This document shows positions 1 through 64,000 of a stretch of 64,000 bases of DNA, piece by piece. A program made the position numbers and the translations under genes. This stretch comes from Rhizobiaceae bacterium. Its GTDB lineage: Bacteria > Pseudomonadota > Alphaproteobacteria > Rhizobiales > Rhizobiaceae. The stretch is from contig JACVCH010000003.1 of NCBI GenBank assembly GCA_016742175.1, forward strand, positions 1 to 64,000, in the 5' to 3' direction. The notes beneath the pieces were generated by a model, which searched no databases, was not told the DNA's origin, and saw nothing but the letters and a program-made list of their open reading frames with translations. Each line of letters begins with the position of its first letter. Position 1 is the stretch's first letter.

Positions 1-246
1 CGGCTGCTCCGCGAGGGCGAGCCGGTGTGCGCGTTCCCGGAGGCGGGGGTGTCGCACAGCTACACGATCCGGGCGCTGATGCCGGGGGTCGCGGCGCTCG
101 CGCGCGAGACCGGCGTGCCGGTCGTGCCGGTGGCGGTGTGGGGGCAGCAGCGGCTGTGGCCGCTGCGGCGGCACCTGGAGGAGCGGGCGCGGCTGCTTCT
201 CGGACGTGTGCACCGCAACGATCTGGTCATCATCACCCGTCCCTGA
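1..246 (+). CDS. Partial, probably chimeric ORF: PlsC-type acyltransferase fragment joined to an FtsB-like tail
   Basis: The frame is open from base 1 and stops at 244-246, so the 5' end lies outside the window. The first ~50 residues carry an FPEAGVS motif followed by RALMPG and PVVPVAVWG, as in 1-acyl-glycerol-3-phosphate acyltransferases, and resemble the actinobacterial branch. Codons there are rich in GGG, GTG and CTG, unlike the GGC/GTC/CTC style of the genes that follow. From about base 170 the peptide (LEERARLLLG, then NDLVII) looks instead like the C-terminus of a septum formation initiator (FtsB/DivIC), the gene normally found just before pdhA in rhizobia. I infer an in-frame join of two unrelated genes, most likely an assembly artefact. 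The family assignments of both halves come from short stretches. Confidence 0.5.
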   Translation, partial: RLLREGEPVCAFPEAGVSHSYTIRALMPGVAALARETGVPVVPVAVWGQQRLWPLRRHLEERARLLLGRVHRNDLVIITRP

Positions 247-289
247 CCACGGTCGCCTCGACAACGACTTAACTGAAACTCGGTTTATT

Positions 290-311
290 CTGAAAAACAT
301 GGTTTTTTCAG
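290..311. other. A/T-rich hairpin upstream of pdhA
   Basis: CTGAAAAA (290-297) pairs with TTTTTCAG (304-311) around a 6-base loop. It lies between the end of the FtsB-like tail and pdhA and could be a weak bidirectional terminator for the upstream gene. The stem is A/T-rich, so this is a weak call. No clear sigma-70 promoter for pdhA was picked out in 247-414. Confidence 0.3.
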
Positions 312-414
312 TGACTTACGCTCGGCGTCACCTTCACGGCGCAGCCGTCCTCCCTCTCGCCTTTCGACTTTCGTTGCGCTAGGAATTGCGAAAGCGATTG
401 TCTCGGAGGAACGC

Positions 415-1470
415 ATGGCGACGGCGGCTCGGAAGAGTGGAGGGGCGGCGTCCGCCCGCGGCGGCGCGAAAGCCCCCGCGCGGAAGGCCTCGGCGGTGGC
501 GAACACCCCGGCTTTCACCAAGGACGAGGAACTCTTCGCCTACCGTGAGATGCTGCTCATCCGCCGCTTCGAGGAGAAGTCCGGCCAGATGTACGGCATG
601 GGTCTCATCGGCGGGTTCTGCCACCTCTATATCGGCCAAGAGGCCGTGGTGGTCGGCATGCAGATGGCCTCGAAGACCGGGGATCAGGTGATCACAGGAT
701 ACCGTGATCACGGGCACATGCTGGTCACCGGCATGGACCCGAAGGGCGTCCTGGCCGAGCTCACCGGCCGCCGTGGAGGCTACTCCAAGGGCAAGGGCGG
801 CTCGATGCACATGTTCTCGAAAGAGAAGGAGTTCTACGGCGGCCACGGCATCGTCGGGGCTCAGGTCTCCCTGGGGACCGGCATCGCTTTCGCCAACCGC
901 TACCGCGGCTCGGATCAGGTCTGCCTCACCTATTTCGGTGACGGCGCGGCCAACCAGGGCCAGGTCTACGAGAGCTTCAACATGGCGGCGCTGTGGAAGC
1001 TGCCGTCCATCTACATCATCGAGAACAACCGCTACGCCATGGGCACGTCGGTCGCCCGCGCCTCGGCGCAGACCGATTTCTCGCAGCGCGGCGCATCCTT
1101 CAACATCCCCGGCATCCAGGTCGACGGCATGGATGTGCGCGCGGTCAAGGCTGCCGGCGACATGGCGGTCGAATGGGCGCGTGCGGGCAACGGCCCGATG
1201 ATCCTCGAGATGCAGACCTACCGCTATCGCGGCCATTCGATGTCGGACCCGGCGAAATATCGCTCCAAGGACGAAGTGCAGAAGATGCGCTCCGAGCACG
1301 ACCCGATCGAGCAGGTGAAGGCGCGCCTGATCGAGAAGAAGTGGGCGAGCGAGGACGAGCTCAAGGCCATCGACAAGGAGGTTCGCGAGATCGTCGCCGA
1401 TTCGGCGGAGTTCGCGCAGAACGATCCGGAGCCGGATGCGTCCGAGCTCTACACCGACATTCTTCTTTGA
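415..1470 (+). CDS. pdhA: Pyruvate dehydrogenase E1 component, alpha subunit
   Basis: It forms the thiamine-diphosphate-dependent E1 with PdhB and decarboxylates pyruvate, passing the acetyl group to lipoyl-E2 in the cytoplasm. The 351-residue protein has an Ala/Lys-rich N-terminal extension of about 30 residues, then the E1-alpha fold. The TPP/Mg motif begins with GDGAANQGQ at about residue 175. A conserved loop with YRYRGHSMSDP lies near residue 275. The ATG at 415 is preceded by a CGGAGGA ribosome-binding site at 404-410. The gene is followed after 12 bases by pdhB and then pdhC, so the three are almost certainly co-transcribed. Length and motifs are normal for the alphaproteobacterial heterotetrameric E1. 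Confidence 0.96.
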   Translation: MATAARKSGGAASARGGAKAPARKASAVANTPAFTKDEELFAYREMLLIRRFEEKSGQMYGMGLIGGFCHLYIGQEAVVVGMQMASKTGDQVITGYRDHGHMLVTGMDPKGVLAELTGRRGGYSKGKGGSMHMFSKEKEFYGGHGIVGAQVSLGTGIAFANRYRGSDQVCLTYFGDGAANQGQVYESFNMAALWKLPSIYIIENNRYAMGTSVARASAQTDFSQRGASFNIPGIQVDGMDVRAVKAAGDMAVEWARAGNGPMILEMQTYRYRGHSMSDPAKYRSKDEVQKMRSEHDPIEQVKARLIEKKWASEDELKAIDKEVREIVADSAEFAQNDPEPDASELYTDILL

Positions 1471-1482
1471 GGAGCGCGCTCC

Positions 1483-2904
1483 ATGCCGATTGAAATTTTG
1501 ATGCCCGCGCTCTCGCCGACCATGGAAGAGGGCAACTTGGCCAAGTGGCTGAAAAACGAGGGCGACAAGGTCGTCGCCGGCGATGTGATCGCCGAGATCG
1601 AGACCGACAAGGCGACGATGGAAGTCGAAGCCGTCGATGAAGGCACGATCGGCAAGATCCTAATCGCGGCCGGCACGGAGGGCGTGAAAGTCAACACGCC
1701 GATCGCCGTCCTGCTCGAGGAAGGCGAAAGCGCCGACGATGTCGGCAAGGCATCGAAGTCCGCCACATCTTCCGACGAACCCGATCAGACCGCTGATGCA
1801 GCCGGCGGCAAGGACAAGCAGGCAACGGAGGAGCCTTCGGCGAAGAAGGACGGCGCTTCCGTCCCCGCCGCGCCGAAGGCCGAGATCGCCGCCGATCCGG
1901 ACATTCCGGCAGGCACCGAAATGGTGCCGACGACCGTCCGCGAAGCGCTCCGCGACGCGATGGCCGAGGAAATGCGCCGCGACGAGAACGTCTTCATCAT
2001 GGGCGAGGAAGTCGCCGAGTATCAGGGCGCCTACAAGATCACGCAGGGGCTTCTGCAGGAATTCGGCGCCAGGCGCGTCGTCGACACGCCGATCACCGAG
2101 CACGGCTTTGCCGGTGTCGGCGTCGGCGCGGCGATGGCCGGGCTGAAGCCGATCGTCGAGTTCATGACCTTCAATTTCGCCATGCAGGCGATCGACCATC
2201 TCGTCAATTCGGCCGCCAAGACGCTCTACATGGCCGGCGGCCAGATGGGCGCGCCGATCGTCTTCCGCGGCCCGAACGGCGCCGCCGCCCGCGTCGGCGC
2301 CCAGCACTCCCAGTGCTACGCCGCCTGGTACGGCCACATTCCGGGCCTCAAGGTCGTCATGCCCTATACGGCCGCCGACGCGAAGGGGCTCCTCAAGGCC
2401 GCGATCCGCGATCCGAACCCCGTCGTCTTCCTCGAAAACGAAATCCTCTACGGCCAGACCTTCGATGTGCCGAAGATGGACGATTTTGTCCTCCCGATCG
2501 GCAAGGCCCGCGTTCACAAGACCGGCAAGGACGCCACCATCGTCTCCTTCGGCATCGGCATGACCTACGCGGTCAAGGCCGCCGAGGAACTGGCGGGCGA
2601 GGGGATCGACGTTGAGATCATCGATTTGCGCACCATCCGCCCGATCGACCTCGATACGGTGGTCGAGAGCGTCAAGAAGACCAACCGCCTCGTCACGGTC
2701 GAGGAAGGCTTCCCGCAATCCTCCGTCGGCGAGCATGTCGCAAGCCAGGTGATGCAGCGCGCCTTCGACCATCTCGACGCGCCGATCATCACCGTCGCCG
2801 GCAAGGACGTGCCGATGCCCTACGCGGCCAATCTCGAAAAGCTCGCTCTGCCGAGCGTCGCCGAGGTCGTCGAGGCCGTGAAGGCCGTCACCTACAAGGC
2901 CTGA
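1483..2904 (+). CDS. pdhB: Pyruvate dehydrogenase E1 component, beta subunit, with N-terminal lipoyl domain
   Basis: This is the beta half of E1. The 473-residue protein is longer than a bare E1-beta (about 330) because residues 1-80 form a biotinyl/lipoyl domain with the lipoylation motif ETDKATMEV (Lys43). An Ala/Lys/Glu-rich linker follows (about 85-150), then the transketolase pyrimidine-binding and C-terminal domains. Lipoylated E1-beta is known in Sinorhizobium, Zymomonas and other alphaproteobacteria. The lipoyl domain closely matches that of PdhC next door, which suggests duplication or gene conversion. The ATG lies 12 bases after pdhA and 13 bases separate its stop from pdhC. Confidence 0.96.
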
Positions 2905-2917
2905 GGGAGAGCGGACC

Positions 2918-4255
2918 ATGCCGATCAACATCACGATGCCCGCGCTCTCGCCGACGATGGAGGAGGGCAATCTGGCCAAATGGCTGGTCAAGGAGGGCGA
3001 CAAGGTCGCGCCCGGCGACGTCATCGCCGAGATCGAGACCGACAAGGCGACGATGGAAGTCGAGGCTGTCGACGAGGGGACGGTCGCGAAGATCGTCGTC
3101 CCCGCCGGCACCGAGGGCGTCAAGGTCAACGCGCTGATCGCGGTGCTCGCGGAAGAGGGCGAGGATGCGGGTGCTGCTGCCAAGGCAGACGCGCCAAAAG
3201 CGGAAGCGAAGCCGCAAAAGGCTGCCGAGCCTGCGCCGGCTGAGAAGCCGAAACAGCCGGAAGCCAAGGCCGAAGCGCCGGCAGCGCCCGTCGCCCCGCA
3301 GAAATCAACCGGCGGCGAGCGCACCTTCGCCTCGCCGCTCGCCCGCCGTCTCGCCAAGGATGCCGGGCTGGACCTTTCCGCCGTCACCGGCTCGGGCCCG
3401 CATGGCCGCGTGGTGAAGGCGGACGTCGAGGCAGCCTCGAAGGGCGGCGTCGCGAAGGCGGCTCCAGCCGACAAGGCTGCGCCTGCCGCCGCGCCGGTCA
3501 AAGGCATGTCGGACGATGCGATCCTCAAGCTCTTCGAGGAAGGCTCCTACGAGATCGTCCCGCACGACAACATGCGCAAGACCATCGCGCGCCGCCTCGT
3601 CGAGGCGAAGTCGACCGTTCCACATTTCTACCTGACGCTCGATTGCGAGATCGACGCGCTGCTCGCGCTGCGCAAGCAGATCAACGATGCCGCGCCCGTG
3701 AAGAAGACCGAAAAGGGCGAGGCGCCGGCCTACAAGCTTTCCGTCAACGACCTCGTCATCAAGGCGATGGCGATGGCGCTCGTCGCCGTGCCGGATGCCA
3801 ACGTCTCCTGGTCGGAAGGCGGGATGCTGAAGCACAAGCATGCCGATGTCGGCGTCGCGGTATCGATCCCCGGCGGCCTCATCACCCCGATCATCCGCAA
3901 GGCCGACCAGAAGTCGCTCTCCGCCATCTCCAACGAGATGAAGGACATGGCCGCCCGCGCGCGCAACAAGAAGCTGAAGCCGGAAGAATACCAAGGCGGC
4001 ACGACGGCCGTCTCCAATCTCGGCATGTTCGGCATCAAGGACTTCGCCGCCGTCATCAACCCGCCGCACGCGACGATCCTCGCAGTCGGCGCGGGCGAGG
4101 AGCGGGCAGTCGTCAAGAACGGCGAGATCAAGGTTGCGAACGTCATGTCGGTAACGCTTTCGACCGACCATCGCGCGGTGGATGGGGCGTTGGGCGCCGA
4201 ACTTCTGGCGGCGTTCAAGCGCCTGATCGAGAACCCGATGGGGATGCTGGTCTAG
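2918..4255 (+). CDS. pdhC: Dihydrolipoamide acetyltransferase, E2 of pyruvate dehydrogenase
   Basis: E2 is the core of the complex and moves the acetyl group from the lipoyl arm to CoA. The 445 residues read as: lipoyl domain 1-80 (Lys43 in ETDKATMEV), Ala/Pro/Lys-rich linker, peripheral subunit-binding domain about 131-166 ([11 protein letters not shown], then GSGPHGRV), a second linker, and the catalytic domain from about 205 ending with the active-site motif DHRAVDG near residue 418. There is a single lipoyl domain, against three in Escherichia coli; the second lipoyl copy of this system is on PdhB. The operon probably stops shortly downstream, where a RIME element separates it from the esterase and lpdA. 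Confidence 0.96.
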
Positions 4256-4283
4256 GAAGTACGCCAATGTTTGCGTTCCGTCA

Positions 4284-4435
4284 CGCCCCCCTCTGGCCTG
4301 CCGGCCATCTCCCCCGCAAGGGGGGAGATCACGCGCGTCACTTGTTCTGCAAGACCGTTGACGGGTTGCGCAGGGCGACGACGAGACTGATCTCCCCCCT
4401 TGCGGGGGAGATGCCCGGCAGGGCAGAGGGGGGCG
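4284..4435. repeat. RIME-type intergenic mosaic element, copy 1
   Basis: Two self-complementary modules bound the element. The left one starts CGCCCCCCTCTGGCCTGCC and contains ATCTCCCCC/GGGGGGAGAT. The right one contains ATCTCCCCC/GGGGGAGAT and ends in GGGCAGAGGGGGGCG. The outer ends are inverted repeats of each other (CCCCCCTCTG against CAGAGGGGGG). The arrangement and sequence are those of the rhizobial RIME1 family. A second copy with nearly the same arms lies at 48126-48294. It sits between pdhC and the esterase gene and could fold into strong RNA hairpins. Confidence 0.8.
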
Positions 4436-4469
4436 CGACGGGACTCGACGCATCCGAACGAACGCCATC

Positions 4470-5111
4470 ATGAAAACCATCCTCTGCTACGGCGATTCCA
4501 TCACCTGGGGCTCCGACGCCGAGACCGGCGGACGGCATGACTTCGCCGACCGCTGGCCGAACGTTCTGCAGGCGGCGCTCGGCCCGGAGATCCAGGTCAT
4601 CGCCGAGGGCCTGCGCGGCCGTACCACCGCCTTCGACGAGCATCTGGCCGATTGCGACCGCAACGGCGCGCGCATCCTGCCGACCGTGCTCTACACGCAC
4701 GCGCCGATCGATCTCGTCATCATCCTGCTCGGCTCGAACGACATGAAGCCCGCCATCGCCGGCACGGCGCTCGCTGCGATGCAGGGGATGCGCCGGCTGG
4801 TGGAACTGGTGAAGTTCAACGCCATGCGCGACGGCCAGTCGGAGCCGCCGGCGGTGCTGATCGTCGCGCCGCCGCCGCTTTGCGAGACGGCCAACACCGA
4901 ATACAGCGCCATGTTCGCCGGCGGCGTCGAGCAGTCGCGCATGCTGGCGAGTTTCTACGCGGACCTTGCCGACGAATGGGGCTGCGGTTTCTTCGATGCC
5001 GGTTCGGTCGCCGAAACGACGCCGGTCGACGGCGTTCACCTCGATGCGGAAAACACGCGCGCCATCGGACGGGGGCTGGAGCCCATCGTCCGCATGATGC
5101 TTGGAATCTAG
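4470..5111 (+). CDS. SGNH/GDSL-family arylesterase or acyltransferase
   Basis: A 213-residue serine esterase with no signal peptide, so probably cytoplasmic. Block I is YGDSITWG with the nucleophile Ser at residue 9. The block III glycine/asparagine lie in LLGSND near residue 90, and the Asp-x-x-His pair is in DGVHLD near the C-terminus. It belongs to the subgroup that includes the oligomeric Sinorhizobium meliloti esterase and Mycobacterium smegmatis MsAcT, which act on short acyl and aryl esters. A homologue at this position between pdhC and lpdA is familiar in rhizobia, but its physiological substrate is not known. Its stop is 9 bases before lpdA, so the two are probably co-transcribed. 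Confidence 0.88.
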   Translation: MKTILCYGDSITWGSDAETGGRHDFADRWPNVLQAALGPEIQVIAEGLRGRTTAFDEHLADCDRNGARILPTVLYTHAPIDLVIILLGSNDMKPAIAGTALAAMQGMRRLVELVKFNAMRDGQSEPPAVLIVAPPPLCETANTEYSAMFAGGVEQSRMLASFYADLADEWGCGFFDAGSVAETTPVDGVHLDAENTRAIGRGLEPIVRMMLGI

Positions 5112-5120
5112 GAGCCTGCC

Positions 5121-6569
5121 ATGGCGGATACCGACTACGACGTCATCATCATCGGCTCAGGCCCGGGCGGCTACGTCACCGCCGTGCGCTCGGCGCAGCT
5201 CGGCTTCAGGACGGCCATCGTCGAGCGCGAGCATCTGGGCGGCATCTGCCTCAACTGGGGCTGCATCCCGACCAAGGCGCTGCTGCGCTCGGCGGAGATC
5301 AAGCACTATGCCGAGCACGCCAAGAATTACGGCCTGTCGATCTCCGGCGAGGTGAAGGCCGACGTCAAGGCCGTCGTCGAGCGCTCACGCGGCGTCTCGG
5401 CGCGGCTGAATGGCGGCGTCGGTTTCCTGATGAAGAAGAACAAGGTCGACGTGATCTGGGGCGAGGCGAAGCTCGCCAAGGGCGGCAAAATCGTCGTCTC
5501 CAAATCGTCGAAGAAGCCGATGGAGCCGCAGCACCCCGCGCCCAAGGGCACCAAGGGCGAGGGCACCTATTCGGCCAAGCACGTCATCGTCGCCACCGGC
5601 GCGCGCCCTCGCGTGCTGCCGGGGATCGAGCCGGACGGCAAGCTGATCTGGACCTATTTCGAGGCCATGGTCCCGCAGGACATGCCGAAATCGCTGATCG
5701 TCATGGGCTCGGGCGCGATCGGCATCGAATTCGCATCTTTCTACCGCACGATGGGCGCTGAGGTGACGGTCGTCGAGCTCCTGCCGCAGATCATGCCGGT
5801 CGAGGATGCCGAGATTTCGAAGCTGGCGCAAAAGCAGCTCGAGAAGCAGGGCATGAAGTTCCTGCTCGACGCAAAAGTGACGAAGATCGAGAAATCGGCC
5901 GGTTCGGTCACCGCCCATGTCGAGACCAAAGATGGCAAGACGCAGAAGATCACCGCCGACCGCCTGATCTCGGCTGTCGGCGTCCAGGGCAATGTCGAAA
6001 GCCTCGGGCTCGAAGAAGTCGGCGTGAAGATCGAGCGCGGCACGGTCGTCGTCGACGGCTACGGCAAAACCAATGTCGACGGCATCTACGCCATCGGCGA
6101 CGTCGCCGGCGCGCCGATGCTGGCCCACAAGGCCGAGCATGAAGGCGTCATCTGCATCGAGAAGATCGCCGGCGTAAGGGGCGTCCATGCGCTCGACAAG
6201 GGCAAGATTCCCGGCTGCACTTATTGCCACCCGCAGGTCGCATCCGTCGGGCTGACCGAAGCGAAGGCCAAGGAAGCCGGACGTGACATCCGCGTCGGCC
6301 GCTTCTCGTTCGCCGCCAACGGAAAGGCCATCGCACTCGGCGAAGACCAAGGCCTGATCAAGACCATCTTCGACAAGAAGACCGGAGAGCTTCTCGGCGC
6401 CCACATGGTCGGCGCGGAAGTGACCGAACTGATCCAGGGTTTCGTCGTCGCGATGAACCTCGAAACGACCGAGGAAGAGCTGATGCACACCGTCTTCCCA
6501 CACCCCACTTTGTCGGAGATGATGAAGGAGAGCGTCCTCGACGCCTATGGCCGTGCATTGAACGCCTAA
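5121..6569 (+). CDS. lpdA: Dihydrolipoamide dehydrogenase (E3)
   Basis: A flavoprotein that reoxidises the dihydrolipoyl arm of E2 and reduces NAD+. The N-terminal FAD-binding motif is GSGPGG (residues about 12-17). The redox-active disulfide lies in GGICLNWGCIPTK (about 40-52). An NAD-binding GSGAIG motif is near residue 198, and the C-terminal active-site histidine is in HPTLSE. At 482 residues it is slightly longer than usual, with a Lys/Pro-rich insertion around 130-155 typical of the PDH-linked E3 of rhizobia. It lies directly after the esterase gene and close to pdhABC, which supports a role in pyruvate dehydrogenase rather than in the 2-oxoglutarate complex. Confidence 0.96.
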   Translation: MADTDYDVIIIGSGPGGYVTAVRSAQLGFRTAIVEREHLGGICLNWGCIPTKALLRSAEIKHYAEHAKNYGLSISGEVKADVKAVVERSRGVSARLNGGVGFLMKKNKVDVIWGEAKLAKGGKIVVSKSSKKPMEPQHPAPKGTKGEGTYSAKHVIVATGARPRVLPGIEPDGKLIWTYFEAMVPQDMPKSLIVMGSGAIGIEFASFYRTMGAEVTVVELLPQIMPVEDAEISKLAQKQLEKQGMKFLLDAKVTKIEKSAGSVTAHVETKDGKTQKITADRLISAVGVQGNVESLGLEEVGVKIERGTVVVDGYGKTNVDGIYAIGDVAGAPMLAHKAEHEGVICIEKIAGVRGVHALDKGKIPGCTYCHPQVASVGLTEAKAKEAGRDIRVGRFSFAANGKAIALGEDQGLIKTIFDKKTGELLGAHMVGAEVTELIQGFVVAMNLETTEEELMHTVFPHPTLSEMMKESVLDAYGRALNA

Positions 6570-6654
6570 ATTAGCAGTTTCAAACGATTCGCCCGGAACC
6601 GGTGCGCCATTTCCGCGTTTCTCCGGCAGACTGATCCCGCAATAGGAGAGTGGA

Positions 6655-6909
6655 ATGGATCTGAACGGTATGGGCCTGCTGGGCGCAATCATCGTGGGCG
6701 GCATTGCCGGCTGGCTCGCCGAACAGTTCATGAAGTCCAACATGGGCATCTTCATGAACGTCATTCTCGGCATCATCGGTGCCGCGTTCCTCAACTTCCT
6801 GCTGAGCGTTCTCGGCATCTACACCGGCACCGGCATCCTGATCTACCTGATCGTCGGCTTCATCGGCGCCTGCCTGCTCATCGCGATCGCGAGGGCGATA
6901 CGCCGATAA
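6655..6909 (+). CDS. GlsB/YeaQ/YmgE-family small membrane protein
   Basis: An 84-residue, strongly hydrophobic protein with three predicted membrane segments (about 7-25, 33-52 and 58-79) and Gly-rich helix faces (GAIIVGGIAGWLAEQFMK). This is the 'transglycosylase-associated' family; despite the name, no enzymatic activity has been shown for it, and members are often linked to stress or envelope responses. An AGGAGAG-type ribosome-binding site precedes the ATG at 6655. It follows lpdA by 85 bases and is closed by a strong terminator at 6933-6966. Confidence 0.85.
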   Translation: MDLNGMGLLGAIIVGGIAGWLAEQFMKSNMGIFMNVILGIIGAAFLNFLLSVLGIYTGTGILIYLIVGFIGACLLIAIARAIRR

Positions 6910-6932
6910 GCGGCACTCCATCCATTTTCTGC

Positions 6933-6967
6933 AAGGCCGCCATGCTTCATGGCGGCCTTACATTTTT
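6933..6967 (+). terminator. Rho-independent terminator after the GlsB-like gene
   Basis: A perfect 12-bp stem, AAGGCCGCCATG (6933-6944) with CATGGCGGCCTT (6948-6959), closed by a 3-base CTT loop and followed by ACATTTTT. It ends the lpdA-side transcript just before lipA. Confidence 0.85.
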
Positions 6968-6986
6968 GTGGCGAAATCCCTATAGA
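6958..6986 (+). promoter_or_regulatory. Candidate sigma-70-type promoter for lipA
   Basis: TTACAT (6958-6963) and TATAGA (6981-6986) are 17 bases apart. The -10 box is a fair match and the -35 is poor. The placement fits: the site overlaps the 3' end of the terminator and lies about 40 bases before the lipA ATG. Confidence 0.35.
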
Positions 6987-7026
6987 ACAAGGTGACGACA
7001 ACCGGCGAAACCGCTCCGGAGCATTT

Positions 7027-7989
7027 ATGGTCACCGTACTCGACACCACGCTCAACCGCCCGCGCCCGCGCCACCCGGAAAAGGCCCACCGGCCCGACCA
7101 GGAAGTGCTGCGCAAGCCCGAATGGATCAGGGTCAAGGCGCCGGTGTCGAAGGGCTATCTCGAAACGCGCGAGATCGTGAAGTCGAACAAGCTCGTGACC
7201 GTTTGCGAGGAAGCCGGCTGCCCGAATATCGGCGAGTGTTGGGACAAGAAGCACGCCACCTTCATGATCATGGGCGAGATCTGCACCCGCGCCTGCGCCT
7301 TCTGCAACGTCGCGACCGGCATCCCGATGCCGCTGGACGCGCAGGAGCCCGCAAGCGTCGGCCGCGCCGTCGCGCAGATGGGGCTCAACCACGTCGTCAT
7401 CACCTCGGTCGACCGTGACGACTTGGCCGATGGCGGCGCGCAGCATTTCGCCGAGGTCATCCACGCGATCCGCGCCGCCGCACCCGGCACGACGATCGAA
7501 ATCCTGACGCCCGACTTCCTGCGCAAGAAGGGCGCGCTGGAGATCGTGGTCGCGGCTCGACCCGACGTCTTCAACCACAATCTGGAGACCGTGCCGTCCA
7601 ACTACCTGACGGTGCGTCCCGGCGCGCGCTATTTCCATTCGATCCGGCTGCTCCAGCAGGTCAAGGAACTCGACCCGACCATCTTCACCAAATCCGGCAT
7701 CATGGTCGGCCTCGGCGAGGAGCGGAACGAAGTCCTCCAGTTGATGGACGACCTGCGCTCGGCCGATGTCGACTTCATCACCATCGGCCAGTACCTCGCG
7801 CCGTCGAAGAAGCACCACGCGGTCAAGAAGTTCGTGACGCCGGAGGAGTTCAAGTCCTTCGAGACGGTCGCCTATTCCAAGGGCTTCCTGATGGTCGCCT
7901 CGAGCCCGCTGACGCGGTCCTCGCACCATGCCGGCGACGATTTCGCCCGCCTGAAGGCGGCGCGCGCCGCAAAGCTCGCTGCCGCCTGA
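7027..7989 (+). CDS. lipA: Lipoyl synthase
   Basis: A radical-SAM enzyme that inserts two sulfurs into octanoyl groups on E2 and H protein, making the lipoyl cofactor used by PdhB and PdhC. The radical-SAM cluster motif is CTRACAFC (about residues 85-92). The auxiliary cluster cysteines lie in [12 protein letters not shown] just before it. The frame is open further upstream, but I chose the ATG at 7027 because the protein then has the usual length (320 residues) and N-terminus; the longer version would start inside the preceding terminator. lipA overlaps no neighbour, and the next gene starts 2 bases after its stop. Confidence 0.95.
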
Positions 7990-7991
7990 CC

Positions 7992-8450
7992 ATGCCGAAA
8001 TACGAGACCACGCGGCGGGTTCGCCACAGCCCCGAGCAGATGTTCGCGCTCGTCGCCGATGTGGAGAAGTATCCGCAGTTCCTGCCGATGTGCGAGGCCT
8101 TGTCGGTGCGCTCGAAGAAGGAGCGCCACGGCCTGACGATGCTGATTGCCGACATGACGGTGGGCTACAAGGCGCTGCGCGAGACCTTCACCAGCAATGT
8201 CGTGTTGAAGCCCGCCGAGAACGTCATCGACGTCTCCTATGTCGACGGTCCATTCCGCTATCTCGACAATCGCTGGCATTTCGAGGCGACGGAGGATGGC
8301 GGCACGGCCGTCCACTTTTTCATCGACTACGAGTTCAAGAGCCGCATTCTGGGCGCGATGATGGGCGCGATGTTCGACCGCGCCTTCCGCATGTTTGCCG
8401 AAGCCTTCGAAAAGCGCGCCGACGAGATCTACGCGGCTCCCTCAGCTTAA
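7992..8450 (+). CDS. COQ10/RatA-family START-like lipid-binding protein
   Basis: A 152-residue protein of the polyketide cyclase/START superfamily. The N-terminus (TTRRVRHSPEQMFALVADVEKYPQFLPMC) is typical of COQ10-type ubiquinone-binding proteins. In mitochondria COQ10 binds coenzyme Q and helps respiration; the bacterial homologue RatA of E. coli was described as inhibiting ribosome association, but that role is not supported by anything here. It is probably translated together with lipA, only 2 bases upstream. Its last 9 bases overlap the convergent CinA-like gene. Confidence 0.88.
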   Translation: MPKYETTRRVRHSPEQMFALVADVEKYPQFLPMCEALSVRSKKERHGLTMLIADMTVGYKALRETFTSNVVLKPAENVIDVSYVDGPFRYLDNRWHFEATEDGGTAVHFFIDYEFKSRILGAMMGAMFDRAFRMFAEAFEKRADEIYAAPSA

Positions 8451-8930
8451 CGCCGAAATCCCCATCACCAGCGCCGTCCGCACGGTTTCGGAGCGGATAT
8501 GGTCGCGCCCGCCATCCTCGAATTGGCGCTTTTCGACCCGCGTCGGATGGCCCTTGCGCGCGATGGCGAACCAGACGAGGCCGACCGGCTTTTCCGCGCT
8601 GCCGCCGTCCGGGCCGGCGATGCCGGTGACGGCGAGCGTGATCCCCGCGCGCGACTTCTTCAGCGCGCCTTCAGCCATCTCGCGCGCCGTTTCCGCCGAC
8701 ACCGCGCCATGCGCCTCCAGCGTCTCGGCCTTGACGCCCAGCATCTTCTGCTTGGCCTCGTTGGAATAGGTCACGAAACCGCAATCGATCATCGACGACG
8801 CGCCGGGAATGTCGGTCAGGAGCGCGATGATCTGCCCGCCGGTGCAGGATTCGGCGGTAGCCGCCAGCGCGCCCTGGCGCTTGCAGGCGTCAAGAAAGTC
8901 CTGGGCGAGTTCGGGCAGCACACTCATCAT
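8442..8930 (-). CDS. CinA C-terminal-domain protein (nicotinamide-nucleotide amidohydrolase type)
   Basis: A 162-residue stand-alone CinA C-terminal domain, the part that deamidates nicotinamide mononucleotide (PncC activity) in NAD recycling. The family signature AESCTGGQI is at about residues 24-32, and [12 protein letters not shown] is near 120. The N-terminal MoCF-like domain of full CinA is missing, as is normal in alphaproteobacteria. Its ATG overlaps the ispDF stop by 4 bases, so the two are translationally coupled. A second ATG one codon later could also be used. Confidence 0.9.
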
Positions 8931-10129
8931 TCCGGCAACACTCCTGGATAGGCGACGGTCGCGGTGGCGATGGCGGCGATGCCTTCGCCCCGGCCGACGA
9001 AACCGAGTTTCTCGTTCGTCGTCGCCTTGATCGAAACCCGGTCGGGCGTAATGCCGAGCATGGCGACGAGCGCATCCGTCATTGCCTGCCTAAATGGACC
9101 AATCCGTGGCGCTTCGCAAATCAGGGTGATGTCGGCATTGGCGATCCGGCCCTTGCGCGCCCGCACGATCCGCGCCGCCTCCTCGACGAAGATGCGCGAG
9201 GCCGCGCCTTTCCATTGCGGATCGGAGGGCGGAAAATGTGTGCCGATATCGCCCGCGCCGCAGGTCGCCAGAAGCGCGTCGGTCAGCGCGTGGAGCCCGA
9301 CATCGGCGTCCGAATGGCCGGAAAGCTTCCGCTCATAGGGGATCGAAACGCCGCACAGCACGACAGCATCGCCCGGCTCGAATGAGTGGACGTCATAGCC
9401 ATTGCCGGTGCGGATATCGGGAAACATCGTGACGTCGGTCCTCAGCTTGGTGTCGGCATTGGCGATGTCGCGCGCCCAGGTCAGTTTGACGTTGTCGGGC
9501 GACCCTTCGACGAGCCGCACGGGAAGGTGCGCCCACTCGGCGATGGCCGCATCGTCGGTGAAGTGGTCACGGCCTTCGGCTGCGGCGCGGGCATGGGCGG
9601 CATAAAAGGCCGCAAAGGGAAAGCCCTGTGGCGTCTGCGCCCCGAAAAGCCCGATACGAGAAACTGTTCGCGCGACAATACCGTCCGGCGTAGCTTCCTT
9701 CAGCGTGTCCGAGACGGGCAGGGACGGCAGGCTGCCTGCCTCACCATCTATCCCCGCGATCACCCGCGAGACGAGCCCGGCGTCCACGAAGGGCCGCACG
9801 CCGTCATGGACGAGAACCGCATTCGGCGGATCGCCGGCAAGCGCCTGCATGGCGTTCCACGTCGACGCCTGCCGCGTCGTCCCGCCCGTCACCGTAATCA
9901 AGCGCTCAGCAAGCGCGCCGACGGCATCTCGGAACAGCCGCTCGTCATCCTCGTGGATCGCGACGACGACGGTCCCGATCTGCGGATGCCCCAGAAACGT
10001 CTCAAGCGTATGGGCGAGGATGGCCTTGCCGCCGATCCGGCGATACTGCTTCGGCCCTTCGTGCGGATCGCCGGCCCGTTCGCCGCGGCCGGCGGCGACG
10101 ATGATGGCTGCAACTTTCGGCTTTTGCAT
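8927..10129 (-). CDS. ispDF: Bifunctional MEP-pathway enzyme IspD/IspF
   Basis: A 400-residue fusion of two isoprenoid-precursor enzymes. The N-terminal half (about 1-235) is 2-C-methyl-D-erythritol 4-phosphate cytidylyltransferase, with the nucleotide-binding motif AAGRGERAG and a GPKQY sequence. The C-terminal half (about 240-400) is 2-C-methyl-D-erythritol 2,4-cyclodiphosphate synthase, with metal-binding DVHSF and the [17 protein letters not shown] signature. The fusion is common in alpha- and epsilonproteobacteria. An upstream in-frame extension of 30 codons exists, but it reads as basic/Cys-rich sequence with no family similarity, so I start at 10129. It is divergent from dusB with 134 bases between the starts. 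Confidence 0.95.
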
Positions 10130-10149
10130 TCTGGTCTCCGGCTTGGCGA

Positions 10150-10190
10150 GCACACATATCAGCGCATGGCAGAAATGCCAGACTGTGTGC
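10150..10190. promoter_or_regulatory. Nested inverted repeats between ispDF and dusB
   Basis: TGGCA-gaaa-TGCCA (10167-10180) is flanked by GCACACA (10150-10156) and TGTGTGC (10184-10190). The pair lies in the divergent intergenic region in front of the dusB-ntrBC operon. It may be an operator for either direction. It does not match the NtrC consensus well enough to name the regulator. Confidence 0.3.
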
Positions 10191-10263
10191 ATGCGGCAGT
10201 TGCGGCGGGAAAAGAACATGGCTATCAGTTGAGCAAGAAGATGAGTGTGCCGGGTTTTTGTGC

Positions 10264-11277
10264 ATGACTGAAATCTGCGTTCTGGCGACGCCGCTCGATA
10301 TCGGCACTGTCAGCGTTCCCAACCGGGTGTTCCTGGCGCCGCTCTCCGGCGTTACGGACGAGCCGATGCGCCGCCGTGCGCTTCGGCATGGCGCAGGCAT
10401 GGTCGTTTCCGAAATGGTCGCCAGTGGCGAGCTGGCACGCGGCCGCGCCGAATCCGAGCGCCGCATCCGCCGTCCCGATGTAGCGACCCACGTCGTCCAA
10501 CTCGCCGGCCGCGACGCCCACTGGATGGCCGAAGGCGCGCGGATCGCGGCAGGCGAGGGCGCCGACATCATCGACATCAACATGGGCTGCCCGGCCAAGA
10601 AGGTCACCGGCGGCTATTGCGGCTCGGCGCTGATGCGCGAGCCCGATCACGCGCTGTCGTTGATCGAGGCGGTCCTCGGCGCCGTCGACGTGCCGGTCAC
10701 GGTCAAGATGCGCCTCGGCTGGGATGCCGAAAGCCTCAACGCGCCGTCCATCGCCGCGCGGGCGGTCGCCGCAGGCGTTCGCTTGATCACCGTCCATGGC
10801 CGCACGCGCGAGCAGTTCTACAAGGGCGAGGCCGACTGGAAGGCCATCCGCGCGGTGAAGGATGCGATCTCCGTCCCGCTCGTCGTCAATGGCGATATCG
10901 TCGACATAGCGACGGCGCGGCGCGCGCTGGCGCTCTCCGGCGCCGATGCCGTCATGGTCGGGCGCGGCCACTACGGCGCACCATGGGCCGGCGCGCGGAT
11001 CGTCGAGGCCGTCGGCGGTCCTGCCGCCAACGAGGTTCCCGGCGATGACGATCTCGCCGACTACGTCGTCGCCCATTACGAGGACATGCTGGCGCTCTAC
11101 GGAACCGGGCAGGGGCTGCGCCACGCGCGCAAGCATCTCGGCTGGTATCTCGACCGTCACGCGCCGCACACCGATTCCGCGCTAAGGACAGCCATCATGA
11201 CCGGGCTCGACCCGCGCGCCGTCATCGCAAGTCTGCGCGACGCATTCGCCGCGCCCACGCTGGCGGTCGCCGCATGA
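10264..11277 (+). CDS. dusB: tRNA-dihydrouridine synthase (DusB/NifR3 type)
   Basis: An FMN enzyme that reduces specific uridines in tRNA D-loops. The 337-residue TIM-barrel protein starts with [10 protein letters not shown]. It carries the family motif NMGCPAKKV with the catalytic cysteine in GGYCGSALM (about residues 118-126), and a GRTREQFY motif near 180. The gene was named nifR3 in Rhodobacter and rhizobia because it heads the ntrBC operon, but it encodes a tRNA-modifying enzyme. A TTG two codons upstream is possible; I chose the ATG at 10264. Its stop overlaps the ntrB start by 4 bases (ATGA). Confidence 0.94.
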
Positions 11278-12398
11278 GCCAGACCGCGATCAACTCCGCA
11301 GCGCTCATCCTCAACGCGATCCGCCATCCGGTCATCATGGTGGATTCGGACGGCCGCATCGTCTTTGCAAATGCCGATGCCGAGGACTTCTTCCGCTCGA
11401 GCGCCTCGCTCCTGTCGCGCGATCCGATCGAGCGTTTCGTCCCCTTCGGCAGCCCGCTGATCACCCTTATCAACCAGGTCCGCGAGCGCCGTGCGCCGTT
11501 CAACGAATACCGCGTCGACATTTCCTCGCCGCGTCTCGGCACCGACAGGCTGGTCGACCTCCACGCCTCGCCGATCGCCGAGATCCCCGGCGCCGTCGTC
11601 GTCATGTTCCAGGAACGGTCGATGGCCGACAAGATCGACCGCCAGATGACGCATCGCGGCGCCGCGCGCTCGGTGACCGGCCTTGCCGCCATGCTGGCGC
11701 ACGAGATCAAGAACCCGCTTTCGGGCATTCGCGGCGCAGCGCAATTGCTGGAAACCGCCGTCGGTGACGAGGATCGCGCGCTCACGCGCCTGATCCAGGA
11801 CGAGACCGATCGCATCGTCTCGCTGGTCGACCGCATGGAAATCTTCTCCGACGAGCGGCCAATCGACCGCCACCCCGTCAACATCCACGTCGTCCTCGAC
11901 CACGTGAAGGCGATCGCGCGCAACGGGTTTGCGAGCCGCGTCAGGATCGTTGAGGACTACGATCCGTCGCTTCCGCCGGTCTTCGCGAATCGCGACCAGT
12001 TGATCCAGGTCTTCCTAAATCTGGTGAAGAACGCAGCAGAAGCCCTTGGAAACGAACCATCCGGCGAGATCACGCTGTCGACAGCGTTCCGGCCGGGCAT
12101 GCGCATCGCTGTGCCGGGCACGCAGGACCGTATCTCGCTGCCGCTGGAGTTCTGCGTCCACGACAACGGCCCCGGCGTCAAGGAAGACATCCGGCCGATC
12201 CTGTTCGACCCCTTCATCTCCACCAAGCAGAACGGGTCCGGCCTCGGCCTCGCGCTGGTCGCCAAGATCGTCGGCGAGCATGGCGGCGTCATCGAATGCG
12301 ATTCGACCGGCCGCGGCACGACTTTCCGCATCCTGATGCCGACCTGGAGAGAGCCGAGGGGCGGCGCCGAACGCGACTACCAGGAGTTCACGACATGA
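11274..12398 (+). CDS. ntrB: Nitrogen regulation sensor histidine kinase/phosphatase
   Basis: A 374-residue soluble kinase that phosphorylates or dephosphorylates NtrC under control of the PII protein. It has an N-terminal PAS domain (about 10-110), a HisKA domain with the phospho-acceptor His in [10 protein letters not shown] (about 142-151), and an HATPase domain with DNGPG and a GSGLGLALV lid (about 300-330). There is no membrane segment, as expected. It overlaps dusB by 4 bases at its start and ntrC by 4 bases at its end, so the three are translationally coupled. Confidence 0.95.
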
Positions 12399-13861
12399 CC
12401 GTTCGCGGCAACATCCTCGTCGCCGACGACGATGCGGCGATCCGCACCGTTCTCAATCAGGCTCTGTCCCGCGTCGGGCACGAGGTCCGCGTCACCTCCA
12501 ACGCGTCGACGCTCTGGCGCTGGATCGCGGCGGGCGAGGGCGACCTCGTCATCACCGACGTGGTAATGCCGGACGAGAACGCGTTCGATATGCTGCCGCG
12601 TATCAAGAAGGCACGGCCGGACCTGCCGGTCGTCGTCATGAGCGCGCAGAACACGTTCATGACCGCGATCCGCGCCTCGGAGACCGGCGCCTACGAATAT
12701 CTGCCGAAGCCGTTCGACCTCACCGAACTCTTGCAGATCGTCAATCGCGCGCTGGCCGAGCCGAAACGCATCAAGAGCGACGTGCGCAGCGAGGATCAGC
12801 CCGAATCGATGCCGCTTGTCGGCCGCTCGGCCGCCATGCAGGACATCTACCGCATGCTCGCGCGTATGATGCAGACGGATCTGACCGTCATGATCTCGGG
12901 CGAATCGGGCACCGGCAAGGAACTGGTCGCCCGCGCGCTCCATGAATATGGCCGCCGCCGCAACGGCCCCTTCGTCGCCATCAACATGGCCGCGATCCCG
13001 CGCGACCTGATCGAATCGGAGCTTTTCGGCCACGAGAAAGGCGCCTTCACCGGCGCGCAGAACCGCTCGTCCGGCCGGTTCGAGCAGGCCGAGGGCGGCA
13101 CGCTCTTCCTCGACGAGATCGGCGACATGCCGATGGAAGCGCAGACGCGTCTCCTGCGCGTGCTCCAGCAGGGCGAATACACGACCGTCGGCGGCCGCAC
13201 GCCGATCCGCACCGACGTGCGCATCGTCGCGGCGACCAACAAGGATCTGCGCACCCTCATCAACCAGGGCCTCTTCCGCGAGGATCTCTTCTACCGCCTG
13301 AACGTCGTGCCGCTGCGCCTGCCGCCGCTGCGCGAGCGCTCGGAGGATGTGCCCGACCTCGTCCGCCACTTCTTCAAGCAGGCCGAGAGCGAGGGCCTGC
13401 CGACCAAGCGCATCGCACCCGCCGGCATCGACCTGATGAAGCGCTATCCCTGGCCGGGCAATGTGCGCGAACTCGAAAACCTCGTTCGCCGCCTGTCGGC
13501 CCTTTATCCGCAGGACGACATCGCCGCCGAGATCATCGAGAGCGAACTTCAGACCGCTCAGGCCAATGACGGGACGGCAGTCGGTCCGAATGGCGAGCAA
13601 CTGACCATCTCGCAAGCGGTCGAATTGCATCTGCAGCGCTACTTTTCGGGTTTCGGCACCGAGCTGCCGCCGCCGGGTCTCTATCATCGCATCCTGACCG
13701 AAGTGGAATATCCGCTGGTGCTGGCATCCATGACGGCGACACGCGGCAACCAGATCAAGGCGGCCGAACTTCTCGGCCTCAACCGCAACACGCTGCGCAA
13801 GAAGATCCGCGAGCTCGGCGTCAACGTCTACCGCGGCGCTAAGGGACAAACCGGAAGCTGA
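12395..13861 (+). CDS. ntrC: Nitrogen regulation response regulator, sigma-54 activator
   Basis: The 488-residue activator of nitrogen-scavenging genes. It has a receiver domain (1-125) with phospho-acceptor Asp in TDVVMPDE (about 54). The AAA+ domain (about 145-385) has Walker A GESGTGKE and the sigma-54-contacting GAFTGA loop. The C-terminal Fis-type HTH reads [20 protein letters not shown]. The frame is open 33 codons further upstream inside ntrB; I start at the ATGA overlap because the receiver domain begins there. A sigma-54 site in front of urtA in this window is a plausible target. Confidence 0.95.
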
Positions 13862-13942
13862 CCTTCTGTCATCGCCAAAAATGTTGCACAATGGCCACAA
13901 TGCGATGCATAGAGTCGTCGCTTACCGGGCACATTGAGCACG

Positions 13943-16210
13943 ATGACGATACAGACGACCGCACCCGAGGGCGCATTGCTGGGAACCGAAGGCCGCGCCG
14001 TCGAGGGGCGCCGGCTTGGTCTGTTGCCCGGCATCGTCGCCGTCGTCTGCGCGCTGATCGCCGCCGCTGTGTCCTTCGCGATCCTGCTCGGCCTGACGCC
14101 GGTCGCGCCGAACACGTCGAACACGCTGATCCTGATCGGCGTGAATACCGGCTTCATTCTCCTGCTTCTCGGCCTGATCGCCTTCGAGATCATCCGCATC
14201 TACCAGGCGCGCCGCCGCGGCAAGGCCGCTTCCCGCCTTCACGTGCGCATCGTCGCGATGTTCTCGCTGGTCGCTGCCATTCCGGCGATCCTCGTCGCCA
14301 TCGTCGCCTCGGTCACGCTCGACCTCGGGCTCGACCGCTGGTTCGAGCTGCGCACCCGCGCCATCGTCTCGTCCTCGCTGTCGATCGCCGAAGCCTATGT
14401 GCAGGAGAATTCGCGCAGCCTTCAGGGCACGACGCTGTCGATGGCATTCGATCTCGACCAGGCCCGCTCGCTCTACAGCCTCGACCGCACCGGTTTTCGC
14501 CAGTTGATGAGCAATCACGTCCGCGGGCGCGCGCTCGCCCATGCTGCGCTGATTCGCTCCGATGGCTCGCTGATCATCGAGGCCGAGACGCCGGCCGGCA
14601 TTCCGATGCCCGACGCCCCGCCCGAAGCGCTGCGCGCGGCTGCCGACGGCCAGCCGGTGCTGATCGAGCCGCGTTTTCGCAATGTCGTCGGCGCGATCAT
14701 CCGCCTGCAGCAGATCGACGATGCCTATCTCTTCACGGTTCGCGAACTCGATCCCGAGGTGATCCGCGCGCGCCAGATCGTGCGCGCCAACACCGACGAA
14801 TATCGCGGCCTCGAGCAGAACCGCATGACGACGCAGCTCGCCTTCGCCATCCTCTATCTCGGCGTCACGCTGATCGTCGTGCTGGCGGCGATCTGGACGG
14901 GCATCGCGGTCGCCGACCGGATCGTCCGGCCGATCCGCCAATTGATCGGCGCGGCGGACGAGGTCGCCAGCGGCAATCTCGACGTCTCCGTACCCGTCAA
15001 GCAGACCGATGGCGATGTCGGCGCGCTGGGGCTCACCTTCAACGAAATGATCCGGCAGTTGAAGACGCAGCGCAACCAGCTCGTCCGCGCCAAGGACGTG
15101 ATGGACGAGCGCCGCCGATTCTCCGAAGCCGTGCTTTCGGGCGTTTCGGCAGGTGTCATCGGCGTCGGGCCGCGCGGCGAGATCGCCATCGTCAACCGCT
15201 CCGTCGAAAAGATGCTGTCCGTGTCGGCGAAATCGCTCGTCGGCCAGCGCCTCGTCGACATCCTGCCGCAGATCGGCGGCGTCCTGGAAAAAGGCCGCGA
15301 ACTCGACCGGCCCGTCTATCGCGAGCAGATCGCCTTCTTCCGCAACGGGGCGGAGCGCACCTTCAACGTCCAGATCACGACCGAGCGCAGCTCGGCGCGC
15401 GGCGGCGGGCGTTCCTATGTGGTGACGGTCGACGACATCACCGACCTCGTCCAGGCGCAGCGCTCCTCGGCCTGGGCCGACGTTGCCCGCCGCATCGCGC
15501 ACGAGATCAAGAACCCGCTGACGCCGATCCAGCTCTCCGCCGAGCGCATCCGCCGCCGCTACGGCAAGGTCATCACCGAGGACCGCGAGGTCTTCGACCA
15601 GTGCACGGAGACGATCATCCGCCAGGTCGGCGATATCGGCCGCATGGTCGACGAATTCTCCTCCTTCGCGCGCATGCCGAAGCCCGACATGCAGAATGTC
15701 GACCTGCGCGAGCCGCTGCGCGAGGCGTCCTTCCTCATCGAGGTCAGCCGCGCGGACATCGAATTCAAGCGCGATTTCGGGCACGAACCGCTGATGGGCC
15801 GCTTCGACAGCCGTCTCCTGGCGCAGGCCTTCGGCAACATCGTCAAGAATGCGTCCGAAGCGATCGAGCAGGTGTCGGATCGCCCCGGCGCGATCCTCGT
15901 GCGCGCCCGCCGCGCGGGTTCAAACGCCGTCGTCGAGGTCATCGACAACGGCAAGGGACTGCCGAAGGAGAATCGCCAAAGGCTGCTCGAGCCCTACATG
16001 ACCACGCGGGAGAAGGGCACCGGCCTTGGCCTTGCGATCGTCAAGAAGATCGTCGAGGACCATGGCGGCACGCTGCAGCTTCTCGACGCTCCCGCCAGTT
16101 TCCACGGCGGCGTCGGCGCCCTGGTGCGGATGGTATTCCCCCTCGGGGAGAAACAAGAGGCGGCGGCATCGACCGCGCCCGAGACGGAAGAGGTGACAGA
16201 TGGCGTCTGA
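13943..16210 (+). CDS. ntrY: Membrane sensor histidine kinase of the NtrY-NtrX system
   Basis: A 755-residue transmembrane kinase. Hydrophobic segments lie at about 25-50, 62-82 and 100-122, with a fourth at about 300-322. A HAMP domain (about 325-380), a PAS domain (about 390-490), a HisKA domain with [18 protein letters not shown], and an HATPase domain with GTGLGLAIV follow. The sensed signal is unsettled: nitrogen, redox or oxygen depending on species, and in Brucella and Caulobacter also envelope and cell-cycle effects. A TTG three codons upstream is an alternative start. It begins 81 bases after ntrC and overlaps ntrX by 11 bases. Confidence 0.94.
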   Translation: MTIQTTAPEGALLGTEGRAVEGRRLGLLPGIVAVVCALIAAAVSFAILLGLTPVAPNTSNTLILIGVNTGFILLLLGLIAFEIIRIYQARRRGKAASRLHVRIVAMFSLVAAIPAILVAIVASVTLDLGLDRWFELRTRAIVSSSLSIAEAYVQENSRSLQGTTLSMAFDLDQARSLYSLDRTGFRQLMSNHVRGRALAHAALIRSDGSLIIEAETPAGIPMPDAPPEALRAAADGQPVLIEPRFRNVVGAIIRLQQIDDAYLFTVRELDPEVIRARQIVRANTDEYRGLEQNRMTTQLAFAILYLGVTLIVVLAAIWTGIAVADRIVRPIRQLIGAADEVASGNLDVSVPVKQTDGDVGALGLTFNEMIRQLKTQRNQLVRAKDVMDERRRFSEAVLSGVSAGVIGVGPRGEIAIVNRSVEKMLSVSAKSLVGQRLVDILPQIGGVLEKGRELDRPVYREQIAFFRNGAERTFNVQITTERSSARGGGRSYVVTVDDITDLVQAQRSSAWADVARRIAHEIKNPLTPIQLSAERIRRRYGKVITEDREVFDQCTETIIRQVGDIGRMVDEFSSFARMPKPDMQNVDLREPLREASFLIEVSRADIEFKRDFGHEPLMGRFDSRLLAQAFGNIVKNASEAIEQVSDRPGAILVRARRAGSNAVVEVIDNGKGLPKENRQRLLEPYMTTREKGTGLGLAIVKKIVEDHGGTLQLLDAPASFHGGVGALVRMVFPLGEKQEAAASTAPETEEVTDGV

Positions 16211-17561
16211 TATTCTGATTGTCGATGACGAGGAGGATATCCGCGAACTCGTGTCCGGCATCCTCTCCGACGAAGGCCACGAGACGCGCACCGCCTTCGA
16301 CAGCGACAGCGCGCTCGCCTCGATCGCCGACCGCGTTCCGCGTCTCGTCTTCCTCGACATCTGGCTGCAGGGCTCGAAGATGGACGGGCTCGAACTGCTC
16401 GACGCCATCAAGACCATGCACCCCGACCTGCCGGTGGTGATGATCTCGGGCCACGGCACCATCGAGACCGCCGTCTCCGCGATCCGCAAGGGCGCCTACG
16501 ACTTCATCGAAAAGCCCTTCAAGGCCGACCGGCTGGTTCTGATCGCCGAGCGCGCCCTCGAAACCTCCAAGCTGCGCCGCGAGGTCTCGGACCTGAAGAA
16601 GCGCTCCGGCGACAGTTTCGACCTGATCGGCACCTCCACCGCGATGGCGCAGCTTCGCCAGACGATCGACCGCGTCTCGCCCACCAACAGCCGCATCATG
16701 ATCATCGGCCCGTCGGGCTCCGGCAAGGAACTCGTCGCCCGCGCCATCCATGGCGCTTCGGCGCGCAAGGCGGGGCCGTTCGTCGCCGTCAATTCCGCCG
16801 CGATCACGCCGGAGCGCATGGAGATCGAGCTCTTCGGCACCGAGGCGAACGGCGCCGAGCGCAAGGTCGGCGCGCTGGAGCAGGCCCATGGCGGCATCCT
16901 CTATCTCGACGAAGTCGCCGACATGCCGCGCGAGACGCAGGCGAAGATCCTGCGCGTCCTCGTCGATCAGCAGTTCGAGCGCGTCGGGGGCACCAAGCGC
17001 GTCAAGGTCGACGTCCGCATCATCTCCTCGACGGCGTACAACCTGGAAGACCTGATCGCACAGGGCCGTTTCCGGCAGGACCTCTACCACCGCCTCGCCG
17101 TCGTCCCCGTCATGGTGCCGCCGCTCGCCGAGCGGCGCGACGACATCCCGTTCCTGGTCGATCATTTCATGCGCCAGACGGCGCAGCAGGCCGGCATCCG
17201 CATGCGCCGCATCGGCAACGACGCGATGGCCGTCCTCCAGGCGCACAACTGGCCGGGCAATTTGCGCCAGTTGAAGAACAACATCGAGCGGCTGATGATC
17301 CTGTCGCGCGACGGCGAGGACGACAAGCCCATCACGGCCGACCTGCTGCCGTCCGAAATCGGCGACGTGATGCCGCGCACGCCGACCCAGTCGGATCAGC
17401 ACATCATGGCGCTGCCGCTGCGCGAGGCGCGCGAATTGTTCGAGAAGGAATACCTCCTCGCCCAGATCAACCGCTTCGGCGGCAACATCTCGCGCACGGC
17501 GGAATTCATCGGCATGGAGCGCTCGGCGCTTCATCGAAAATTGAAGTCTCTCGGCGTTTGA
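16200..17561 (+). CDS. ntrX: Response regulator of the NtrY-NtrX system
   Basis: A 453-residue partner of NtrY. The receiver domain (1-120) carries the phospho-acceptor Asp in VFLDIWLQG (about 53). The AAA+ domain has Walker A GPSGSGKE, but at the place of the GAFTGA loop the sequence reads GTEANGAERKVG. It therefore lacks the sigma-54-contacting motif, as known for alphaproteobacterial NtrX. A C-terminal HTH is present (GGNISRTAEFIGMERSALHR). It is expected to act on sigma-70 promoters or as a repressor. The start overlaps ntrY by 11 bases, showing tight coupling. Confidence 0.94.
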   Translation: MASDILIVDDEEDIRELVSGILSDEGHETRTAFDSDSALASIADRVPRLVFLDIWLQGSKMDGLELLDAIKTMHPDLPVVMISGHGTIETAVSAIRKGAYDFIEKPFKADRLVLIAERALETSKLRREVSDLKKRSGDSFDLIGTSTAMAQLRQTIDRVSPTNSRIMIIGPSGSGKELVARAIHGASARKAGPFVAVNSAAITPERMEIELFGTEANGAERKVGALEQAHGGILYLDEVADMPRETQAKILRVLVDQQFERVGGTKRVKVDVRIISSTAYNLEDLIAQGRFRQDLYHRLAVVPVMVPPLAERRDDIPFLVDHFMRQTAQQAGIRMRRIGNDAMAVLQAHNWPGNLRQLKNNIERLMILSRDGEDDKPITADLLPSEIGDVMPRTPTQSDQHIMALPLREARELFEKEYLLAQINRFGGNISRTAEFIGMERSALHRKLKSLGV

Positions 17562-17617
17562 TGCCGGCCTGACGGGCCGGGAAGGGGGCACACTGACATG
17601 ACACGAGCGGACTTCAC

Positions 17618-18994
17618 ATGCGCGTAATCATCTGCGGCGCGGGGCAGGTGGGCTACGGCATCGCCGAGCGCCTTTCGGCCGAACACAACGATGTCTCGGT
17701 CATCGACACCTCGGCGGAACTCATCCAGTCGGTGCGCGACAATCTCGACGCGCGCGGCTTCGTCGGCCATGGCTCGCATCCGGACATGCTGGCGGCCGCC
17801 GGCGCCGAGGAAGCCGACATGATCATCGCGGTGACCTTGTATGACGAGGTCAACATGACCGCGTGCCAGGTCGCGCATTCGCTCTTCAACGTGCCGACCA
17901 AGATCGCCCGCATCCGCGCGCAGTCCTATCTGCAGCCGCACTACATGGACCTGTTCTCGCGCGATCACCTGCCGATCGACGTCATCATCTCGCCCGAGCT
18001 CGAGGTCGGCGAAATGGTGCTGCGGCGCATCGCGCTGCCGGGCGCCACCGACGTCGTGCGCTTTGCCGACAACAAGATCGCCATGGTCGCGATCGAGTGC
18101 ATGGAAGACTGCCCGGTCATCAACACGCCGCTCTCGCAGTTGACAGATCTCTTCCCCGACCTGCCGTCGACCGTCGTCGGCGTCTCGCGCGAGGGCCGGC
18201 TCTTCATCCCGCATTCGGCCGACCAACTCGTCGCCGGCGACCTCGCCTATGTCGTCACGACCAAGGACCAGGTCCGCCGCACGCTCAGCCTTTTCGGCCA
18301 TGAGGAGCAGGAGGCGACGCGCATCGTGATCGCCGGCGGCGGCAATATCGGCCTCTACGTCGCCCGCACCATCGAGCTTCGGCAAAGCCGCACCAAGGTC
18401 AAGATCATCGAAGCCTCGCGCCGCCGCGCCGTCGCCATCGCCGACGAACTGCGCCGGACGGTGGTGCTGAACGGCAGCGCCCTCGACCAGAAGCTCCTGC
18501 AGGAAGCCGACATCGCCGACGCGGATCTGATGGTCGCGGTGACGAATGACGACCAGGTCAACATCCTCTCTTCGGTTCTCGCCAAGCAGCTCGGCTGCAA
18601 GTCGAACCTCGTCCTCATCAACAACCCGACCTACCACGATTTCACCGACATGCTCGGCATCGACGCGCATGTGAACCCGCGCACGGTCACGATCTCACGC
18701 GTGCTCCAGCATGTGCGCCGCGGTCGCATCCGCGCCGTCCATTCCATCCAGCGCGGCGCGGCCGAAATCATCGAGGCCGAGGCGCTGGAGACCTCGCCGC
18801 TGGTCGGCCCGGAACTGCGCGAACTGGAGCTGCCGGACGGAATGCGCCTCGGCGCGATCTACCGCAATGGCGAAGTGCTGAAGCCCTCTGGCACAATGCG
18901 CATCAAGCCGAAGGACCGTATCGTCATGTTCGCCATGGCAAAGGCCGTGAAGCAGGTCGAACAGCTCTTCCGCGTCAGTCTCGAATTCTTTTAG
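17618..18994 (+). CDS. trkA: Trk system potassium uptake regulatory protein TrkA
   Basis: A 458-residue cytoplasmic gating subunit of Trk/Ktr K+ channels with two RCK units in tandem. Each has a Rossmann dinucleotide-binding motif: GAGQVGYGIAERL at about residues 5-17 and AGGGNIGLYVARTI at about 235-248. Each is followed by a TrkA-C domain. No TrkH or TrkG pore gene is in the window, so the channel partner must be elsewhere. It lies 56 bases after ntrX and 9 bases before the aminotransferase gene, an order shared with Sinorhizobium. Confidence 0.94.
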   Translation: MRVIICGAGQVGYGIAERLSAEHNDVSVIDTSAELIQSVRDNLDARGFVGHGSHPDMLAAAGAEEADMIIAVTLYDEVNMTACQVAHSLFNVPTKIARIRAQSYLQPHYMDLFSRDHLPIDVIISPELEVGEMVLRRIALPGATDVVRFADNKIAMVAIECMEDCPVINTPLSQLTDLFPDLPSTVVGVSREGRLFIPHSADQLVAGDLAYVVTTKDQVRRTLSLFGHEEQEATRIVIAGGGNIGLYVARTIELRQSRTKVKIIEASRRRAVAIADELRRTVVLNGSALDQKLLQEADIADADLMVAVTNDDQVNILSSVLAKQLGCKSNLVLINNPTYHDFTDMLGIDAHVNPRTVTISRVLQHVRRGRIRAVHSIQRGAAEIIEAEALETSPLVGPELRELELPDGMRLGAIYRNGEVLKPSGTMRIKPKDRIVMFAMAKAVKQVEQLFRVSLEFF

Positions 18995-19003
18995 GAACCT
19001 CCG

Positions 19004-19867
19004 ATGCCGAAAATCGCCTATGTCAACGGACGCTACCTGCCGCACCGCGATGCCGCCGTCCATGTCGAGGATCGCGGCTACCAGTTCGCCGACGGCGTCT
19101 ACGAGGTCTGCGAGGTGGCGCGCGGCTATATCATCGACATGACGCCGCATCTCGACCGGCTCGACAGGTCGCTCCGCGAACTCAAGATCGGCTGGCCGAT
19201 GTCGCGCTCGTCCTTGCAGACCGTCATGCGCGAGGTCGTCTCGCGCAACGGCGTGGTCAACGGCCTCGTCTATCTGCAGGTCACGCGCGGCGTCGCGCCC
19301 CGCGACCACGTCTTCCCGGCCGCCCACACGCGCCCCTCGCTCGTCATCACCGCCAAAAAGTCGAGCCCGCAGGCCGCCACCAAGCGCGCCGAGACCGGCA
19401 TCAAGGTCATCACCGTTCCGGAAAACCGCTGGGAGCGCGTCGACATCAAGTCGGTCGGCCTCCTGCCCAATGTCCTCGCGCGCCAGAAGGCGAAGGAAGC
19501 GGGCGCGCAGGAAGCCTGGTTCGTCGATCCCGACGGCACCGTCAAGGAAGGCGCGGCGACCAATGCCTGGATCGTCACCAAGGACGGCAGGCTCGTCACG
19601 CGCCCGGCCGAATCCGGCATCCTCAAGGGCATCACCCGCGCGACCGTGATGCGCGTTGCCGAAACGCTCGGCCTCGAAGTCGAGGAACGCGGCTTCACCG
19701 TCGACGAGGCGAAGCGCGCGCGTGAAGCCTTCATCACGGCGGCCACGACGCTCGTCATGCCGGTCGTCGAAATCGACGGCCAGACCGTCGCCAACGGCCA
19801 CCCGGGCTCCACGGCACTTTCGCTGCGCCGCGCCTTTTTTGACGTTGCGGAGAAAAGTGCGGCCTGA
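19004..19867 (+). CDS. PLP-dependent class IV aminotransferase (D-amino-acid aminotransferase-like)
   Basis: A 287-residue fold-type IV transaminase. The PLP lysine is probably in LLPNVLARQKAKE (about 150-162), and the class signature EGAATNAWIV is at about 184-193. Length and motifs fit D-alanine aminotransferase (Dat), which interconverts D-alanine and D-glutamate for peptidoglycan. Branched-chain aminotransferase and aminodeoxychorismate lyase share the fold, so the substrate is not proven. It has an AGGAAC ribosome-binding site and lies just after trkA. Confidence 0.85.
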   Translation: MPKIAYVNGRYLPHRDAAVHVEDRGYQFADGVYEVCEVARGYIIDMTPHLDRLDRSLRELKIGWPMSRSSLQTVMREVVSRNGVVNGLVYLQVTRGVAPRDHVFPAAHTRPSLVITAKKSSPQAATKRAETGIKVITVPENRWERVDIKSVGLLPNVLARQKAKEAGAQEAWFVDPDGTVKEGAATNAWIVTKDGRLVTRPAESGILKGITRATVMRVAETLGLEVEERGFTVDEAKRAREAFITAATTLVMPVVEIDGQTVANGHPGSTALSLRRAFFDVAEKSAA

Positions 19868-20050
19868 TAACCACTTGGCGGGGCCGGGATTTTTCAAGTC
19901 GACGGGCTTTTCAGGCCAGTTGTGCGTTCGGAAAGAGCCGATTATCTTGGCACTTGAGCACTTCCGCATTCGGGTGGGCAGAGCCTGGATGCGTGGTTGT
20001 TCAGCCATCAATAACGATATGCTTCAGCGCATCGGCGAAAGAAAAAAACA

Positions 20051-20299
20051 ATGGCGGAACGTACGCAAAATCTCCAGGACCTGTTCCTCAACTCCGTACG
20101 CAAGAGCAAGAATCCCCTCACGATCTTCCTGATCAACGGCGTCAAGCTGACGGGTGTCGTGACCTCGTTCGACAATTTCTGTGTGCTCCTGCGCCGCGAC
20201 GGGCATTCGCAGCTCGTCTACAAGCACGCCATTTCGACCATCATGCCGAGCCAGCCGGTGCAGATGTTCGAAGGCGAAGAGAACGGCCGGGACGGCTGA
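20051..20299 (+). CDS. hfq: RNA chaperone Hfq
   Basis: An 82-residue hexameric Sm-like protein that pairs small RNAs with mRNAs. The Sm1 region carries NLQDLFLN and a conserved [10 protein letters not shown] stretch, and Sm2 carries the YKHAIST motif (KHA, proximal-face RNA binding). The C-terminal tail is short and ends EENGRDG, as is usual in alphaproteobacteria, where long E. coli-type tails are absent. The upstream 183 bases hold its promoter region but no clear motif. The hflX start directly abuts its stop, as in the classical hfq-hflX pair. Confidence 0.97.
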
Positions 20300-21685
20300 T
20301 TGACCGCACCTGAAAACGAAGGGCGCAAGCCGCGCCGCGCACACGGCCCCGTGGACGACGGGACGATGGCGCCGCCGACGCGGGCCGTCGTCATCGTGCC
20401 CGTGCTCACCAAGGCGCCGCGCGGGCAGGAGGACGAGCGCATCGCCGCCGCCCTCATGCAGCGCAGCCCCGAGGCGCGCCTCGAAGAGGCCGTCGGCCTC
20501 GCGCTCGCCATCGAACTCGACATCGCCGATCGACTGATCGTGACCATCGCGGACCCCAAGCCCGCGACGCTCATCGGCAGCGGCAAGGTCGAGGAGATCG
20601 GCGAAGCGGTGAAGGCGCTCGAAGCCGATCTCGTCGTCGTCGACCACCCGCTGACGCCGGTGCAGCAGCGCAATCTCGAAAAGGCGTGGAACGCCAAGGT
20701 GCTCGACCGCACCGGCATCATCCTCGAAATCTTCGGCCGGCGTGCGCGCACCAAGGAAGGCGTGTTGCAGGTCGACCTGGCGCATCTCAACTACCAGCGC
20801 GGCCGCCTCGTGCGCTCCTGGACCCACCTCGAGCGCCAGCGCGGCGGCGCCGGCTTCCTCGGCGGCCCGGGCGAAACGCAGATCGAGGCCGATCGGCGGA
20901 TGCTGCAGGAAAAGATCACGCGGCTGAAGCGCGAGCTCGAAACCGTGCGCCGCACGCGCGACCTTCACCGCGCCAAGCGCCGCAAGGTGCCGTATCCGAT
21001 CGTCGCCATCGTCGGCTACACCAATGCCGGCAAGTCGACGCTCTTCAACCGGCTGACCGGCTCCGAGGTGCTGGCCGAGGACATGCTCTTCGCCACGCTC
21101 GACCCGACGCTGCGGCGCGTGCGCCTGCCGCATGGCAGCATCGTCATCCTGTCCGACACGGTCGGCTTCATCTCCGACCTGCCCACCCATCTCGTCGCCG
21201 CCTTCCGCGCCACGCTGGAAGAGGTGGTCGAGGCCGATCTCGTCCTCCATGTGCGCGACATCTCCGATCCCGACACCGCCGCGCAGGCGGCCGACGTCGT
21301 GCGCATCCTCGCCGATCTCGGCGTCGAGGCGGGCGACAGCCGCCATGTCCTCGAAGTCTGGAACAAGATCGACCTGCTCGACGAGCAGGCGCGCCAGAAC
21401 CTGCCGCGCGAACAGGCCGACGAAGGCCCGATCCTGATTTCGGCGATCACGGGCGAGGGGGTGGACCACCTGCTCGACGTCGTCGAATCGCGCATCGCAG
21501 GCGCGCTCGACGAAGCCGACTTCGTCTTCGGCCCGCAGGATGGACCCGCCATCGACTGGGTTTACCGCAACGGCGCGGTCATTGCCCGGGAAGACCGCGA
21601 AGACGGCACGGTTGCGCTCACTGTCCGCGCTCCGTCCGCCATCATCGGCGAAATCGCCAAGCGGCGGAAATCAGCAAAAGACTAG
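20300..21685 (+). CDS. hflX: Ribosome-associated GTPase HflX
   Basis: A GTPase that splits stalled or stressed 70S ribosomes. It has an N-terminal HflX-specific domain (about 25-190) with GSGKVEEI, and a glycine-rich helical linker (GGAGFLGGPGE). The G domain starts at about 230 with G1 GYTNAGKST, G3 DTVGF and G4 NKID. The longest frame starts at TTG 20300, which shares no base with the hfq stop at 20297-20299 but directly follows it. An ATG at 20366 would give a shorter protein that still contains all motifs. The gene ends one base before the convergent mazG stop. Confidence 0.93.
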   Translation: MTAPENEGRKPRRAHGPVDDGTMAPPTRAVVIVPVLTKAPRGQEDERIAAALMQRSPEARLEEAVGLALAIELDIADRLIVTIADPKPATLIGSGKVEEIGEAVKALEADLVVVDHPLTPVQQRNLEKAWNAKVLDRTGIILEIFGRRARTKEGVLQVDLAHLNYQRGRLVRSWTHLERQRGGAGFLGGPGETQIEADRRMLQEKITRLKRELETVRRTRDLHRAKRRKVPYPIVAIVGYTNAGKSTLFNRLTGSEVLAEDMLFATLDPTLRRVRLPHGSIVILSDTVGFISDLPTHLVAAFRATLEEVVEADLVLHVRDISDPDTAAQAADVVRILADLGVEAGDSRHVLEVWNKIDLLDEQARQNLPREQADEGPILISAITGEGVDHLLDVVESRIAGALDEADFVFGPQDGPAIDWVYRNGAVIAREDREDGTVALTVRAPSAIIGEIAKRRKSAKD

Positions 21686-21686
21686 A

Positions 21687-22502
21687 TCAGGCGCGCTTCG
21701 CCGCCTGCCAGTGGTCTTCCATCTCGTCGAGCGTTGCGGCGTCGAGGCTGCTTCCATTGGCGTTCAGCGCCCGCTCGACATGGTGGAAGCGCTTGCGGAA
21801 CTTGTCGTTCGTCCCGCGCAGCGCGTCTTCCGCGTCGATGCCGAGATGGCGGCCGAGATTGACCAGCGCGAAGAGCACGTCGCCGAACTCGTCCTTGATC
21901 GCAGCGGTCTCGCCCGCATCGAGCGCGACGCGCAGTTCGTCCACTTCCTCGGAAATCTTGTCGAGGATCGGCCCCGGCTCCTTCCAGTCGAACCCGACCT
22001 TCGCCGCGCGCTCCTGCAACTTCAGGGCACGCGTCAGTGCGGCGTGGCCGACGGGTACGTCGTCGAGATAGCCGTGCTCGGCGGCCGTGATGCCGCGCGC
22101 CTCGCGCTCCGCCTTCTTCTCGACCCGCTCCTCCGCCTTGATCTTCTCCCACATGCCCTTGGCAAGCTTGGCGCCGCGAACGGCGTCCGGGCCGAAGACG
22201 TGCGGATGGCGGCGGATCATCTTCTTCGTGATCGCCTCGACCACGTCGCCGAAGGCGAACGCACCCTGTTCCTCGGCCATGCGCGAATGGAACACGACCT
22301 GCAAAAGGAGATCGCCCAGTTCGTCGCGAAGGTCGGAAAGGTCGCCGCGCTCGATCGCGTCGGCCACCTCATAGGCTTCCTCGATCGTGTAGGGCGCGAT
22401 CGACGCGAAATCCTGCTCGACATCCCACGGACAGCCGGTCTGCGGGTCGCGCAGCGCGGTCATGATCTCGATCAGGCGGGAAATGTCGCGGGACGGCTGC
22501 AT
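21687..22502 (-). CDS. mazG: Nucleoside triphosphate pyrophosphohydrolase MazG
   Basis: A 271-residue house-cleaning enzyme that hydrolyses nucleoside triphosphates to monophosphates. It has two tandem MazG domains with the EExxE/ExxD metal-binding pattern: EEAYEVADAI and DELGDLLLQ in the first (about residues 38-65), and EEVDELRVAL with DEFGDVLFAL in the second (about 185-215). The upstream in-frame 16 codons are unlike the family, so I start at MQPSRD. It lies downstream of the large GPR-like gene on the same strand, separated by a terminator. Confidence 0.95.
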   Translation of the reverse strand: MQPSRDISRLIEIMTALRDPQTGCPWDVEQDFASIAPYTIEEAYEVADAIERGDLSDLRDELGDLLLQVVFHSRMAEEQGAFAFGDVVEAITKKMIRRHPHVFGPDAVRGAKLAKGMWEKIKAEERVEKKAEREARGITAAEHGYLDDVPVGHAALTRALKLQERAAKVGFDWKEPGPILDKISEEVDELRVALDAGETAAIKDEFGDVLFALVNLGRHLGIDAEDALRGTNDKFRKRFHHVERALNANGSSLDAATLDEMEDHWQAAKRA

Positions 22503-22551
22503 GGCGTGTCGGTCTCCTGGAGACAGTTTGATAGCGCATGCACCGCCCATG

Positions 22552-22586
22552 AAAAAGGCCGCAGTCGCGCTTGGCGGCTGCGGCCT
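22552..22586 (-). terminator. Rho-independent terminator of the GPR-like gene
   Basis: On the minus strand, AGGCCGCAG and CTGCGGCCT (22578-22586 and 22556-22564 on the plus strand) form a 9-bp GC-rich stem with a 13-base loop, followed by a TTTTT run. It lies 20 bases after the stop of the large minus-strand gene and separates it from mazG. Confidence 0.8.
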
Positions 22587-22606
22587 CGTTTCGGCTCAGC
22601 GGCGCC

Positions 22607-25600
22607 TTACTTCAGGCGGCCGCTCGCATGGGCAAGCATCGTATAGACCTTGCCGGTGTCGGAGGTCAGGTAGGTCTGCGACATCATGTTGTCGCGGTCG
22701 TTCTTCGCCACGTCCGAGAGCAGCTTCTCGAAATCCTGGCAGTACCGGTCGACCGCGCCGCGGAACTCGCCGTCATTCTGGTACTTGCGGCGGATGTCGT
22801 CGAAGGTCTGCTGGCCCTTCAGCGTGTAGAGGCGGCGCGTGAAGACGTTACGCTCGCCCTTGCGGTAGCGATCCCACAGCTCGACCGAAGCCTCGTGGTC
22901 GATCGCACGGGCGATATCCACCGACAAAGAGTTGAGCGATTCGACCATCTGCAGCGGCGAGCGCTGCGGCTGGACCGGCTTCGGCGCGGGCGCCTCGTCC
23001 TTGGATGCGCCGCGCAGCAGCGCGCCGACCCAGCTTCCGCCGGCCTGCTGGCCCTGCGGAGCCGCAGGCTCGGCCAGCGATCCGCGCAACTGCGTGGCGG
23101 CCTGCGGCGCGGCGACGGGTGCAGCCGGACGCGGGGCAGGCGCCGCCTGGCGCTCGATGCGGGCCGGGGAGACGTCGAAGGTGCGGCCGGACTTGGAGAC
23201 GATCTCCGAAAGCTCCTTCAGCGCCTTGATCTGCTCGGAAACCGCCTTGCGCATCGCGCTCGTCGATTCCTTCGTCTCCTCGGGCAGTTGCATCACGCCC
23301 TTCTTCAGTTCCGCGCGCGTCTGGTCGAGTTCGGTTCGGATCGTGCCGGCCGTCTTGCGGATTTCGTCGGTCGCATCGGCAAAGCGCTTCGTCGCGCTTT
23401 CGACGACCTCGGAAATGGCCGTGCGGATCTGTTCCGTCGAGGTTTTCGTGCGGCCTTCGGCGCCTTCCAGCGCCTTGCCGATCACGCCCTCGAAGGACCG
23501 CATGACGCGTTCGATCTCTTCCGACTTCTTGACGAGGCCGGCGGCTAGCGTCTCGAGCGCCGTCTGGCGGTCGTCGAGCGAGGTCGCCAGCGTCGACTGC
23601 GCCGCGTTCAGGAGATCGCGCGCATTGGTCAGCATCTTGCCGTGGTCCTCGAAGCGCGCGGCGATGCCGGAAACGTCGCGCAGCGTCGTCGAAGACAGTT
23701 CCGACAATTTGCCGGCCTGCGCCTCGATGATGCGGGCCGACGAGGCGAAGGAACGTGCGGCCTTTTCGGTCGTCTCGGCAAACTGCTCCGTGGTGCCGGC
23801 AAGCTTCTCGTCGACGCCGCCGAGATTGGCCGAGGCCGTCTCGACGAGTTCGCCGAGGCGGGCATTCGATGCCGACAGACGGCCGATCAGCCCGTCGACG
23901 CCGCGCGTTAGGTCGCCCTGGACGCGCTCGACGGCCGAGACCGTCTCGCTCGTCTTGGCATCGAGAGCCGACACCAGCGCAGTGTTGCCGGTCTGAAGCC
24001 GCTCGGCAGCCGCCTGCGTGATCTCTTCGAGATTGCGCTGCAGGTCCGTGCTGCTTTCGGTGAAGCGGTCGACCAGCGGACGCGCCGTCTCGTCGAGAAT
24101 GCGGGCAATCTCGGACGAACGCGCGGCCAGCATGGCATTGAGCTGGCGGGTCTTCTCGTCGAGCCTGTCGGACGCGCCTTCGGTGCTCTCGTCGATGTGG
24201 CGGTTCATCGCCGCGAACGTCTCGGCGATCGCATTGGCGCGCTCGACGAGTTCGGATTCGACGCGCGCGACCTGTTCGGCCAGGCGGTCGCCGACGGTGG
24301 CCGCGCCATGCGTCAGACGCTCCTCGGCGGAAGCCACCTGGCTCTCGATGCGCGAGGTCAAGAGGCTGGTGCGATCGGCGAGCGCCTGGTCGGCCGCGGC
24401 CAGCGCTTCGGCGATGGCGCCCGCGCGGGCGTCGAGTTCGGCCGAGGTCTGGTGCGTGCGCGCCATGATGCGCTGCTCGGCCATGTCGAAGGTGCGCGCG
24501 AGTTCGTTGGCGCGCTCCTGAAGGCGCTCGTCCGAACCGTCGAGCACACTGGCGATCTCGCCGGCACGGGCCGACAGAGCGGCCTGCGTCTCATCGAGGC
24601 GCACGACGATCTGGCGGTCGGCGTCGGCGAAGACGTTCGACAGGTCGCCGGCGCGCGCCGTGAGCGTGTTCGCCGCCGCATCGGTGCGCGAAAGGAGGGC
24701 GTTGCCCGCCTCGTCGAACCGGCCGACGACATCGTCCGCGCGCCCTTCGAGCACGCGGGCGGCATCTTCCGTACGCGTTGCCAGCGACTGGCCGGCCTCG
24801 TCGAAGCGGGAGACGACTTCGTCGGCGCGCGAAAGCAGGCTGACGCGGATTTCGTCGGCCTTGCCGGCGAGGTTGCGGTCGGCCTCCTCGACGATCTGCG
24901 CGAAATCGCCGGCGCGGGCGGAAAGCGACTGCGCCGCATCGTCGACGCGCAAGGTCAGGCTGCGCTCGGCCGTCTCGAAGGCGGCGACGACGTCGCCGGC
25001 CCTGTCGCTGAGCGCCGCCGCGCGCTCTTCGGCGCGGGCCGCAAGCGATTCGTCGGCCTCGGCGAAGCGGTCGACCATTTCGGCCGCTCGCGAGAACAAG
25101 GTCTGCGTGCGCTCGTCGAAGCGGTCGGCCAGCGCCCGGTCGGTGTCCTCGAAGCGCGAAGCGATTTCGTCGGCGCGCGCGGTCATGAGTGCGGCGCGTT
25201 CCTCGATGCGGCCCGCGATCTGGCGGTCGCTGTCATCGAGGCGGGCGGCGATCTCGTCGGCCTTGGCGCCCAGGGTCGCCGCCGTGCGCTCGACACGGTC
25301 GGCGATCTTCTGGTCGACGTCGATGAAGGTCTGCCCGGCCTGTTCGCCCATCGCCGCGGTCGCTTCGAGCACCTTGTCGCGCAACGAGCCGGCAACCACC
25401 ACGGCGCTGCTTTCGAGCGCGCCGCGCACATTGTCGACGCCGATCTTCAGCGCGCGCTCCATCGTCTGGGTGCGCTCCTCGATGACGCCCGTCTGGCGCC
25501 CGAACGCATCCTCGATCCGCGCGACGTCGCTGGCGATCGCGTCGGTGATCAGCGAACGGCGCTCGCCGAGCGCCTCGATGTGGCGCGTGAAGGCCTGCTC

Positions 25601-28306
25601 GACCTTGTCCATGTCGATGTCGATCGTGGCCGCAAGCTCGTTCTGCTTTTCGGCGAAGAGGTCGATCTGGCGCAGGAAGGTCTCGTCGATCCGGCCCATG
25701 TCAGCGGCAATCGCGCCGGTGAGTTCGTCCTGCCGCGCCGCGAGCGTCGCGATGTGGCGGGCGAAGACCTCCTCGACCTTCTGCGCATCGCCGGCAATGG
25801 CGCCGGAGAGTTCCGACTGGCGGTCGCCGAGCTGGCGCGCGAGCTGGCCGAACAGTTCGCCGAAGCGCTCGGCACCGCGGTGAACCGCGTTCTCCATCTC
25901 CGACTGGCGCAGCGAGATCGCCTCGATCTGTCGCGCAAATGTTTCATCCATGCGCGCGACGTCGCTGTCGATGCGCGCGCCGAATTCGCCCTGCCGCGCG
26001 GTGAGCGCGTCGAACTGGCGGTCGAAGGCCGCCGAGATCCGCTCCATGTCGGCGTCGATCGCCGCCGAAAGGCCCGACTGGCGCTCGGCAAGACGCTCGA
26101 TCTGCCGGTCGAAGGCCGTATCGATGTTCGAGACCTCGCTGCCGATGGCCGCCTGCAATTCGCCCTGGCGGGTGCCCAGCGTCTCGATGCCGCGCAGGAT
26201 GAGGTCGTCCATGCGCTCGGCATCGGCGGCGATGGCGGCGGAGAGCTCGGCCTGGCGCTCGGCCATGCGGTCGATCTGGTTGGCGAAGGCGTCCTCGACG
26301 CGCGCGGTGCCGGAGGACAGCGCCGTCGTCAGGTCGGATTCGCGCTCGGCGATCGTGCGGACATGCTGCGAGACGGCGTCGTCGAGCCCGCGACGCGTCG
26401 CGTCGAGCAGGTCCATGTCGTCCTTGAGCGCGATGGCGAGGCGTTCGCGGCCTTCCACGAGCCCGGAGATCTGGCGTTCGATCGCGACGTCCATGTCGCG
26501 CTGCGTGTCGGCAAGGCGCACGATGTCGTCATTGAGCGCGTTGGTGAGGAGCGAGCGGCCTTCGGCCATGCGCTCCACATGGCTGGTGATGGCGTCGTCC
26601 ATCGCTTGGCGCGTCTCGGCGAGGCGCTGCAGGTCGTCGTCGAGGGCGGCGCTGATGAGGTTGCGGCTTTCGCCGAGCTTGACGGTGAAGTCCGCCGAAC
26701 GCTCGTCCAGCATCGCCGAGGTCGAGGCGACGAGGTCCGTGAAGTCGGCGCCGATCCGCGCCTTCGTCTCGTCGAGCAGCACGTTGACCTGCTGCTTGCC
26801 GTCCGTGAAGGTCTGCGCGATCTCCTTGGTGCGGTCGATCAGCGTGTCGTTGATCTGCTTGGCGCGCGCTTCGAGCGCAGCGTTGAGCTTCTGGGTGCCG
26901 GTGTCGAGCGCCTGTGCGCGCGTTTCGAACTGGGAGAGGAGCGACTGGCCGCGTTGCTCGAGCGTGCGCTCGATGCCGCGAAGGCGGGTGTCGAACTCGT
27001 CGGAAAGCGAGCGGGCGGAGCTGCCGAGCAGCGAGATCATGCCAGTGGTGCGGTCGTCGAGCATCTGCGACAGCGCGCGGGTGGCGTGGTCGGTCGCATC
27101 CGTCAGCGAGGCGATGCGCGTGTCGAGCAGGCTCGCCATCGCGTCGCCGGAGGTCGAGATGCGGTCGGAAATGGTGTCGATGCGCAGGTCGAGCGCGTCG
27201 CTGAGCGACGTGCCGCTCTGGTTCATGCGCTCGATCAGCGAGGCGCCGCTGTCGGCGATCGTGCCGGACAACTGGCCGGACACGTCGACGATATTCTGGC
27301 GGATGACGTCGCTGGCAGCCGACAATTCGTCCTTCAGCGTCTCGTGCGCGCCGGCGATCGAGGCGCGGACGCGCTCGGCATGGCTGACCACCGCCTCGCG
27401 CTCGCTGCCGAGCCCGTCGACCAGCGCGCGGATGCGCGTCTCGTTTTCCGAATAGGCGCGCTCAAGTTCGTTGACCTCGGTATGGACGAGCGTCTCGAGT
27501 TCGACAGCGCGGGCAAGCGTGCGCTCGATGCCTTCGCCCATGGCCTGCACTTCGCGGCGCACGGCCTGGCCGACCATCATCACGCGATCGGTCGCGATAT
27601 GCTCCGGCTCGGCGAGGCGGAAGGCGACTTCCGTCATGGATTGAGCGGCATAGCGCATTTCCTGCGCGCGGCGGATCATCACCGCAAAGCCCCAGAACAG
27701 GATGACCGGCACGATGATGCCGAGCGCCAGACCGAGCGCGTAGGGCGCGGCGATGAATTCCGCGATCGAGCCGATCTGCCAGATCTGCGGCGAGAAGAGG
27801 AGGTGGCCGACGAGAAGGCCGGATGCGGCCCACACGACCGACAGCAGCGCGACGACCCAGTAGACGGTGCTCGGCACCGGCTTGGAAATGCTCTGGACGA
27901 AGGACTTGTAGTCCTTCTGGCGGTCGTCGTTTGCGGCGGCGAAAGCGGAGGGGCGGGCGGAGGCCTGCGCTTCGACGGGTTGGAGGTCGGCGATGCGGGT
28001 GGGGCCGTCATTGGCGGCCTTGGTGAGCGCGACGGGAGCAGCGGCCGCGGCAGCCGGAGCAATCGTGTCGGCAGGCGCGGCATCGCCGTCGCTCGATTCG
28101 ATGTCGCGATTTTCCATCGCGAGCTCTTCGGCGGCCTGCGAAATCTGCGCCTCGAAATCTTCCATCGATGCGGCGATGTCGAGACTCTCATCTTCCGGCG
28201 CTTCCGGCTCGTCGTCATCCATGACGAGTTCGATATCGAGAGCGTCTTCGAGCTCCTTTTCGATATCGGTGTCGAGTTCCTTGTTTGTCGCCGGTTTCAT
28301 CGCCAT
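22607..28306 (-). CDS. gpr: Growth-pole-ring-like giant membrane-anchored coiled-coil protein (GPR/RgsE family)
   Basis: A 1899-residue protein. The acidic cytoplasmic N-terminus (1-100) is followed by an Ala-rich stretch. Two membrane segments follow (about 148-170 and 183-211), then about 1400 residues of helical repeats (apolipoprotein A1/A4/E-like), a low-complexity Pro/Ala region (about 1700-1770), and a compact C-terminal domain (about 1790-1899). Residues 561-668 are three 36-residue repeats. Residues 674-963 are ten 29-residue repeats with Phe (once Ile) at the same position. Residues 1014-1274 are nine more 29-residue repeats of another type. Architecture and size match Agrobacterium GPR and Sinorhizobium RgsE, which form a ring at the growing pole and are needed for unipolar growth. 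The assignment is by architecture, not by alignment. Confidence 0.85.
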   Translation of the reverse strand: MAMKPATNKELDTDIEKELEDALDIELVMDDDEPEAPEDESLDIAASMEDFEAQISQAAEELAMENRDIESSDGDAAPADTIAPAAAAAAPVALTKAANDGPTRIADLQPVEAQASARPSAFAAANDDRQKDYKSFVQSISKPVPSTVYWVVALLSVVWAASGLLVGHLLFSPQIWQIGSIAEFIAAPYALGLALGIIVPVILFWGFAVMIRRAQEMRYAAQSMTEVAFRLAEPEHIATDRVMMVGQAVRREVQAMGEGIERTLARAVELETLVHTEVNELERAYSENETRIRALVDGLGSEREAVVSHAERVRASIAGAHETLKDELSAASDVIRQNIVDVSGQLSGTIADSGASLIERMNQSGTSLSDALDLRIDTISDRISTSGDAMASLLDTRIASLTDATDHATRALSQMLDDRTTGMISLLGSSARSLSDEFDTRLRGIERTLEQRGQSLLSQFETRAQALDTGTQKLNAALEARAKQINDTLIDRTKEIAQTFTDGKQQVNVLLDETKARIGADFTDLVASTSAMLDERSADFTVKLGESRNLISAALDDDLQRLAETRQAMDDAITSHVERMAEGRSLLTNALNDDIVRLADTQRDMDVAIERQISGLVEGRERLAIALKDDMDLLDATRRGLDDAVSQHVRTIAERESDLTTALSSGTARVEDAFANQIDRMAERQAELSAAIAADAERMDDLILRGIETLGTRQGELQAAIGSEVSNIDTAFDRQIERLAERQSGLSAAIDADMERISAAFDRQFDALTARQGEFGARIDSDVARMDETFARQIEAISLRQSEMENAVHRGAERFGELFGQLARQLGDRQSELSGAIAGDAQKVEEVFARHIATLAARQDELTGAIAADMGRIDETFLRQIDLFAEKQNELAATIDIDMDKVEQAFTRHIEALGERRSLITDAIASDVARIEDAFGRQTGVIEERTQTMERALKIGVDNVRGALESSAVVVAGSLRDKVLEATAAMGEQAGQTFIDVDQKIADRVERTAATLGAKADEIAARLDDSDRQIAGRIEERAALMTARADEIASRFEDTDRALADRFDERTQTLFSRAAEMVDRFAEADESLAARAEERAAALSDRAGDVVAAFETAERSLTLRVDDAAQSLSARAGDFAQIVEEADRNLAGKADEIRVSLLSRADEVVSRFDEAGQSLATRTEDAARVLEGRADDVVGRFDEAGNALLSRTDAAANTLTARAGDLSNVFADADRQIVVRLDETQAALSARAGEIASVLDGSDERLQERANELARTFDMAEQRIMARTHQTSAELDARAGAIAEALAAADQALADRTSLLTSRIESQVASAEERLTHGAATVGDRLAEQVARVESELVERANAIAETFAAMNRHIDESTEGASDRLDEKTRQLNAMLAARSSEIARILDETARPLVDRFTESSTDLQRNLEEITQAAAERLQTGNTALVSALDAKTSETVSAVERVQGDLTRGVDGLIGRLSASNARLGELVETASANLGGVDEKLAGTTEQFAETTEKAARSFASSARIIEAQAGKLSELSSTTLRDVSGIAARFEDHGKMLTNARDLLNAAQSTLATSLDDRQTALETLAAGLVKKSEEIERVMRSFEGVIGKALEGAEGRTKTSTEQIRTAISEVVESATKRFADATDEIRKTAGTIRTELDQTRAELKKGVMQLPEETKESTSAMRKAVSEQIKALKELSEIVSKSGRTFDVSPARIERQAAPAPRPAAPVAAPQAATQLRGSLAEPAAPQGQQAGGSWVGALLRGASKDEAPAPKPVQPQRSPLQMVESLNSLSVDIARAIDHEASVELWDRYRKGERNVFTRRLYTLKGQQTFDDIRRKYQNDGEFRGAVDRYCQDFEKLLSDVAKNDRDNMMSQTYLTSDTGKVYTMLAHASGRLK
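24485..25267 (-). repeat. Array B: nine 29-residue (87-bp) repeats within the GPR-like gene
   Basis: Each unit starts with Arg or Lys in a pattern like RADEVVSRFDEA and continues with an xLxxRTE stretch. The starting residue is at 1014, 1043, 1072, 1101, 1130, 1159, 1188, 1217 and 1246 of the protein, with no indel. After this the spacing becomes 18 (1264) and then 29 again (1293). Confidence 0.85.
25418..26287 (-). repeat. Array A: ten 29-residue (87-bp) repeats within the GPR-like gene
   Basis: Units follow a pattern like FDRQIERLAERQ, then ELxxAI and a DxxRIDxx end. The leading Phe is at residues 674, 732, 761, 790, 819, 848, 877, 906 and 935, with Ile at 703. The spacing is exactly 29 throughout. 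Confidence 0.88.
26303..26626 (-). repeat. Three 36-residue (108-bp) repeats within the GPR-like gene
   Basis: Units start at residues 561 (RLAETRQAMD), 597 (RLADTQRDMD) and 633 (LLDATRRGLD), each followed by a matching ...ERMAEGRSLLTNAL-like half. The array joins directly onto array A. Confidence 0.8.
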
Positions 28307-28561
28307 GCCGCACTACCCTATACTATCCGCAGCGGGTCACCGTATTCGGCTTGAAACCACCCGCCAGTTGAGGCCCAATTCGCCCATTTCGTATCGTATC
28401 GGCACAGAGCCGGGATGGGAACTCGCAATTCCGGGCATGTGTAAAACTTTAAACATAAGGTTAACGCGGCTCAACGCAGATGAAAGATTCCTTGGCCCAG
28501 CGCCGCGAATGCCACCGGCCGCGTTAACCGACCGTCCATTCCCGGCACGCAGCATCCAGAA

Positions 28562-28903
28562 ATGACACACTTCGACGATTCGCGATCGGCATTGATCGAC
28601 GAGGCCCATCTCGACCGGCAGACCATGGGCGATGCGCGCCTTGCCGCCGAGCTTCTGGGCATGTTCGTGCTGCAGCTCGACGCCGCATCGCAGGAGATCG
28701 CCGACGCATCCCCGCAAAGGCGCATCGCGCTCGCCCATTCGCTGAAGGGAACGGCACGTTCGCTCGGCATCGGGCCGGTTGCCGATTGCGCGGTTGCGCT
28801 CGAATCACAATCGGCGCCCGAACCGGAGACCCTTGAGCGTATGGCGCATCTCGCGCTCCTCTTGAGGGATGAGGTCGACCGGCGCAATGCGCAGCCGGGT
28901 TGA
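28562..28903 (+). CDS. Hpt (histidine phosphotransfer) domain protein
   Basis: A 113-residue, single-domain protein. The phospho-acceptor histidine is in AHSLKGTARSLG (about residues 58-69), the characteristic motif of Hpt modules that relay phosphate between hybrid kinases and response regulators. No kinase or regulator is directly adjacent. The nearest hybrid kinase in the window is CckA, but the known CckA partner ChpT is a different, dimeric protein. The gene is divergent from the GPR-like gene with 255 bases between them, so the promoters may overlap. It has no recognisable ribosome-binding site and its partners cannot be told from sequence. Confidence 0.85.
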   Translation: MTHFDDSRSALIDEAHLDRQTMGDARLAAELLGMFVLQLDAASQEIADASPQRRIALAHSLKGTARSLGIGPVADCAVALESQSAPEPETLERMAHLALLLRDEVDRRNAQPG

Positions 28904-28990
28904 CACCCGGTTTCCAGCCATTATGTCATCGCCGCAACCCGCGCCGCCAGATACCGGCAATGGACGCGCCACCTTCCGACAGGTTTTTCA

Positions 28991-29311
28991 ATGACCCAGC
29001 TCACCTTTGTCGCCTTCGACGGCACGCGCTTCGACGTGGAAGCGGAAAACGGCTCGACCGTGATGGAAAACGCCATCAAGGCCGGCGTGCCGGGCATAGA
29101 GGCCGAATGCGGCGGCGCCTGCGCCTGCGCGACATGCCACGTCTATGTCGACGAAGAATGGTCGCCGGCCGTCGGCGAACCGCAGGCGATGGAAGAGGAC
29201 ATGCTCGATTTCGCCTATGACGTGCGCCCGACCTCGCGCCTGTCCTGCCAGATCCGCGTCTCCGACGCGCTCGACGGCCTCACCGTCCACGTGCCCGAAC
29301 GTCAGGGCTGA
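28991..29311 (+). CDS. [2Fe-2S] ferredoxin, adrenodoxin/FdxB type
   Basis: A 106-residue electron carrier. Cluster ligands fit the C-x5-C-x2-C...C spacing of vertebrate-type ferredoxins: Cys40, Cys46 and Cys49 in the stretch CGGACACATC, and Cys86 in RLSCQI. Such ferredoxins serve iron-sulfur cluster assembly or cytochrome P450 and related oxygenases. No such partner lies nearby, so the redox partner is open. The ATG at 28991 follows a GACAGG-rich stretch. Its last 10 bases overlap the convergent DUF922 gene. Confidence 0.93.
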
Positions 29312-29913
29312 CGCCCGGCCTCGATCTGCTGCAGGCGGTACTCCAGAAGACGCAGCATCCGGCTTTCGAAATTGATGCTCTCGACATTGTCGTAGCGCGC
29401 CTGTTCAGCGTCGTGTTCGGCCAGCAGGCGCTTGCTGATGCCCTCCGCCGTCGCCGCCGCATCCTGACAGGACGCCGCATTGCGCACGCCCAGCAGCGTC
29501 TGCTCCATGCGCTGCGCATAGGTGCGGGCGATCACGATGTGACCTTCCTCGTGGCGCTTGATGTCGGCCGACAGCGTGTCCCACATCAGCGCCGTGTCGA
29601 TCTCCGCAACACGGCGGTTGCGCCAGCGCGGCAGGTAGACTTCCGCCGAAATGCGCACGTCAGCCTCGGTGACGCTGCAGCGTTGGCCAGCCTCCTGGTA
29701 GCCGATGCGCGTCTTGAACTCCATGCGCGTCGCGCCCGGATGCCGGTTGCCGGTGGAGCCGAGTTGCGGCCCGCGCCGTTGCAACTCGGTCTCGATCTCG
29801 CCCAGCGTCTGCCCACCGATGGAGAAGTAGCTGTAGGAGCGCGACACCTGCGCAGCGTCGGCGACGAGCGTCGTCGCGAGAATGGCGATACCGCCCGCCA
29901 GCATGTGCTTCAT
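29302..29913 (-). CDS. DUF922-family secreted putative zinc protease
   Basis: A 203-residue protein with an N-terminal signal peptide ([20 protein letters not shown]) and a family-typical zinc-binding motif KRHEEGH (about residue 120). That motif suggests a periplasmic metallopeptidase, though no activity has been shown for the family. The start at 29913 is supported by a GAGGAGAC ribosome-binding site just upstream. An in-frame extension to 30060 exists but lacks a signal peptide. It is divergent from folP. Confidence 0.8.
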
Positions 29914-30069
29914 GGTCGTCTCCTCAGGCTTATTCATGCGGCCCGCACGGGCGAGGCGCAATGACGGGCGCGCGAATTCGCCATCACGATTGCACGCAAA
30001 ACTGAAGAATTGCTGCCCAAGGCACGAAATTCGTTGATCTGGTGCACTTCGCCGTTTCATAGCGATACC

Positions 30070-30918
30070 ATGTCGACCGATCCCTTTTCAGAACGCATCT
30101 GGCTGCTGGCCCATGGCCGCGCGCTGACGCTCGGCCCCCGCGCGGTCATCATGGGCATCCTGAACGTGACGCCGGACTCCTTCTCCGACGGTGGCCGCTT
30201 CGACACGCTCGACCGTGCCCTCCGTCAGGCTGAAGAGATGACGGCTGCAGGCGCCGCGATCATCGACGTCGGCGGCGAATCCACGCGTCCGGGGGCCGAA
30301 CCCGTCTCGGCGGCCGAGGAGCAGGACCGCGTCCTCCCGGTCATCGAGGCGCTATCACGGCGTAGCGACATGATCCTCTCGGTCGACACCTATCGTGCCG
30401 AGACCGCGCGCCTCGCCGTCGAAGCGGGCGCCCACATCGTCAACGACGTCTGGGGGCTCCAGAAGGAAAGGGCGGTCGCGGACATCGCGGCGACGACCGG
30501 CGCCGGCCTCGTCATCATGCACACCGGTCGCGAGCGCGAGAAGCTTGCCGACCCGATCGCGGACCAGTTCCATTTCCTGCGCCGCTCGCTGGAGATCGCA
30601 GCGGAAGCCGGCGTCGCGGAAGACCGCATCATCCTCGATCCGGGCTTCGGCTTCGCCAAGGATGCAAGCGAAAACATCGCGTTGGTCGCCCGATTTACGC
30701 AATTGCACGAGCTTTGCCATCCTTGGCTCGTCGGCACCTCGCGCAAGCGCTTCCTCGGCGAGATCACCGGCCGCGAGGCGCCCGAGCGCGGCGTCGGTAC
30801 AGCGGCAACGAGCGTCGCATTGCGACTTGCCGGTGCCGCCATTTTTCGTGTTCATGATGTCGCGATCAACGCCGACGCGCTAAAGGTCGCCGACGCGATC
30901 CTGGCGCGGCACGCCTGA
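30070..30918 (+). CDS. folP: Dihydropteroate synthase
   Basis: A 282-residue TIM-barrel enzyme that joins 6-hydroxymethyl-7,8-dihydropterin pyrophosphate and p-aminobenzoate in folate synthesis; it is the target of sulfonamides. The pterin-binding motifs are NVTPDSFSDGG (about residues 31-41) and DVGGESTRPGA (about 66-76), and a TSRKRF motif lies near the C-terminus. The frame is open 20 codons upstream, but the ATG at 30070 gives the normal N-terminus. It starts the folP-folB-folK operon; folB begins 18 bases after its stop. Confidence 0.95.
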   Translation: MSTDPFSERIWLLAHGRALTLGPRAVIMGILNVTPDSFSDGGRFDTLDRALRQAEEMTAAGAAIIDVGGESTRPGAEPVSAAEEQDRVLPVIEALSRRSDMILSVDTYRAETARLAVEAGAHIVNDVWGLQKERAVADIAATTGAGLVIMHTGREREKLADPIADQFHFLRRSLEIAAEAGVAEDRIILDPGFGFAKDASENIALVARFTQLHELCHPWLVGTSRKRFLGEITGREAPERGVGTAATSVALRLAGAAIFRVHDVAINADALKVADAILARHA

Positions 30919-30936
30919 CGGGAGTTTTCTTCGACC

Positions 30937-31296
30937 ATGTACACGATCCGACTGAAGAACTGCGCGTTCTTCGCCCGCCATGGCGTCTTCGTCGAAGAGG
31001 AAACGCTCGGCCAGCGCTTCTACATCGACGCCGAGCTGACGATCGAACCGGAAGGCTCGCTCGACAGCGATTCCATCGAGGGCACGGTCGACTACGGCGC
31101 CGCCTTCGTCGAGATCGAGCGCGTCGTCACCGGCGCGCGCCGCTTCCTGATCGAAAAGCTCGCCGTCGACGTCGCCAAGGCGCTCTGCGCGCGCTTTCCG
31201 CAGGTGACCACGGCTTCGATTACCGTGCGCAAGCCGAGTGCGCCGGTTCCCGGCGTGCTCGATTTCGTCGAGGTCAATATTGTCTGGCCGCAATAG
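30937..31296 (+). CDS. folB: Dihydroneopterin aldolase
   Basis: A 119-residue enzyme that cleaves 7,8-dihydroneopterin to 6-hydroxymethyl-7,8-dihydropterin and glycolaldehyde. The family stretches are FFARHGVFVEEETLGQRF near the N-terminus, TVDYGAAF at about residue 50, and VRKPSAPVPG near 100. Its length is that of the octameric bacterial enzyme. It lies between folP and folK and its 3' end overlaps the likely folK start. Confidence 0.95.
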   Translation: MYTIRLKNCAFFARHGVFVEEETLGQRFYIDAELTIEPEGSLDSDSIEGTVDYGAAFVEIERVVTGARRFLIEKLAVDVAKALCARFPQVTTASITVRKPSAPVPGVLDFVEVNIVWPQ

Positions 31297-31801
31297 GGTG
31301 CGGGCTTGTCTCGGCCTCGGCGGCAATCTCGGCGATCCGCAGGCGGCGATGGTCGCCGCGCTCGGCATTCTAGATACCCATGACGACATCACCGTCACCC
31401 GCGTCTCCTCGCTCTATCGCACCCCGCCCTGGGGTCTCGTGGACCAGCCCGATTTCCTGAACGCGGTCGCCGAGGTCGAAACGAGCCTTGTCCCGCGCCA
31501 ACTCCTCGACGCCTGTCTCGCCGCCGAGCGTGCCCTGAAGCGCGTGCGCAACGAACGCTGGGGTCCGCGCGCGATCGATCTCGACGTGCTGGTCTACGCC
31601 GACCGTTCGATCCACGAGGACGGACTGACGATCCCGCATCCGCGCATCGCCGAGCGTGCTTTCGTGCTCGTGCCGCTTCTGGAGATCGCGCCGGGCCTCG
31701 CCATCGGCGACAAACCGCTGGCCGAAGCGCTGGCGAAGCTCGACACAGGCGGCATCGATCGGCTCGACCTGCCGTCGGATTGGTGGCGCGGCGAGCGCTA
31801 G
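31280..31801 (+). CDS. folK: 2-amino-4-hydroxy-6-hydroxymethyldihydropteridine pyrophosphokinase
   Basis: The enzyme transfers pyrophosphate from ATP to 6-hydroxymethyl-7,8-dihydropterin, feeding FolP. It shows the N-terminal LGLGGNLGD loop and the signature RWGPRAIDLDVL (about 90-100). No ATG fits. I chose TTG at 31280 because a GAGG ribosome-binding site lies 6 bases upstream and the product is 173 residues; GTG at 31298 (167 residues) is the alternative. The start overlaps folB by 17 bases. The last 4 bases overlap the convergent Kef-type gene. Confidence 0.9.
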   Translation: MSGRNRVRACLGLGGNLGDPQAAMVAALGILDTHDDITVTRVSSLYRTPPWGLVDQPDFLNAVAEVETSLVPRQLLDACLAAERALKRVRNERWGPRAIDLDVLVYADRSIHEDGLTIPHPRIAERAFVLVPLLEIAPGLAIGDKPLAEALAKLDTGGIDRLDLPSDWWRGER

Positions 31802-33639
31802 GACGAAGCCGCCTTTTCCTTTTCCTGCGCGATGATTGCAGCCGTTTCCTCGCTCAGCGCCTGACCCGTCCGACGCGGCGTCGCCAGCGGGGTCGGCGTC
31901 GGCACATTGCCGCGCAACAGATCGTTGCCGGCATAGATGCCGCCTGACACCTGCAGATCGAGCCGCGCGGCGTCGCGCACGCGCACTTCCTGCATGATCT
32001 CCTCGACCTCTTCGTCGTCCAACCCCATCGTCCGCAACGATTGCGCCCCGAACTGGAACGCCGATTCGACCGTCTCGCGGATCTGGTAGTCGACGCCGGT
32101 ATTGATCAGCGAGATCGCCGAACCGCGGTCGAAGGCGCGGGCGAGGACCGGCAGCAGCGGATACTCGCCCTTGATCAGCTCGGCGATACGCAATGCCGCC
32201 TCCGGCTTGTCGACGCAGATCATCACCGCTTCCACACGGCCGACGCCGGCGGCATGCAGGATGTCGAGCCGCGTCCCGTCGCCGAAATAGACCTTGAAGC
32301 CGAAATCGCTCGCCGCCTGGATCATCTCGACGTCGTTGTCGATGATCGAGACGTCGATGCCGCGCAGCAGAAGCGGCTGGCTGGCGATCTGGCCGAAGCG
32401 CCCGAAGCCGATGACGAGGACGCTGCCCTCCAGCCCGTCGGCGACGTCCACGCCGTCGGTGGAAAGCGCCTGGTCCGGCATCAACCGCCGCAGCGCCATG
32501 ATGATAAACGGCGTCAGGATCATCGACAGGATGACGTTGGCGGTGAAGATCGCGTTGAGCGACTGGTCGATGACGCCGACCGAGGCCGCCGTCGCGAAGA
32601 GCACGAAGGCGAATTCGCCGCCCTGCGCCATCAGTCCCGCCCGCTCCAGCGCCTCGCCATGCGGCGTACGCAGCAGCCGTGCGATGACGTAGATGCCGGC
32701 GCCCTTCAGCGCCATGTAGACGACGACGAGCCCGGCGACGAGCGCAGCGTTCTGCCCGATGACGGTCAGGTCGAGCGCCATGCCGACGCCGAGGAAGAAG
32801 AGCCCGAGCAGGATGCCGCGAAACGGCTCGATGTCGGCCTCGAGCTGGTGGCGGAACGTGCTTTCGGAAAGGAGCACTCCGGCAAGAAAAGCGCCCATCG
32901 CCATCGACAGCCCGCTCATCTGCATCAACAGCGCCGACCCGAGCACGACGAGCAACGCCGCCGCCGTCATCACCTCGCGCGCTTCGGCCTGCGCCAAGAT
33001 GCGGAAAAGCGGGTTGAGAAGATAACGCCCGACGAGCACCAGCGCGGCGATCGCCGCCAGCGCGATCGCGATCGCGACCGTGCGCGAGGCGGCATCCGCA
33101 TCCTCGCCGCCCGGCGCCAGGAAGGCGACGAGCGCGAGCAGCGGCACGATGGCAATGTCTTCCAGAAGCAGGATCGAGACGATCCGCTGCCCCTTCGGCG
33201 TCGAGAGTTCGCCCTCTTCGTTGAGAAGCTGGAAGACGATCGCCGTCGAGGTGAGGACGAAGCCCATGCCGGCGACGAAGGCGACGAGCGGCGAAAAGCC
33301 GAACGCGATGCCGGCGCCCGTCAAGAGCGCGCCGCACACCGCGACCTGCAAGACGCCGAGCCCGAGAATCTCGCGCCGCAGGCCCCACAGCCGCGACGGC
33401 TGCATTTCCAGCCCGATGACGAACAGGAACATGACCACGCCGAGTTCGGCGACATGGATGATCGCCTGCGGGTCGGAGAAGAGGCCGATGCCGAACGGGC
33501 CGATGGCGACGCCGGCGGCCAGATAGCCGAGCACCGAATCGAGGCCGAACCGCTTGAAGAGCGGCACCGCGACGACGCCCGCGCCCAGAAGCGCGACGAC
33601 CGGAATGAGATCGACCCCATGGGCTGCTTCGCCGGCCAT
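31798..33639 (-). CDS. KefB/KefC-type cation:proton antiporter with RCK domain
   Basis: A 613-residue inner-membrane protein of the CPA2 family. About 12 membrane segments fill residues 10-390. A cytoplasmic RCK_N Rossmann domain follows at about 405-530 with GFGRFGQIASQPL, and then a charged tail. Kef proteins export K+ in exchange for H+ during electrophile stress and are gated by glutathione adducts. The glutathione-site residues were not checked, so Na+/H+ exchange is also possible. No KefF/KefG-like ancillary protein is adjacent. It is the distal gene of a minus-strand group, with a terminator-like hairpin just before its start. Confidence 0.88.
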   Translation of the reverse strand: MAGEAAHGVDLIPVVALLGAGVVAVPLFKRFGLDSVLGYLAAGVAIGPFGIGLFSDPQAIIHVAELGVVMFLFVIGLEMQPSRLWGLRREILGLGVLQVAVCGALLTGAGIAFGFSPLVAFVAGMGFVLTSTAIVFQLLNEEGELSTPKGQRIVSILLLEDIAIVPLLALVAFLAPGGEDADAASRTVAIAIALAAIAALVLVGRYLLNPLFRILAQAEAREVMTAAALLVVLGSALLMQMSGLSMAMGAFLAGVLLSESTFRHQLEADIEPFRGILLGLFFLGVGMALDLTVIGQNAALVAGLVVVYMALKGAGIYVIARLLRTPHGEALERAGLMAQGGEFAFVLFATAASVGVIDQSLNAIFTANVILSMILTPFIIMALRRLMPDQALSTDGVDVADGLEGSVLVIGFGRFGQIASQPLLLRGIDVSIIDNDVEMIQAASDFGFKVYFGDGTRLDILHAAGVGRVEAVMICVDKPEAALRIAELIKGEYPLLPVLARAFDRGSAISLINTGVDYQIRETVESAFQFGAQSLRTMGLDDEEVEEIMQEVRVRDAARLDLQVSGGIYAGNDLLRGNVPTPTPLATPRRTGQALSEETAAIIAQEKEKAASS

Positions 33640-33657
33640 GACGCGCTCCTGAAATGC

Positions 33658-33687
33658 AAAAGGACCGGACGATGAGGCCCGGTCCTT
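33658..33687 (-). terminator. Terminator-like hairpin after the secreted-protein gene
   Basis: AAGGACCGG (33660-33668) pairs with CCGGTCCTT (33679-33687). On the minus strand it is followed by TTTTG, a short T-run. It lies between the secreted-protein gene and the Kef-type gene and probably ends the former's transcript. Confidence 0.6.
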
Positions 33688-33727
33688 CGCGATCTTGTCA
33701 AGCGTTCAGCAGCGCAGATCCGGCAGG

Positions 33728-34276
33728 TCAGCGATTGGCGACCGAACCGACCGAGCCCCTGTCGACGCGCTTCAGGTTCATGCCGATCACCGGCACCATC
33801 TGCTCGTCGACCAGCACGGATACGGTCACCGTCATGGTGTTGTCGTCGGGCAGGCGGGCGAGCATCGCACCGTTGAGCTGGTTGCGGTTGAGCGTCAGCG
33901 TGACCTTGCGGCCATCCACCTTGCCGCCCACCACGTCGAGGCCGGTGCCGTCGGAGCCGTCCATGAACGAGCCGCGATAGCCCGCGCGGCCCTGGTGCTC
34001 GACGCTCGCCTGCATCTTCTGGGTGAACAGGCCGACGCGGCAGCCGCCGTCGAGCGACATGCCGACCTTTTCGCCCGGCGTCGCGCCGGTGAAGTTGCAG
34101 ACGAACTTGGTGCCCTTGTACTTGCCGGCGACGATCTCGCCGGGGCCGGACCACGAGCCTTCCACGGAGGAAAAGAACTTCCGGTCCTTTTCCGACGCCG
34201 TCGCGGGCGCGGCAAGGCCGATCACGGTTGCGGCCGTGGCCGCCAGGACGGAAGAGGCGAGGCGTAGGACGGTCAT
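33728..34276 (-). CDS. Conserved secreted protein of unknown function
   Basis: A 182-residue protein with a clear Sec signal peptide (MTVLRLASSVLAATAATVIG, cleavage likely after ATA/AS at about residue 28). The mature part is rich in Gly, Lys and beta-type stretches (SWSGPGEIVAGKYKGTKFVC) with two cysteines, about 60 and 80, that may form a disulfide. I do not recognise a family with a known function; similar short proteins are annotated as hypothetical in rhizobia. I start at 34276, where the signal peptide begins, rather than 12 codons upstream. A hairpin terminator follows the gene. Confidence 0.75.
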   Translation of the reverse strand: MTVLRLASSVLAATAATVIGLAAPATASEKDRKFFSSVEGSWSGPGEIVAGKYKGTKFVCNFTGATPGEKVGMSLDGGCRVGLFTQKMQASVEHQGRAGYRGSFMDGSDGTGLDVVGGKVDGRKVTLTLNRNQLNGAMLARLPDDNTMTVTVSVLVDEQMVPVIGMNLKRVDRGSVGSVANR

Positions 34277-34395
34277 CGAACGGGCACCTGTGAACGTGGC
34301 GTGGCTCGGCAAAGCTTGGCCGCGAATGGTTAATGATTTGGACGACGAAGCAGCAATGCGCCCGACAATGAGTCAGCTTCGCGGCGTGCGCAAGC

Positions 34396-35463
34396 CTATT
34401 GTTGCGGCGCCTGCGTTTCGCGTCCGCGCCGTGTCGCAAAAGACGCAAGGCTGGCGATGAAGTCGGCGACGCTCGGCCGTTTGACCGCGTGGAAGGGCAG
34501 GGGCCGCACCACTTCCATCGCCGCAAGGCCGACGCGCACGGTCATCACCCCGTTGACGACGCCTTCGCCGAGCTTGGCCGAAAGCCTTGCGGCAAGGCCC
34601 TGGCCGACGACCTGGTGCACGAACTCGTCGCCGACGGCCATCACGCCGGTGACGGCGAGATGCGCCAGCACGTTTCGCACCAGCCGGAAATAGCCGAGCG
34701 TTCCGGGCCGCGCGCCGTAGAGTTCGGCCAGCCTTCGGATCAGCCGTCCCGATTCGAACAGGATGTAGGCGACATCCACCAGCGCGCGCGGGCTCACCGC
34801 CGTCACCACGCTGACGCGCTTGGCCGCATCGAGGATCATGCGTTTGGCCTCGGCGTCGAGCGGCGCGACGAGTTCGGACTCGGCAAGGCGCACGAGGTCC
34901 GGCCCGTCCATCACGTCGTCGCGCAGCGCATCGAGGTGCGCGCGCCCCGCCGCCGTCTCGGGTCTGGCCGCCAGGTGTACTTTCAGCTTGTCGACGAACG
35001 AGCGCGCCTCGACGAGCCGTCCGTCGCGCAGCACGCGCTCGCATTCCGTGCGAAGCCGCGTCACCGATTGCAGCCGCGCCAGCGCCACCGCCTCGCGGAT
35101 CAGGATCGCGACGAGCGCAAGCGCGGCGACCGCGGCAAGGCCGATGCCGATGAAGCCGAGCGCCTCGGATCGCGCGAAGAGATCGGTGATGACCCGCTCC
35201 GCCCAAAGCCCGACGGCGAAGCTGACGAGCAGCCCCAACGCGCCCGCGAAGATGCGCCCGAGCCGCCATCCGCGCCGACGCCGCGGCAGGGCGGGCGGCG
35301 GCGCCTCGGCATCGACTGCCTCAAAGACGTCGATCTCGGCTTCCTCGATCCGTTCGAGATCGCGGCCCGAAAGCGCCCGCGGCTCGCGCGGCGGCGCAAC
35401 CGCGGTGGGCGCCGACTTTGCGCCCGGCACGGCGAAGGACTGGGGTTCGCGCTCGCGGGTCAT
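34396..35463 (-). CDS. YcjF-family (TIGR01620) inner-membrane protein
   Basis: A 355-residue protein with a charged N-terminal part (1-65), two membrane segments (about 68-90 and 100-123), and the DUF697 domain from about 200 to 340. YcjF is almost always encoded with the GTPase-like YcjX, as here: its start overlaps the ycjX stop by 4 bases. In E. coli the pair belongs to the phage-shock/cell-envelope stress set, but rhizobia lack that regulon and the role is unknown. It is downstream of ycjX in the same operon. Confidence 0.88.
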   Translation of the reverse strand: MTREREPQSFAVPGAKSAPTAVAPPREPRALSGRDLERIEEAEIDVFEAVDAEAPPPALPRRRRGWRLGRIFAGALGLLVSFAVGLWAERVITDLFARSEALGFIGIGLAAVAALALVAILIREAVALARLQSVTRLRTECERVLRDGRLVEARSFVDKLKVHLAARPETAAGRAHLDALRDDVMDGPDLVRLAESELVAPLDAEAKRMILDAAKRVSVVTAVSPRALVDVAYILFESGRLIRRLAELYGARPGTLGYFRLVRNVLAHLAVTGVMAVGDEFVHQVVGQGLAARLSAKLGEGVVNGVMTVRVGLAAMEVVRPLPFHAVKRPSVADFIASLASFATRRGRETQAPQQ

Positions 35464-36914
35464 GCCAGCTTGTCTCCGATCAGGAACTGGAAGGCGCGGT
35501 CGAGCCGGATATGCGGCAGCGAGAGCGTCACGCCCTCGGCCGTGCGCTCCAGTTTCGGTGGGCGGAACCGCACGAACCGGATCGGTGCACGGGTGCCGCT
35601 TTCCTCCAGCGCAACCTTCGGATCGCGCGGCAAGTCGCCGGGAAATATCGCCGTTTCGGTTGCGCCATCGAACGTGTCGCGGCCGATCGTTTCGCCGTCG
35701 AGCGGCGTTCCGATGATGACGGGCAGCGTGTCCCCGTTCTCGCGCACCGTGCCCTCGCGCGTCGCCCGCACGGCGGCCATCGCCAGCACCTCGATCTCGG
35801 CCCCGCTCGCGCTCGCGCGCGAAATCGCCCGGTCGGCGAGCCGTCGCACGATCGCCTCCAGCCGGTCATGGCTCTCGTGATGCAGGTGGTCAGCCTTGGT
35901 CGCTGCGATCAGGATGCGGTCGATCCGGCGCAGGAAGAGGTCGGTCAGGATGTTGCGCGCGCCGGGACGAAAGCAGGACAGGATTTCCGTCAGCGCGCGT
36001 TCGAGGTCGGCGACGGCCGCAGGTCCGGCATTCAGCGCCTGCAACGCATCGATCAGAACGATCTGCCGGTCGAGCTTGGCGACATGGTCGCGAAAGAACG
36101 GCCGCACGACATGCGATTTGTACGCCTCGTAGCGCCGCGCCATCATCGCGTGGAGCGAGCCGGAAGCGGGCCTTGCGTCACCGAGGCCGGGCAGCGGCGA
36201 GAAGGTCAGCGCCGGCGAGCCTTCGAGGTCGCCCGGCATCAGGAACCGGCCGGGCGGCAGGGTCGACAGCGCACTGCGGTCGTCCTTGCCGGCCTTGAGA
36301 TAGCGCGTGAACGCCTCCGCCAGCCGCCGCGCCGTCATCTCGTCGGCCTCGGCCGCCGGATCGATGGTCGCGGCCAGATCGCGCCATTCGCGCGACAGGC
36401 CCGCGCGCACCGGCAGTTCGGCGAGCGCCACCGCATCGCGCGAAAATTCCTCGTAGCTCTTCGACAGGAGCGGCAAATCGAGCAGCCACTCGCCGGGATA
36501 GTCGACGATGTCGAGCGACAGCCGGCCGGGCGAGAACATCCGGCCCCAGCCGGAGGCGGATTCATAGTCGATCGTCAGCCGCAGTTCGGAGATCGCGCGG
36601 GTTGAATCCGGCCAGACGCGCTCCCCGACGAGGGCGGCGACATGGTCCTCGTACTGGAAGCGCGGAACCGCATCGTCCGGCTGGTGCTCCAGATAGCTCT
36701 TCGCGATCCGGCCCGATTTCATCGCCTCGAACATCGGCAGGCGTCCGCCATGCAGCATATTGTGGACGAGCGAGGTGATGAAGACCGTCTTGCCGGCGCG
36801 CGAAAGCCCCGTCACGCCGACGCGCAGCGACGGCGACAGAATGCCAGCGGTGCGGCCGGCGAAGGTTTCGAGTGCGAGACGGGCTTCGTCGCCCAGGGTG
36901 GTCTGCGATGCCAA
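35460..36914 (-). CDS. YcjX-family (DUF463) P-loop ATPase/GTPase
   Basis: A 484-residue protein with a Walker A motif GLSRAGKT (about residues 36-43) and a Walker-B-like hydrophobic stretch ending in DYPGEWLLDL (about 135). These are hallmarks of the DUF463 family. Its partner YcjF follows with a 4-base overlap. The family is linked to envelope stress in enterobacteria by co-regulation, but the molecular role is unproven. No signal or membrane segment is seen, so it is probably a cytoplasmic nucleotide-binding partner of the membrane protein YcjF. Confidence 0.88.
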   Translation of the reverse strand: MASQTTLGDEARLALETFAGRTAGILSPSLRVGVTGLSRAGKTVFITSLVHNMLHGGRLPMFEAMKSGRIAKSYLEHQPDDAVPRFQYEDHVAALVGERVWPDSTRAISELRLTIDYESASGWGRMFSPGRLSLDIVDYPGEWLLDLPLLSKSYEEFSRDAVALAELPVRAGLSREWRDLAATIDPAAEADEMTARRLAEAFTRYLKAGKDDRSALSTLPPGRFLMPGDLEGSPALTFSPLPGLGDARPASGSLHAMMARRYEAYKSHVVRPFFRDHVAKLDRQIVLIDALQALNAGPAAVADLERALTEILSCFRPGARNILTDLFLRRIDRILIAATKADHLHHESHDRLEAIVRRLADRAISRASASGAEIEVLAMAAVRATREGTVRENGDTLPVIIGTPLDGETIGRDTFDGATETAIFPGDLPRDPKVALEESGTRAPIRFVRFRPPKLERTAEGVTLSLPHIRLDRAFQFLIGDKLA

Positions 36915-36984
36915 ATGCGAAGTCCCAAGCTGCCTGTCTGGTGACGAGATAGGTGCGCCCGCGCCTCAACAACAGGGGCAGCGC

Positions 36985-37479
36985 CTATTTCACGCCGGCC
37001 GGCGTCCAGAAGAGTTCGAGCGTGCCGGCGCCCGGTTCGGCTGCGGAAAGCGCGCCGTCGAAGGCGATGACCGCAAGGCCGCAGGTCGGAAAGCCGGCTT
37101 TGAGCGAAGCCGCGTCGCTGCCGACCAGTGCTGTCGCCAGATCCTCCATCACCGGATTGTGCCCGACGATCATCAGGTCGCCATCGCCGGCTTGGCCATG
37201 CGCGATGTCGAGCGCCTGGACGGCGGTCGCCTCGTAGAGACTGTCGAGAAAGGCGACGTCTTCGGCCGGTATCAGGTCGCCGAGGGCGGCGACGGTCTCG
37301 CGGGTGCGCTGCGACGAGGATGCCGCGATCCGCGCCGGCCGTCGGCCGTTTTCCCGCAGGTAGGTGCCGAGCCGTCCAGCGTCGGCGACGCCGGATGCAT
37401 CGAGCGAACGGTCGAAGTCGCGCTGCCCCGGCTCGGCCCAGCGCGCCTTGGCATGGCGCAGGAGATAAAGTCGCGGCAT
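36985..37479 (-). CDS. SixA-like histidine phosphatase
   Basis: A 164-residue protein of the histidine phosphatase superfamily. The catalytic RHAK motif is at residues 8-11 (LLRHAKARW) and a second His lies in GHNPVMEDLA (about 110). SixA removes phosphate from Hpt-type phosphohistidines such as ArcB or the PTS-Ntr proteins in E. coli. In this window an Hpt protein and the hybrid kinase CckA are possible substrates, but nothing links them directly. It is upstream of ycjX on the same strand with a 70-base gap. Confidence 0.85.
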   Translation of the reverse strand: MPRLYLLRHAKARWAEPGQRDFDRSLDASGVADAGRLGTYLRENGRRPARIAASSSQRTRETVAALGDLIPAEDVAFLDSLYEATAVQALDIAHGQAGDGDLMIVGHNPVMEDLATALVGSDAASLKAGFPTCGLAVIAFDGALSAAEPGAGTLELFWTPAGVK

Positions 37480-37602
37480 CGGGTCCCCCAGTCGCTCGTC
37501 CGCCTGTGCCTAGCTTTCCGGCTCATCCGGCACAAGCCTTCGTGTCTTGCGTTGCTGCCTCCCGGCAAGCTGACAAATGCGTGAAAAGCCAGTTCTTAGT
37601 GC

Positions 37603-37631
37603 TTGTATGGGCCAAGCCCCCCGAATATATA
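37603..37631 (+). promoter_or_regulatory. Candidate sigma-70 promoter for dksA
   Basis: TTGTAT (37603-37608) and TATATA (37626-37631) are separated by 17 bases, 31 bases before the dksA ATG. Each box matches 3-4 of 6 consensus positions, with ideal spacing. Confidence 0.45.
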
Positions 37632-37662
37632 GGCGCCGGATTGCTTCTGTGGGGTGAGTCTG

Positions 37663-38079
37663 ATGAGCAAGGCTATCGAGTCCGACTATATGCCATCCGA
37701 AGATGAGCCGTTCATGAACGAACGGCAGAAATCATACTTCCGGACCAAGCTCGTTTCTTGGAAGAACGACATTCTTCGTGAAGCGCGCGAGACGCTGGAC
37801 ATCCTGCAGCGCGAGAACGCCAACCACCCCGATCTCGCCGACCGCGCGTCGTCCGAAACGGATCGTGCGATCGAGCTTCGCGCCCGCGACCGGCAGCGCA
37901 AGCTGATCTCCAAGATCGATGCCGCGCTGCAGCGCATCGACGAGGGCACCTACGGCTATTGCGAGGAGACCGGCGAGCCGATCTCCCTGAAGCGCCTCGA
38001 CGCCCGCCCCATCGCGACTCTCTCGATCGAGGCGCAGGAACGCCACGAGCGCCGCGAGAAGGTCTACCGCGACGAGTAG
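37663..38079 (+). CDS. dksA: RNA polymerase-binding transcription factor DksA
   Basis: A 138-residue factor that binds the RNA polymerase secondary channel and, with ppGpp, adjusts rRNA and amino-acid promoters. It has the N-terminal helix, the coiled-coil domain (about 35-90) with the acidic tip in NHPDLADRASSETD, and the C-terminal zinc-finger region starting GYCEETGEPIS. Only the first zinc-ligand cysteine remains; the others are Thr, Arg and Ser. This is a cysteine-poor DksA, common in rhizobia. A GTG 3 codons upstream is an alternative start. Confidence 0.93.
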   Translation: MSKAIESDYMPSEDEPFMNERQKSYFRTKLVSWKNDILREARETLDILQRENANHPDLADRASSETDRAIELRARDRQRKLISKIDAALQRIDEGTYGYCEETGEPISLKRLDARPIATLSIEAQERHERREKVYRDE

Positions 38080-38082
38080 CGG

Positions 38083-38808
38083 TCAGCGCCGCTCCCGCGG
38101 CGCTTCGTTCAGCAGGCGATCCATCTCGTCCTCGATCGACGGCTCACGGCGCTGCGGTGCATCCGTCGTCTGGAAATCCCGTTCGAATTCGGAAACCATG
38201 GCCTCGTCGACGGTCGGCTCGCTGGCAGCGACGCGCTCGGCGACTGCCGGTTCCGTGCGCGGCTCGACGCGCGGCACAGCCGAGGGCGGCACCGGCGCAT
38301 AGGCGGGCTGCGGTGCAGGCGCCGGGGAGGGCGCCGGCGCGACGGGCTGGCGACGCTCGGCGGCCGGCGGCTCGACGGGGCGGCGAACCGGCGCCGGGCT
38401 CGGCTCGCGGTGATCGACGACGGGCGACGAGGCGACAGCGGGTTCGGCTCGCACCGGCTCGACATGACGCTCCGCGACGGGCGCAGCCGTCGCCGGCTGC
38501 GCGGCGCTGCGTCCCGGACCGGTGATGTTCTGCTCGATCACGATGTCGGTCGGCCCGCCGATCATGATCAGGTGCTCCACCTCGTCGCGGCGCACCAGCA
38601 CCAGCCGGCGCTGCGTGTCGACTTCGGCCGCGTCCATCACCGCCAGCCGGGATCGGTAGCTGCCGGACGAGGAGAACGAGCCGCCCGAGACCTTGCGGAC
38701 GATCTTGACGAGCAGCATGACGACGCCCAGCGCGACGAGCGCGACCAGCGTCCACATGATCGCATTGGCATAGCCCGGTCCCGCAATATCCTCAAACCAA
38801 GTCGGCAT
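38083..38808 (-). CDS. FliO/MopB-like membrane-anchored protein
   Basis: A 241-residue protein with one N-terminal membrane segment (about 17-38). A FliO-type domain follows (about 50-94), with RLAVMDAAEVDTQRRLVLVR and HLIMIGGPTDIVIEQ, then a long Pro/Ala/Arg-rich tail and an acidic C-terminus. FliO helps assemble the FliPQR core of the flagellar type III export gate. No other flagellar gene is in the window, so whether this is the functional FliO or a paralogue is open. It is convergent with dksA (3 bases between the stops) and divergent from cckA. Confidence 0.6.
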   Translation of the reverse strand: MPTWFEDIAGPGYANAIMWTLVALVALGVVMLLVKIVRKVSGGSFSSSGSYRSRLAVMDAAEVDTQRRLVLVRRDEVEHLIMIGGPTDIVIEQNITGPGRSAAQPATAAPVAERHVEPVRAEPAVASSPVVDHREPSPAPVRRPVEPPAAERRQPVAPAPSPAPAPQPAYAPVPPSAVPRVEPRTEPAVAERVAASEPTVDEAMVSEFERDFQTTDAPQRREPSIEDEMDRLLNEAPRERR

Positions 38809-38994
38809 GTTCGCTCTCCACTCCTGAATGCTGCATAAGCAGTCGCTAAACCCCGCAACGCATCAGGCGTCAAGCGGTTGCGTCGAGACTGGAACGAGGC
38901 TTTCCGCGCCGCCCCCGCGTCCTTGCGGCTTCGCGCCGCGATGATGTATGCCGGTGTCATCTCGAATGATCCGATCGGTTGGGGGACCGCCTTG

Positions 38995-41577
38995 ATGGCG
39001 CAGAAGAATGGCGGCGAGCTCAATCCGGCGCCGATCGTGGACCAGGATGTCCGCCTGTCGACCCTGTCGCGGCTGATCGGCTTCATCATCGCGCTCGTCA
39101 TCTGCGCCGTCGTGCTCATCGTCTTCAACGACCTGCTGAGCCCGAACACGCTTCTGGGCCTTCTCGGCGTCCTCGCCATGATCGGCGTCGGCTTCCTGTT
39201 CGCCGCCGCCATCGGCTTCGTGCATCTGGCAGGCCGCTCCACCTCCGACAGCCTGTCGCGCGCGCTGATCGACAGTTCGGCCGAGGGCACCGTCGTCACC
39301 GACGCCAAGGGCCGTATCCTCTATGCGAACCGCGCCTATGCCGACCTGACCGGCGCCACGTCGCCGGAGGAAACGCGCACCATCGAGGCGCTTCTCGCCG
39401 ACAGCCCGGAAGCCGCGCAGGTCATCTACAAGCTCGCGACCGCGATCCGCGACGGTCGCAACGCCGACGGCGAGTTCCGCCTGCCGCGTCCGCTGCGCGC
39501 CGGCGGGGAAGGCGGCGCGCGCTGGTATCGCGCCTCGGCCCGCACCTTCCGCATCCCCGAAATGCGCCAGCCGGCAGCCCTGTGGACGCTGGTCGACATC
39601 TCGCAGGAGCGCGCCGAGCAGGAGCGCTTCTTCCTCGATCTGCAAAAGGCAATCGACCATCTCGACCATGCGCCCGCCGGCTTCTTCGCGTCGGATGCCT
39701 CCGGCCGCCTGACCTATCTCAACGCCACGCTCGCCGACTGGCTCGGCATCGACCTCGCCAACTTCGTACCCGGCTCCATCCGCCTCGCGCAGATCGTTGC
39801 CGGCGACGGCATGGCGCTGCTCTCCTCGGTTAAGGCCGAACCCGGCTCGACGCGCGACGCGGTCGTCGATCTCGATTTGATGGCGGTCTCCGGCGCGGCG
39901 ATCCCCGTGCGCATCATGCACCGGGTGGCCAGTTCGCGCGACGGTGTCGCCGGCACCAGCCGCACCATCGTCCTCAACCGCGCCGAAGGCACCGACTCGT
40001 CCGCCGAACTGCGCGCCTCCGAAATCCGCTTCACGCGCTTCTTCAATTCGACGCCGATGGCGATTGCCGGCATCGACGGCGAAGGCCGCATCCTGCGCAC
40101 CAACGCGCCCTTCCTGTCGCTCTTTTCCAGCGTCGTCGACCGCGACGCGATCGACGGCCGCGCGCCGCTCGCCCGCGTCATCCACGCGCGCAACCAGGAC
40201 GCGTTCCGCGCCGCGCTCGAAGCCGCCAAGCAGGGCCAGGCCGACATCGCGCCGATCGACACCGTCCTTCCGGGCAACGAGGAGCGCTACCTGCGCTTCT
40301 ACGTCAACGCCGTCGCCGATGCCGGCGGCGAGGACGGCGCCGAGGAAGCCGCGATCGTCTATGCCGTCGAGACCACCGAGCAGAAGGCGCTCGAAGGCCA
40401 GATGGCGCAGAGCCAGAAGATGCAGGCCGTCGGCCAGCTCGCCGGCGGCATCGCGCATGATTTCAACAACGTGCTCACCGCCATCATCATGGCGTCCGAC
40501 CTTCTCCTGACGAGCCACCGTCCGTCGGACCCGTCCTTCGCCGACATCATGAACATCAAGCAGAACGCCAACCGCGCGGCCTCTCTGGTGCGCCAGCTTC
40601 TTGCCTTCTCGCGCAAGCAGACGCTGCGCCCGGAAGTGCTGAACCTCACTGACGTCCTCGCCGATCTGCGCATGCTGCTCGTCCGCCTCGTCGGCAAGGA
40701 CATCCAGCTTTCCGTCGAGCATGGCCGCGACCTGTGGCCCGTCAAGGCCGATATCGGCCAGTTCGAGCAGGTCGTGGTCAACCTCGCGGTCAACGCGCGC
40801 GACGCGATGCCCGAGGGCGGCATGCTCGCGGTGCGCACGCGCAACGTCCAGGCCGCCGATTGCGCCGCCTTCGGCTACCGCGAACTCGCGCCGGCCGACT
40901 ACGTGATGGTCGAGGTCGAGGATTCGGGCACCGGGATTCCGCCCGAAGTCATCTCGAAGATCTTCGAGCCCTTCTTCACCACCAAGGAAGTCGGCAAGGG
41001 CACCGGCCTCGGCCTCTCGATGGTCTACGGCATCATCAAGCAGACCGGCGGCTACATCTACTGCGACTCGGAGGAGGGCACCGGCACCATTTTCCGCATC
41101 TTCCTGCCGCGCCATGTCGCGACCAGGAGCGAGGCGGCGGCCGCAGAGGCCGCGGCCGAGCAGGCGCCCGCGGCAAAGCAGAACGGCGCGGCCAAGGATC
41201 TCTCCGGTACCGCGACCGTCCTTCTGGTGGAGGACGAGGATGCCGTGCGCATGGGCGGCGTCAGGGCGCTCTCGTCGCGCGGCTACACCGTCCACGAAGC
41301 CTCCTCGGGCGTCGAGGCGCTCGAAATCTTCCACGAACTCGAAGGCAAGGTCGACATCGTCGTCTCCGACGTCGTCATGCCCGAAATGGACGGGCCGACG
41401 CTGCTCGGCGAATTGTTGAAGATCCAGCCCGACATCAAGTTCGTCTTCGTGTCGGGCTATGCCGAGGACGCCTTCGCCCGGAACCTGCCGGCGGAGGCGA
41501 AATTCGGTTTCCTGCCCAAGCCCTTCTCGCTCAAGCAACTCGCCACCGTGGTCAAGGACATGCTCGACCAGCCGTAG
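38995..41577 (+). CDS. cckA: Hybrid histidine kinase CckA, cell-cycle regulator
   Basis: An 860-residue kinase that feeds the ChpT-CtrA phosphorelay in alphaproteobacteria. Two membrane segments lie near the N-terminus (about 28-50 and 55-80). Three PAS-type sensor domains span about 100-470. The HisKA domain has the phospho-acceptor in [10 protein letters not shown], and the HATPase domain has [10 protein letters not shown] and GTGLGLSMV. The C-terminal receiver has its Asp in [12 protein letters not shown]. The frame is open to 38878 via a TTG; I start at the ATG at 38995 because it has a GGGGGA-type ribosome-binding site and the usual N-terminus. CckA is essential in Caulobacter and Brucella. 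Confidence 0.93.
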
Positions 41578-41579
41578 GG

Positions 41580-41900
41580 CTATTCGGGCATCTTCACCGT
41601 CACCTCGATCGATTCGTACCAGGCCGCCACGTCGGCGATCTGCTCGTCGGTCAAATCCTTGACGACGACCGTCATCATCGCGTTCTCGCGCTTGCCGTCC
41701 TTGAACGCCTTGAGCTGCGTCGAAAGATAGCCCGCGCTTTCGCCGGCAAGGTTGGGCGCGATCGGCAGTTTTGCGATCCCGTCGATGCCGTGGCAGGCCT
41801 GGCAACGCGCCGCGACCTTGCGCCCCGCCGCCGGATCGGCGGCCAGCGCGCCGGTCGCCAAGATGCCGAGCGCGCCGGCGATCAGAATTGCAGTCTTCAT
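41580..41900 (-). CDS. Periplasmic class I cytochrome c
   Basis: A 106-residue protein with a signal peptide (MKTAILIAGALGILATGALA) and one haem-binding CQACH motif (about residues 33-37). The likely sixth ligand is Met in the ENAMMTVVV stretch near residue 80. Small periplasmic cytochromes of this kind accept electrons from PQQ or flavin dehydrogenases. It lies 70 bases after the PQQ-type dehydrogenase on the same strand, which makes that enzyme the obvious partner; the GMC oxidoreductase at 44883-46454 is another possibility. Confidence 0.9.
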   Translation of the reverse strand: MKTAILIAGALGILATGALAADPAAGRKVAARCQACHGIDGIAKLPIAPNLAGESAGYLSTQLKAFKDGKRENAMMTVVVKDLTDEQIADVAAWYESIEVTVKMPE

Positions 41901-41970
41901 GGATGCTCCTGGAAATCCGTGCGTCCGAACCTCCCGGGTGCGATTGCCCGGGAGGTCGCGGTGCCCTTGG

Positions 41971-43221
41971 TCAGTTGTCGTAGGAAATGCGGTAGATCGC
42001 GCCGACGAGGTCGTCGGAAACGAGGATCGAGCCGTCGCGCAACTGCGCCACGTCGACGGGCCGGCCGAGATATTCGCCGTTCTCGTCGAGCCAGCCTTCG
42101 GCGAAGACTTCCGTCTCACCCGCGCTGCCGTCCTCGTTGACGGCGGTGAACATCACCAGCGCGCCGACGGGTTCGGTCCGGTTCCACGAGCCGTGCTGGG
42201 CGGAGAAGATGCCGCCGCGATACTTCTCGGGGAACTGGTTGCCCGAATAGAAGGTCATGCCGAGATCGGCCGCATGCGCCGTCATCTCGACAGCGGGCGC
42301 GATCACGCCGGCCGGCGGTTCTTCGCTTTTGTATTCATTGGTGCGGATTGAGCCGCCGCCGAACCAGGGGAAGCCGAAATGCTGGCCGGCCTCGGTCTGC
42401 CGGTTGAGTTCGCCGGGCGGAATGTCGTCGCCCATGCCGTCGACCTGGTTGTCGGTGAACCACAATTCGCCGTTGGCCGGGTTGAAGTCGTGGCCGACCG
42501 AGTTGCGCACGCCGTGCGTATAGACCTCGCGGCCCTTGCCGTCCTGGCCGACGCGGATGATGCCGCCGATGCCCTCGCGCTCGTAGAGTTCCTTCTTCTC
42601 GGGCGGCGGCACGTTGAAGGGCTGGCCGAGCGAGATGTAGAGCTTGCCGTCCGGCCCAACGCGGCAGACGCGCGCGGTGTGGTTGTAGGAAACCTCCGAT
42701 TCCGGCACCAGCGTCTCCATCACCTTGAAGGCGGCGACGTCGGGGCTCTCATAGAAGAATTCGGCGGCGGGGTAGGAGAGAACGCGGTTCTGCTCGGCGA
42801 TGTAGAGCACGCCCTCCGGCGAGAAGCAGGGCCCGTTGGGGATCGCCATCGCGAGCGAGGGCGCGAAGTCCTTGACCTCGTCGGCCACGCGGTCCTTGTC
42901 GCGGTCGGTCACGGCCCAGACCTTGGTCTTGCGCGTGCCCACGAAGGTGACGATGCCCTGCGGGCCGACGGCCATGTGCCGTGCATCCGGCACGATCGCG
43001 TAGAGCTCGATCTTGAAGCCGCTCGGCACCCGCACCTTCTCGAGAATGCGGCCGATGGCCTCGGCCTTCTCGCCGCCCTGTTCGATGACCTCGAACTCGC
43101 TCGTTCCCGTCGTCTGGAAATTGCTGAGCCGCTCGAGGTTGGAATCCTGCGTCTGTGCAAAGGCAAAGGTCGATGTGCTCACCGTCAGCATCGCTGCGGC
43201 GAGCAGTCTTGTTTTATTCAT
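41971..43221 (-). CDS. PQQ-dependent sugar dehydrogenase of the GSDH/sorbosone dehydrogenase family
   Basis: A 416-residue periplasmic protein with a signal peptide (MNKTRLLAAAMLTVSTSTFA). The mature part is a six-bladed beta-propeller of the soluble glucose/sorbosone dehydrogenase family, with signatures GVRNSVGHDFNP and DIPPGELN. Soluble glucose dehydrogenase and L-sorbosone dehydrogenase oxidise sugars with PQQ, but many members have unknown substrates, and no PQQ synthesis genes are in the window. It has a GGGAGGAAG ribosome-binding site and is followed by the cytochrome c gene. A palindrome lies 60 bases upstream. Confidence 0.87.
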   Translation of the reverse strand: MNKTRLLAAAMLTVSTSTFAFAQTQDSNLERLSNFQTTGTSEFEVIEQGGEKAEAIGRILEKVRVPSGFKIELYAIVPDARHMAVGPQGIVTFVGTRKTKVWAVTDRDKDRVADEVKDFAPSLAMAIPNGPCFSPEGVLYIAEQNRVLSYPAAEFFYESPDVAAFKVMETLVPESEVSYNHTARVCRVGPDGKLYISLGQPFNVPPPEKKELYEREGIGGIIRVGQDGKGREVYTHGVRNSVGHDFNPANGELWFTDNQVDGMGDDIPPGELNRQTEAGQHFGFPWFGGGSIRTNEYKSEEPPAGVIAPAVEMTAHAADLGMTFYSGNQFPEKYRGGIFSAQHGSWNRTEPVGALVMFTAVNEDGSAGETEVFAEGWLDENGEYLGRPVDVAQLRDGSILVSDDLVGAIYRISYDN

Positions 43222-43278
43222 GGCTTCCTCCCAGAATTACCTTACGGGAGGAAGATCAGACCCGGCGGATCAACAGTG

Positions 43279-43296
43279 GTGGTAGCCGGCTACTAC
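43279..43296. promoter_or_regulatory. Palindrome upstream of the PQQ-type dehydrogenase gene
   Basis: The 12-base core GTAGCCGGCTAC (43282-43293) is a perfect palindrome, and it extends to 18 bases (43279-43296) with one mismatched pair. It sits between the RHH gene stop and the dehydrogenase start, a sensible operator position. The absence of a loop argues against an RNA hairpin. Confidence 0.4.
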
Positions 43297-43303
43297 ACGA
43301 AAA

Positions 43304-43609
43304 TTATGCCGCCTCGTGCCGCAGCGCTTCCAGTTCCGCGTCCTGCGGGCGGTGGCCGCGCAGATAGAGCGCGCATGTCGTCCGCAGCATGGAGGCGAAA
43401 TTCGGGATCTCGCCATTGATCTCGATCGCCTCGTCATAGAGCTTCGACAGGAACTTCGGCGTCGACAGGCCTTGGCTCAACGCGATCTCGTCCAGCAGCA
43501 GCCAGAACGTGGCCTCCAGTTGAATGCTGGTCGAATGGCCGCCGATCCGCACCGAGCGGTTGACCGGCCGATAGCCCTCCGGATCTTGTCCGGCAAACAC
43601 CCTGCACAT
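43304..43609 (-). CDS. Ribbon-helix-helix (RHH_4) domain protein
   Basis: A 101-residue protein. The ribbon-helix-helix stretch NRSVRIGGHSTSIQLEATFW is at about residues 18-37, followed by a helical region (LLLDEIALSQGL, residues 38-49). The RHH_4 family is common in alphaproteobacteria and binds DNA as a dimer, but targets are mostly unknown. The gene is upstream of the sugar-dehydrogenase gene on the same strand with an intervening palindrome, so regulation of that gene is possible. About 219 bases separate it from the divergent VOC gene, in which nothing else was recognised. Confidence 0.83.
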   Translation of the reverse strand: MCRVFAGQDPEGYRPVNRSVRIGGHSTSIQLEATFWLLLDEIALSQGLSTPKFLSKLYDEAIEINGEIPNFASMLRTTCALYLRGHRPQDAELEALRHEAA

Positions 43610-43828
43610 GGCATCATCCTCCGCGACATTGTTTTTCTTAGTTGTCCAAACCCAACGTAGCGAGCGCGCCGACCCGCAATTTTTCCAGTTTCCGGGAAGG
43701 TCGGTGCGAGAGCAAGTCGTACTTTAGCACGGCGATTCTCCGTCCGCTTCATCCGTAGTAGCCCGCTGCCACCACACCCCGTCCGGAGGGACCATAATCC
43801 TATCCACAGCAACGATGCGGAGGCCGAT

Positions 43829-44224
43829 TTGGCGAAGGCAATCCATTCGATGATCCGGGTTCTGGAGGAGAAGCGGTCGATCGATTTCTACAGGACGGCC
43901 TTCGGGCTCGACATTGCCGACCGGCTCGATTTCGAGACGTTCACGCTCGTCTATCTGCGCAATGCGGATGCCGATTTCGAGGTCGAGCTGACGATCAACA
44001 AGGGCCGGACGGACCCCTACGATCTCGGCGACGGCTACGGCCACATCGCCTTTTGCGTCGCCGATCTCGACGCCGAGCATGCCCGCTTCAAGGCGAGCGA
44101 TCTCGCCCCGCGCGACATCGTCGAGTTCAAGAACGAGGGGCAGCTCATCGCCCGTTTCTTCTTCGTCGCCGATCCCGACGGATACAAGATCGAGGTGCTG
44201 CAACGACACGGACGTTTCAAGTGA
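43829..44224 (+). CDS. VOC-superfamily protein, lactoylglutathione-lyase-like
   Basis: A 131-residue protein with the paired beta-alpha-beta-beta-beta fold of glyoxalase I (MIRVLEEKRSIDFYRTAFGL, and VADPDGYKIEVLQ at the end). Candidate metal ligands are His7, Glu53, His71 and Glu118, which matches the glyoxalase I set. Glyoxalase I converts methylglyoxal-glutathione to lactoylglutathione. It starts at TTG 43829 with a GCGGAGG ribosome-binding site 5 bases upstream; no ATG is available. It is 78 bases before the small-subunit gene and may be co-transcribed with it. Confidence 0.86.
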   Translation: MAKAIHSMIRVLEEKRSIDFYRTAFGLDIADRLDFETFTLVYLRNADADFEVELTINKGRTDPYDLGDGYGHIAFCVADLDAEHARFKASDLAPRDIVEFKNEGQLIARFFFVADPDGYKIEVLQRHGRFK

Positions 44225-44302
44225 TCTGAGGGGCCGCGCGGGGAGGCGGGGCCCGAGCCAGTCAATCGCGCCACGCGCGACCAGCAAGCCAGGGAGGAAA
44301 CC

Positions 44303-44833
44303 ATGGTTACAGTCTATCAAAGAGAGCCCGCTCTTTCGCGGCGGGCATTGCTGAAGGGCAGCGGCGCCGCCCTCGTCCTCGTCGTGACGGGCAGCGCCGT
44401 CATCAGTCCGCAGCAGGCCTGGGGCATGGAGCCCGCGGCCCTGAAGCCGGAGACAATGGCGACGCTCGTCCAGATGGCGCGCGACGTCTATCCGCACGAT
44501 CATGTCGCCGAGCGCTTCTACGCCATCGCCATGAAGGACCACGACACCAAGGCCGGCAGCGACGCGGCCCACAAGGAGCTGATCGAAGCCGGCATTGCCG
44601 ATCTCGACCAGCGCGCGGGCGAGGGCGGCTATCGCGGCGTCGGCTGGGAGGAGGACCGCGTAAAGCTGCTCCAGGCCGTCGAGACGACCCCCTTCTTCCA
44701 GGCGGTGCGCGGCGGGATGGTGGTCGGCCTCTACAACCAGAAGGAACTGTGGCCGCTGTTTGGCTACGAGGGCGAGTCGTTCTCGCAGGGCGGGTATCTG
44801 ACCCGCGGCTTCGACGACATCGAGTGGCTCTGA
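44303..44833 (+). CDS. Tat-exported small subunit of a GMC dehydrogenase (gluconate 2-dehydrogenase subunit 3-like)
   Basis: A 176-residue protein with a twin-arginine signal peptide (SRRALLKGSGAALVLVVTG, about residues 12-30). The mature part resembles the subunit 3 family of gluconate 2-dehydrogenase and fructose/sorbitol dehydrogenases (MARDVYPHDHVAERFYA; NQKELWPLFGYEG near the C-terminus). Such subunits accompany an FAD-containing GMC large subunit and often carry the only export signal. A GGGAGG ribosome-binding site precedes the ATG, and the GMC gene starts 49 bases downstream. Confidence 0.85.
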   Translation: MVTVYQREPALSRRALLKGSGAALVLVVTGSAVISPQQAWGMEPAALKPETMATLVQMARDVYPHDHVAERFYAIAMKDHDTKAGSDAAHKELIEAGIADLDQRAGEGGYRGVGWEEDRVKLLQAVETTPFFQAVRGGMVVGLYNQKELWPLFGYEGESFSQGGYLTRGFDDIEWL

Positions 44834-44882
44834 CCCGCTCGCCCCGACCATTCAGCCATCGACAGGTTTCCGGGAGGATATC

Positions 44883-46454
44883 ATGCCTGCTCCTTATGCA
44901 CTTACCGACGACTCCGTCGTCGTCATCATCGGTTCGGGCGCCGGCGGCGGAACGCTGGCCAACGAACTCGCCCAGAAGGGCGTCGACGTGGTCGTGCTCG
45001 AAGCCGGACCGCGCATCGAATACGAGGACTTCATCAACGACGAGTGGGACAGTTTCGGTCAGCTCGCCTGGCTCGACAACCGCACCACGTCGGGCGACTG
45101 GCGCGTCTCGAAGGACTTTCCAAACCTGCCGGCCTGGATCGTCAAGGCCGTCGGCGGCACGACGACCCATTGGGCCGGCGCTTCGCTGCGCTTCCAGGAG
45201 CACGAGTTCAAGACGCTGACGAATTACGGCCCGGTCGAAGGCGCCAACCTCCTCGACTGGCCGATCACGCTCGCCGATCTCGAGCCCTATTACGCCAGGG
45301 CCGAGGACAAGATGGGCGTCACCCGCACCAACGGGATCGAAGGCCTGCCGGGCAACAACAACTTCAAGATCCTGAAGGCCGGCGCCGACAAGCTCGGCTA
45401 CACGGAATGCCACACCGGCAACATGGCCATCAATTCCGACTTCCGCGACGACCGCATGGGCTGCCAGCAGACCGGCTTCTGCTTCCAGGGCTGCAAATGG
45501 GGCGCGAAATGGTCGACGCTCTACACCGAAATCCCCAAGGGCGAGGCGACCGGCAAACTGGAGGTCCGCCCCGACAGCCATGTCGTCAAGATCGAGCACG
45601 ACGATTCGGGCAAGGTGACCGGCGTCGTCTATGCCGACAAGGACGGCAATCTGCAGGAACAGAAGGCCCGCATCGTCGCCGTCGCCGGCAATTCCATCGA
45701 AAGCCCGCGCCTGCTTCTCAACTCGGCCTCGTCGAAGTATCCGGACGGGCTCGCCAACTCCTCGGGCCAGGTGGGCAAAAATTACATGCGCCACACGACC
45801 GGCTCGGTCTATGCCGTCTTCGACCAGCCGGTCCACTTCTACCGCGGCACGACCATGGCCGGCATCATCCGCGACGAAGCCCGGCACGATCCCTCGCGCG
45901 GCTTCGTCGGCGGCTACGAGCTCGAAACGCTGGCGCTCGGCCTGCCCTTCATGGCCGCCTTCCTCAATCCGGGCGGCTGGGGCCGCTCCTTCACCTCGGC
46001 GCTCGACAAATACGATCACATGGCCGGCATGTGGATCGTCGGCGAGGACATGCCGCAGGAGAACAACCGGATCACGCTCCATGCCGAGTTGAAGGACAAA
46101 TACGGCATGCCGGTCCCGGACGTGGCCTTCACCGACCACCCCAACGACACCGCCATGCGCGACCACGCCTACAAGCAGGGTACGGCGCTATACGCAGCGG
46201 TGGGCGCGACCCGCTCCTTCCCGACCCCGCCCTATCCCTCGACCCACAATCTGGGCACGAACCGGATGAGCGAGAAGCCGGAAGACGGCGTCGTCAACCA
46301 GTGGGGCCAGACGCACGACATACCGAACCTGTTCGTCTCCGACGGCAGCCAGTTCACGACCGGCGGAGCCGAGAATCCCACGCTGACGATCGTCACGCTC
46401 GCGATCCGTCAGGCCGAGCACATCGCAAAGGAAATGTCGTCGGGCGCGATCTGA
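44883..46454 (+). CDS. GMC-family FAD-dependent oxidoreductase, large subunit
   Basis: A 523-residue flavoprotein. The N-terminal FAD-binding motif GSGAGGGTLA lies at about residues 17-26 (after VVVIIG), VVLEAGPRIEY follows, and the C-terminal GMC domain contains THNLGTNRMS and the substrate-site region ENPTLTIVTLAIRQAEH. It resembles the large subunits of membrane-bound gluconate, sorbitol and fructose dehydrogenases. It has no signal peptide of its own, so export would have to be as a complex with the Tat-signal small subunit encoded just upstream. The substrate is unknown. A GGGAGG ribosome-binding site precedes it and a strong terminator follows. Confidence 0.9.
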   Translation: MPAPYALTDDSVVVIIGSGAGGGTLANELAQKGVDVVVLEAGPRIEYEDFINDEWDSFGQLAWLDNRTTSGDWRVSKDFPNLPAWIVKAVGGTTTHWAGASLRFQEHEFKTLTNYGPVEGANLLDWPITLADLEPYYARAEDKMGVTRTNGIEGLPGNNNFKILKAGADKLGYTECHTGNMAINSDFRDDRMGCQQTGFCFQGCKWGAKWSTLYTEIPKGEATGKLEVRPDSHVVKIEHDDSGKVTGVVYADKDGNLQEQKARIVAVAGNSIESPRLLLNSASSKYPDGLANSSGQVGKNYMRHTTGSVYAVFDQPVHFYRGTTMAGIIRDEARHDPSRGFVGGYELETLALGLPFMAAFLNPGGWGRSFTSALDKYDHMAGMWIVGEDMPQENNRITLHAELKDKYGMPVPDVAFTDHPNDTAMRDHAYKQGTALYAAVGATRSFPTPPYPSTHNLGTNRMSEKPEDGVVNQWGQTHDIPNLFVSDGSQFTTGGAENPTLTIVTLAIRQAEHIAKEMSSGAI

Positions 46455-46476
46455 TCCCATCATCCCCCGCGGACTC

Positions 46477-46510
46477 GGGCGATATCGCATGTCGATATCG
46501 CCCTTTTTTT
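46477..46510 (+). terminator. Rho-independent terminator after the GMC oxidoreductase gene
   Basis: A perfect 11-bp stem, GGGCGATATCG (46477-46487) with CGATATCGCCC (46493-46503), a 5-base loop and a run of seven T. It ends the VOC/small subunit/GMC transcript. Confidence 0.92.
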
Positions 46511-46693
46511 GTGCAAAAAACACACTCTTTCGCAAGCGCACACGATTTCATCAGACTCCTAAATCGGCTGCGCAGATAATCCGCAACATCTGTCCTGTCG
46601 ACTGATCCGCCTCCGCCGCAACTCTTGCGCTACACGCGCCAAGTGCTTGAATCGAAACCGATACATGGAGGCATCTCAACAACGCCCTTCGCT

Positions 46694-46709
46694 TGGCATG
46701 CCGGTTGCA
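46694..46709 (+). promoter_or_regulatory. Sigma-54 (-24/-12) promoter upstream of urtA
   Basis: TGGCATG-CCGG-TTGCA matches the consensus TGGCACG-N4-TTGCW with one change. The invariant GG (46695-46696) and GC (46707-46708) are separated by exactly 10 bases. Transcription would start near 46720, some 30 bases before the urtA ATG at 46752. The rest of 46511-46693 has no recognised gene. An NtrC enhancer is expected there; I see GC-rich half-site-like sequences but no convincing pair. Confidence 0.75.
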
Positions 46710-46751
46710 ACCAATATTGCGGTGCAAACAAGAATGCCATTGGAGGCAATC

Positions 46752-48044
46752 ATGAGGGGAATTCGTCAAACGCTAGCCGCGGCCGTCGCCGGCGGTCTTC
46801 TGATGTCGGCTGCCGCCGCGCAGGACGGGCCGATCAAGGTCGGCGTCCTCCATTCGCTGTCGGGCACGATGGCGATCTCGGAGACGACCTTGAAGGACGT
46901 CATGCTGATGCTCATCGAGGAGCAGAACAAGAAGGGCGGGCTCCTCGGCCGCCAGCTCGAGCCGGTCGTCATCGACATCGCGTCCGACTGGCCGCTCGCC
47001 GCGGAAAAGGCGCGCGAGATGTACGAGGTCAACGGCGTCGACGCCGTCTTCGGCTGCTGGACCTCGGTCTGCCGCAAGTCGGTCCTGCCGGTCTTCGAGG
47101 AACTGAACGGCCTGCTGTTCTACCCCGTCCAGTATGAGGGCGAGGAAAGCCAGCGCAACGTCTTCTACACCGGCGCCTCGCCGAACCAGCAGGCAATCCC
47201 CGCCGTCGACTACCTGATGAACGACGAAGGCGTCGAGCGCTGGGTGCTGGCCGGCACCGACTATGTCTACCCGCAGACCACCAACAAGATCCTCGAGGCC
47301 TATCTCAAGGACAAGGGCGTGGCCGCGGAAGACATCATGATCAACTACACGCCGTTCGGTCATTCGGACTGGCAGACGATCGTGTCCGACATCAAGGCCT
47401 TCGGCTCGTCGGGCAAGAAGACCGCCGTCGTCTCGACCATCAATGGCGACGCCAACGTTCCGTTCTACCGCGAACTCGGCAATCAGGGTGTCGCCGCCGA
47501 GGACATCCCGGTCGTCGCCTTCTCGGTCGGCGAAGAGGAACTCGCCGGCCTCGACACCGCGCCGCTCGTCGGCCACCTCGCCGCATGGAACTACTTCATG
47601 TCGGTCGACACGCCGGAGAACGCCGAGTTCATCGAGACCTGGCACGCCTTCATCGGCGATGAGGAACGCGTCACCAACGACCCGATGGAAGCCCACTATA
47701 TCGGCTTCAACATGTGGGTCGCGGCGGTCGAGAAGGCCGGCTCCACCGAAGCCGACGCCGTCATCGACGCCATCGTCGGCGTCGAGGTCCCGAACCTCAC
47801 CGGCGGCACGGCGGTCATGCTGCCCAACCACCACGTCACCAAGCCGGTCCTGATCGGCGAAATCCAGGACGACGGCCAGTTCGACGTCGTTTGGGAAACC
47901 GAAGACCTCGTCCCCGGCGACGCCTGGTCCGACTTCCTGCCCGAATCGGCCGTGCTCGAAGCCGACTGGACCGACCCGGTCAACTGCGGAAACTTCAATA
48001 CGGAGACGGAGACGTGCGGCGGCGCCCAGGCTGCGGCGAACTGA
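46752..48044 (+). CDS. urtA: Urea ABC transporter, substrate-binding protein
   Basis: A 430-residue periplasmic binding protein of the branched-chain amino acid (HAAT) family, urea/short-amide subgroup. The signal peptide covers about 1-22 (ends SAAAAQ), and the mature N-terminus reads IKVGVLHSLSGTMAISE. The Urt-typical stretches DWPLAAEKAREMYE, FGCWTSVCRKSVLPV and GDANVPFYRELGNQG are all present. The ATG at 46752 has a GGAGG ribosome-binding site; longer in-frame starts lie inside the promoter. It heads the urtABCDE operon behind a sigma-54 site, which fits nitrogen control by NtrC. A hairpin and a RIME element follow. Confidence 0.95.
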   Translation: MRGIRQTLAAAVAGGLLMSAAAAQDGPIKVGVLHSLSGTMAISETTLKDVMLMLIEEQNKKGGLLGRQLEPVVIDIASDWPLAAEKAREMYEVNGVDAVFGCWTSVCRKSVLPVFEELNGLLFYPVQYEGEESQRNVFYTGASPNQQAIPAVDYLMNDEGVERWVLAGTDYVYPQTTNKILEAYLKDKGVAAEDIMINYTPFGHSDWQTIVSDIKAFGSSGKKTAVVSTINGDANVPFYRELGNQGVAAEDIPVVAFSVGEEELAGLDTAPLVGHLAAWNYFMSVDTPENAEFIETWHAFIGDEERVTNDPMEAHYIGFNMWVAAVEKAGSTEADAVIDAIVGVEVPNLTGGTAVMLPNHHVTKPVLIGEIQDDGQFDVVWETEDLVPGDAWSDFLPESAVLEADWTDPVNCGNFNTETETCGGAQAAAN

Positions 48045-48058
48045 TCGTTCCGCATCAT

Positions 48059-48085
48059 CGAGAGGCCCACTCGTTCGGCCTCTCG
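48059..48085 (+). other. Intercistronic hairpin after urtA
   Basis: CGAGAGGCC (48059-48067) pairs with GGCCTCTCG (48077-48085) around a 9-base loop, 15 bases after the urtA stop. There is no T-run, so it is more likely an mRNA stabiliser or attenuator than a full terminator. Confidence 0.65.
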
Positions 48086-48125
48086 CCATCCCCGCAGATC
48101 ACCGGTTCCGCTGATGCCCTACGTT

Positions 48126-48294
48126 GCCCCCCTCTGGCCTGCCGGCCATCTCCCCCGCAAGGGGGGAGATCAGCTAGTCGCACACCTCGACGCCCGCCAT
48201 CTCCGCCAGTGCCACGGAAATCGGCTGGTTGCGCACGTCGACGCGCGTGATCTCCCCCCTCGCGGGGGAGATGGCCGGCAGGCCAGAGGGGGGC
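48126..48294. repeat. RIME-type intergenic mosaic element, copy 2, between urtA and urtB
   Basis: The arms nearly match those at 4284-4435: left GCCCCCCTCTGGCCTGCCG with ATCTCCCCC/GGGGGGAGAT, right ATCTCCCCC/GGGGGAGAT ending GGCCAGAGGGGGGC. The centre differs from copy 1 and is longer. The frame of urtB is open through the whole element, a consequence of its lack of in-frame stops rather than of coding. Confidence 0.82.
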
Positions 48295-48329
48295 GCGCCA
48301 AAGAACTGCGTCTTCAGTTTCTGCGTTGG

Positions 48330-49913
48330 TTGTTTGCGATCCTCCTCGCACTCACGACGCTCCCCGCATCCGCCCAATCCCTCGAAAACCTCGCCAGCCT
48401 GCTCCCCGAAGGCAACTTCTCCGACCGCGCCCAAACCGTCGCCGCCATCGCCGCAACCGGCGACCCCCGCGCCGTCCCGCTCCTCGAAGCGCTCGCCGCC
48501 GGCGACCTCAACGTCGTCGAATCCACCGGCCAGATCGTCACGCTCTCCGGCCGCGGTGATCCGCTCGAAGCCACCGACGCTATAACCGGCGACTCCATCG
48601 GCGAAATTGCCAAGGCGTCCGTCGAGCGCATCCGCGTCAACAATTCGCTCCGCCGCGCCGTGCGCACCGCCATCGGCCAGCTCACCTTGATGAGTCCCGA
48701 CGCGAATACCCGCATGACGGCAGCCCGCGCCATGTTCCAGGCCGGCGATCCCGTCAATGTCGAGCTCCTCGACGAGGCGATCGCGGAGGAGCAGAACCCT
48801 GCCGTCCTGCAGGTCATGCGGGAGGCCCGCGCGGTCGCGATCCTGCGCGCCGACGCCGAACCCGCCGATTTCGCCGAAGCCGTCGACACGATCGCGGCGC
48901 GCGGTGACCGGCAGGCGCTCGGCATCCTTCAGGCCGCGCTTTCCAGCGCCGATGCCGACGTCACGCCCACGATCGAGCAGGGCATCGCGGACATCCAGAG
49001 CCGCCTCGCGCTGCTCGATGTCGGCCAGAACGTCTGGTACGGCGTCTCGCTCGGCGCCGTGCTGCTCCTCGCCGCCATCGGCCTTGCCATCACCTTCGGC
49101 GTCATGGGCGTCATCAACATGGCGCATGGCGAGATGGTCATGCTCGGCGCCTACACGACCTTCCTCGTCCAGAATTTCATCCGCGCATCCTTCCCGGACC
49201 TTTTCGACTGGTCGCTCGCCTTCGCCCTTCCGGCCGCCTTCCTCGTCACCGGACTGATCGGCGTCGCCATCGAGCGCGGCGTCATCCGGTTTCTCTATGG
49301 CCGTCCGCTGGAAACGCTGCTCGCCACCTGGGGCCTGTCGCTGATCATCCAGCAATCGGTCCGCACCATCTTCGGCGCATCGAACCGCGAAGTCGGCAAT
49401 CCGGGTTGGATGTCCGGCTCCTTCGACTTCTACGGCATCGCCATCACCTGGAACCGGTTCTTCATCGTGATCTTCGCGCTCATCGTGTTCGCCGCCCTCC
49501 TGCTGGTCCTCAAGCGCACCGCCCTCGGCCTCCAGATGCGCGCGGTGACGCAAAACCGCCGCATGGCCTCGTCCATGGGCATCCGCACGCCATGGGTCGA
49601 CGCGATGACCTTCGGCCTCGGCTCCGGCATCGCCGGTCTGGCGGGCGTGGCGCTCTCGCAGATCGACAACGTCTCGCCCAATCTGGGGCAGGGCTACATC
49701 ATCGACAGTTTCATGGTCGTGGTCTTCGGCGGCGTCGGAAATCTCTGGGGCACGCTCGTCGGCGCGCTGACGCTCGGCGTCCTGAACAAGTTCCTCGAGC
49801 CTTATGCCGGCGCGGTGCTCGCCAAGATCCTGCTCCTCGTCTTCATCATCCTGTTCATCCAGAAGCGCCCGCGCGGCCTCTTCGCGCAAAAGGGAAGGGC
49901 GGTGGAAGCATGA
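48330..49913 (+). CDS. urtB: Urea ABC transporter, permease UrtB
   Basis: An inner-membrane permease with an unusual Urt-specific N-terminal periplasmic domain (about residues 15-220) after a signal-like segment (LFAILLALTTLPASA). A LivH-type permease domain with about 8 membrane segments follows, with the EAA-like stretch in MRAVTQNRRMASSMG. No ATG lies at the expected start. Candidates are TTG 48330 (527 residues, used here), a CTG at 48306 that would give a better signal peptide with two Arg residues, and an ATG at 48114 that would translate through the whole RIME element. The 4-base overlap with urtC (ATGA) shows coupling. Confidence 0.9.
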   Translation: MFAILLALTTLPASAQSLENLASLLPEGNFSDRAQTVAAIAATGDPRAVPLLEALAAGDLNVVESTGQIVTLSGRGDPLEATDAITGDSIGEIAKASVERIRVNNSLRRAVRTAIGQLTLMSPDANTRMTAARAMFQAGDPVNVELLDEAIAEEQNPAVLQVMREARAVAILRADAEPADFAEAVDTIAARGDRQALGILQAALSSADADVTPTIEQGIADIQSRLALLDVGQNVWYGVSLGAVLLLAAIGLAITFGVMGVINMAHGEMVMLGAYTTFLVQNFIRASFPDLFDWSLAFALPAAFLVTGLIGVAIERGVIRFLYGRPLETLLATWGLSLIIQQSVRTIFGASNREVGNPGWMSGSFDFYGIAITWNRFFIVIFALIVFAALLLVLKRTALGLQMRAVTQNRRMASSMGIRTPWVDAMTFGLGSGIAGLAGVALSQIDNVSPNLGQGYIIDSFMVVVFGGVGNLWGTLVGALTLGVLNKFLEPYAGAVLAKILLLVFIILFIQKRPRGLFAQKGRAVEA

Positions 49914-51118
49914 TCACGCAATTCTTTTACCGCGCACTCGGCGCGAAGCTCTACTGGGTCGTCGGCCTGCTCCTCCTCGCCGCCATCCTAGTCCCCGCGT
50001 CGAACCTCCTGCTTCCCGTCGGCCATCCGCTGCGCGTGCCGAACTACATGGTCGCGCTGATGGGCAAGTATCTGACCTACGCGATGCTCGCCATGGCGCT
50101 CGATCTCGTCTGGGGCTATGTCGGCATCCTCTCGCTCGGCCACGGCGCGTTCTTCGCGCTCGGCGGCTATGCGATGGGCATGTATCTGATGCGCCAGATC
50201 GGTTCGCGCGGGGTCTACGGCAACGCCGAATTGCCCGATTTCATGGTGTTCCTGAACTGGTCGGAACTGCCCTGGTACTGGTGGGGCTCCGACAACTTCT
50301 GGTTCGCCATTCTGATGGTCATGGTCGTGCCCGGCCTGCTCGCCTTCGTCTTCGGCTGGTTCGCCTTCCGCAGCCGCGTTACCGGCGTCTATCTGTCGAT
50401 CATCACGCAGGCCGTGACCTACGCCTTGATGCTCGCCTTCTTCCGCAACGACATGGGCTTCGGCGGCAATAACGGGCTGACCGATTTCCGCGAGATCGTC
50501 GGCTATTCGATCCAGGCGCCCGGCACGCGCGCCGCGCTCTTCGCCGCGACGGCCGTGGCCCTTGCGCTCTCCTTCGTCATCTGCAGCGCGATCACGAGGT
50601 CCAAGCTCGGCAAGATCATGGTCGCGGTGCGCGATGCCGAAAGCCGCACCCGCTTCATCGGCTACCGGCCCGAATATGTGAAGCTCTTCGCCTTCGTCGT
50701 CTCCGCCATCATCGCCGGCATCGCGGGCGCGCTCTACGTGCCGCAGGTCGGCATCATCAATCCCGGCGAGTTCGCCCCGGCGAATTCGATCGAGATCGTC
50801 GTCTGGGCCGCCGTCGGCGGGCGCGGCACGCTGGTCGGGCCGATCATCGGCGCGATCCTCGTCAACTACGCCAAAACCTGGTTCACCGCCGCCTATCCCG
50901 ACCTCTGGCTCTTCGCGCTCGGCGGCCTTTTTGTGGCCGTCACGCTGTTCCTGCCCAAGGGCATCGTTGGCACGATCGGTGGGTATCTCTCCGATCGCCG
51001 CGAGGCAAAGGCTGCCCGCGCCACCGAGGCGCCGCCGCCGGACCTGCCGGTCATCCGCCCCGAAAAACCGCCGGTGCGCCGTACCCCTCACGCCGCCAGC
51101 CCGCAACCGGCCGAGTGA
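49910..51118 (+). CDS. urtC: Urea ABC transporter, permease UrtC
   Basis: A 402-residue LivM-type permease. It has a first membrane segment at about 13-36, a Urt-typical YLTYAMLAMALDLVWGYVG region, about 9-10 segments in all, and the coupling loop with AVRDAESRTRFIGYRPEYVK. It forms the membrane channel with UrtB. The C-terminus carries a Pro/Arg/Ala-rich tail of about 40 residues beyond the last helix. The start overlaps urtB by 4 bases, and a GTG of urtD overlaps its own stop by 4 bases. Confidence 0.95.
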   Translation: MITQFFYRALGAKLYWVVGLLLLAAILVPASNLLLPVGHPLRVPNYMVALMGKYLTYAMLAMALDLVWGYVGILSLGHGAFFALGGYAMGMYLMRQIGSRGVYGNAELPDFMVFLNWSELPWYWWGSDNFWFAILMVMVVPGLLAFVFGWFAFRSRVTGVYLSIITQAVTYALMLAFFRNDMGFGGNNGLTDFREIVGYSIQAPGTRAALFAATAVALALSFVICSAITRSKLGKIMVAVRDAESRTRFIGYRPEYVKLFAFVVSAIIAGIAGALYVPQVGIINPGEFAPANSIEIVVWAAVGGRGTLVGPIIGAILVNYAKTWFTAAYPDLWLFALGGLFVAVTLFLPKGIVGTIGGYLSDRREAKAARATEAPPPDLPVIRPEKPPVRRTPHAASPQPAE

Positions 51119-51870
51119 AAATCATGTCGAAGTCCAACACGATCCTCTATCTCGACGCCGTCTCCGTCTCCTTCGACGGCTTCCGCGCCATCAACAATCT
51201 CTCCCTCGTGCTCGACAAGGGCGAAATGCGCGCGATCATCGGTCCGAACGGCGCCGGCAAGACCACGATGATGGACATCATCACCGGCAAGACCCGACCC
51301 GACAGCGGCGAGGTCTTCTTCGATGGCGAGATCGACCTGACGCGCCACGACGAGGCCGACATCGCCATCATGGGCATTGGCCGCAAGTTCCAGAAGCCGA
51401 CCGTCTTCGAAAGCCATTCGGTCGAGGACAATCTGCTCCTGGCGCTTAAAGGCCCGCGCTCGATCTTCCCGACCCTTTTCTGGCGCGAAACCGCCGAGGC
51501 GAAGCGCAAGCTCGACGACATCCTCGAAACCGTGCGCCTCTCCGCCCGCCGCAACGACCTCGCGGCGAACCTCTCCCACGGCCAGAAGCAGTGGCTCGAA
51601 ATCGGCATGCTGCTGGCGCAGGACCCCAAGCTCCTTCTCGTCGACGAACCGGTCGCCGGCATGACCGACGCCGAAACCGAGGAAACCGCACGCCTCCTGC
51701 GCGACATCGCCCGCACGCATTCCGTCATCGTCGTCGAGCACGATATGCACTTCGTCCGCGAACTCGGCGTCAAGGTCACCTGCCTGCACGAAGGCTCGGT
51801 CCTCTCCGAAGGCTCCCTCGACCACGTCAGCGCCGACCCCCGCGTGGTCGAAGTGTATCTGGGGAGGTGA
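51115..51870 (+). CDS. urtD: Urea ABC transporter, ATP-binding protein UrtD
   Basis: A 251-residue LivG-type ATPase. Walker A is GPNGAGKTT (about residues 43-51). The ABC signature is in the Urt-specific form LSHGQKQWLEIG (about 155). Walker B is LLLVDEPVAGM, and the switch histidine is in VVEHDMHF. It starts at GTG 51115, which overlaps the urtC stop by 4 bases; ATG at 51124 (248 residues) is the alternative. It pairs with UrtE, from which it is separated by a 138-bp palindromic repeat. Confidence 0.95.
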   Translation: MKIMSKSNTILYLDAVSVSFDGFRAINNLSLVLDKGEMRAIIGPNGAGKTTMMDIITGKTRPDSGEVFFDGEIDLTRHDEADIAIMGIGRKFQKPTVFESHSVEDNLLLALKGPRSIFPTLFWRETAEAKRKLDDILETVRLSARRNDLAANLSHGQKQWLEIGMLLAQDPKLLLVDEPVAGMTDAETEETARLLRDIARTHSVIVVEHDMHFVRELGVKVTCLHEGSVLSEGSLDHVSADPRVVEVYLGR

Positions 51871-51904
51871 GGGGATATTGATCTTCAGAACAGTCCGTCA
51901 TCCG

Positions 51905-52041
51905 ACCCCCACTCCGTCACGGCTGCGCCGCGACACCTCTCCCCCGAACGACGGGGCAGAGGAAGCGCCGGCCGCAACGCAGCGCGCTTTTCCTCTCCCC
52001 CTCTCAGGGGGAGAGGTGGCCCGAAGGGCCGGAGTGGGGGT
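51905..52041. repeat. Palindromic intergenic element between urtD and urtE (second family)
   Basis: The outer arms ACCCCCACTCCG (51905-51916) and CGGAGTGGGGGT (52030-52041) are perfect inverted repeats, and inner arms CACCTCTCCCCC (51934-51945) and GGGGGAGAGGTG (52007-52018) form a second pair. The design resembles RIME elements but the sequence differs from the two copies at 4284 and 48126. It probably belongs to another rhizobial RIME-like family (RIME2-type). Confidence 0.7.
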
Positions 52042-52065
52042 GGTTCCCGCATGGAGCACTGCCAA

Positions 52066-52761
52066 ATGCTGACCATCACCGACGCCACCCTCCACTACGG
52101 CGCCGCCCAAGCGCTGCGCGGCGTCTCGCTCGCCGCCCAGCCTGCCCGCATCACCTGCGTCCTCGGGCGCAACGGCGTCGGCAAGACCAGCCTGATGCGC
52201 GCCATCGTCGGCCACCACCGTCTCTCGACCGGCCAGATCTCTTTCGAGGGGAAGGTGCTCGACCGGAGCGCGCCATCAGAGCGCGCCCGGTCGGGCATCG
52301 CATTCGTGCCGCAGGGCCGCGAGATCTTTCCGCTGCTGACCGTGCGCGAAAACCTCGAGACCGGCTACGCGCCGCTGAAGCGCGCGGACCGCAACATCCC
52401 GGATCATGTTTTCGAGCTGTTCCCGGTACTGAAGGACATGCTCGGCCGACGGGGCGGCGATCTTTCGGGCGGCCAGCAGCAGCAGCTCGCCATCGGCCGT
52501 GCGCTGGTCCTGCGGCCGAAACTCCTCGTCCTCGACGAGCCCACTGAAGGCATTCAGCCCTCGATCATCAAGGATATCGGCCGCGCGATCCGCTACCTCC
52601 GCGATTCCGCCGGCATCGCCGTGCTCCTCGTCGAGCAGTATCTCGATTTCTGCCGCGAGCTTGCCGACGACATCCACGTCATGGATCGCGGCCGGGTCGT
52701 CCATTCGGGCGAGGCGCATGATCTGGACGATCCAGAGGTGCGCCGCTTCCTCACCGTCTGA
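52066..52761 (+). CDS. urtE: Urea ABC transporter, ATP-binding protein UrtE
   Basis: A 231-residue LivF-type ATPase with Walker A GRNGVGKTS (about 35-43), the family stretch GIAFVPQGREIFPLLTVREN, signature LSGGQQQQLAIGRAL and Walker B LLVLDEPTEGIQPS. I start at the ATG at 52066 (MLTITDATLHYG), which gives the normal N-terminus; an ATG five codons upstream is possible. It is the last urt gene. The urease genes that often follow urtE are not present here; mgtE lies downstream instead. No terminator was recognised in 52762-52927. Confidence 0.94.
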   Translation: MLTITDATLHYGAAQALRGVSLAAQPARITCVLGRNGVGKTSLMRAIVGHHRLSTGQISFEGKVLDRSAPSERARSGIAFVPQGREIFPLLTVRENLETGYAPLKRADRNIPDHVFELFPVLKDMLGRRGGDLSGGQQQQLAIGRALVLRPKLLVLDEPTEGIQPSIIKDIGRAIRYLRDSAGIAVLLVEQYLDFCRELADDIHVMDRGRVVHSGEAHDLDDPEVRRFLTV

Positions 52762-52927
52762 CGCCCCTGAAGCCACAGCGCTGCAACCTTCGTCCGGCCA
52801 ATGGCGTTTTTGGCCGGCGAGGGCTTGCGGCGTTTGCGCCTTCGTCCTACCCAACCAACCAGCCCGAGAGGCTCATCCGCTTCGCCCGACATCCTCAAGC
52901 TCCATTCGAACACCCATGGAGGCGCCG

Positions 52928-54334
52928 ATGATTGCCAACGACAACGAGACCGGCGGCAGCGAAGAGGTTCGGCCCGAGATCTACAACGAAGACGGCGCGA
53001 TCCGGCAGGACTTCATCGCTCGCATCACCGATGCGATCGAAAGCCAGGATGCCGACACGCTGAAGAGCGAAGTCTCCGTCCTCCACCAGTCCGAGATCGG
53101 CGATCTTCTCGAAGCGCTGCCGGCAGAGGCGCGCCGCAGCCTCGTCGTGCTCATGGGCGACGAGTTCGATTTCACCGCGCTGACCGAGGTCGACGAGGCG
53201 ATCCGCCTTGACATCGTCGAGCACCTGCCCAACGCGCAGATCGCGCAGGCCGTCCAGGAACTCGATTCGGACGACGCGGTCTACATTCTGGAAGACCTCG
53301 ACCGCGAGGATCAGGACGAGATCCTCGAACAGCTTCCGTTCACCGAGCGGATCAGGCTGCGGCGTTCGCTCGACTATCCCGAAGAAACCGCCGGCCGGCG
53401 CATGCAGACCGAGTTCGTCGCCGTGCCGCCCTTCTGGACGGTCGGCCAGACGATCGACTACATGCGCGAGGACCGGAACCTGCCGGACACGTTCCACCAG
53501 ATCTTCGTCGTCGATCCGACCTTCCGCCTGATGGGCTCCGTCGACCTCGACCGCATCCTGCGTTCCCAGCGCACGGTCAGGATCGAAGACGTGATGCACG
53601 AGACGCGTCACGCGATCCCGGCTACGATGGACCAGGAAGAAGCCGCGCAGGAATTCGAGCAGTACGATCTCCTCTCCGCCGCCGTCGTCGACGAGAACGA
53701 GCGCCTCGTCGGCGTCCTCACCATCGACGACGTCGTCGACGTCATCCAGGAGGAGGCCGAGGAAGATCTCCTGCGCATGGGCGGCGTCGGCGACGAGGAA
53801 CTGTCGGATTCCGTGCGCACCACCTCGCGCTCGCGCGTGCCATGGCTGCTGATCAACCTCGTCATGGCCTTCCTCGCCGCCTCGGTCATCGGCCTTTTCG
53901 ACGCCACCATCCAGGAGATCGTCGCGCTCGCGATCCTGATGCCGATCGTCGCCGGCATGGGCGGCAACGCCGCCTCGCAGACCATGACCGTCACCGTGCG
54001 CGCGCTCGCGACGCGCGACCTCGACATCTACAATGCCGGCCGCATCATCCGCCGCGAAATGGGCGTCGGGCTGATCAACGGCGTCCTGTTCGCCGTGCTC
54101 GTGGGCGGCATCGCCGCCTTCTGGTTTTCGACCGACATCGGCCTCGTCATCGCCACCGCGATGCTGATCAACCTCTTCACCGCCGCCGTCGCGGGCATAC
54201 TCGTGCCGCTGCTGCTCGACAAGGTCGGCGCCGACCCCGCCGTCGCCTCGGCCGTGTTCGTCACCACCATCACCGACGTCGTCGGCTTCTTCGCCTTCCT
54301 CGGCCTCGCGACGTGGTGGTTCGGGCTGCTCTAG
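52928..54334 (+). CDS. mgtE: Magnesium transporter MgtE
   Basis: A 468-residue Mg2+ channel. The acidic cytoplasmic N-domain (about 20-150) and a pair of CBS domains (about 155-280) sense intracellular Mg2+. A connecting plug helix follows (EEAEEDLLRMGGV), then five membrane helices from about 310 with the conserved pore region VAGMGGNAASQTMTV. I chose ATG 52928 because a GGAGG ribosome-binding site lies 5 bases upstream; ATG 52916 is in frame. It is on the same strand as urtE but 166 bases away, so co-transcription is uncertain. Confidence 0.95.
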   Translation: MIANDNETGGSEEVRPEIYNEDGAIRQDFIARITDAIESQDADTLKSEVSVLHQSEIGDLLEALPAEARRSLVVLMGDEFDFTALTEVDEAIRLDIVEHLPNAQIAQAVQELDSDDAVYILEDLDREDQDEILEQLPFTERIRLRRSLDYPEETAGRRMQTEFVAVPPFWTVGQTIDYMREDRNLPDTFHQIFVVDPTFRLMGSVDLDRILRSQRTVRIEDVMHETRHAIPATMDQEEAAQEFEQYDLLSAAVVDENERLVGVLTIDDVVDVIQEEAEEDLLRMGGVGDEELSDSVRTTSRSRVPWLLINLVMAFLAASVIGLFDATIQEIVALAILMPIVAGMGGNAASQTMTVTVRALATRDLDIYNAGRIIRREMGVGLINGVLFAVLVGGIAAFWFSTDIGLVIATAMLINLFTAAVAGILVPLLLDKVGADPAVASAVFVTTITDVVGFFAFLGLATWWFGLL

Positions 54335-54367
54335 GCACCTTGCGCGCGTGTCGGTCAGCCGGCTTGA

Positions 54368-54390
54368 TTGACTTTTACGTAAGTGTCGTG
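54368..54390 (+). promoter_or_regulatory. Candidate promoter/MerR-type operator before the MerR gene
   Basis: TTGACT (54368-54373) overlaps an imperfect dyad centred on TTACGTAA (54375-54382), within ACTTTTACGTAAGT (54371-54384). MerR proteins bind dyads in the -35/-10 spacer. The dyad sits 50 bases before the MerR-family gene, so autoregulation is plausible. No good -10 box was seen. Confidence 0.4.
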
Positions 54391-54431
54391 GCAATCTTCT
54401 CCCGGTTCCAAGTGCTTGATCGGATAGGCGG

Positions 54432-54818
54432 ATGCGGGAATTCTACACGATCACCGAACTCACGCGGGAGTTCGGCGTATCGACCCGCACCTTGCGGTTC
54501 TACGAGGATGAAGGGCTGGTCCTTCCGGTGCGGCGCGGCCGCACGCGCCTCTTCCGCCCCGCCGACCGTCACCTCATCAAGCAGATCATGCGCGGCAAGC
54601 GCCTCGGCTTCTCGATCAACGAAATCCGCGAGATCATCCAGATGTATCGCGAACCGCCGGGCGAGGTCGGCCAGTTGAAGCTGATGATCAAGCGCATCGA
54701 GGAAAAGCGCGAAGACCTGCGCCAGAAGCGCCGCGACCTCGAGGAAACGCTGTCGGAGCTTGACGGCGCCGAGGAAGCCTGCGTCGAGCGCCTCGCCGAG
54801 CTCGGCGTCAATACGTAA
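54432..54818 (+). CDS. MerR-family transcriptional regulator (LiuR-like)
   Basis: A 128-residue regulator. The MerR winged HTH covers about 5-70 (TITELTREFGVSTRTLRFYE), and a long dimerisation helix follows (about 80-115). It has no cysteine pair of the metal-sensing type, since the only Cys is near the C-terminus. It resembles the LiuR branch, which controls branched-chain amino acid and fatty acid catabolism, but no such genes are adjacent, so the target is open. It stands alone between mgtE and the convergent membrane-methyltransferase gene, with which it shares the exact gene border. Confidence 0.85.
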   Translation: MREFYTITELTREFGVSTRTLRFYEDEGLVLPVRRGRTRLFRPADRHLIKQIMRGKRLGFSINEIREIIQMYREPPGEVGQLKLMIKRIEEKREDLRQKRRDLEETLSELDGAEEACVERLAELGVNT

Positions 54819-55295
54819 TCAAAACCACCTGCGAACCCGCTTCGCGTAATCACGGTAGGCCTTGCCGAAACGCCGGTCGAGATGCCGCTCTTCCGGTCGG
54901 ATCGCGACGAGGCTGATCGCGATTCCCGCCGCGAAGCCGGCAAGAATGAACCACGCATTATGCGTGACGAGCGCGAGCCCGATGAGGATCGTCACGCCGC
55001 CCAGATAGATCGGATTGCGGCTGATCGCGAACGGCCCGTCGGTCACGAGGCGCTGCGCCGCGTGAGTCGGCGCGACCGGGGTGCCGACCTTGCGAAACCG
55101 CGTCACGGCGAGGACGGCAAGCGTCGCGCCGCCGACGACGATCAGCGCGCCGACGCCGGCAAGAAACTCCCCGAACGGCCCGCGTAGCCATGGCAGCGGC
55201 ACGAACGTGCCGAGAATGATGGCGAGCGCCGCCATCGAAACGACGATGACCGGCGGCCAGGGAAAGCGCATCGGCGGTTGATCGATCGTCGTCAT
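54819..55295 (-). CDS. Isoprenylcysteine carboxyl methyltransferase-family membrane protein
   Basis: A 158-residue protein with about four hydrophobic segments (18-38, 44-68, 92-112 and 116-136) and the C-terminal ICMT/PEMT signature RPEERHLDRRFGKAYRDYAKRV. The family binds S-adenosylmethionine at the membrane, but bacterial members rarely have a proven substrate. I start at ATG 55295, which overlaps the end of the upstream DUF1624 gene by 4 bases, rather than 22 codons upstream. The two genes probably form an operon. Confidence 0.83.
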   Translation of the reverse strand: MTTIDQPPMRFPWPPVIVVSMAALAIILGTFVPLPWLRGPFGEFLAGVGALIVVGGATLAVLAVTRFRKVGTPVAPTHAAQRLVTDGPFAISRNPIYLGGVTILIGLALVTHNAWFILAGFAAGIAISLVAIRPEERHLDRRFGKAYRDYAKRVRRWF

Positions 55296-56281
55296 TCGGC
55301 CTCTCCCGGCAGCTCCATGTCGGTCGCGATCGAGCATTGCGTAGCGATTTCGGTCAGCCACGCCGTCGCGTCTTCGCTCGGCGCGCCAGTATAAATCTCG
55401 CCGGCCCGCGCGTCGCCATCGATTTCAGCGACGACGCAGCCGCAATAGGCCGCGCAGAACGCTGCGTCGCGCGTCTCGACGCACTGCGCCTCGCAGGCGC
55501 GCTGGAACCCGACGCGCGGCTCCTCGGCCTGAGGCGGCACGACCAGCGAGGCGAGGAAGATCACCCCGATGAGCACCGGCTGGTGCAGGAGATAGACGGC
55601 AAGGCTGTGCTGCCCGGCAAACTGCAGCGGCCGCGTCCAGCCGGGCAGAGGCTTGCCCGCCGCCCGCTCCGTCCAGCCCGAGTTCCGCACGATTTTCGCC
55701 GCCGCCATGCCGAGCAGAACGGCGCCGAACCACGGGAACAGCGGCACGAAATCGTTGGAGCGCGGATTGACCGCCGCCAGCCCCGTCCAGGCGAGCGCCA
55801 TGCCGTTGAAGACATCGCTGCGCCACAGCGCCGGCAGCGCGATCACGCCGATCGCGATCGCCGCAATGGCAAGAGCGGGCAGCCGCAGGAAGAACAGCCC
55901 GACAAGGCTCGCCAGCGCGATATGGTGCAGGATGCCGAAGAAGATGAAGGCGTCCGGCGTCGCGAAATAGGTGACGAGCGTGATCGCCGCTGCGGCGCCA
56001 CCCACCTGCGTCATTCGCCACCAGAAGGGCCGCCAGCGCACGCCGCGCACATGCGCGAGCAACAGGCTGAACCCGACGAGGAACAGAAACGACGAGGCGA
56101 TCGACCGCGCGAAGAGCCGCCACCCGCCGACCGCCGTCATGCCCGGCGTCGCATAGCCGAAGAATTCGAGGTCCCACGCGAAATGATAGATCGCCATCGC
56201 GATCAATGCGCCCCCGCGCGCGGCGTCGATCAGTTCGATGCGGGATTTGTTTTTGGGTGGGCTGTGCACTAGTTCGGTCAT
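55292..56281 (-). CDS. DUF1624 (heparan-alpha-glucosaminide N-acetyltransferase-like) membrane protein
   Basis: A 329-residue membrane protein with about eight hydrophobic segments. The N-terminal DUF1624 motif RIELIDAARGGALIAMAIYH (about 14-33) contains the RG and H residues typical of membrane acyltransferases of this group. The C-terminal 60 residues include several cysteines (CEAQCVETRDAAFCAAYC), perhaps forming a small disulfide-bonded or metal-binding tail. The function is not known in bacteria. It is upstream of the methyltransferase-like gene and divergent from the aldo/keto reductase. Confidence 0.83.
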   Translation of the reverse strand: MTELVHSPPKNKSRIELIDAARGGALIAMAIYHFAWDLEFFGYATPGMTAVGGWRLFARSIASSFLFLVGFSLLLAHVRGVRWRPFWWRMTQVGGAAAAITLVTYFATPDAFIFFGILHHIALASLVGLFFLRLPALAIAAIAIGVIALPALWRSDVFNGMALAWTGLAAVNPRSNDFVPLFPWFGAVLLGMAAAKIVRNSGWTERAAGKPLPGWTRPLQFAGQHSLAVYLLHQPVLIGVIFLASLVVPPQAEEPRVGFQRACEAQCVETRDAAFCAAYCGCVVAEIDGDARAGEIYTGAPSEDATAWLTEIATQCSIATDMELPGEAE

Positions 56282-56354
56282 TGAAGAATCTCGGTGTTAC
56301 AAGTCGGTAGCATGAAATCGACTGGCACGGCCAAGCATAAGGACGGACGAAGAA

Positions 56355-57185
56355 GTGCACAAAATCGAAGCGAACGGCGCGCGCATCCCGGCCCTCGGTC
56401 TCGGCACCTGGACCTTGAAAGGCGAAGACTGCGCCGATCTCGTCGCCCACGCGCTCGACATCGGCTACCGCCATCTCGACACCGCAGCCAGCTACGGCAA
56501 CGAGGCGGATGTGGGCGAGGGACTGCGTCGCTCGGGCCTCGCGCGCGACGAAATCTTCGTCACCACCAAGGTCTGGTGGACCGATCTCGCGCCCGCCGAT
56601 TTCCGCCGCTCGGCTGAAGAGAGCCTAGAAAGGCTGAAGCTCGATCAGGTCGACCTCCTGCTCATCCACTGGCCCAACCCGAAGGTCCCGCTCGCCGAGA
56701 CGATTGAGGCGCTGAACCGCGCCCGGGCAGACGGCCTTGCCCGCCATGTCGGCGTCTCCAATTTCCCGACCGCGCTCCTCGCCGAAGCGCTCGCGCTTTC
56801 CGATGCGCCGCTCGTCGCAAATCAGGTCGAGCATCACCCCTATCTCGACCAGTCGAAGGTCCACGCCGCCTGCCGCAAGGCGGGAATGGCGATGACCTCC
56901 TACTGCCCGCTGGCGCGCGGCGGCGACCTGTTCGCCGAGCCGGCCGTCGCCGCTGCGGCGAAGGCGCATGGCAAGACACCGGGCCAGGTCGTCCTGCGCT
57001 GGCACGTCCAGCAGGACGGCGTCGTCGCCATCCCGCGCACGACGCGCAAGGAACGCCTTGCCGAAAACATCGACATCTTCGACTTCGCGCTCACCGATGC
57101 CGAAATGGCCGCCATCTCCGCGCTCGGCGCGAAGAATGCCCGCATCTGCGACTTCGACTTCTCGCCGCAATGGGACGCCGTCTGA
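56355..57185 (+). CDS. Aldo/keto reductase
   Basis: A 276-residue NADPH-dependent TIM-barrel oxidoreductase (AKR family). The catalytic tetrad is visible: Asp and Tyr in LDTAASYGNE (about residues 42-51), Lys in TTKVWW (about 75) and His in LLIHWPNP (about 108). A cofactor-binding stretch reads AIPRTTRKERLAENI near 232. It is of the AKR5-like type that reduces 2,5-diketogluconate and small aldehydes. The start is a GTG (56355); no ATG fits. It lies in front of the MFS transporter gene, 115 bases apart, but they may be separate units. Confidence 0.88.
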   Translation: MHKIEANGARIPALGLGTWTLKGEDCADLVAHALDIGYRHLDTAASYGNEADVGEGLRRSGLARDEIFVTTKVWWTDLAPADFRRSAEESLERLKLDQVDLLLIHWPNPKVPLAETIEALNRARADGLARHVGVSNFPTALLAEALALSDAPLVANQVEHHPYLDQSKVHAACRKAGMAMTSYCPLARGGDLFAEPAVAAAAKAHGKTPGQVVLRWHVQQDGVVAIPRTTRKERLAENIDIFDFALTDAEMAAISALGAKNARICDFDFSPQWDAV

Positions 57186-57300
57186 GCCGGCGCCGGCCCG
57201 CTCTTTGGTCCAGACGAAATTGCGTCACGCCATGACGGTTTCCTCATAACCGGACGGTCTGCGCCGCCGCATAGCTCGTCTTCCATCAGGGAGGCAGCGA

Positions 57301-58500
57301 ATGGTCGCGCAGGTCCGTCATCCGATCTGGCTTCCGGCAGCGCGCGCGCCCGGCGCACGCACCTTCGCGATCCTGTTCACGCTGGAATCCTTCGCCCGCG
57401 CGTCGGTCGCCAGCGTCATTCCGATCCAGGCCTACGAGCTCCTGCGCAGCGAGCAGGCCGTCTCGCTGACCTATACGCTCGTCGCGCTTCTCGGCCTGTC
57501 GGCGACGATCCTGATGCCGCTGGCGATCCAGCGCTTTGCGCGCCGCCGCGTCTATACGGCTGGCGTGCTGCTCCTCGGCCTCGGCTCGCTCTGCCTCGTG
57601 ACCGGAACGCTCGCCGGCCAGCTCGGCGGCATGCTCGCGCGCGTCATCGGCGCGTCGGCGCTGTCGATCACGCTCAACCTCTACATCATGGACCACATCC
57701 GCAAGACGCAGTTCATCCAGTCGGAATCCCTGCGCATGGCCTGGTCCACCATCGCCTGGATGTGCGGCCCGACGCTCGGCGTCACGCTCTACGCGCAGTT
57801 CGGCCTCTGGGCGGCGCATGGCGCCGTCGCGCTGTTCGCGGCCGTGCTGCTCTGCTTCTTCTGGTATTTCCGCCTGTCCGACAACGCCGCCATCCGCCCC
57901 GGCAAGACGAAACCGGCCAATCCGCTCGCCAATATCGGCCGCTTCGTCGCCCAGCCGCGGCTGCGGCTCGCCTGGTTCATCGCCTTCGGCCGCTCCTGCT
58001 TCTGGACGAGCTTCTTCGTCTACGTGCCGCTCCTGATGGTCGTCACGGGGCAGGGAAGCCTTGCCGGCGGCCTGATCGTCTCGGCCGGCAACGCGCTTCT
58101 CTTCACGGCGCTCTTCTGGGGCTGGCTCGGGGGCCGGTTCGGCGCGCGCCGCACCATGGCCGTGGCGTTCGCCGGCATGGCGGCGGGGCTGACAATCGCG
58201 GCGATCGCGGGCGAAGCCTCGCCCTGGGTCGCCGGCGCCTTCCTGCTCGTCACGGCCTTCTTCGGCGTCGCGCTCGACGCGCTCGGCTCCGTCGTCTTCA
58301 TGCGTGCCGTGCGCACCCACGAGCGCGCTCAGATGACGGCGGTCTACCGCACCTATCTCGACCTGTCGGAGCTGATGCCGCCGCTGGTCTATTCCATCGT
58401 GCTCATCTTCTTCGGTCTCGGCGGCGTCTTCGCCTCGCTCGCGATCCTGATGGGCGTCTGCGCGGTGGCGACGTGGCACTATCTGCCACGTCGCATCTGA
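57301..58500 (+). CDS. MFS-family transporter
   Basis: A 399-residue membrane protein with about 12 hydrophobic segments and an RRVYTAG-type loop after the third segment, fitting the major facilitator superfamily. It has a GGGAGG ribosome-binding site 6 bases before the ATG. The substrate cannot be read from sequence. No regulator is adjacent, and it converges on the peptide ABC permease, with stops directly abutting (58500/58501). Confidence 0.85.
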   Translation: MVAQVRHPIWLPAARAPGARTFAILFTLESFARASVASVIPIQAYELLRSEQAVSLTYTLVALLGLSATILMPLAIQRFARRRVYTAGVLLLGLGSLCLVTGTLAGQLGGMLARVIGASALSITLNLYIMDHIRKTQFIQSESLRMAWSTIAWMCGPTLGVTLYAQFGLWAAHGAVALFAAVLLCFFWYFRLSDNAAIRPGKTKPANPLANIGRFVAQPRLRLAWFIAFGRSCFWTSFFVYVPLLMVVTGQGSLAGGLIVSAGNALLFTALFWGWLGGRFGARRTMAVAFAGMAAGLTIAAIAGEASPWVAGAFLLVTAFFGVALDALGSVVFMRAVRTHERAQMTAVYRTYLDLSELMPPLVYSIVLIFFGLGGVFASLAILMGVCAVATWHYLPRRI

Positions 58501-59457
58501 TCACCTTCCGCGGATGCGCGGATCGAGCGCGTCGCGAATGCCATCGCCGATATAGTTCACCGAAAGCACCGTCAGCGAGATCGCCAGTCCCGGCCAGATG
58601 ACGCGCGACGGGTTGATCTGCATGAAGTTGACGCCGTCGAAGAGCAGCCGCCCCCAGGTCGGATAGTCGGACGGGAAGCCGAGCCCGAGAAAGCTCAGCG
58701 CCGATTCGGTGATGATCGCGGTTGCGATGCCGAGCGTCGCCGACACCATGATCGGCGAGAGCACGTTGGGCAGGATGTGCCGCGTGATCACCCGCCGCTC
58801 GCGCGTGCCGATGCTCTTGGCTGCCAGCACGAACTCCTGCTCCTTCACCGAAAGCACGGCGCCGCGCACGATGCGCGCCGTCTGCATCCAGCTCGTGATG
58901 CCGATCACGAACACGATCAGCATGAAGATGCCGGTCTCCGGCCCGAAGGAGCGCCGCAACGTGTCGCGGAAGAGCATGATGATGACGAGCAGCAGCGGCA
59001 GCAGCGGCAGCGCTAGGAAGAGGTCCGTCAGCCGCATCAGCGGCCCTTCCAGCTTCTTGAAATAGCCCGCCATCACGCCGATCGTGGTGCCGAGCAGAAG
59101 CGACAGCATCATCGCCGTCACCCCGACCGAGAGCGACGTGCGCCCGCCGGCGAGAATCTGCGCGAAGGTGTCGCGGCCCAGATTGTCGGTCCCCATCGGA
59201 TGGGCAAACGAAATGCCCGCATTGCGCTCGCGCACGTTCAGCGCCGAGGGGTCGATGCCGTGGATGGAGGGGCCGAAGACCACCAGGAAGATGATCGTCA
59301 GGAACACGATCGCGCCGATCACGCCGCCCTTGTGCTGGCGGAACTGGCGCCAGACGTCGGCGGTCAGCGTGCGCTGCTTGCGCGGCTCGGCGGCGACGGG
59401 CGAGCCCGGCGCGGGCGGGATGACCTTCTCGGGCGCCATGGAAACCTGATCAGTCAT
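58501..59457 (-). CDS. Peptide ABC transporter, permease (OppC/DppC type)
   Basis: A 318-residue inner-membrane protein of the OppC/DppC family. The N-terminal cytoplasmic stretch has QFRQHKGGVIGAIVFLTIIF with the first membrane segment at about 45-65. The periplasmic loop contains HPMGTDNLGRDTFAQIL, and the EAA-type loop has KEQEFVLAAKSIGTRERRVI. It overlaps the OppB-type gene by 8 bases (59450-59457), so the two are co-translated. It is the last gene of a minus-strand operon with two ATPase genes and one binding protein. Confidence 0.93.
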   Translation of the reverse strand: MTDQVSMAPEKVIPPAPGSPVAAEPRKQRTLTADVWRQFRQHKGGVIGAIVFLTIIFLVVFGPSIHGIDPSALNVRERNAGISFAHPMGTDNLGRDTFAQILAGGRTSLSVGVTAMMLSLLLGTTIGVMAGYFKKLEGPLMRLTDLFLALPLLPLLLVIIMLFRDTLRRSFGPETGIFMLIVFVIGITSWMQTARIVRGAVLSVKEQEFVLAAKSIGTRERRVITRHILPNVLSPIMVSATLGIATAIITESALSFLGLGFPSDYPTWGRLLFDGVNFMQINPSRVIWPGLAISLTVLSVNYIGDGIRDALDPRIRGR

Positions 59458-60463
59458 AGCGAATCCTCGGGTCCAGAATGCCGTAAAGGATGTCGGCGAT
59501 CAGGTTGCACAGGATGATGAGCACCGCGAAGATGAAGGTCAGCGTCTGGACGAGCGGAATGTCCGCGCCCTGGATCGCGATGATCAGGAGCTGGCCGAGA
59601 CCGTTCACACGGAAGATCTGCTCGGTGATGATGGCGCCGGAGAAGATCGTCGGGATGCCGAGCGCGATGACGGTGACGACAGGGATCAGGCTGTTGCGCA
59701 GCACGTGGACGAGAAGGACGACCTTCTCCTTCATGCCCTTGGCGCGCGCGGTGCGCACGTAGTCTTGGTTGAGGTTGTCGAGCATCGACGCGCGCACGAA
59801 ACGGCTGAGCTGCGCCGCGTTGTAGAGCGCCAGCACCATCACCGGCAGCACCATCTGGCGCACCTGCACCCAGAAGCTGTCCCAGTCCGTGACGCGGTGC
59901 GTGGTGTCGTAGATCGAGGGAAACCAGCCCAGATAGACGGAGAAGACGACGATCAGCACCACGCCTGTGAAGAAGGTCGGGACCGAAAAGCCGACCATCG
60001 AGACGAAGGTGCCGATCTGGTCGAACCAGGAATACTGGCGGTAGGCCGAGATGATGCCGACCGGCAGCGCGATCAGGATGCCGACGACATAGGACATGCC
60101 GACGACCCAGAGCGTCTGCGGCAGGCGCTCGACGATCAGGTCCACCACCGGGCTGCGCGTCGCCCAGGAGCGGATGCGTACGCGCTCGGCCGAATTGCCG
60201 ATCTCGATGCCGAAGGCCTGCTGGATGAAATTGAGCGGCTCGGCGATGAAGAACTGCTGCAGCCACTTCAGGTAGCGGATGTGGAACGGCTCGCCGAGGC
60301 CGAGCGACATGCGGATCTGCTCGCGCACTTCCGGCGGGATCGTCAGCGGCAGGTTGCCGGTCGGATCGTTGGGCGCCAGGTCGAGCAGCGCGAAGATGAT
60401 GAAGCTGATGACGAACAATGTCGGCACCGCGAACATCAGGCGCCTCAGCGTGTAGTGAAACAT
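59450..60463 (-). CDS. Peptide ABC transporter, permease (OppB/DppB type)
   Basis: A 337-residue permease with the family start (MFHYTLRRLMFAVPTLFVIS) and six or so membrane segments. The coupling loop lies in LDNLNQDYVRTARAKGMKE. The DppB-typical large periplasmic loop is at about 45-130. It forms a heterodimeric channel with the OppC-type protein. It lies 100 bases after the binding-protein gene, with a 7-bp GC-rich hairpin between them. Confidence 0.93.
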   Translation of the reverse strand: MFHYTLRRLMFAVPTLFVISFIIFALLDLAPNDPTGNLPLTIPPEVREQIRMSLGLGEPFHIRYLKWLQQFFIAEPLNFIQQAFGIEIGNSAERVRIRSWATRSPVVDLIVERLPQTLWVVGMSYVVGILIALPVGIISAYRQYSWFDQIGTFVSMVGFSVPTFFTGVVLIVVFSVYLGWFPSIYDTTHRVTDWDSFWVQVRQMVLPVMVLALYNAAQLSRFVRASMLDNLNQDYVRTARAKGMKEKVVLLVHVLRNSLIPVVTVIALGIPTIFSGAIITEQIFRVNGLGQLLIIAIQGADIPLVQTLTFIFAVLIILCNLIADILYGILDPRIRYD

Positions 60464-60508
60464 ATGACCGAACTCCGGCCGTCGCGGTCAGCCGCGCGGC
60501 TTTGCCCC

Positions 60509-60526
60509 ATGCCCGCGAACGGGCAT
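60509..60526 (-). other. Intercistronic hairpin after the peptide-binding-protein gene
   Basis: ATGCCCG and CGGGCAT form a perfect 7-bp stem with a 4-base loop (TTCG on the minus strand), between the binding-protein gene and the permease genes. No T-run follows. It resembles the stabilising hairpins found after highly expressed binding-protein genes. Confidence 0.55.
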
Positions 60527-60563
60527 CCGCATGGGTCACATGCGAATGCCCAGTCGTTAAGGT

Positions 60564-62270
60564 TTACTCAGCGCGGGTCCAGTCGGCCGCGTTCCACAGT
60601 TCCGAGTCCCACGAATTCATCAGGACGCCGTTCAGCGTCGTCGACTTCGCGGAAACGTCGCCACGGTGGACGAGCGGCAGATGCGCACCCTCATTGGTGA
60701 GGATGTCGTTCATCTGGATGGCGAGGGCCTGGCGCTCCTCGAGCGGGGCGGTCTCGCCCATCTTCTTGACCAGCGCGTCATATTCCTCCGAGCAGAAGCG
60801 GGGAATATTGGCGCCGAGCCAGCCGTTCTGCGGCTTCGGAGCGTCGTCGCAGAGCCATTCGGCCATGTATTTCTCAGGGTCGGTCCCGTCGAAATTGTTG
60901 GTGTACATCAGAACGTCCGCATAGAACTTCTGGAACGTGTCCGGGCTTGCCGGGTCGCCGCCGAAGAACACGGCCGCATCGACGTTGCGAAGTTCGGACT
61001 CGACGCCGATCTGCTGCCACATGTCCTTGACCAGCGCCTGCGTCGCCTGACGCACGGAGTTGGTCGAGGTCGAGTAGAGGATCGACAGGCGAACGCCGTC
61101 CTTCTCGCGAATGCCGTCGCCGCCCGGCATCCAGCCGGCTTCGTCGAGCAGGCGGTTGGCCTCCTCGATGTCCTGCGTCAGGCACCAGTCGACGTTCTTC
61201 GAGGCATAGGCTTCCGGCGCCGGCAGGATGTTGCAGGTCGGACGGCCCGTCTCGCCGTAGCCGGCTTCGACGATCAGTTCGCGGTCGAGCGCGATGGACA
61301 GCGCGCGGCGAACGGCCGGGTCGGAGAGGAACGGATGCGGTCCCGCCTCGACGGTCGAACGGTCGTCGCCCTTGTCCGGGCTCGGATCGGTCATGTTGAG
61401 GTTGATGCGCTCGACCGACGTGCCGAACGACGAGATGAGTTCGCCGCGGCCGGCCGCTTCCATCTGCGCCAGGATTTCCGGCTCCACCTGCAGGTTCCAG
61501 GCATAGTCGAACTCGCCGGTCTCCATGACCGCACGGGCAGCCGACGCCGCGTCGCCACCGCCCTTCAGCGTCACCGTGGCGAAGGCGGGCTTGGCCGCAT
61601 CGCGGTAGTTCGGGTTGGCTTCGAGCTCGATCACGTCGTTGGCGGCAAAGCGCGTGACGACGAACGGACCGGTGCCGATCGGGCCGAAATTGGCCTCGGT
61701 GCATTCCGGCGCCCTGGCGCCCACGCAGTCGGCGAACTGCGCCTTCTGGATGATCGGCGACTGTGCGCCGACGAAGGGGCCGTAGGGATAGGGCTTCGGG
61801 ATCGAGAAGTTGACCTTGACGGTGCGCTCGTCGACCGCTTCGACGCTCTCCACGTCGGTGAAGTTCGCGACCTGCTGGCACCCGCCGTCTTCGGCCATGC
61901 AGTATTCGGCCGTGAACTTGACGTCTTCCGCCGTCACCGGCGTTCCGTCCGACCACATCAGGCCTTCGGAAATGACCCAGGTGATGGATTTCAGGTCTTC
62001 GGCGACGCCGCCATTTTCGACCGTCGGGATTTCATCGACGAGGGCAGGGACCATTTCGCCCTTCTCGTTGAACTTAGCCAGCGGCTCGATGACCAGCGAG
62101 GAGCCTTCGACATCCTTGGTGCCGCCCGAAAGGAACGGATTGAGGATCGAGACCGCCTGCCAGTAGAGGATGTTGAGATGGCCGTCGCTTCCGCGCTCGG
62201 CCTGGGCAGCGCCAGCCGTCATGGCAATGGCCGCTGCCGTTCCGGTCAGGAACGTCGTCAGTTTCTTCAT
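60564..62270 (-). CDS. Peptide ABC transporter, substrate-binding protein (SBP family 5)
   Basis: A 568-residue periplasmic protein with a signal peptide (MKKLTTFLTGTAAAIAMTAG). The mature part has the family 5 signature EGLMWSDGTPVTAEDVKFT (about 108-126) and VRRALSIALDRELIVE near residue 330. Such proteins bind dipeptides, oligopeptides, glycosides or nickel chelates, and the exact ligand is not readable. I start at 62270, where the signal peptide begins. It is the third gene in the operon. Confidence 0.92.
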   Translation of the reverse strand: MKKLTTFLTGTAAAIAMTAGAAQAERGSDGHLNILYWQAVSILNPFLSGGTKDVEGSSLVIEPLAKFNEKGEMVPALVDEIPTVENGGVAEDLKSITWVISEGLMWSDGTPVTAEDVKFTAEYCMAEDGGCQQVANFTDVESVEAVDERTVKVNFSIPKPYPYGPFVGAQSPIIQKAQFADCVGARAPECTEANFGPIGTGPFVVTRFAANDVIELEANPNYRDAAKPAFATVTLKGGGDAASAARAVMETGEFDYAWNLQVEPEILAQMEAAGRGELISSFGTSVERINLNMTDPSPDKGDDRSTVEAGPHPFLSDPAVRRALSIALDRELIVEAGYGETGRPTCNILPAPEAYASKNVDWCLTQDIEEANRLLDEAGWMPGGDGIREKDGVRLSILYSTSTNSVRQATQALVKDMWQQIGVESELRNVDAAVFFGGDPASPDTFQKFYADVLMYTNNFDGTDPEKYMAEWLCDDAPKPQNGWLGANIPRFCSEEYDALVKKMGETAPLEERQALAIQMNDILTNEGAHLPLVHRGDVSAKSTTLNGVLMNSWDSELWNAADWTRAE

Positions 62271-62357
62271 TGCAATTCCCCTTGCGATATTATTGGTTTT
62301 GCCAGGTTTTTCGCATCCGCTTTGGCTCCCATCCGCCACGGTGCGACACTCAGATTC

Positions 62358-63401
62358 CTACGTCGCCTTCGACGGTTCTCCTCCTTCGACTCGATGACAT
62401 GCAGCAAAGCGGCCCGGCTGCACCTCGCGCCAGGCCGGTTCCTCGACCCGGCAGCGGTCGAAGACCTCCGGGCAGCGTGTGCAGAAGCGGCATCCGGCCG
62501 GCGGGTTCGCCGGGTCGGGAATGTCGCCCGTCAGGATGATGCGGCGCCGGCTCGCCTCGACCTTCGGGTCGGGCACCGGCACGGCCGACAGGAGCGCCTT
62601 CGTGTAGGGGTGCTTCGGGTCGGCGAAGAGGGATTCGACATCCGCCAGTTCCACGATCTTGCCGAGATACATGACGGCGACCCGGTCGGCGATGTGCTTG
62701 ACCATCGAAAGGTCGTGGCTGATGAAAAGGTAGGTCAGGCCGAGCTTGGCCTGCAGATCCTCGAGCAGGTTGACCACCTGCGCCTGGATCGAGACGTCCA
62801 GTGCCGCGATCGGCTCGTCGCAGACAATGAATTCCGGATCGAGCGCGAGAGCCCGCGCGATGCCGATGCGCTGGCGCTGGCCGCCGGAAAATTCGTGCGG
62901 ATAGCGGTTGACGTAATCGGGGTTGAGGCCGACCGCATCCAGCAGTTCGCGCACCCGCGCCTTGCGTCCCTTGGCGTCCATCACCCCATGCTCGACCAGC
63001 GGCTCGGCGATGATCGCGCCGACCGTCATGCGCGGGTTGAGCGAGGCCTGCGGGTCCTGGAAGATCATCTGCATGCGCGGCCGCTGCCTTCGCAGCGCGT
63101 CACCCTCCAGCGAGGCGATGTCGGTGCCGTCGAACACGATCTTCCCGTCGCTGGCGCGGTAGAGCCGCAGCAGCGCCCGCCCGGTCGTCGACTTGCCGCA
63201 GCCGGATTCGCCGACGAGCCCCAGCGTCTCGCCTTTCTTGATCTCGAAGGTCAGCCCGTCCACCGCCCGCACCGCGCCAGCCTTGCGCCGGAAGATGCCC
63301 TTGTGAACCGGAAAATGAACCTTGAGATTGTCGATCGAGACCAGCGTCTCGTCGCTCGGAACGTGGTGCGTCGGCCGTGCCATCGCGGTTTCAAGCGACA
63401 T
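62358..63401 (-). CDS. Peptide ABC transporter, ATP-binding protein (OppF/DppF type)
   Basis: A 347-residue ATPase with Walker [10 protein letters not shown], signature [13 protein letters not shown], Walker [13 protein letters not shown] and the oligopeptide-type C-terminal extension. That extension has a [14 protein letters not shown] cysteine cluster, where DppD/DppF proteins bind an iron-sulfur cluster. I chose ATG 63401 (MSLETAMA), which overlaps the upstream ATPase stop by 11 bases; ATG 63383 is the other candidate. Confidence 0.92.
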
Positions 63402-64000
63402 CGCGCGGGCCTCCGGTTTCTGGGTCCCACCAGCACGCCGCGCGATGGTCGCCGTCAACGGTGATCAGCGGCGGGTTCTGCCTCAGGCACTTGTCGAACA
63501 CATGCTTGCAACGCGCCGAGAACGGACAGAAATCCGGCTGCTTTAGCAAAAGCGGCGGTTGCCCGGCGATCGAGCGCAGCTTCTCATGCGCCTCGTGCCG
63601 GCCGGGCAAGGAATCGAGCAGCGCGCGCGTATAGGGATGCTGCGGATCGTCGAAGAGCTCGTCCACCGCCGCATGCTCGACGATCTGCCCGCCATACATG
63701 ACGACGATCCGGTCCGCGATGCCGGCGGCGACGCCAAGGTCGTGCGTGATCCAGATGATCGCCATGCCGAGCTTCTGGCGCAGTTCCTTGATCAGTTCGA
63801 GGATCTGCGCCTGCACGGTCACGTCGAGCGCCGTCGTCGGCTCGTCCGCGATCAGCACCTTCGGATCGCAGGCCAGCGCGATGGCGATGACGACGCGCTG
63901 GCGCATGCCGCCGGAGAACTGGTGCGGATAATCGTCGATGCGCTGGCCGGCGGCGGGAATGCCGACGAGCTCCAGAAGCTCAATCGCGCGCTTGCGCGCC
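63391..64000 (-). CDS. Peptide ABC transporter, ATP-binding protein (OppD/DppD type), partial
   Basis: The frame runs from the right edge of the window to the stop at 63391; the N-terminal part with Walker A lies outside. About 203 residues are visible. The signature motif is [16 protein letters not shown], Walker B is [12 protein letters not shown], and the switch-histidine region is [15 protein letters not shown]-terminal cysteine group ([14 protein letters not shown]) matches the DppD-type iron-sulfur site. It is the first visible gene of the operon and its stop overlaps the next ATPase gene. Confidence 0.93.

Follow-up and report, generated by a model that had tools for sequence, protein, structure and literature searches.

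Whole-turn repeats in a GPR/RgsE-type protein of a Rhizobiaceae bacterium and their possible place in a phase-keeping helical rod

Why should one bacterial protein carry two successive arrays of 29-residue repeats, with different cores and a single shared period, and what kind of structure might such a period build? We addressed this question for a gene on the reverse strand (22607..28306) of a 64,000-nucleotide stretch of contig JACVCH010000003.1 from a Rhizobiaceae bacterium (positions 1 to 64,000, hereafter the window), whose open reading frame comprises 1,899 aa and a stop codon. The product has predicted N-terminal membrane segments, a long predicted helix with a match to PF01442 (the apolipoprotein A1/A4/E family) and conserved termini, all of which are traits of Agrobacterium GPR and Sinorhizobium RgsE. 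Its assignment as a GPR/RgsE-type protein rests on this architecture and the Pfam match rather than on direct alignment to Atu1348 or SMc00190. Homologue matches were present in all 41 genomes searched (its own included; the others carry labels of the same genus, family or order), and the named near relatives of the window protein are Aliihoeflea and Mesorhizobium strains. A further open frame of 1,385 residues lies antisense to the repeat gene (24197-28354, forward strand) and is probably a by-product of the codon use of that gene. The neighbouring genes, of the MazG type downstream and of the CPA2/Kef antiporter type about 3.5 kb upstream, were also considered and gave no lead.

The layout of the protein places the arrays in the middle of a long rod, with every feature below encoded on the reverse strand. 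A hydropathy scan detected a pair of hydrophobic segments, at residues 146-172 and 180-214 (27665..27871), which form a predicted membrane anchor. They are followed by an N-terminal rod with an 11/22/33-residue pattern (residues 235-540; 26687..27604), recognized from lags of 33, 22 and 11 in residues 210-540. About three units of 36 residues (29+7), identified from consensus units and from a 36-residue gap in the related locus L034, occupy residues 537-644 (26375..26698), just ahead of the first array. Array 1 consists of ten 29-residue units (residues 674-963; 25418..26287) and array 2 of nine (residues 1014-1274; 24485..25267), both supported by register, autocorrelation and profile. No proline occurs over the 1,175 residues from 235 to 1409. 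Beyond these lie a C-terminal rod (residues 1410-1675; 23282..24079), a Pro/Ala-rich linker recognized by composition and alignment (residues 1676-1784; 22955..23281), whose length differs among relatives, and a C-terminal helical domain that is highly conserved in an alignment of 17 rows (residues 1785-1899; 22610..22954). For none of the families in our profile searches did the best stretch fall in this last domain, a fold search with the model of the domain gave no PDB match at E <= 0.001, and the AlphaFold model itself was of low confidence (pLDDT 58.2). In a relative, L049, the C-terminal Pro-rich linker is expanded by repeated proline/glutamate-rich motifs.

The arrays themselves are real. 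As originally predicted, Phe (once Ile) recurs at all ten positions of array 1, with F at 674, I at 703 and F at 732, 761, 790, 819, 848, 877, 906 and 935. The register of 29 also held for all nine units of array 2; the Arg/Lys unit starts assigned to 1014, 1043 and so on to 1246 lie one residue later, at 1015, 1044 and onwards to 1247, the former positions being A, S, D or G and the second position of the unit profile being R in eight cases and K in one. The change of spacing after array 2, from 1246 to 1264 (18 residues) and on to 1293 (29 residues), is as described. The repeats had been called exact, which is true of their unbroken spacing and not of their sequences, since any two units share on average 9.9 of their 29 residues in array 1 and 10.2 in array 2. 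A 29-residue peak stands well above background, with lag-29 identity exceeding all 2,000 shuffles in both residues 540-963 (0.268 versus a shuffle mean of 0.083, z 13.5) and residues 1000-1290 (0.363 versus 0.105, z 14.3). This signal persists when only polar residues are scored against a null that preserves the hydrophobic pattern. Read from the unit profile, the hydrophobic stripe advances through each unit in steps of 4-4-3, 4-4-3 and 4-3, equivalent to two hendecads and one heptad, with a polar break at unit position 12 of array 1, which is Gln.

The period implies a helical pitch distinct from that of heptad coiled coils. Hydrophobic power over the arrays peaks at 3.620-3.624 residues per turn and is only 0.0-0.6 at 3.5, which bears out the proposal of a period near 3.625. 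The value falls in the range that distinguishes hendecad/heptad coiled coils (hydrophobic periodicity of 3.60-3.667) from those at 3.5. The expectation of a nearly straight stripe was likewise upheld: with the pitch fixed at 3.63, the phase remains within about 170 degrees in windows whose first residue lies between 221 and 1453, and drifts off in those that begin later. This pitch is a property of the family: across 56 GPR rods, sampled as 1,130 overlapping 120-residue windows with peak power of at least 6 (L050, which is cut by a contig end, was left out), the median is 3.642; 91% of windows fall in 3.58-3.69 and 1% reach no higher than 3.55. Fourteen SMC proteins from the same genome set, analysed as a control, gave a median of 3.488 and 0/81 windows in 3.58-3.69; the method therefore detects heptads where they are present. 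An undistorted helix has 3.63 residues per turn, and hendecads are described as nearly untwisted (PMC9858780).

We consider that the repeats are the middle part of a membrane-anchored, nearly untwisted, self-associating rod of hendecads and heptads that turns over by phase-preserving amplification, an explanation to which we give a probability of roughly 0.57. Each 29-residue unit, as 11+11+7 residues in eight turns, would contribute to one narrow and almost untwisted hydrophobic stripe. At 3.63 residues per turn this stripe would keep to one face of an undistorted helix, such that partner helices could lie side by side with little supercoiling, and rods would pair through the stripe into a straight coiled coil. 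By analogy with what has been published for GPR of Agrobacterium and RgsE of Sinorhizobium, a rod of this kind, anchored in the membrane, would hold the polar growth machinery. Self-association through the stripe and straightness in three dimensions are both inferred from the pattern of residues, to which the charges also contribute. On one flank of the stripe, at -60 to -80 degrees from its centre, every position is Arg in both arrays, and on the other acidic residues reach 0.45 at +60 to +80 degrees in array 1 and 0.78 at +40 to +60 degrees in array 2, as expected for salt bridges with a partner helix. Array 1 is also acidic on its Arg flank (0.40 at -60 to -40 degrees), so that the asymmetry is not clean. 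A second point sits against self-association: hendecads are expected to have small core residues or to form higher oligomers (PMC9858780), and the core of array 1 is Phe.

Structure prediction added little to this picture. The AlphaFold model of residues 540-1300, computed as a monomer, shows long but low-confidence helices (pLDDT 62.8, pTM 0.22) with no pairing or usable arrangement, and AlphaFold is said to have difficulty with hendecads (PMC11676326). The same model bears on whether the rod instead folds back on itself, with arrays 1 and 2 as antiparallel partners in an intrachain bundle. Such a bundle would suit the presence in a single chain of two arrays that share a period but differ in their cores. 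It would also suit a break in the helix, of low confidence, that separates the arrays near residues 966-975; other such breaks lie inside the arrays. The lack of any confident overall arrangement and the independent variation in copy number of the two arrays within the genus make this fold very unlikely.

A more substantial alternative, raised by the original prediction, is that the stripe faces lipid, with the rod lying flat on the inner membrane in the manner of apolipoprotein or perilipin 11-mers. The PF01442 match of the window protein scores 96.5 bits over 8 stretches, above the curated cut-off of 90. Apolipoprotein A-IV is the best PDB sequence match of residues 561-1274 (E 0.005 and 0.007), a period of 3.6-3.67 would suit a flat-lying helix, and GPR has been classed as apolipoprotein-like (PMC8262873). 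The weight of the family match was examined by permutation in residues 300-620, a region ahead of the arrays. These residues score 57.4 bits against PF01442, three class-preserving permutations that remain 42-45% identical to the original keep 54.5, 45.6 and 39.8 bits (69-95%), and full shuffling leaves no score. The match of this region therefore appears to be largely one of pattern. Apolipoprotein class A helices have basic residues on both flanks of the hydrophobic face. In array 2, basic residues at 0.53 (60-80 degrees) and acidic residues at 0.70 (120-150 degrees) are class A-like on one side; against a lipid-facing role, the flanks are asymmetric overall, with Arg on one side and acidic residues on the other (less cleanly in array 1), and the units are net acidic (-2.1 and -2.6 per unit in the two arrays). 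The stripe is also narrow. Large hydrophobic residues in array 1 lie mostly within 60 degrees of its centre (0.00-0.10 beyond), and those of array 2 reach up to 0.25 at 80-100 degrees. The pattern of stripe and charge and the apparently pattern-level Pfam match of residues 300-620 lead us to favour the self-associating rod, with some confidence lost to the deletion result discussed below, and a lipid-facing helix is weakened to an unlikely option. The original observation of the arrays was confirmed, and its interpretation partly supported.

Comparison of relatives shows how the middle of the rod changes. Our set comprised 55 full-length rows (the window protein and 54 loci) and two loci cut by contig ends (L050 and L059). 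Excluding the latter two, stop-to-stop frames range from 845 to 2,956 residues and a Pro-free stretch of at least 600 residues is found in 47 of the 55 rows. By unit profile, a count that covered 29 of the 57 rows (5 of the genus and 24 others), five genus members have 10, 10, 12, 10 and 10 copies in array 1. The scored copies in array 2 are 9, 8, 9, 7 and 8; the counts for L031 (8) and L033 (7) each skip one weak unit. Relative to the window protein, rod indels are 58 residues in L032, 29 in L033 and 36 and 29 in L034, with none in L031. A conserved period with varying copy number, as anticipated, therefore applies within the genus and finds no support beyond it, where the sequences and often the lengths of the units differ. 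Among the 24 rows outside the genus, profiles of the window units found at most two array-1 and four array-2 matches per row at a strict threshold.

Other units take the place of the 29-residue repeat in these more distant relatives. Autocorrelation of polar residues alone, scored against the same kind of null as above, detected a significant unit in 37 of 52 loci and none in 15 (L031-L034 and L050 were left out), including a unit of 22 in 13 loci and of 40 in L035-L037 and L048. Units of 36 occur in L040 and, together with 29, in L044, L046, L047, L049 and L059; units of 33, 62 and 76 were found in L070, L067 and L066, respectively, and one of 51 together with 29 in L051. Consensus units were derived for 23 chosen arrays. 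A quick tree built from the conserved ends implies no fewer than 14 changes of unit label among the 40 rows that carry a label, a rough figure since the branches are long, the labels were set by hand as one per row, multiples such as 66 were treated as states of their own, and L050 and L059 were left out. Near-identical DNA in successive units shows recent amplification in some relatives. L053 has seven pairs of adjacent 22-residue units, whose DNA identity is 98% in one pair, 100% in another and 70-95% in the remaining five.

What unites these units is that most span whole helical turns. Of 61 primary unit calls, 55 lie within 0.5 residue of a whole number of turns (chance 0.28), the six that miss are at 66, 72, 88 and 99 residues, which are multiples of shorter units, and the heptad multiples 28, 35 and 42 are absent among these calls. 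When all significant lags are taken and not the primary alone, 103 of 143 fit. Indels follow the same rule. In 16 nearest-neighbour pairs of at least 60% identity, with the rod defined from residue 250 up to 300 residues short of the end and L050 and L059 left out, 42/48 rod indels were within 0.45 residue of whole turns compared with 9/107 outside the rod (chance 0.25), and indels of 1-6 residues made up 1/48 in the rod versus 86/107 outside. Gap lengths in pairs below 80% identity may carry a bias of the aligner, which at 80% or more has little freedom in gap placement. In the nine pairs at or above this level, some of which share members, all ten rod indels (36, 29, 58, 29, 29, 58, 87, 18, 47 and 22 residues) are within 0.3 residue of whole turns.

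This pattern could have arisen by mutational bias only, if unequal recombination between similar repeats inserts whole units irrespective of helical phase. Tandem arrays with near-identical DNA units do exist, and the within-genus indels of 29, 58 or 36 residues are what such a process would yield. By itself, however, it leaves unexplained why units of 22, 29, 33, 36, 40, 51, 62 and 76 all fit, and why the rod has almost no indels of 1-6 residues, which are common outside it. As the whole explanation we regard mutational bias as somewhat unlikely; it may well contribute, and it is compatible with the structure that we propose. In the proposed self-associating rod, evolution would proceed by tandem gain and loss of units, and units of very different sequence and length would be kept if their length approximates whole helix turns, as sums of 11 and 7 do. 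We infer from this a selection for phase.

The scale on which phase is kept is local. Among 22 near rows, the outer anchors are 546 to 1,379 residues apart, and the ends of the rod are fixed around this variable middle: the anchor distance is 245 aa in the N-terminal rod of 19 rows (longer by 51, 110 and 204 in the other three) and 150 aa in the C-terminal rod of all 22. A phase kept from end to end across species was considered and rejected, as the resultant was 0.19 over 35 distinct lengths and 0.30 over the 16 nearest in length (L050 and L057 were left out, the latter for lack of one anchor). Phase is not preserved over the total length of the rod, and the rule is therefore one of local stripe continuity and not of a global register. 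The conserved feature is local helical phase, satisfied by mixed blocks of 11 and 7 residues.

Published deletions bear on how strict this phase might be. The short coiled-coil deletions made in Agrobacterium GPR are given as 21 residues in the abstract and 20 in the text (PMC8262873), which by our calculation would rotate the stripe by 77 or 177 degrees, respectively, at a pitch of 3.63. Their reported effects are mixed: interference beside the wild type was strong, and one of them, A-IV-1cc, complemented significantly by itself and formed paired foci (PMC8262873). This partial tolerance of a short deletion counts against a strict phase requirement.

We can also ask whether the length of the rod matters. 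At 0.15 nm per residue, simple arithmetic gives a rod of about 176-219 nm (residues 235-1409 or 215-1675), similar in magnitude to the Agrobacterium ring, which is published as 200 nm. A broader and rather unlikely proposal, which we advance tentatively, is that GPR rods act as phase-keeping rulers of variable length. Local phase and fixed ends would be selected, the sequence and length of units and the length of the rod would drift, rod length would determine how large the growth-pole ring is in each species, and the apolipoprotein label would reflect a convergent pattern and not descent.

How does this rod compare with known systems? The protein family is known, and the phase-keeping repeat rule, as read from these sequences, appears not to have been described. 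We found no description of hendecads in rhizobia in the literature searched, which consisted mostly of papers outside subscription, and a search of the same scope for growth pole ring and coiled coil gave PMC8262873 only. The 2023 hendecad survey of Martinez-Goikoetxea and Lupas, known to us through citations, may already cover this family. The closest parallels are Agrobacterium GPR and Sinorhizobium RgsE, which are reported to have two N-terminal membrane segments, a very long helix, PF01442 and an important C-terminus (PMC8262873, PMC7327166). They differ in being described by apolipoprotein domains and coiled-coil regions, and the terms repeat, heptad, periodic and residues per turn are absent from the main text of PMC8262873. 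A phase rule would replace these 'apolipoprotein-like domains' in a polar-growth scaffold and is testable by deletions of chosen length. The apolipoprotein A1/A4/E family shares an amphipathic 11/22-residue pattern and a score above the cut-off, whereas the window protein has its long Pro-free span, its narrow stripe and a match that, for residues 300-620, largely survives class-preserving permutation. SF-assemblin, with Scy a precedent for composite repeats, is a rod with a 29-residue repeat (PMC6070942); unlike the window protein it is eukaryotic and predicted to be a segmented coiled coil, and the likeness drawn here is one of repeat length.

Streptomyces Scy and FilP provide a functional parallel, as polar-growth scaffolds in which the composite repeat of Scy is 51 residues in 14 turns (PMC3718342), and they are described as rich in hendecads (PMC9858780). 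They are Gram-positive proteins, in contrast to GPR, and have a DivIVA-like N-terminal motif in common. A tandem 51-residue unit, of the same length as that of Scy and with no known kinship to it, is present in residues 409-612 of the open frame of L051. The comparison suggests that GPR and Scy, as unrelated polar-growth scaffolds, reached near-untwisted composite repeats independently.
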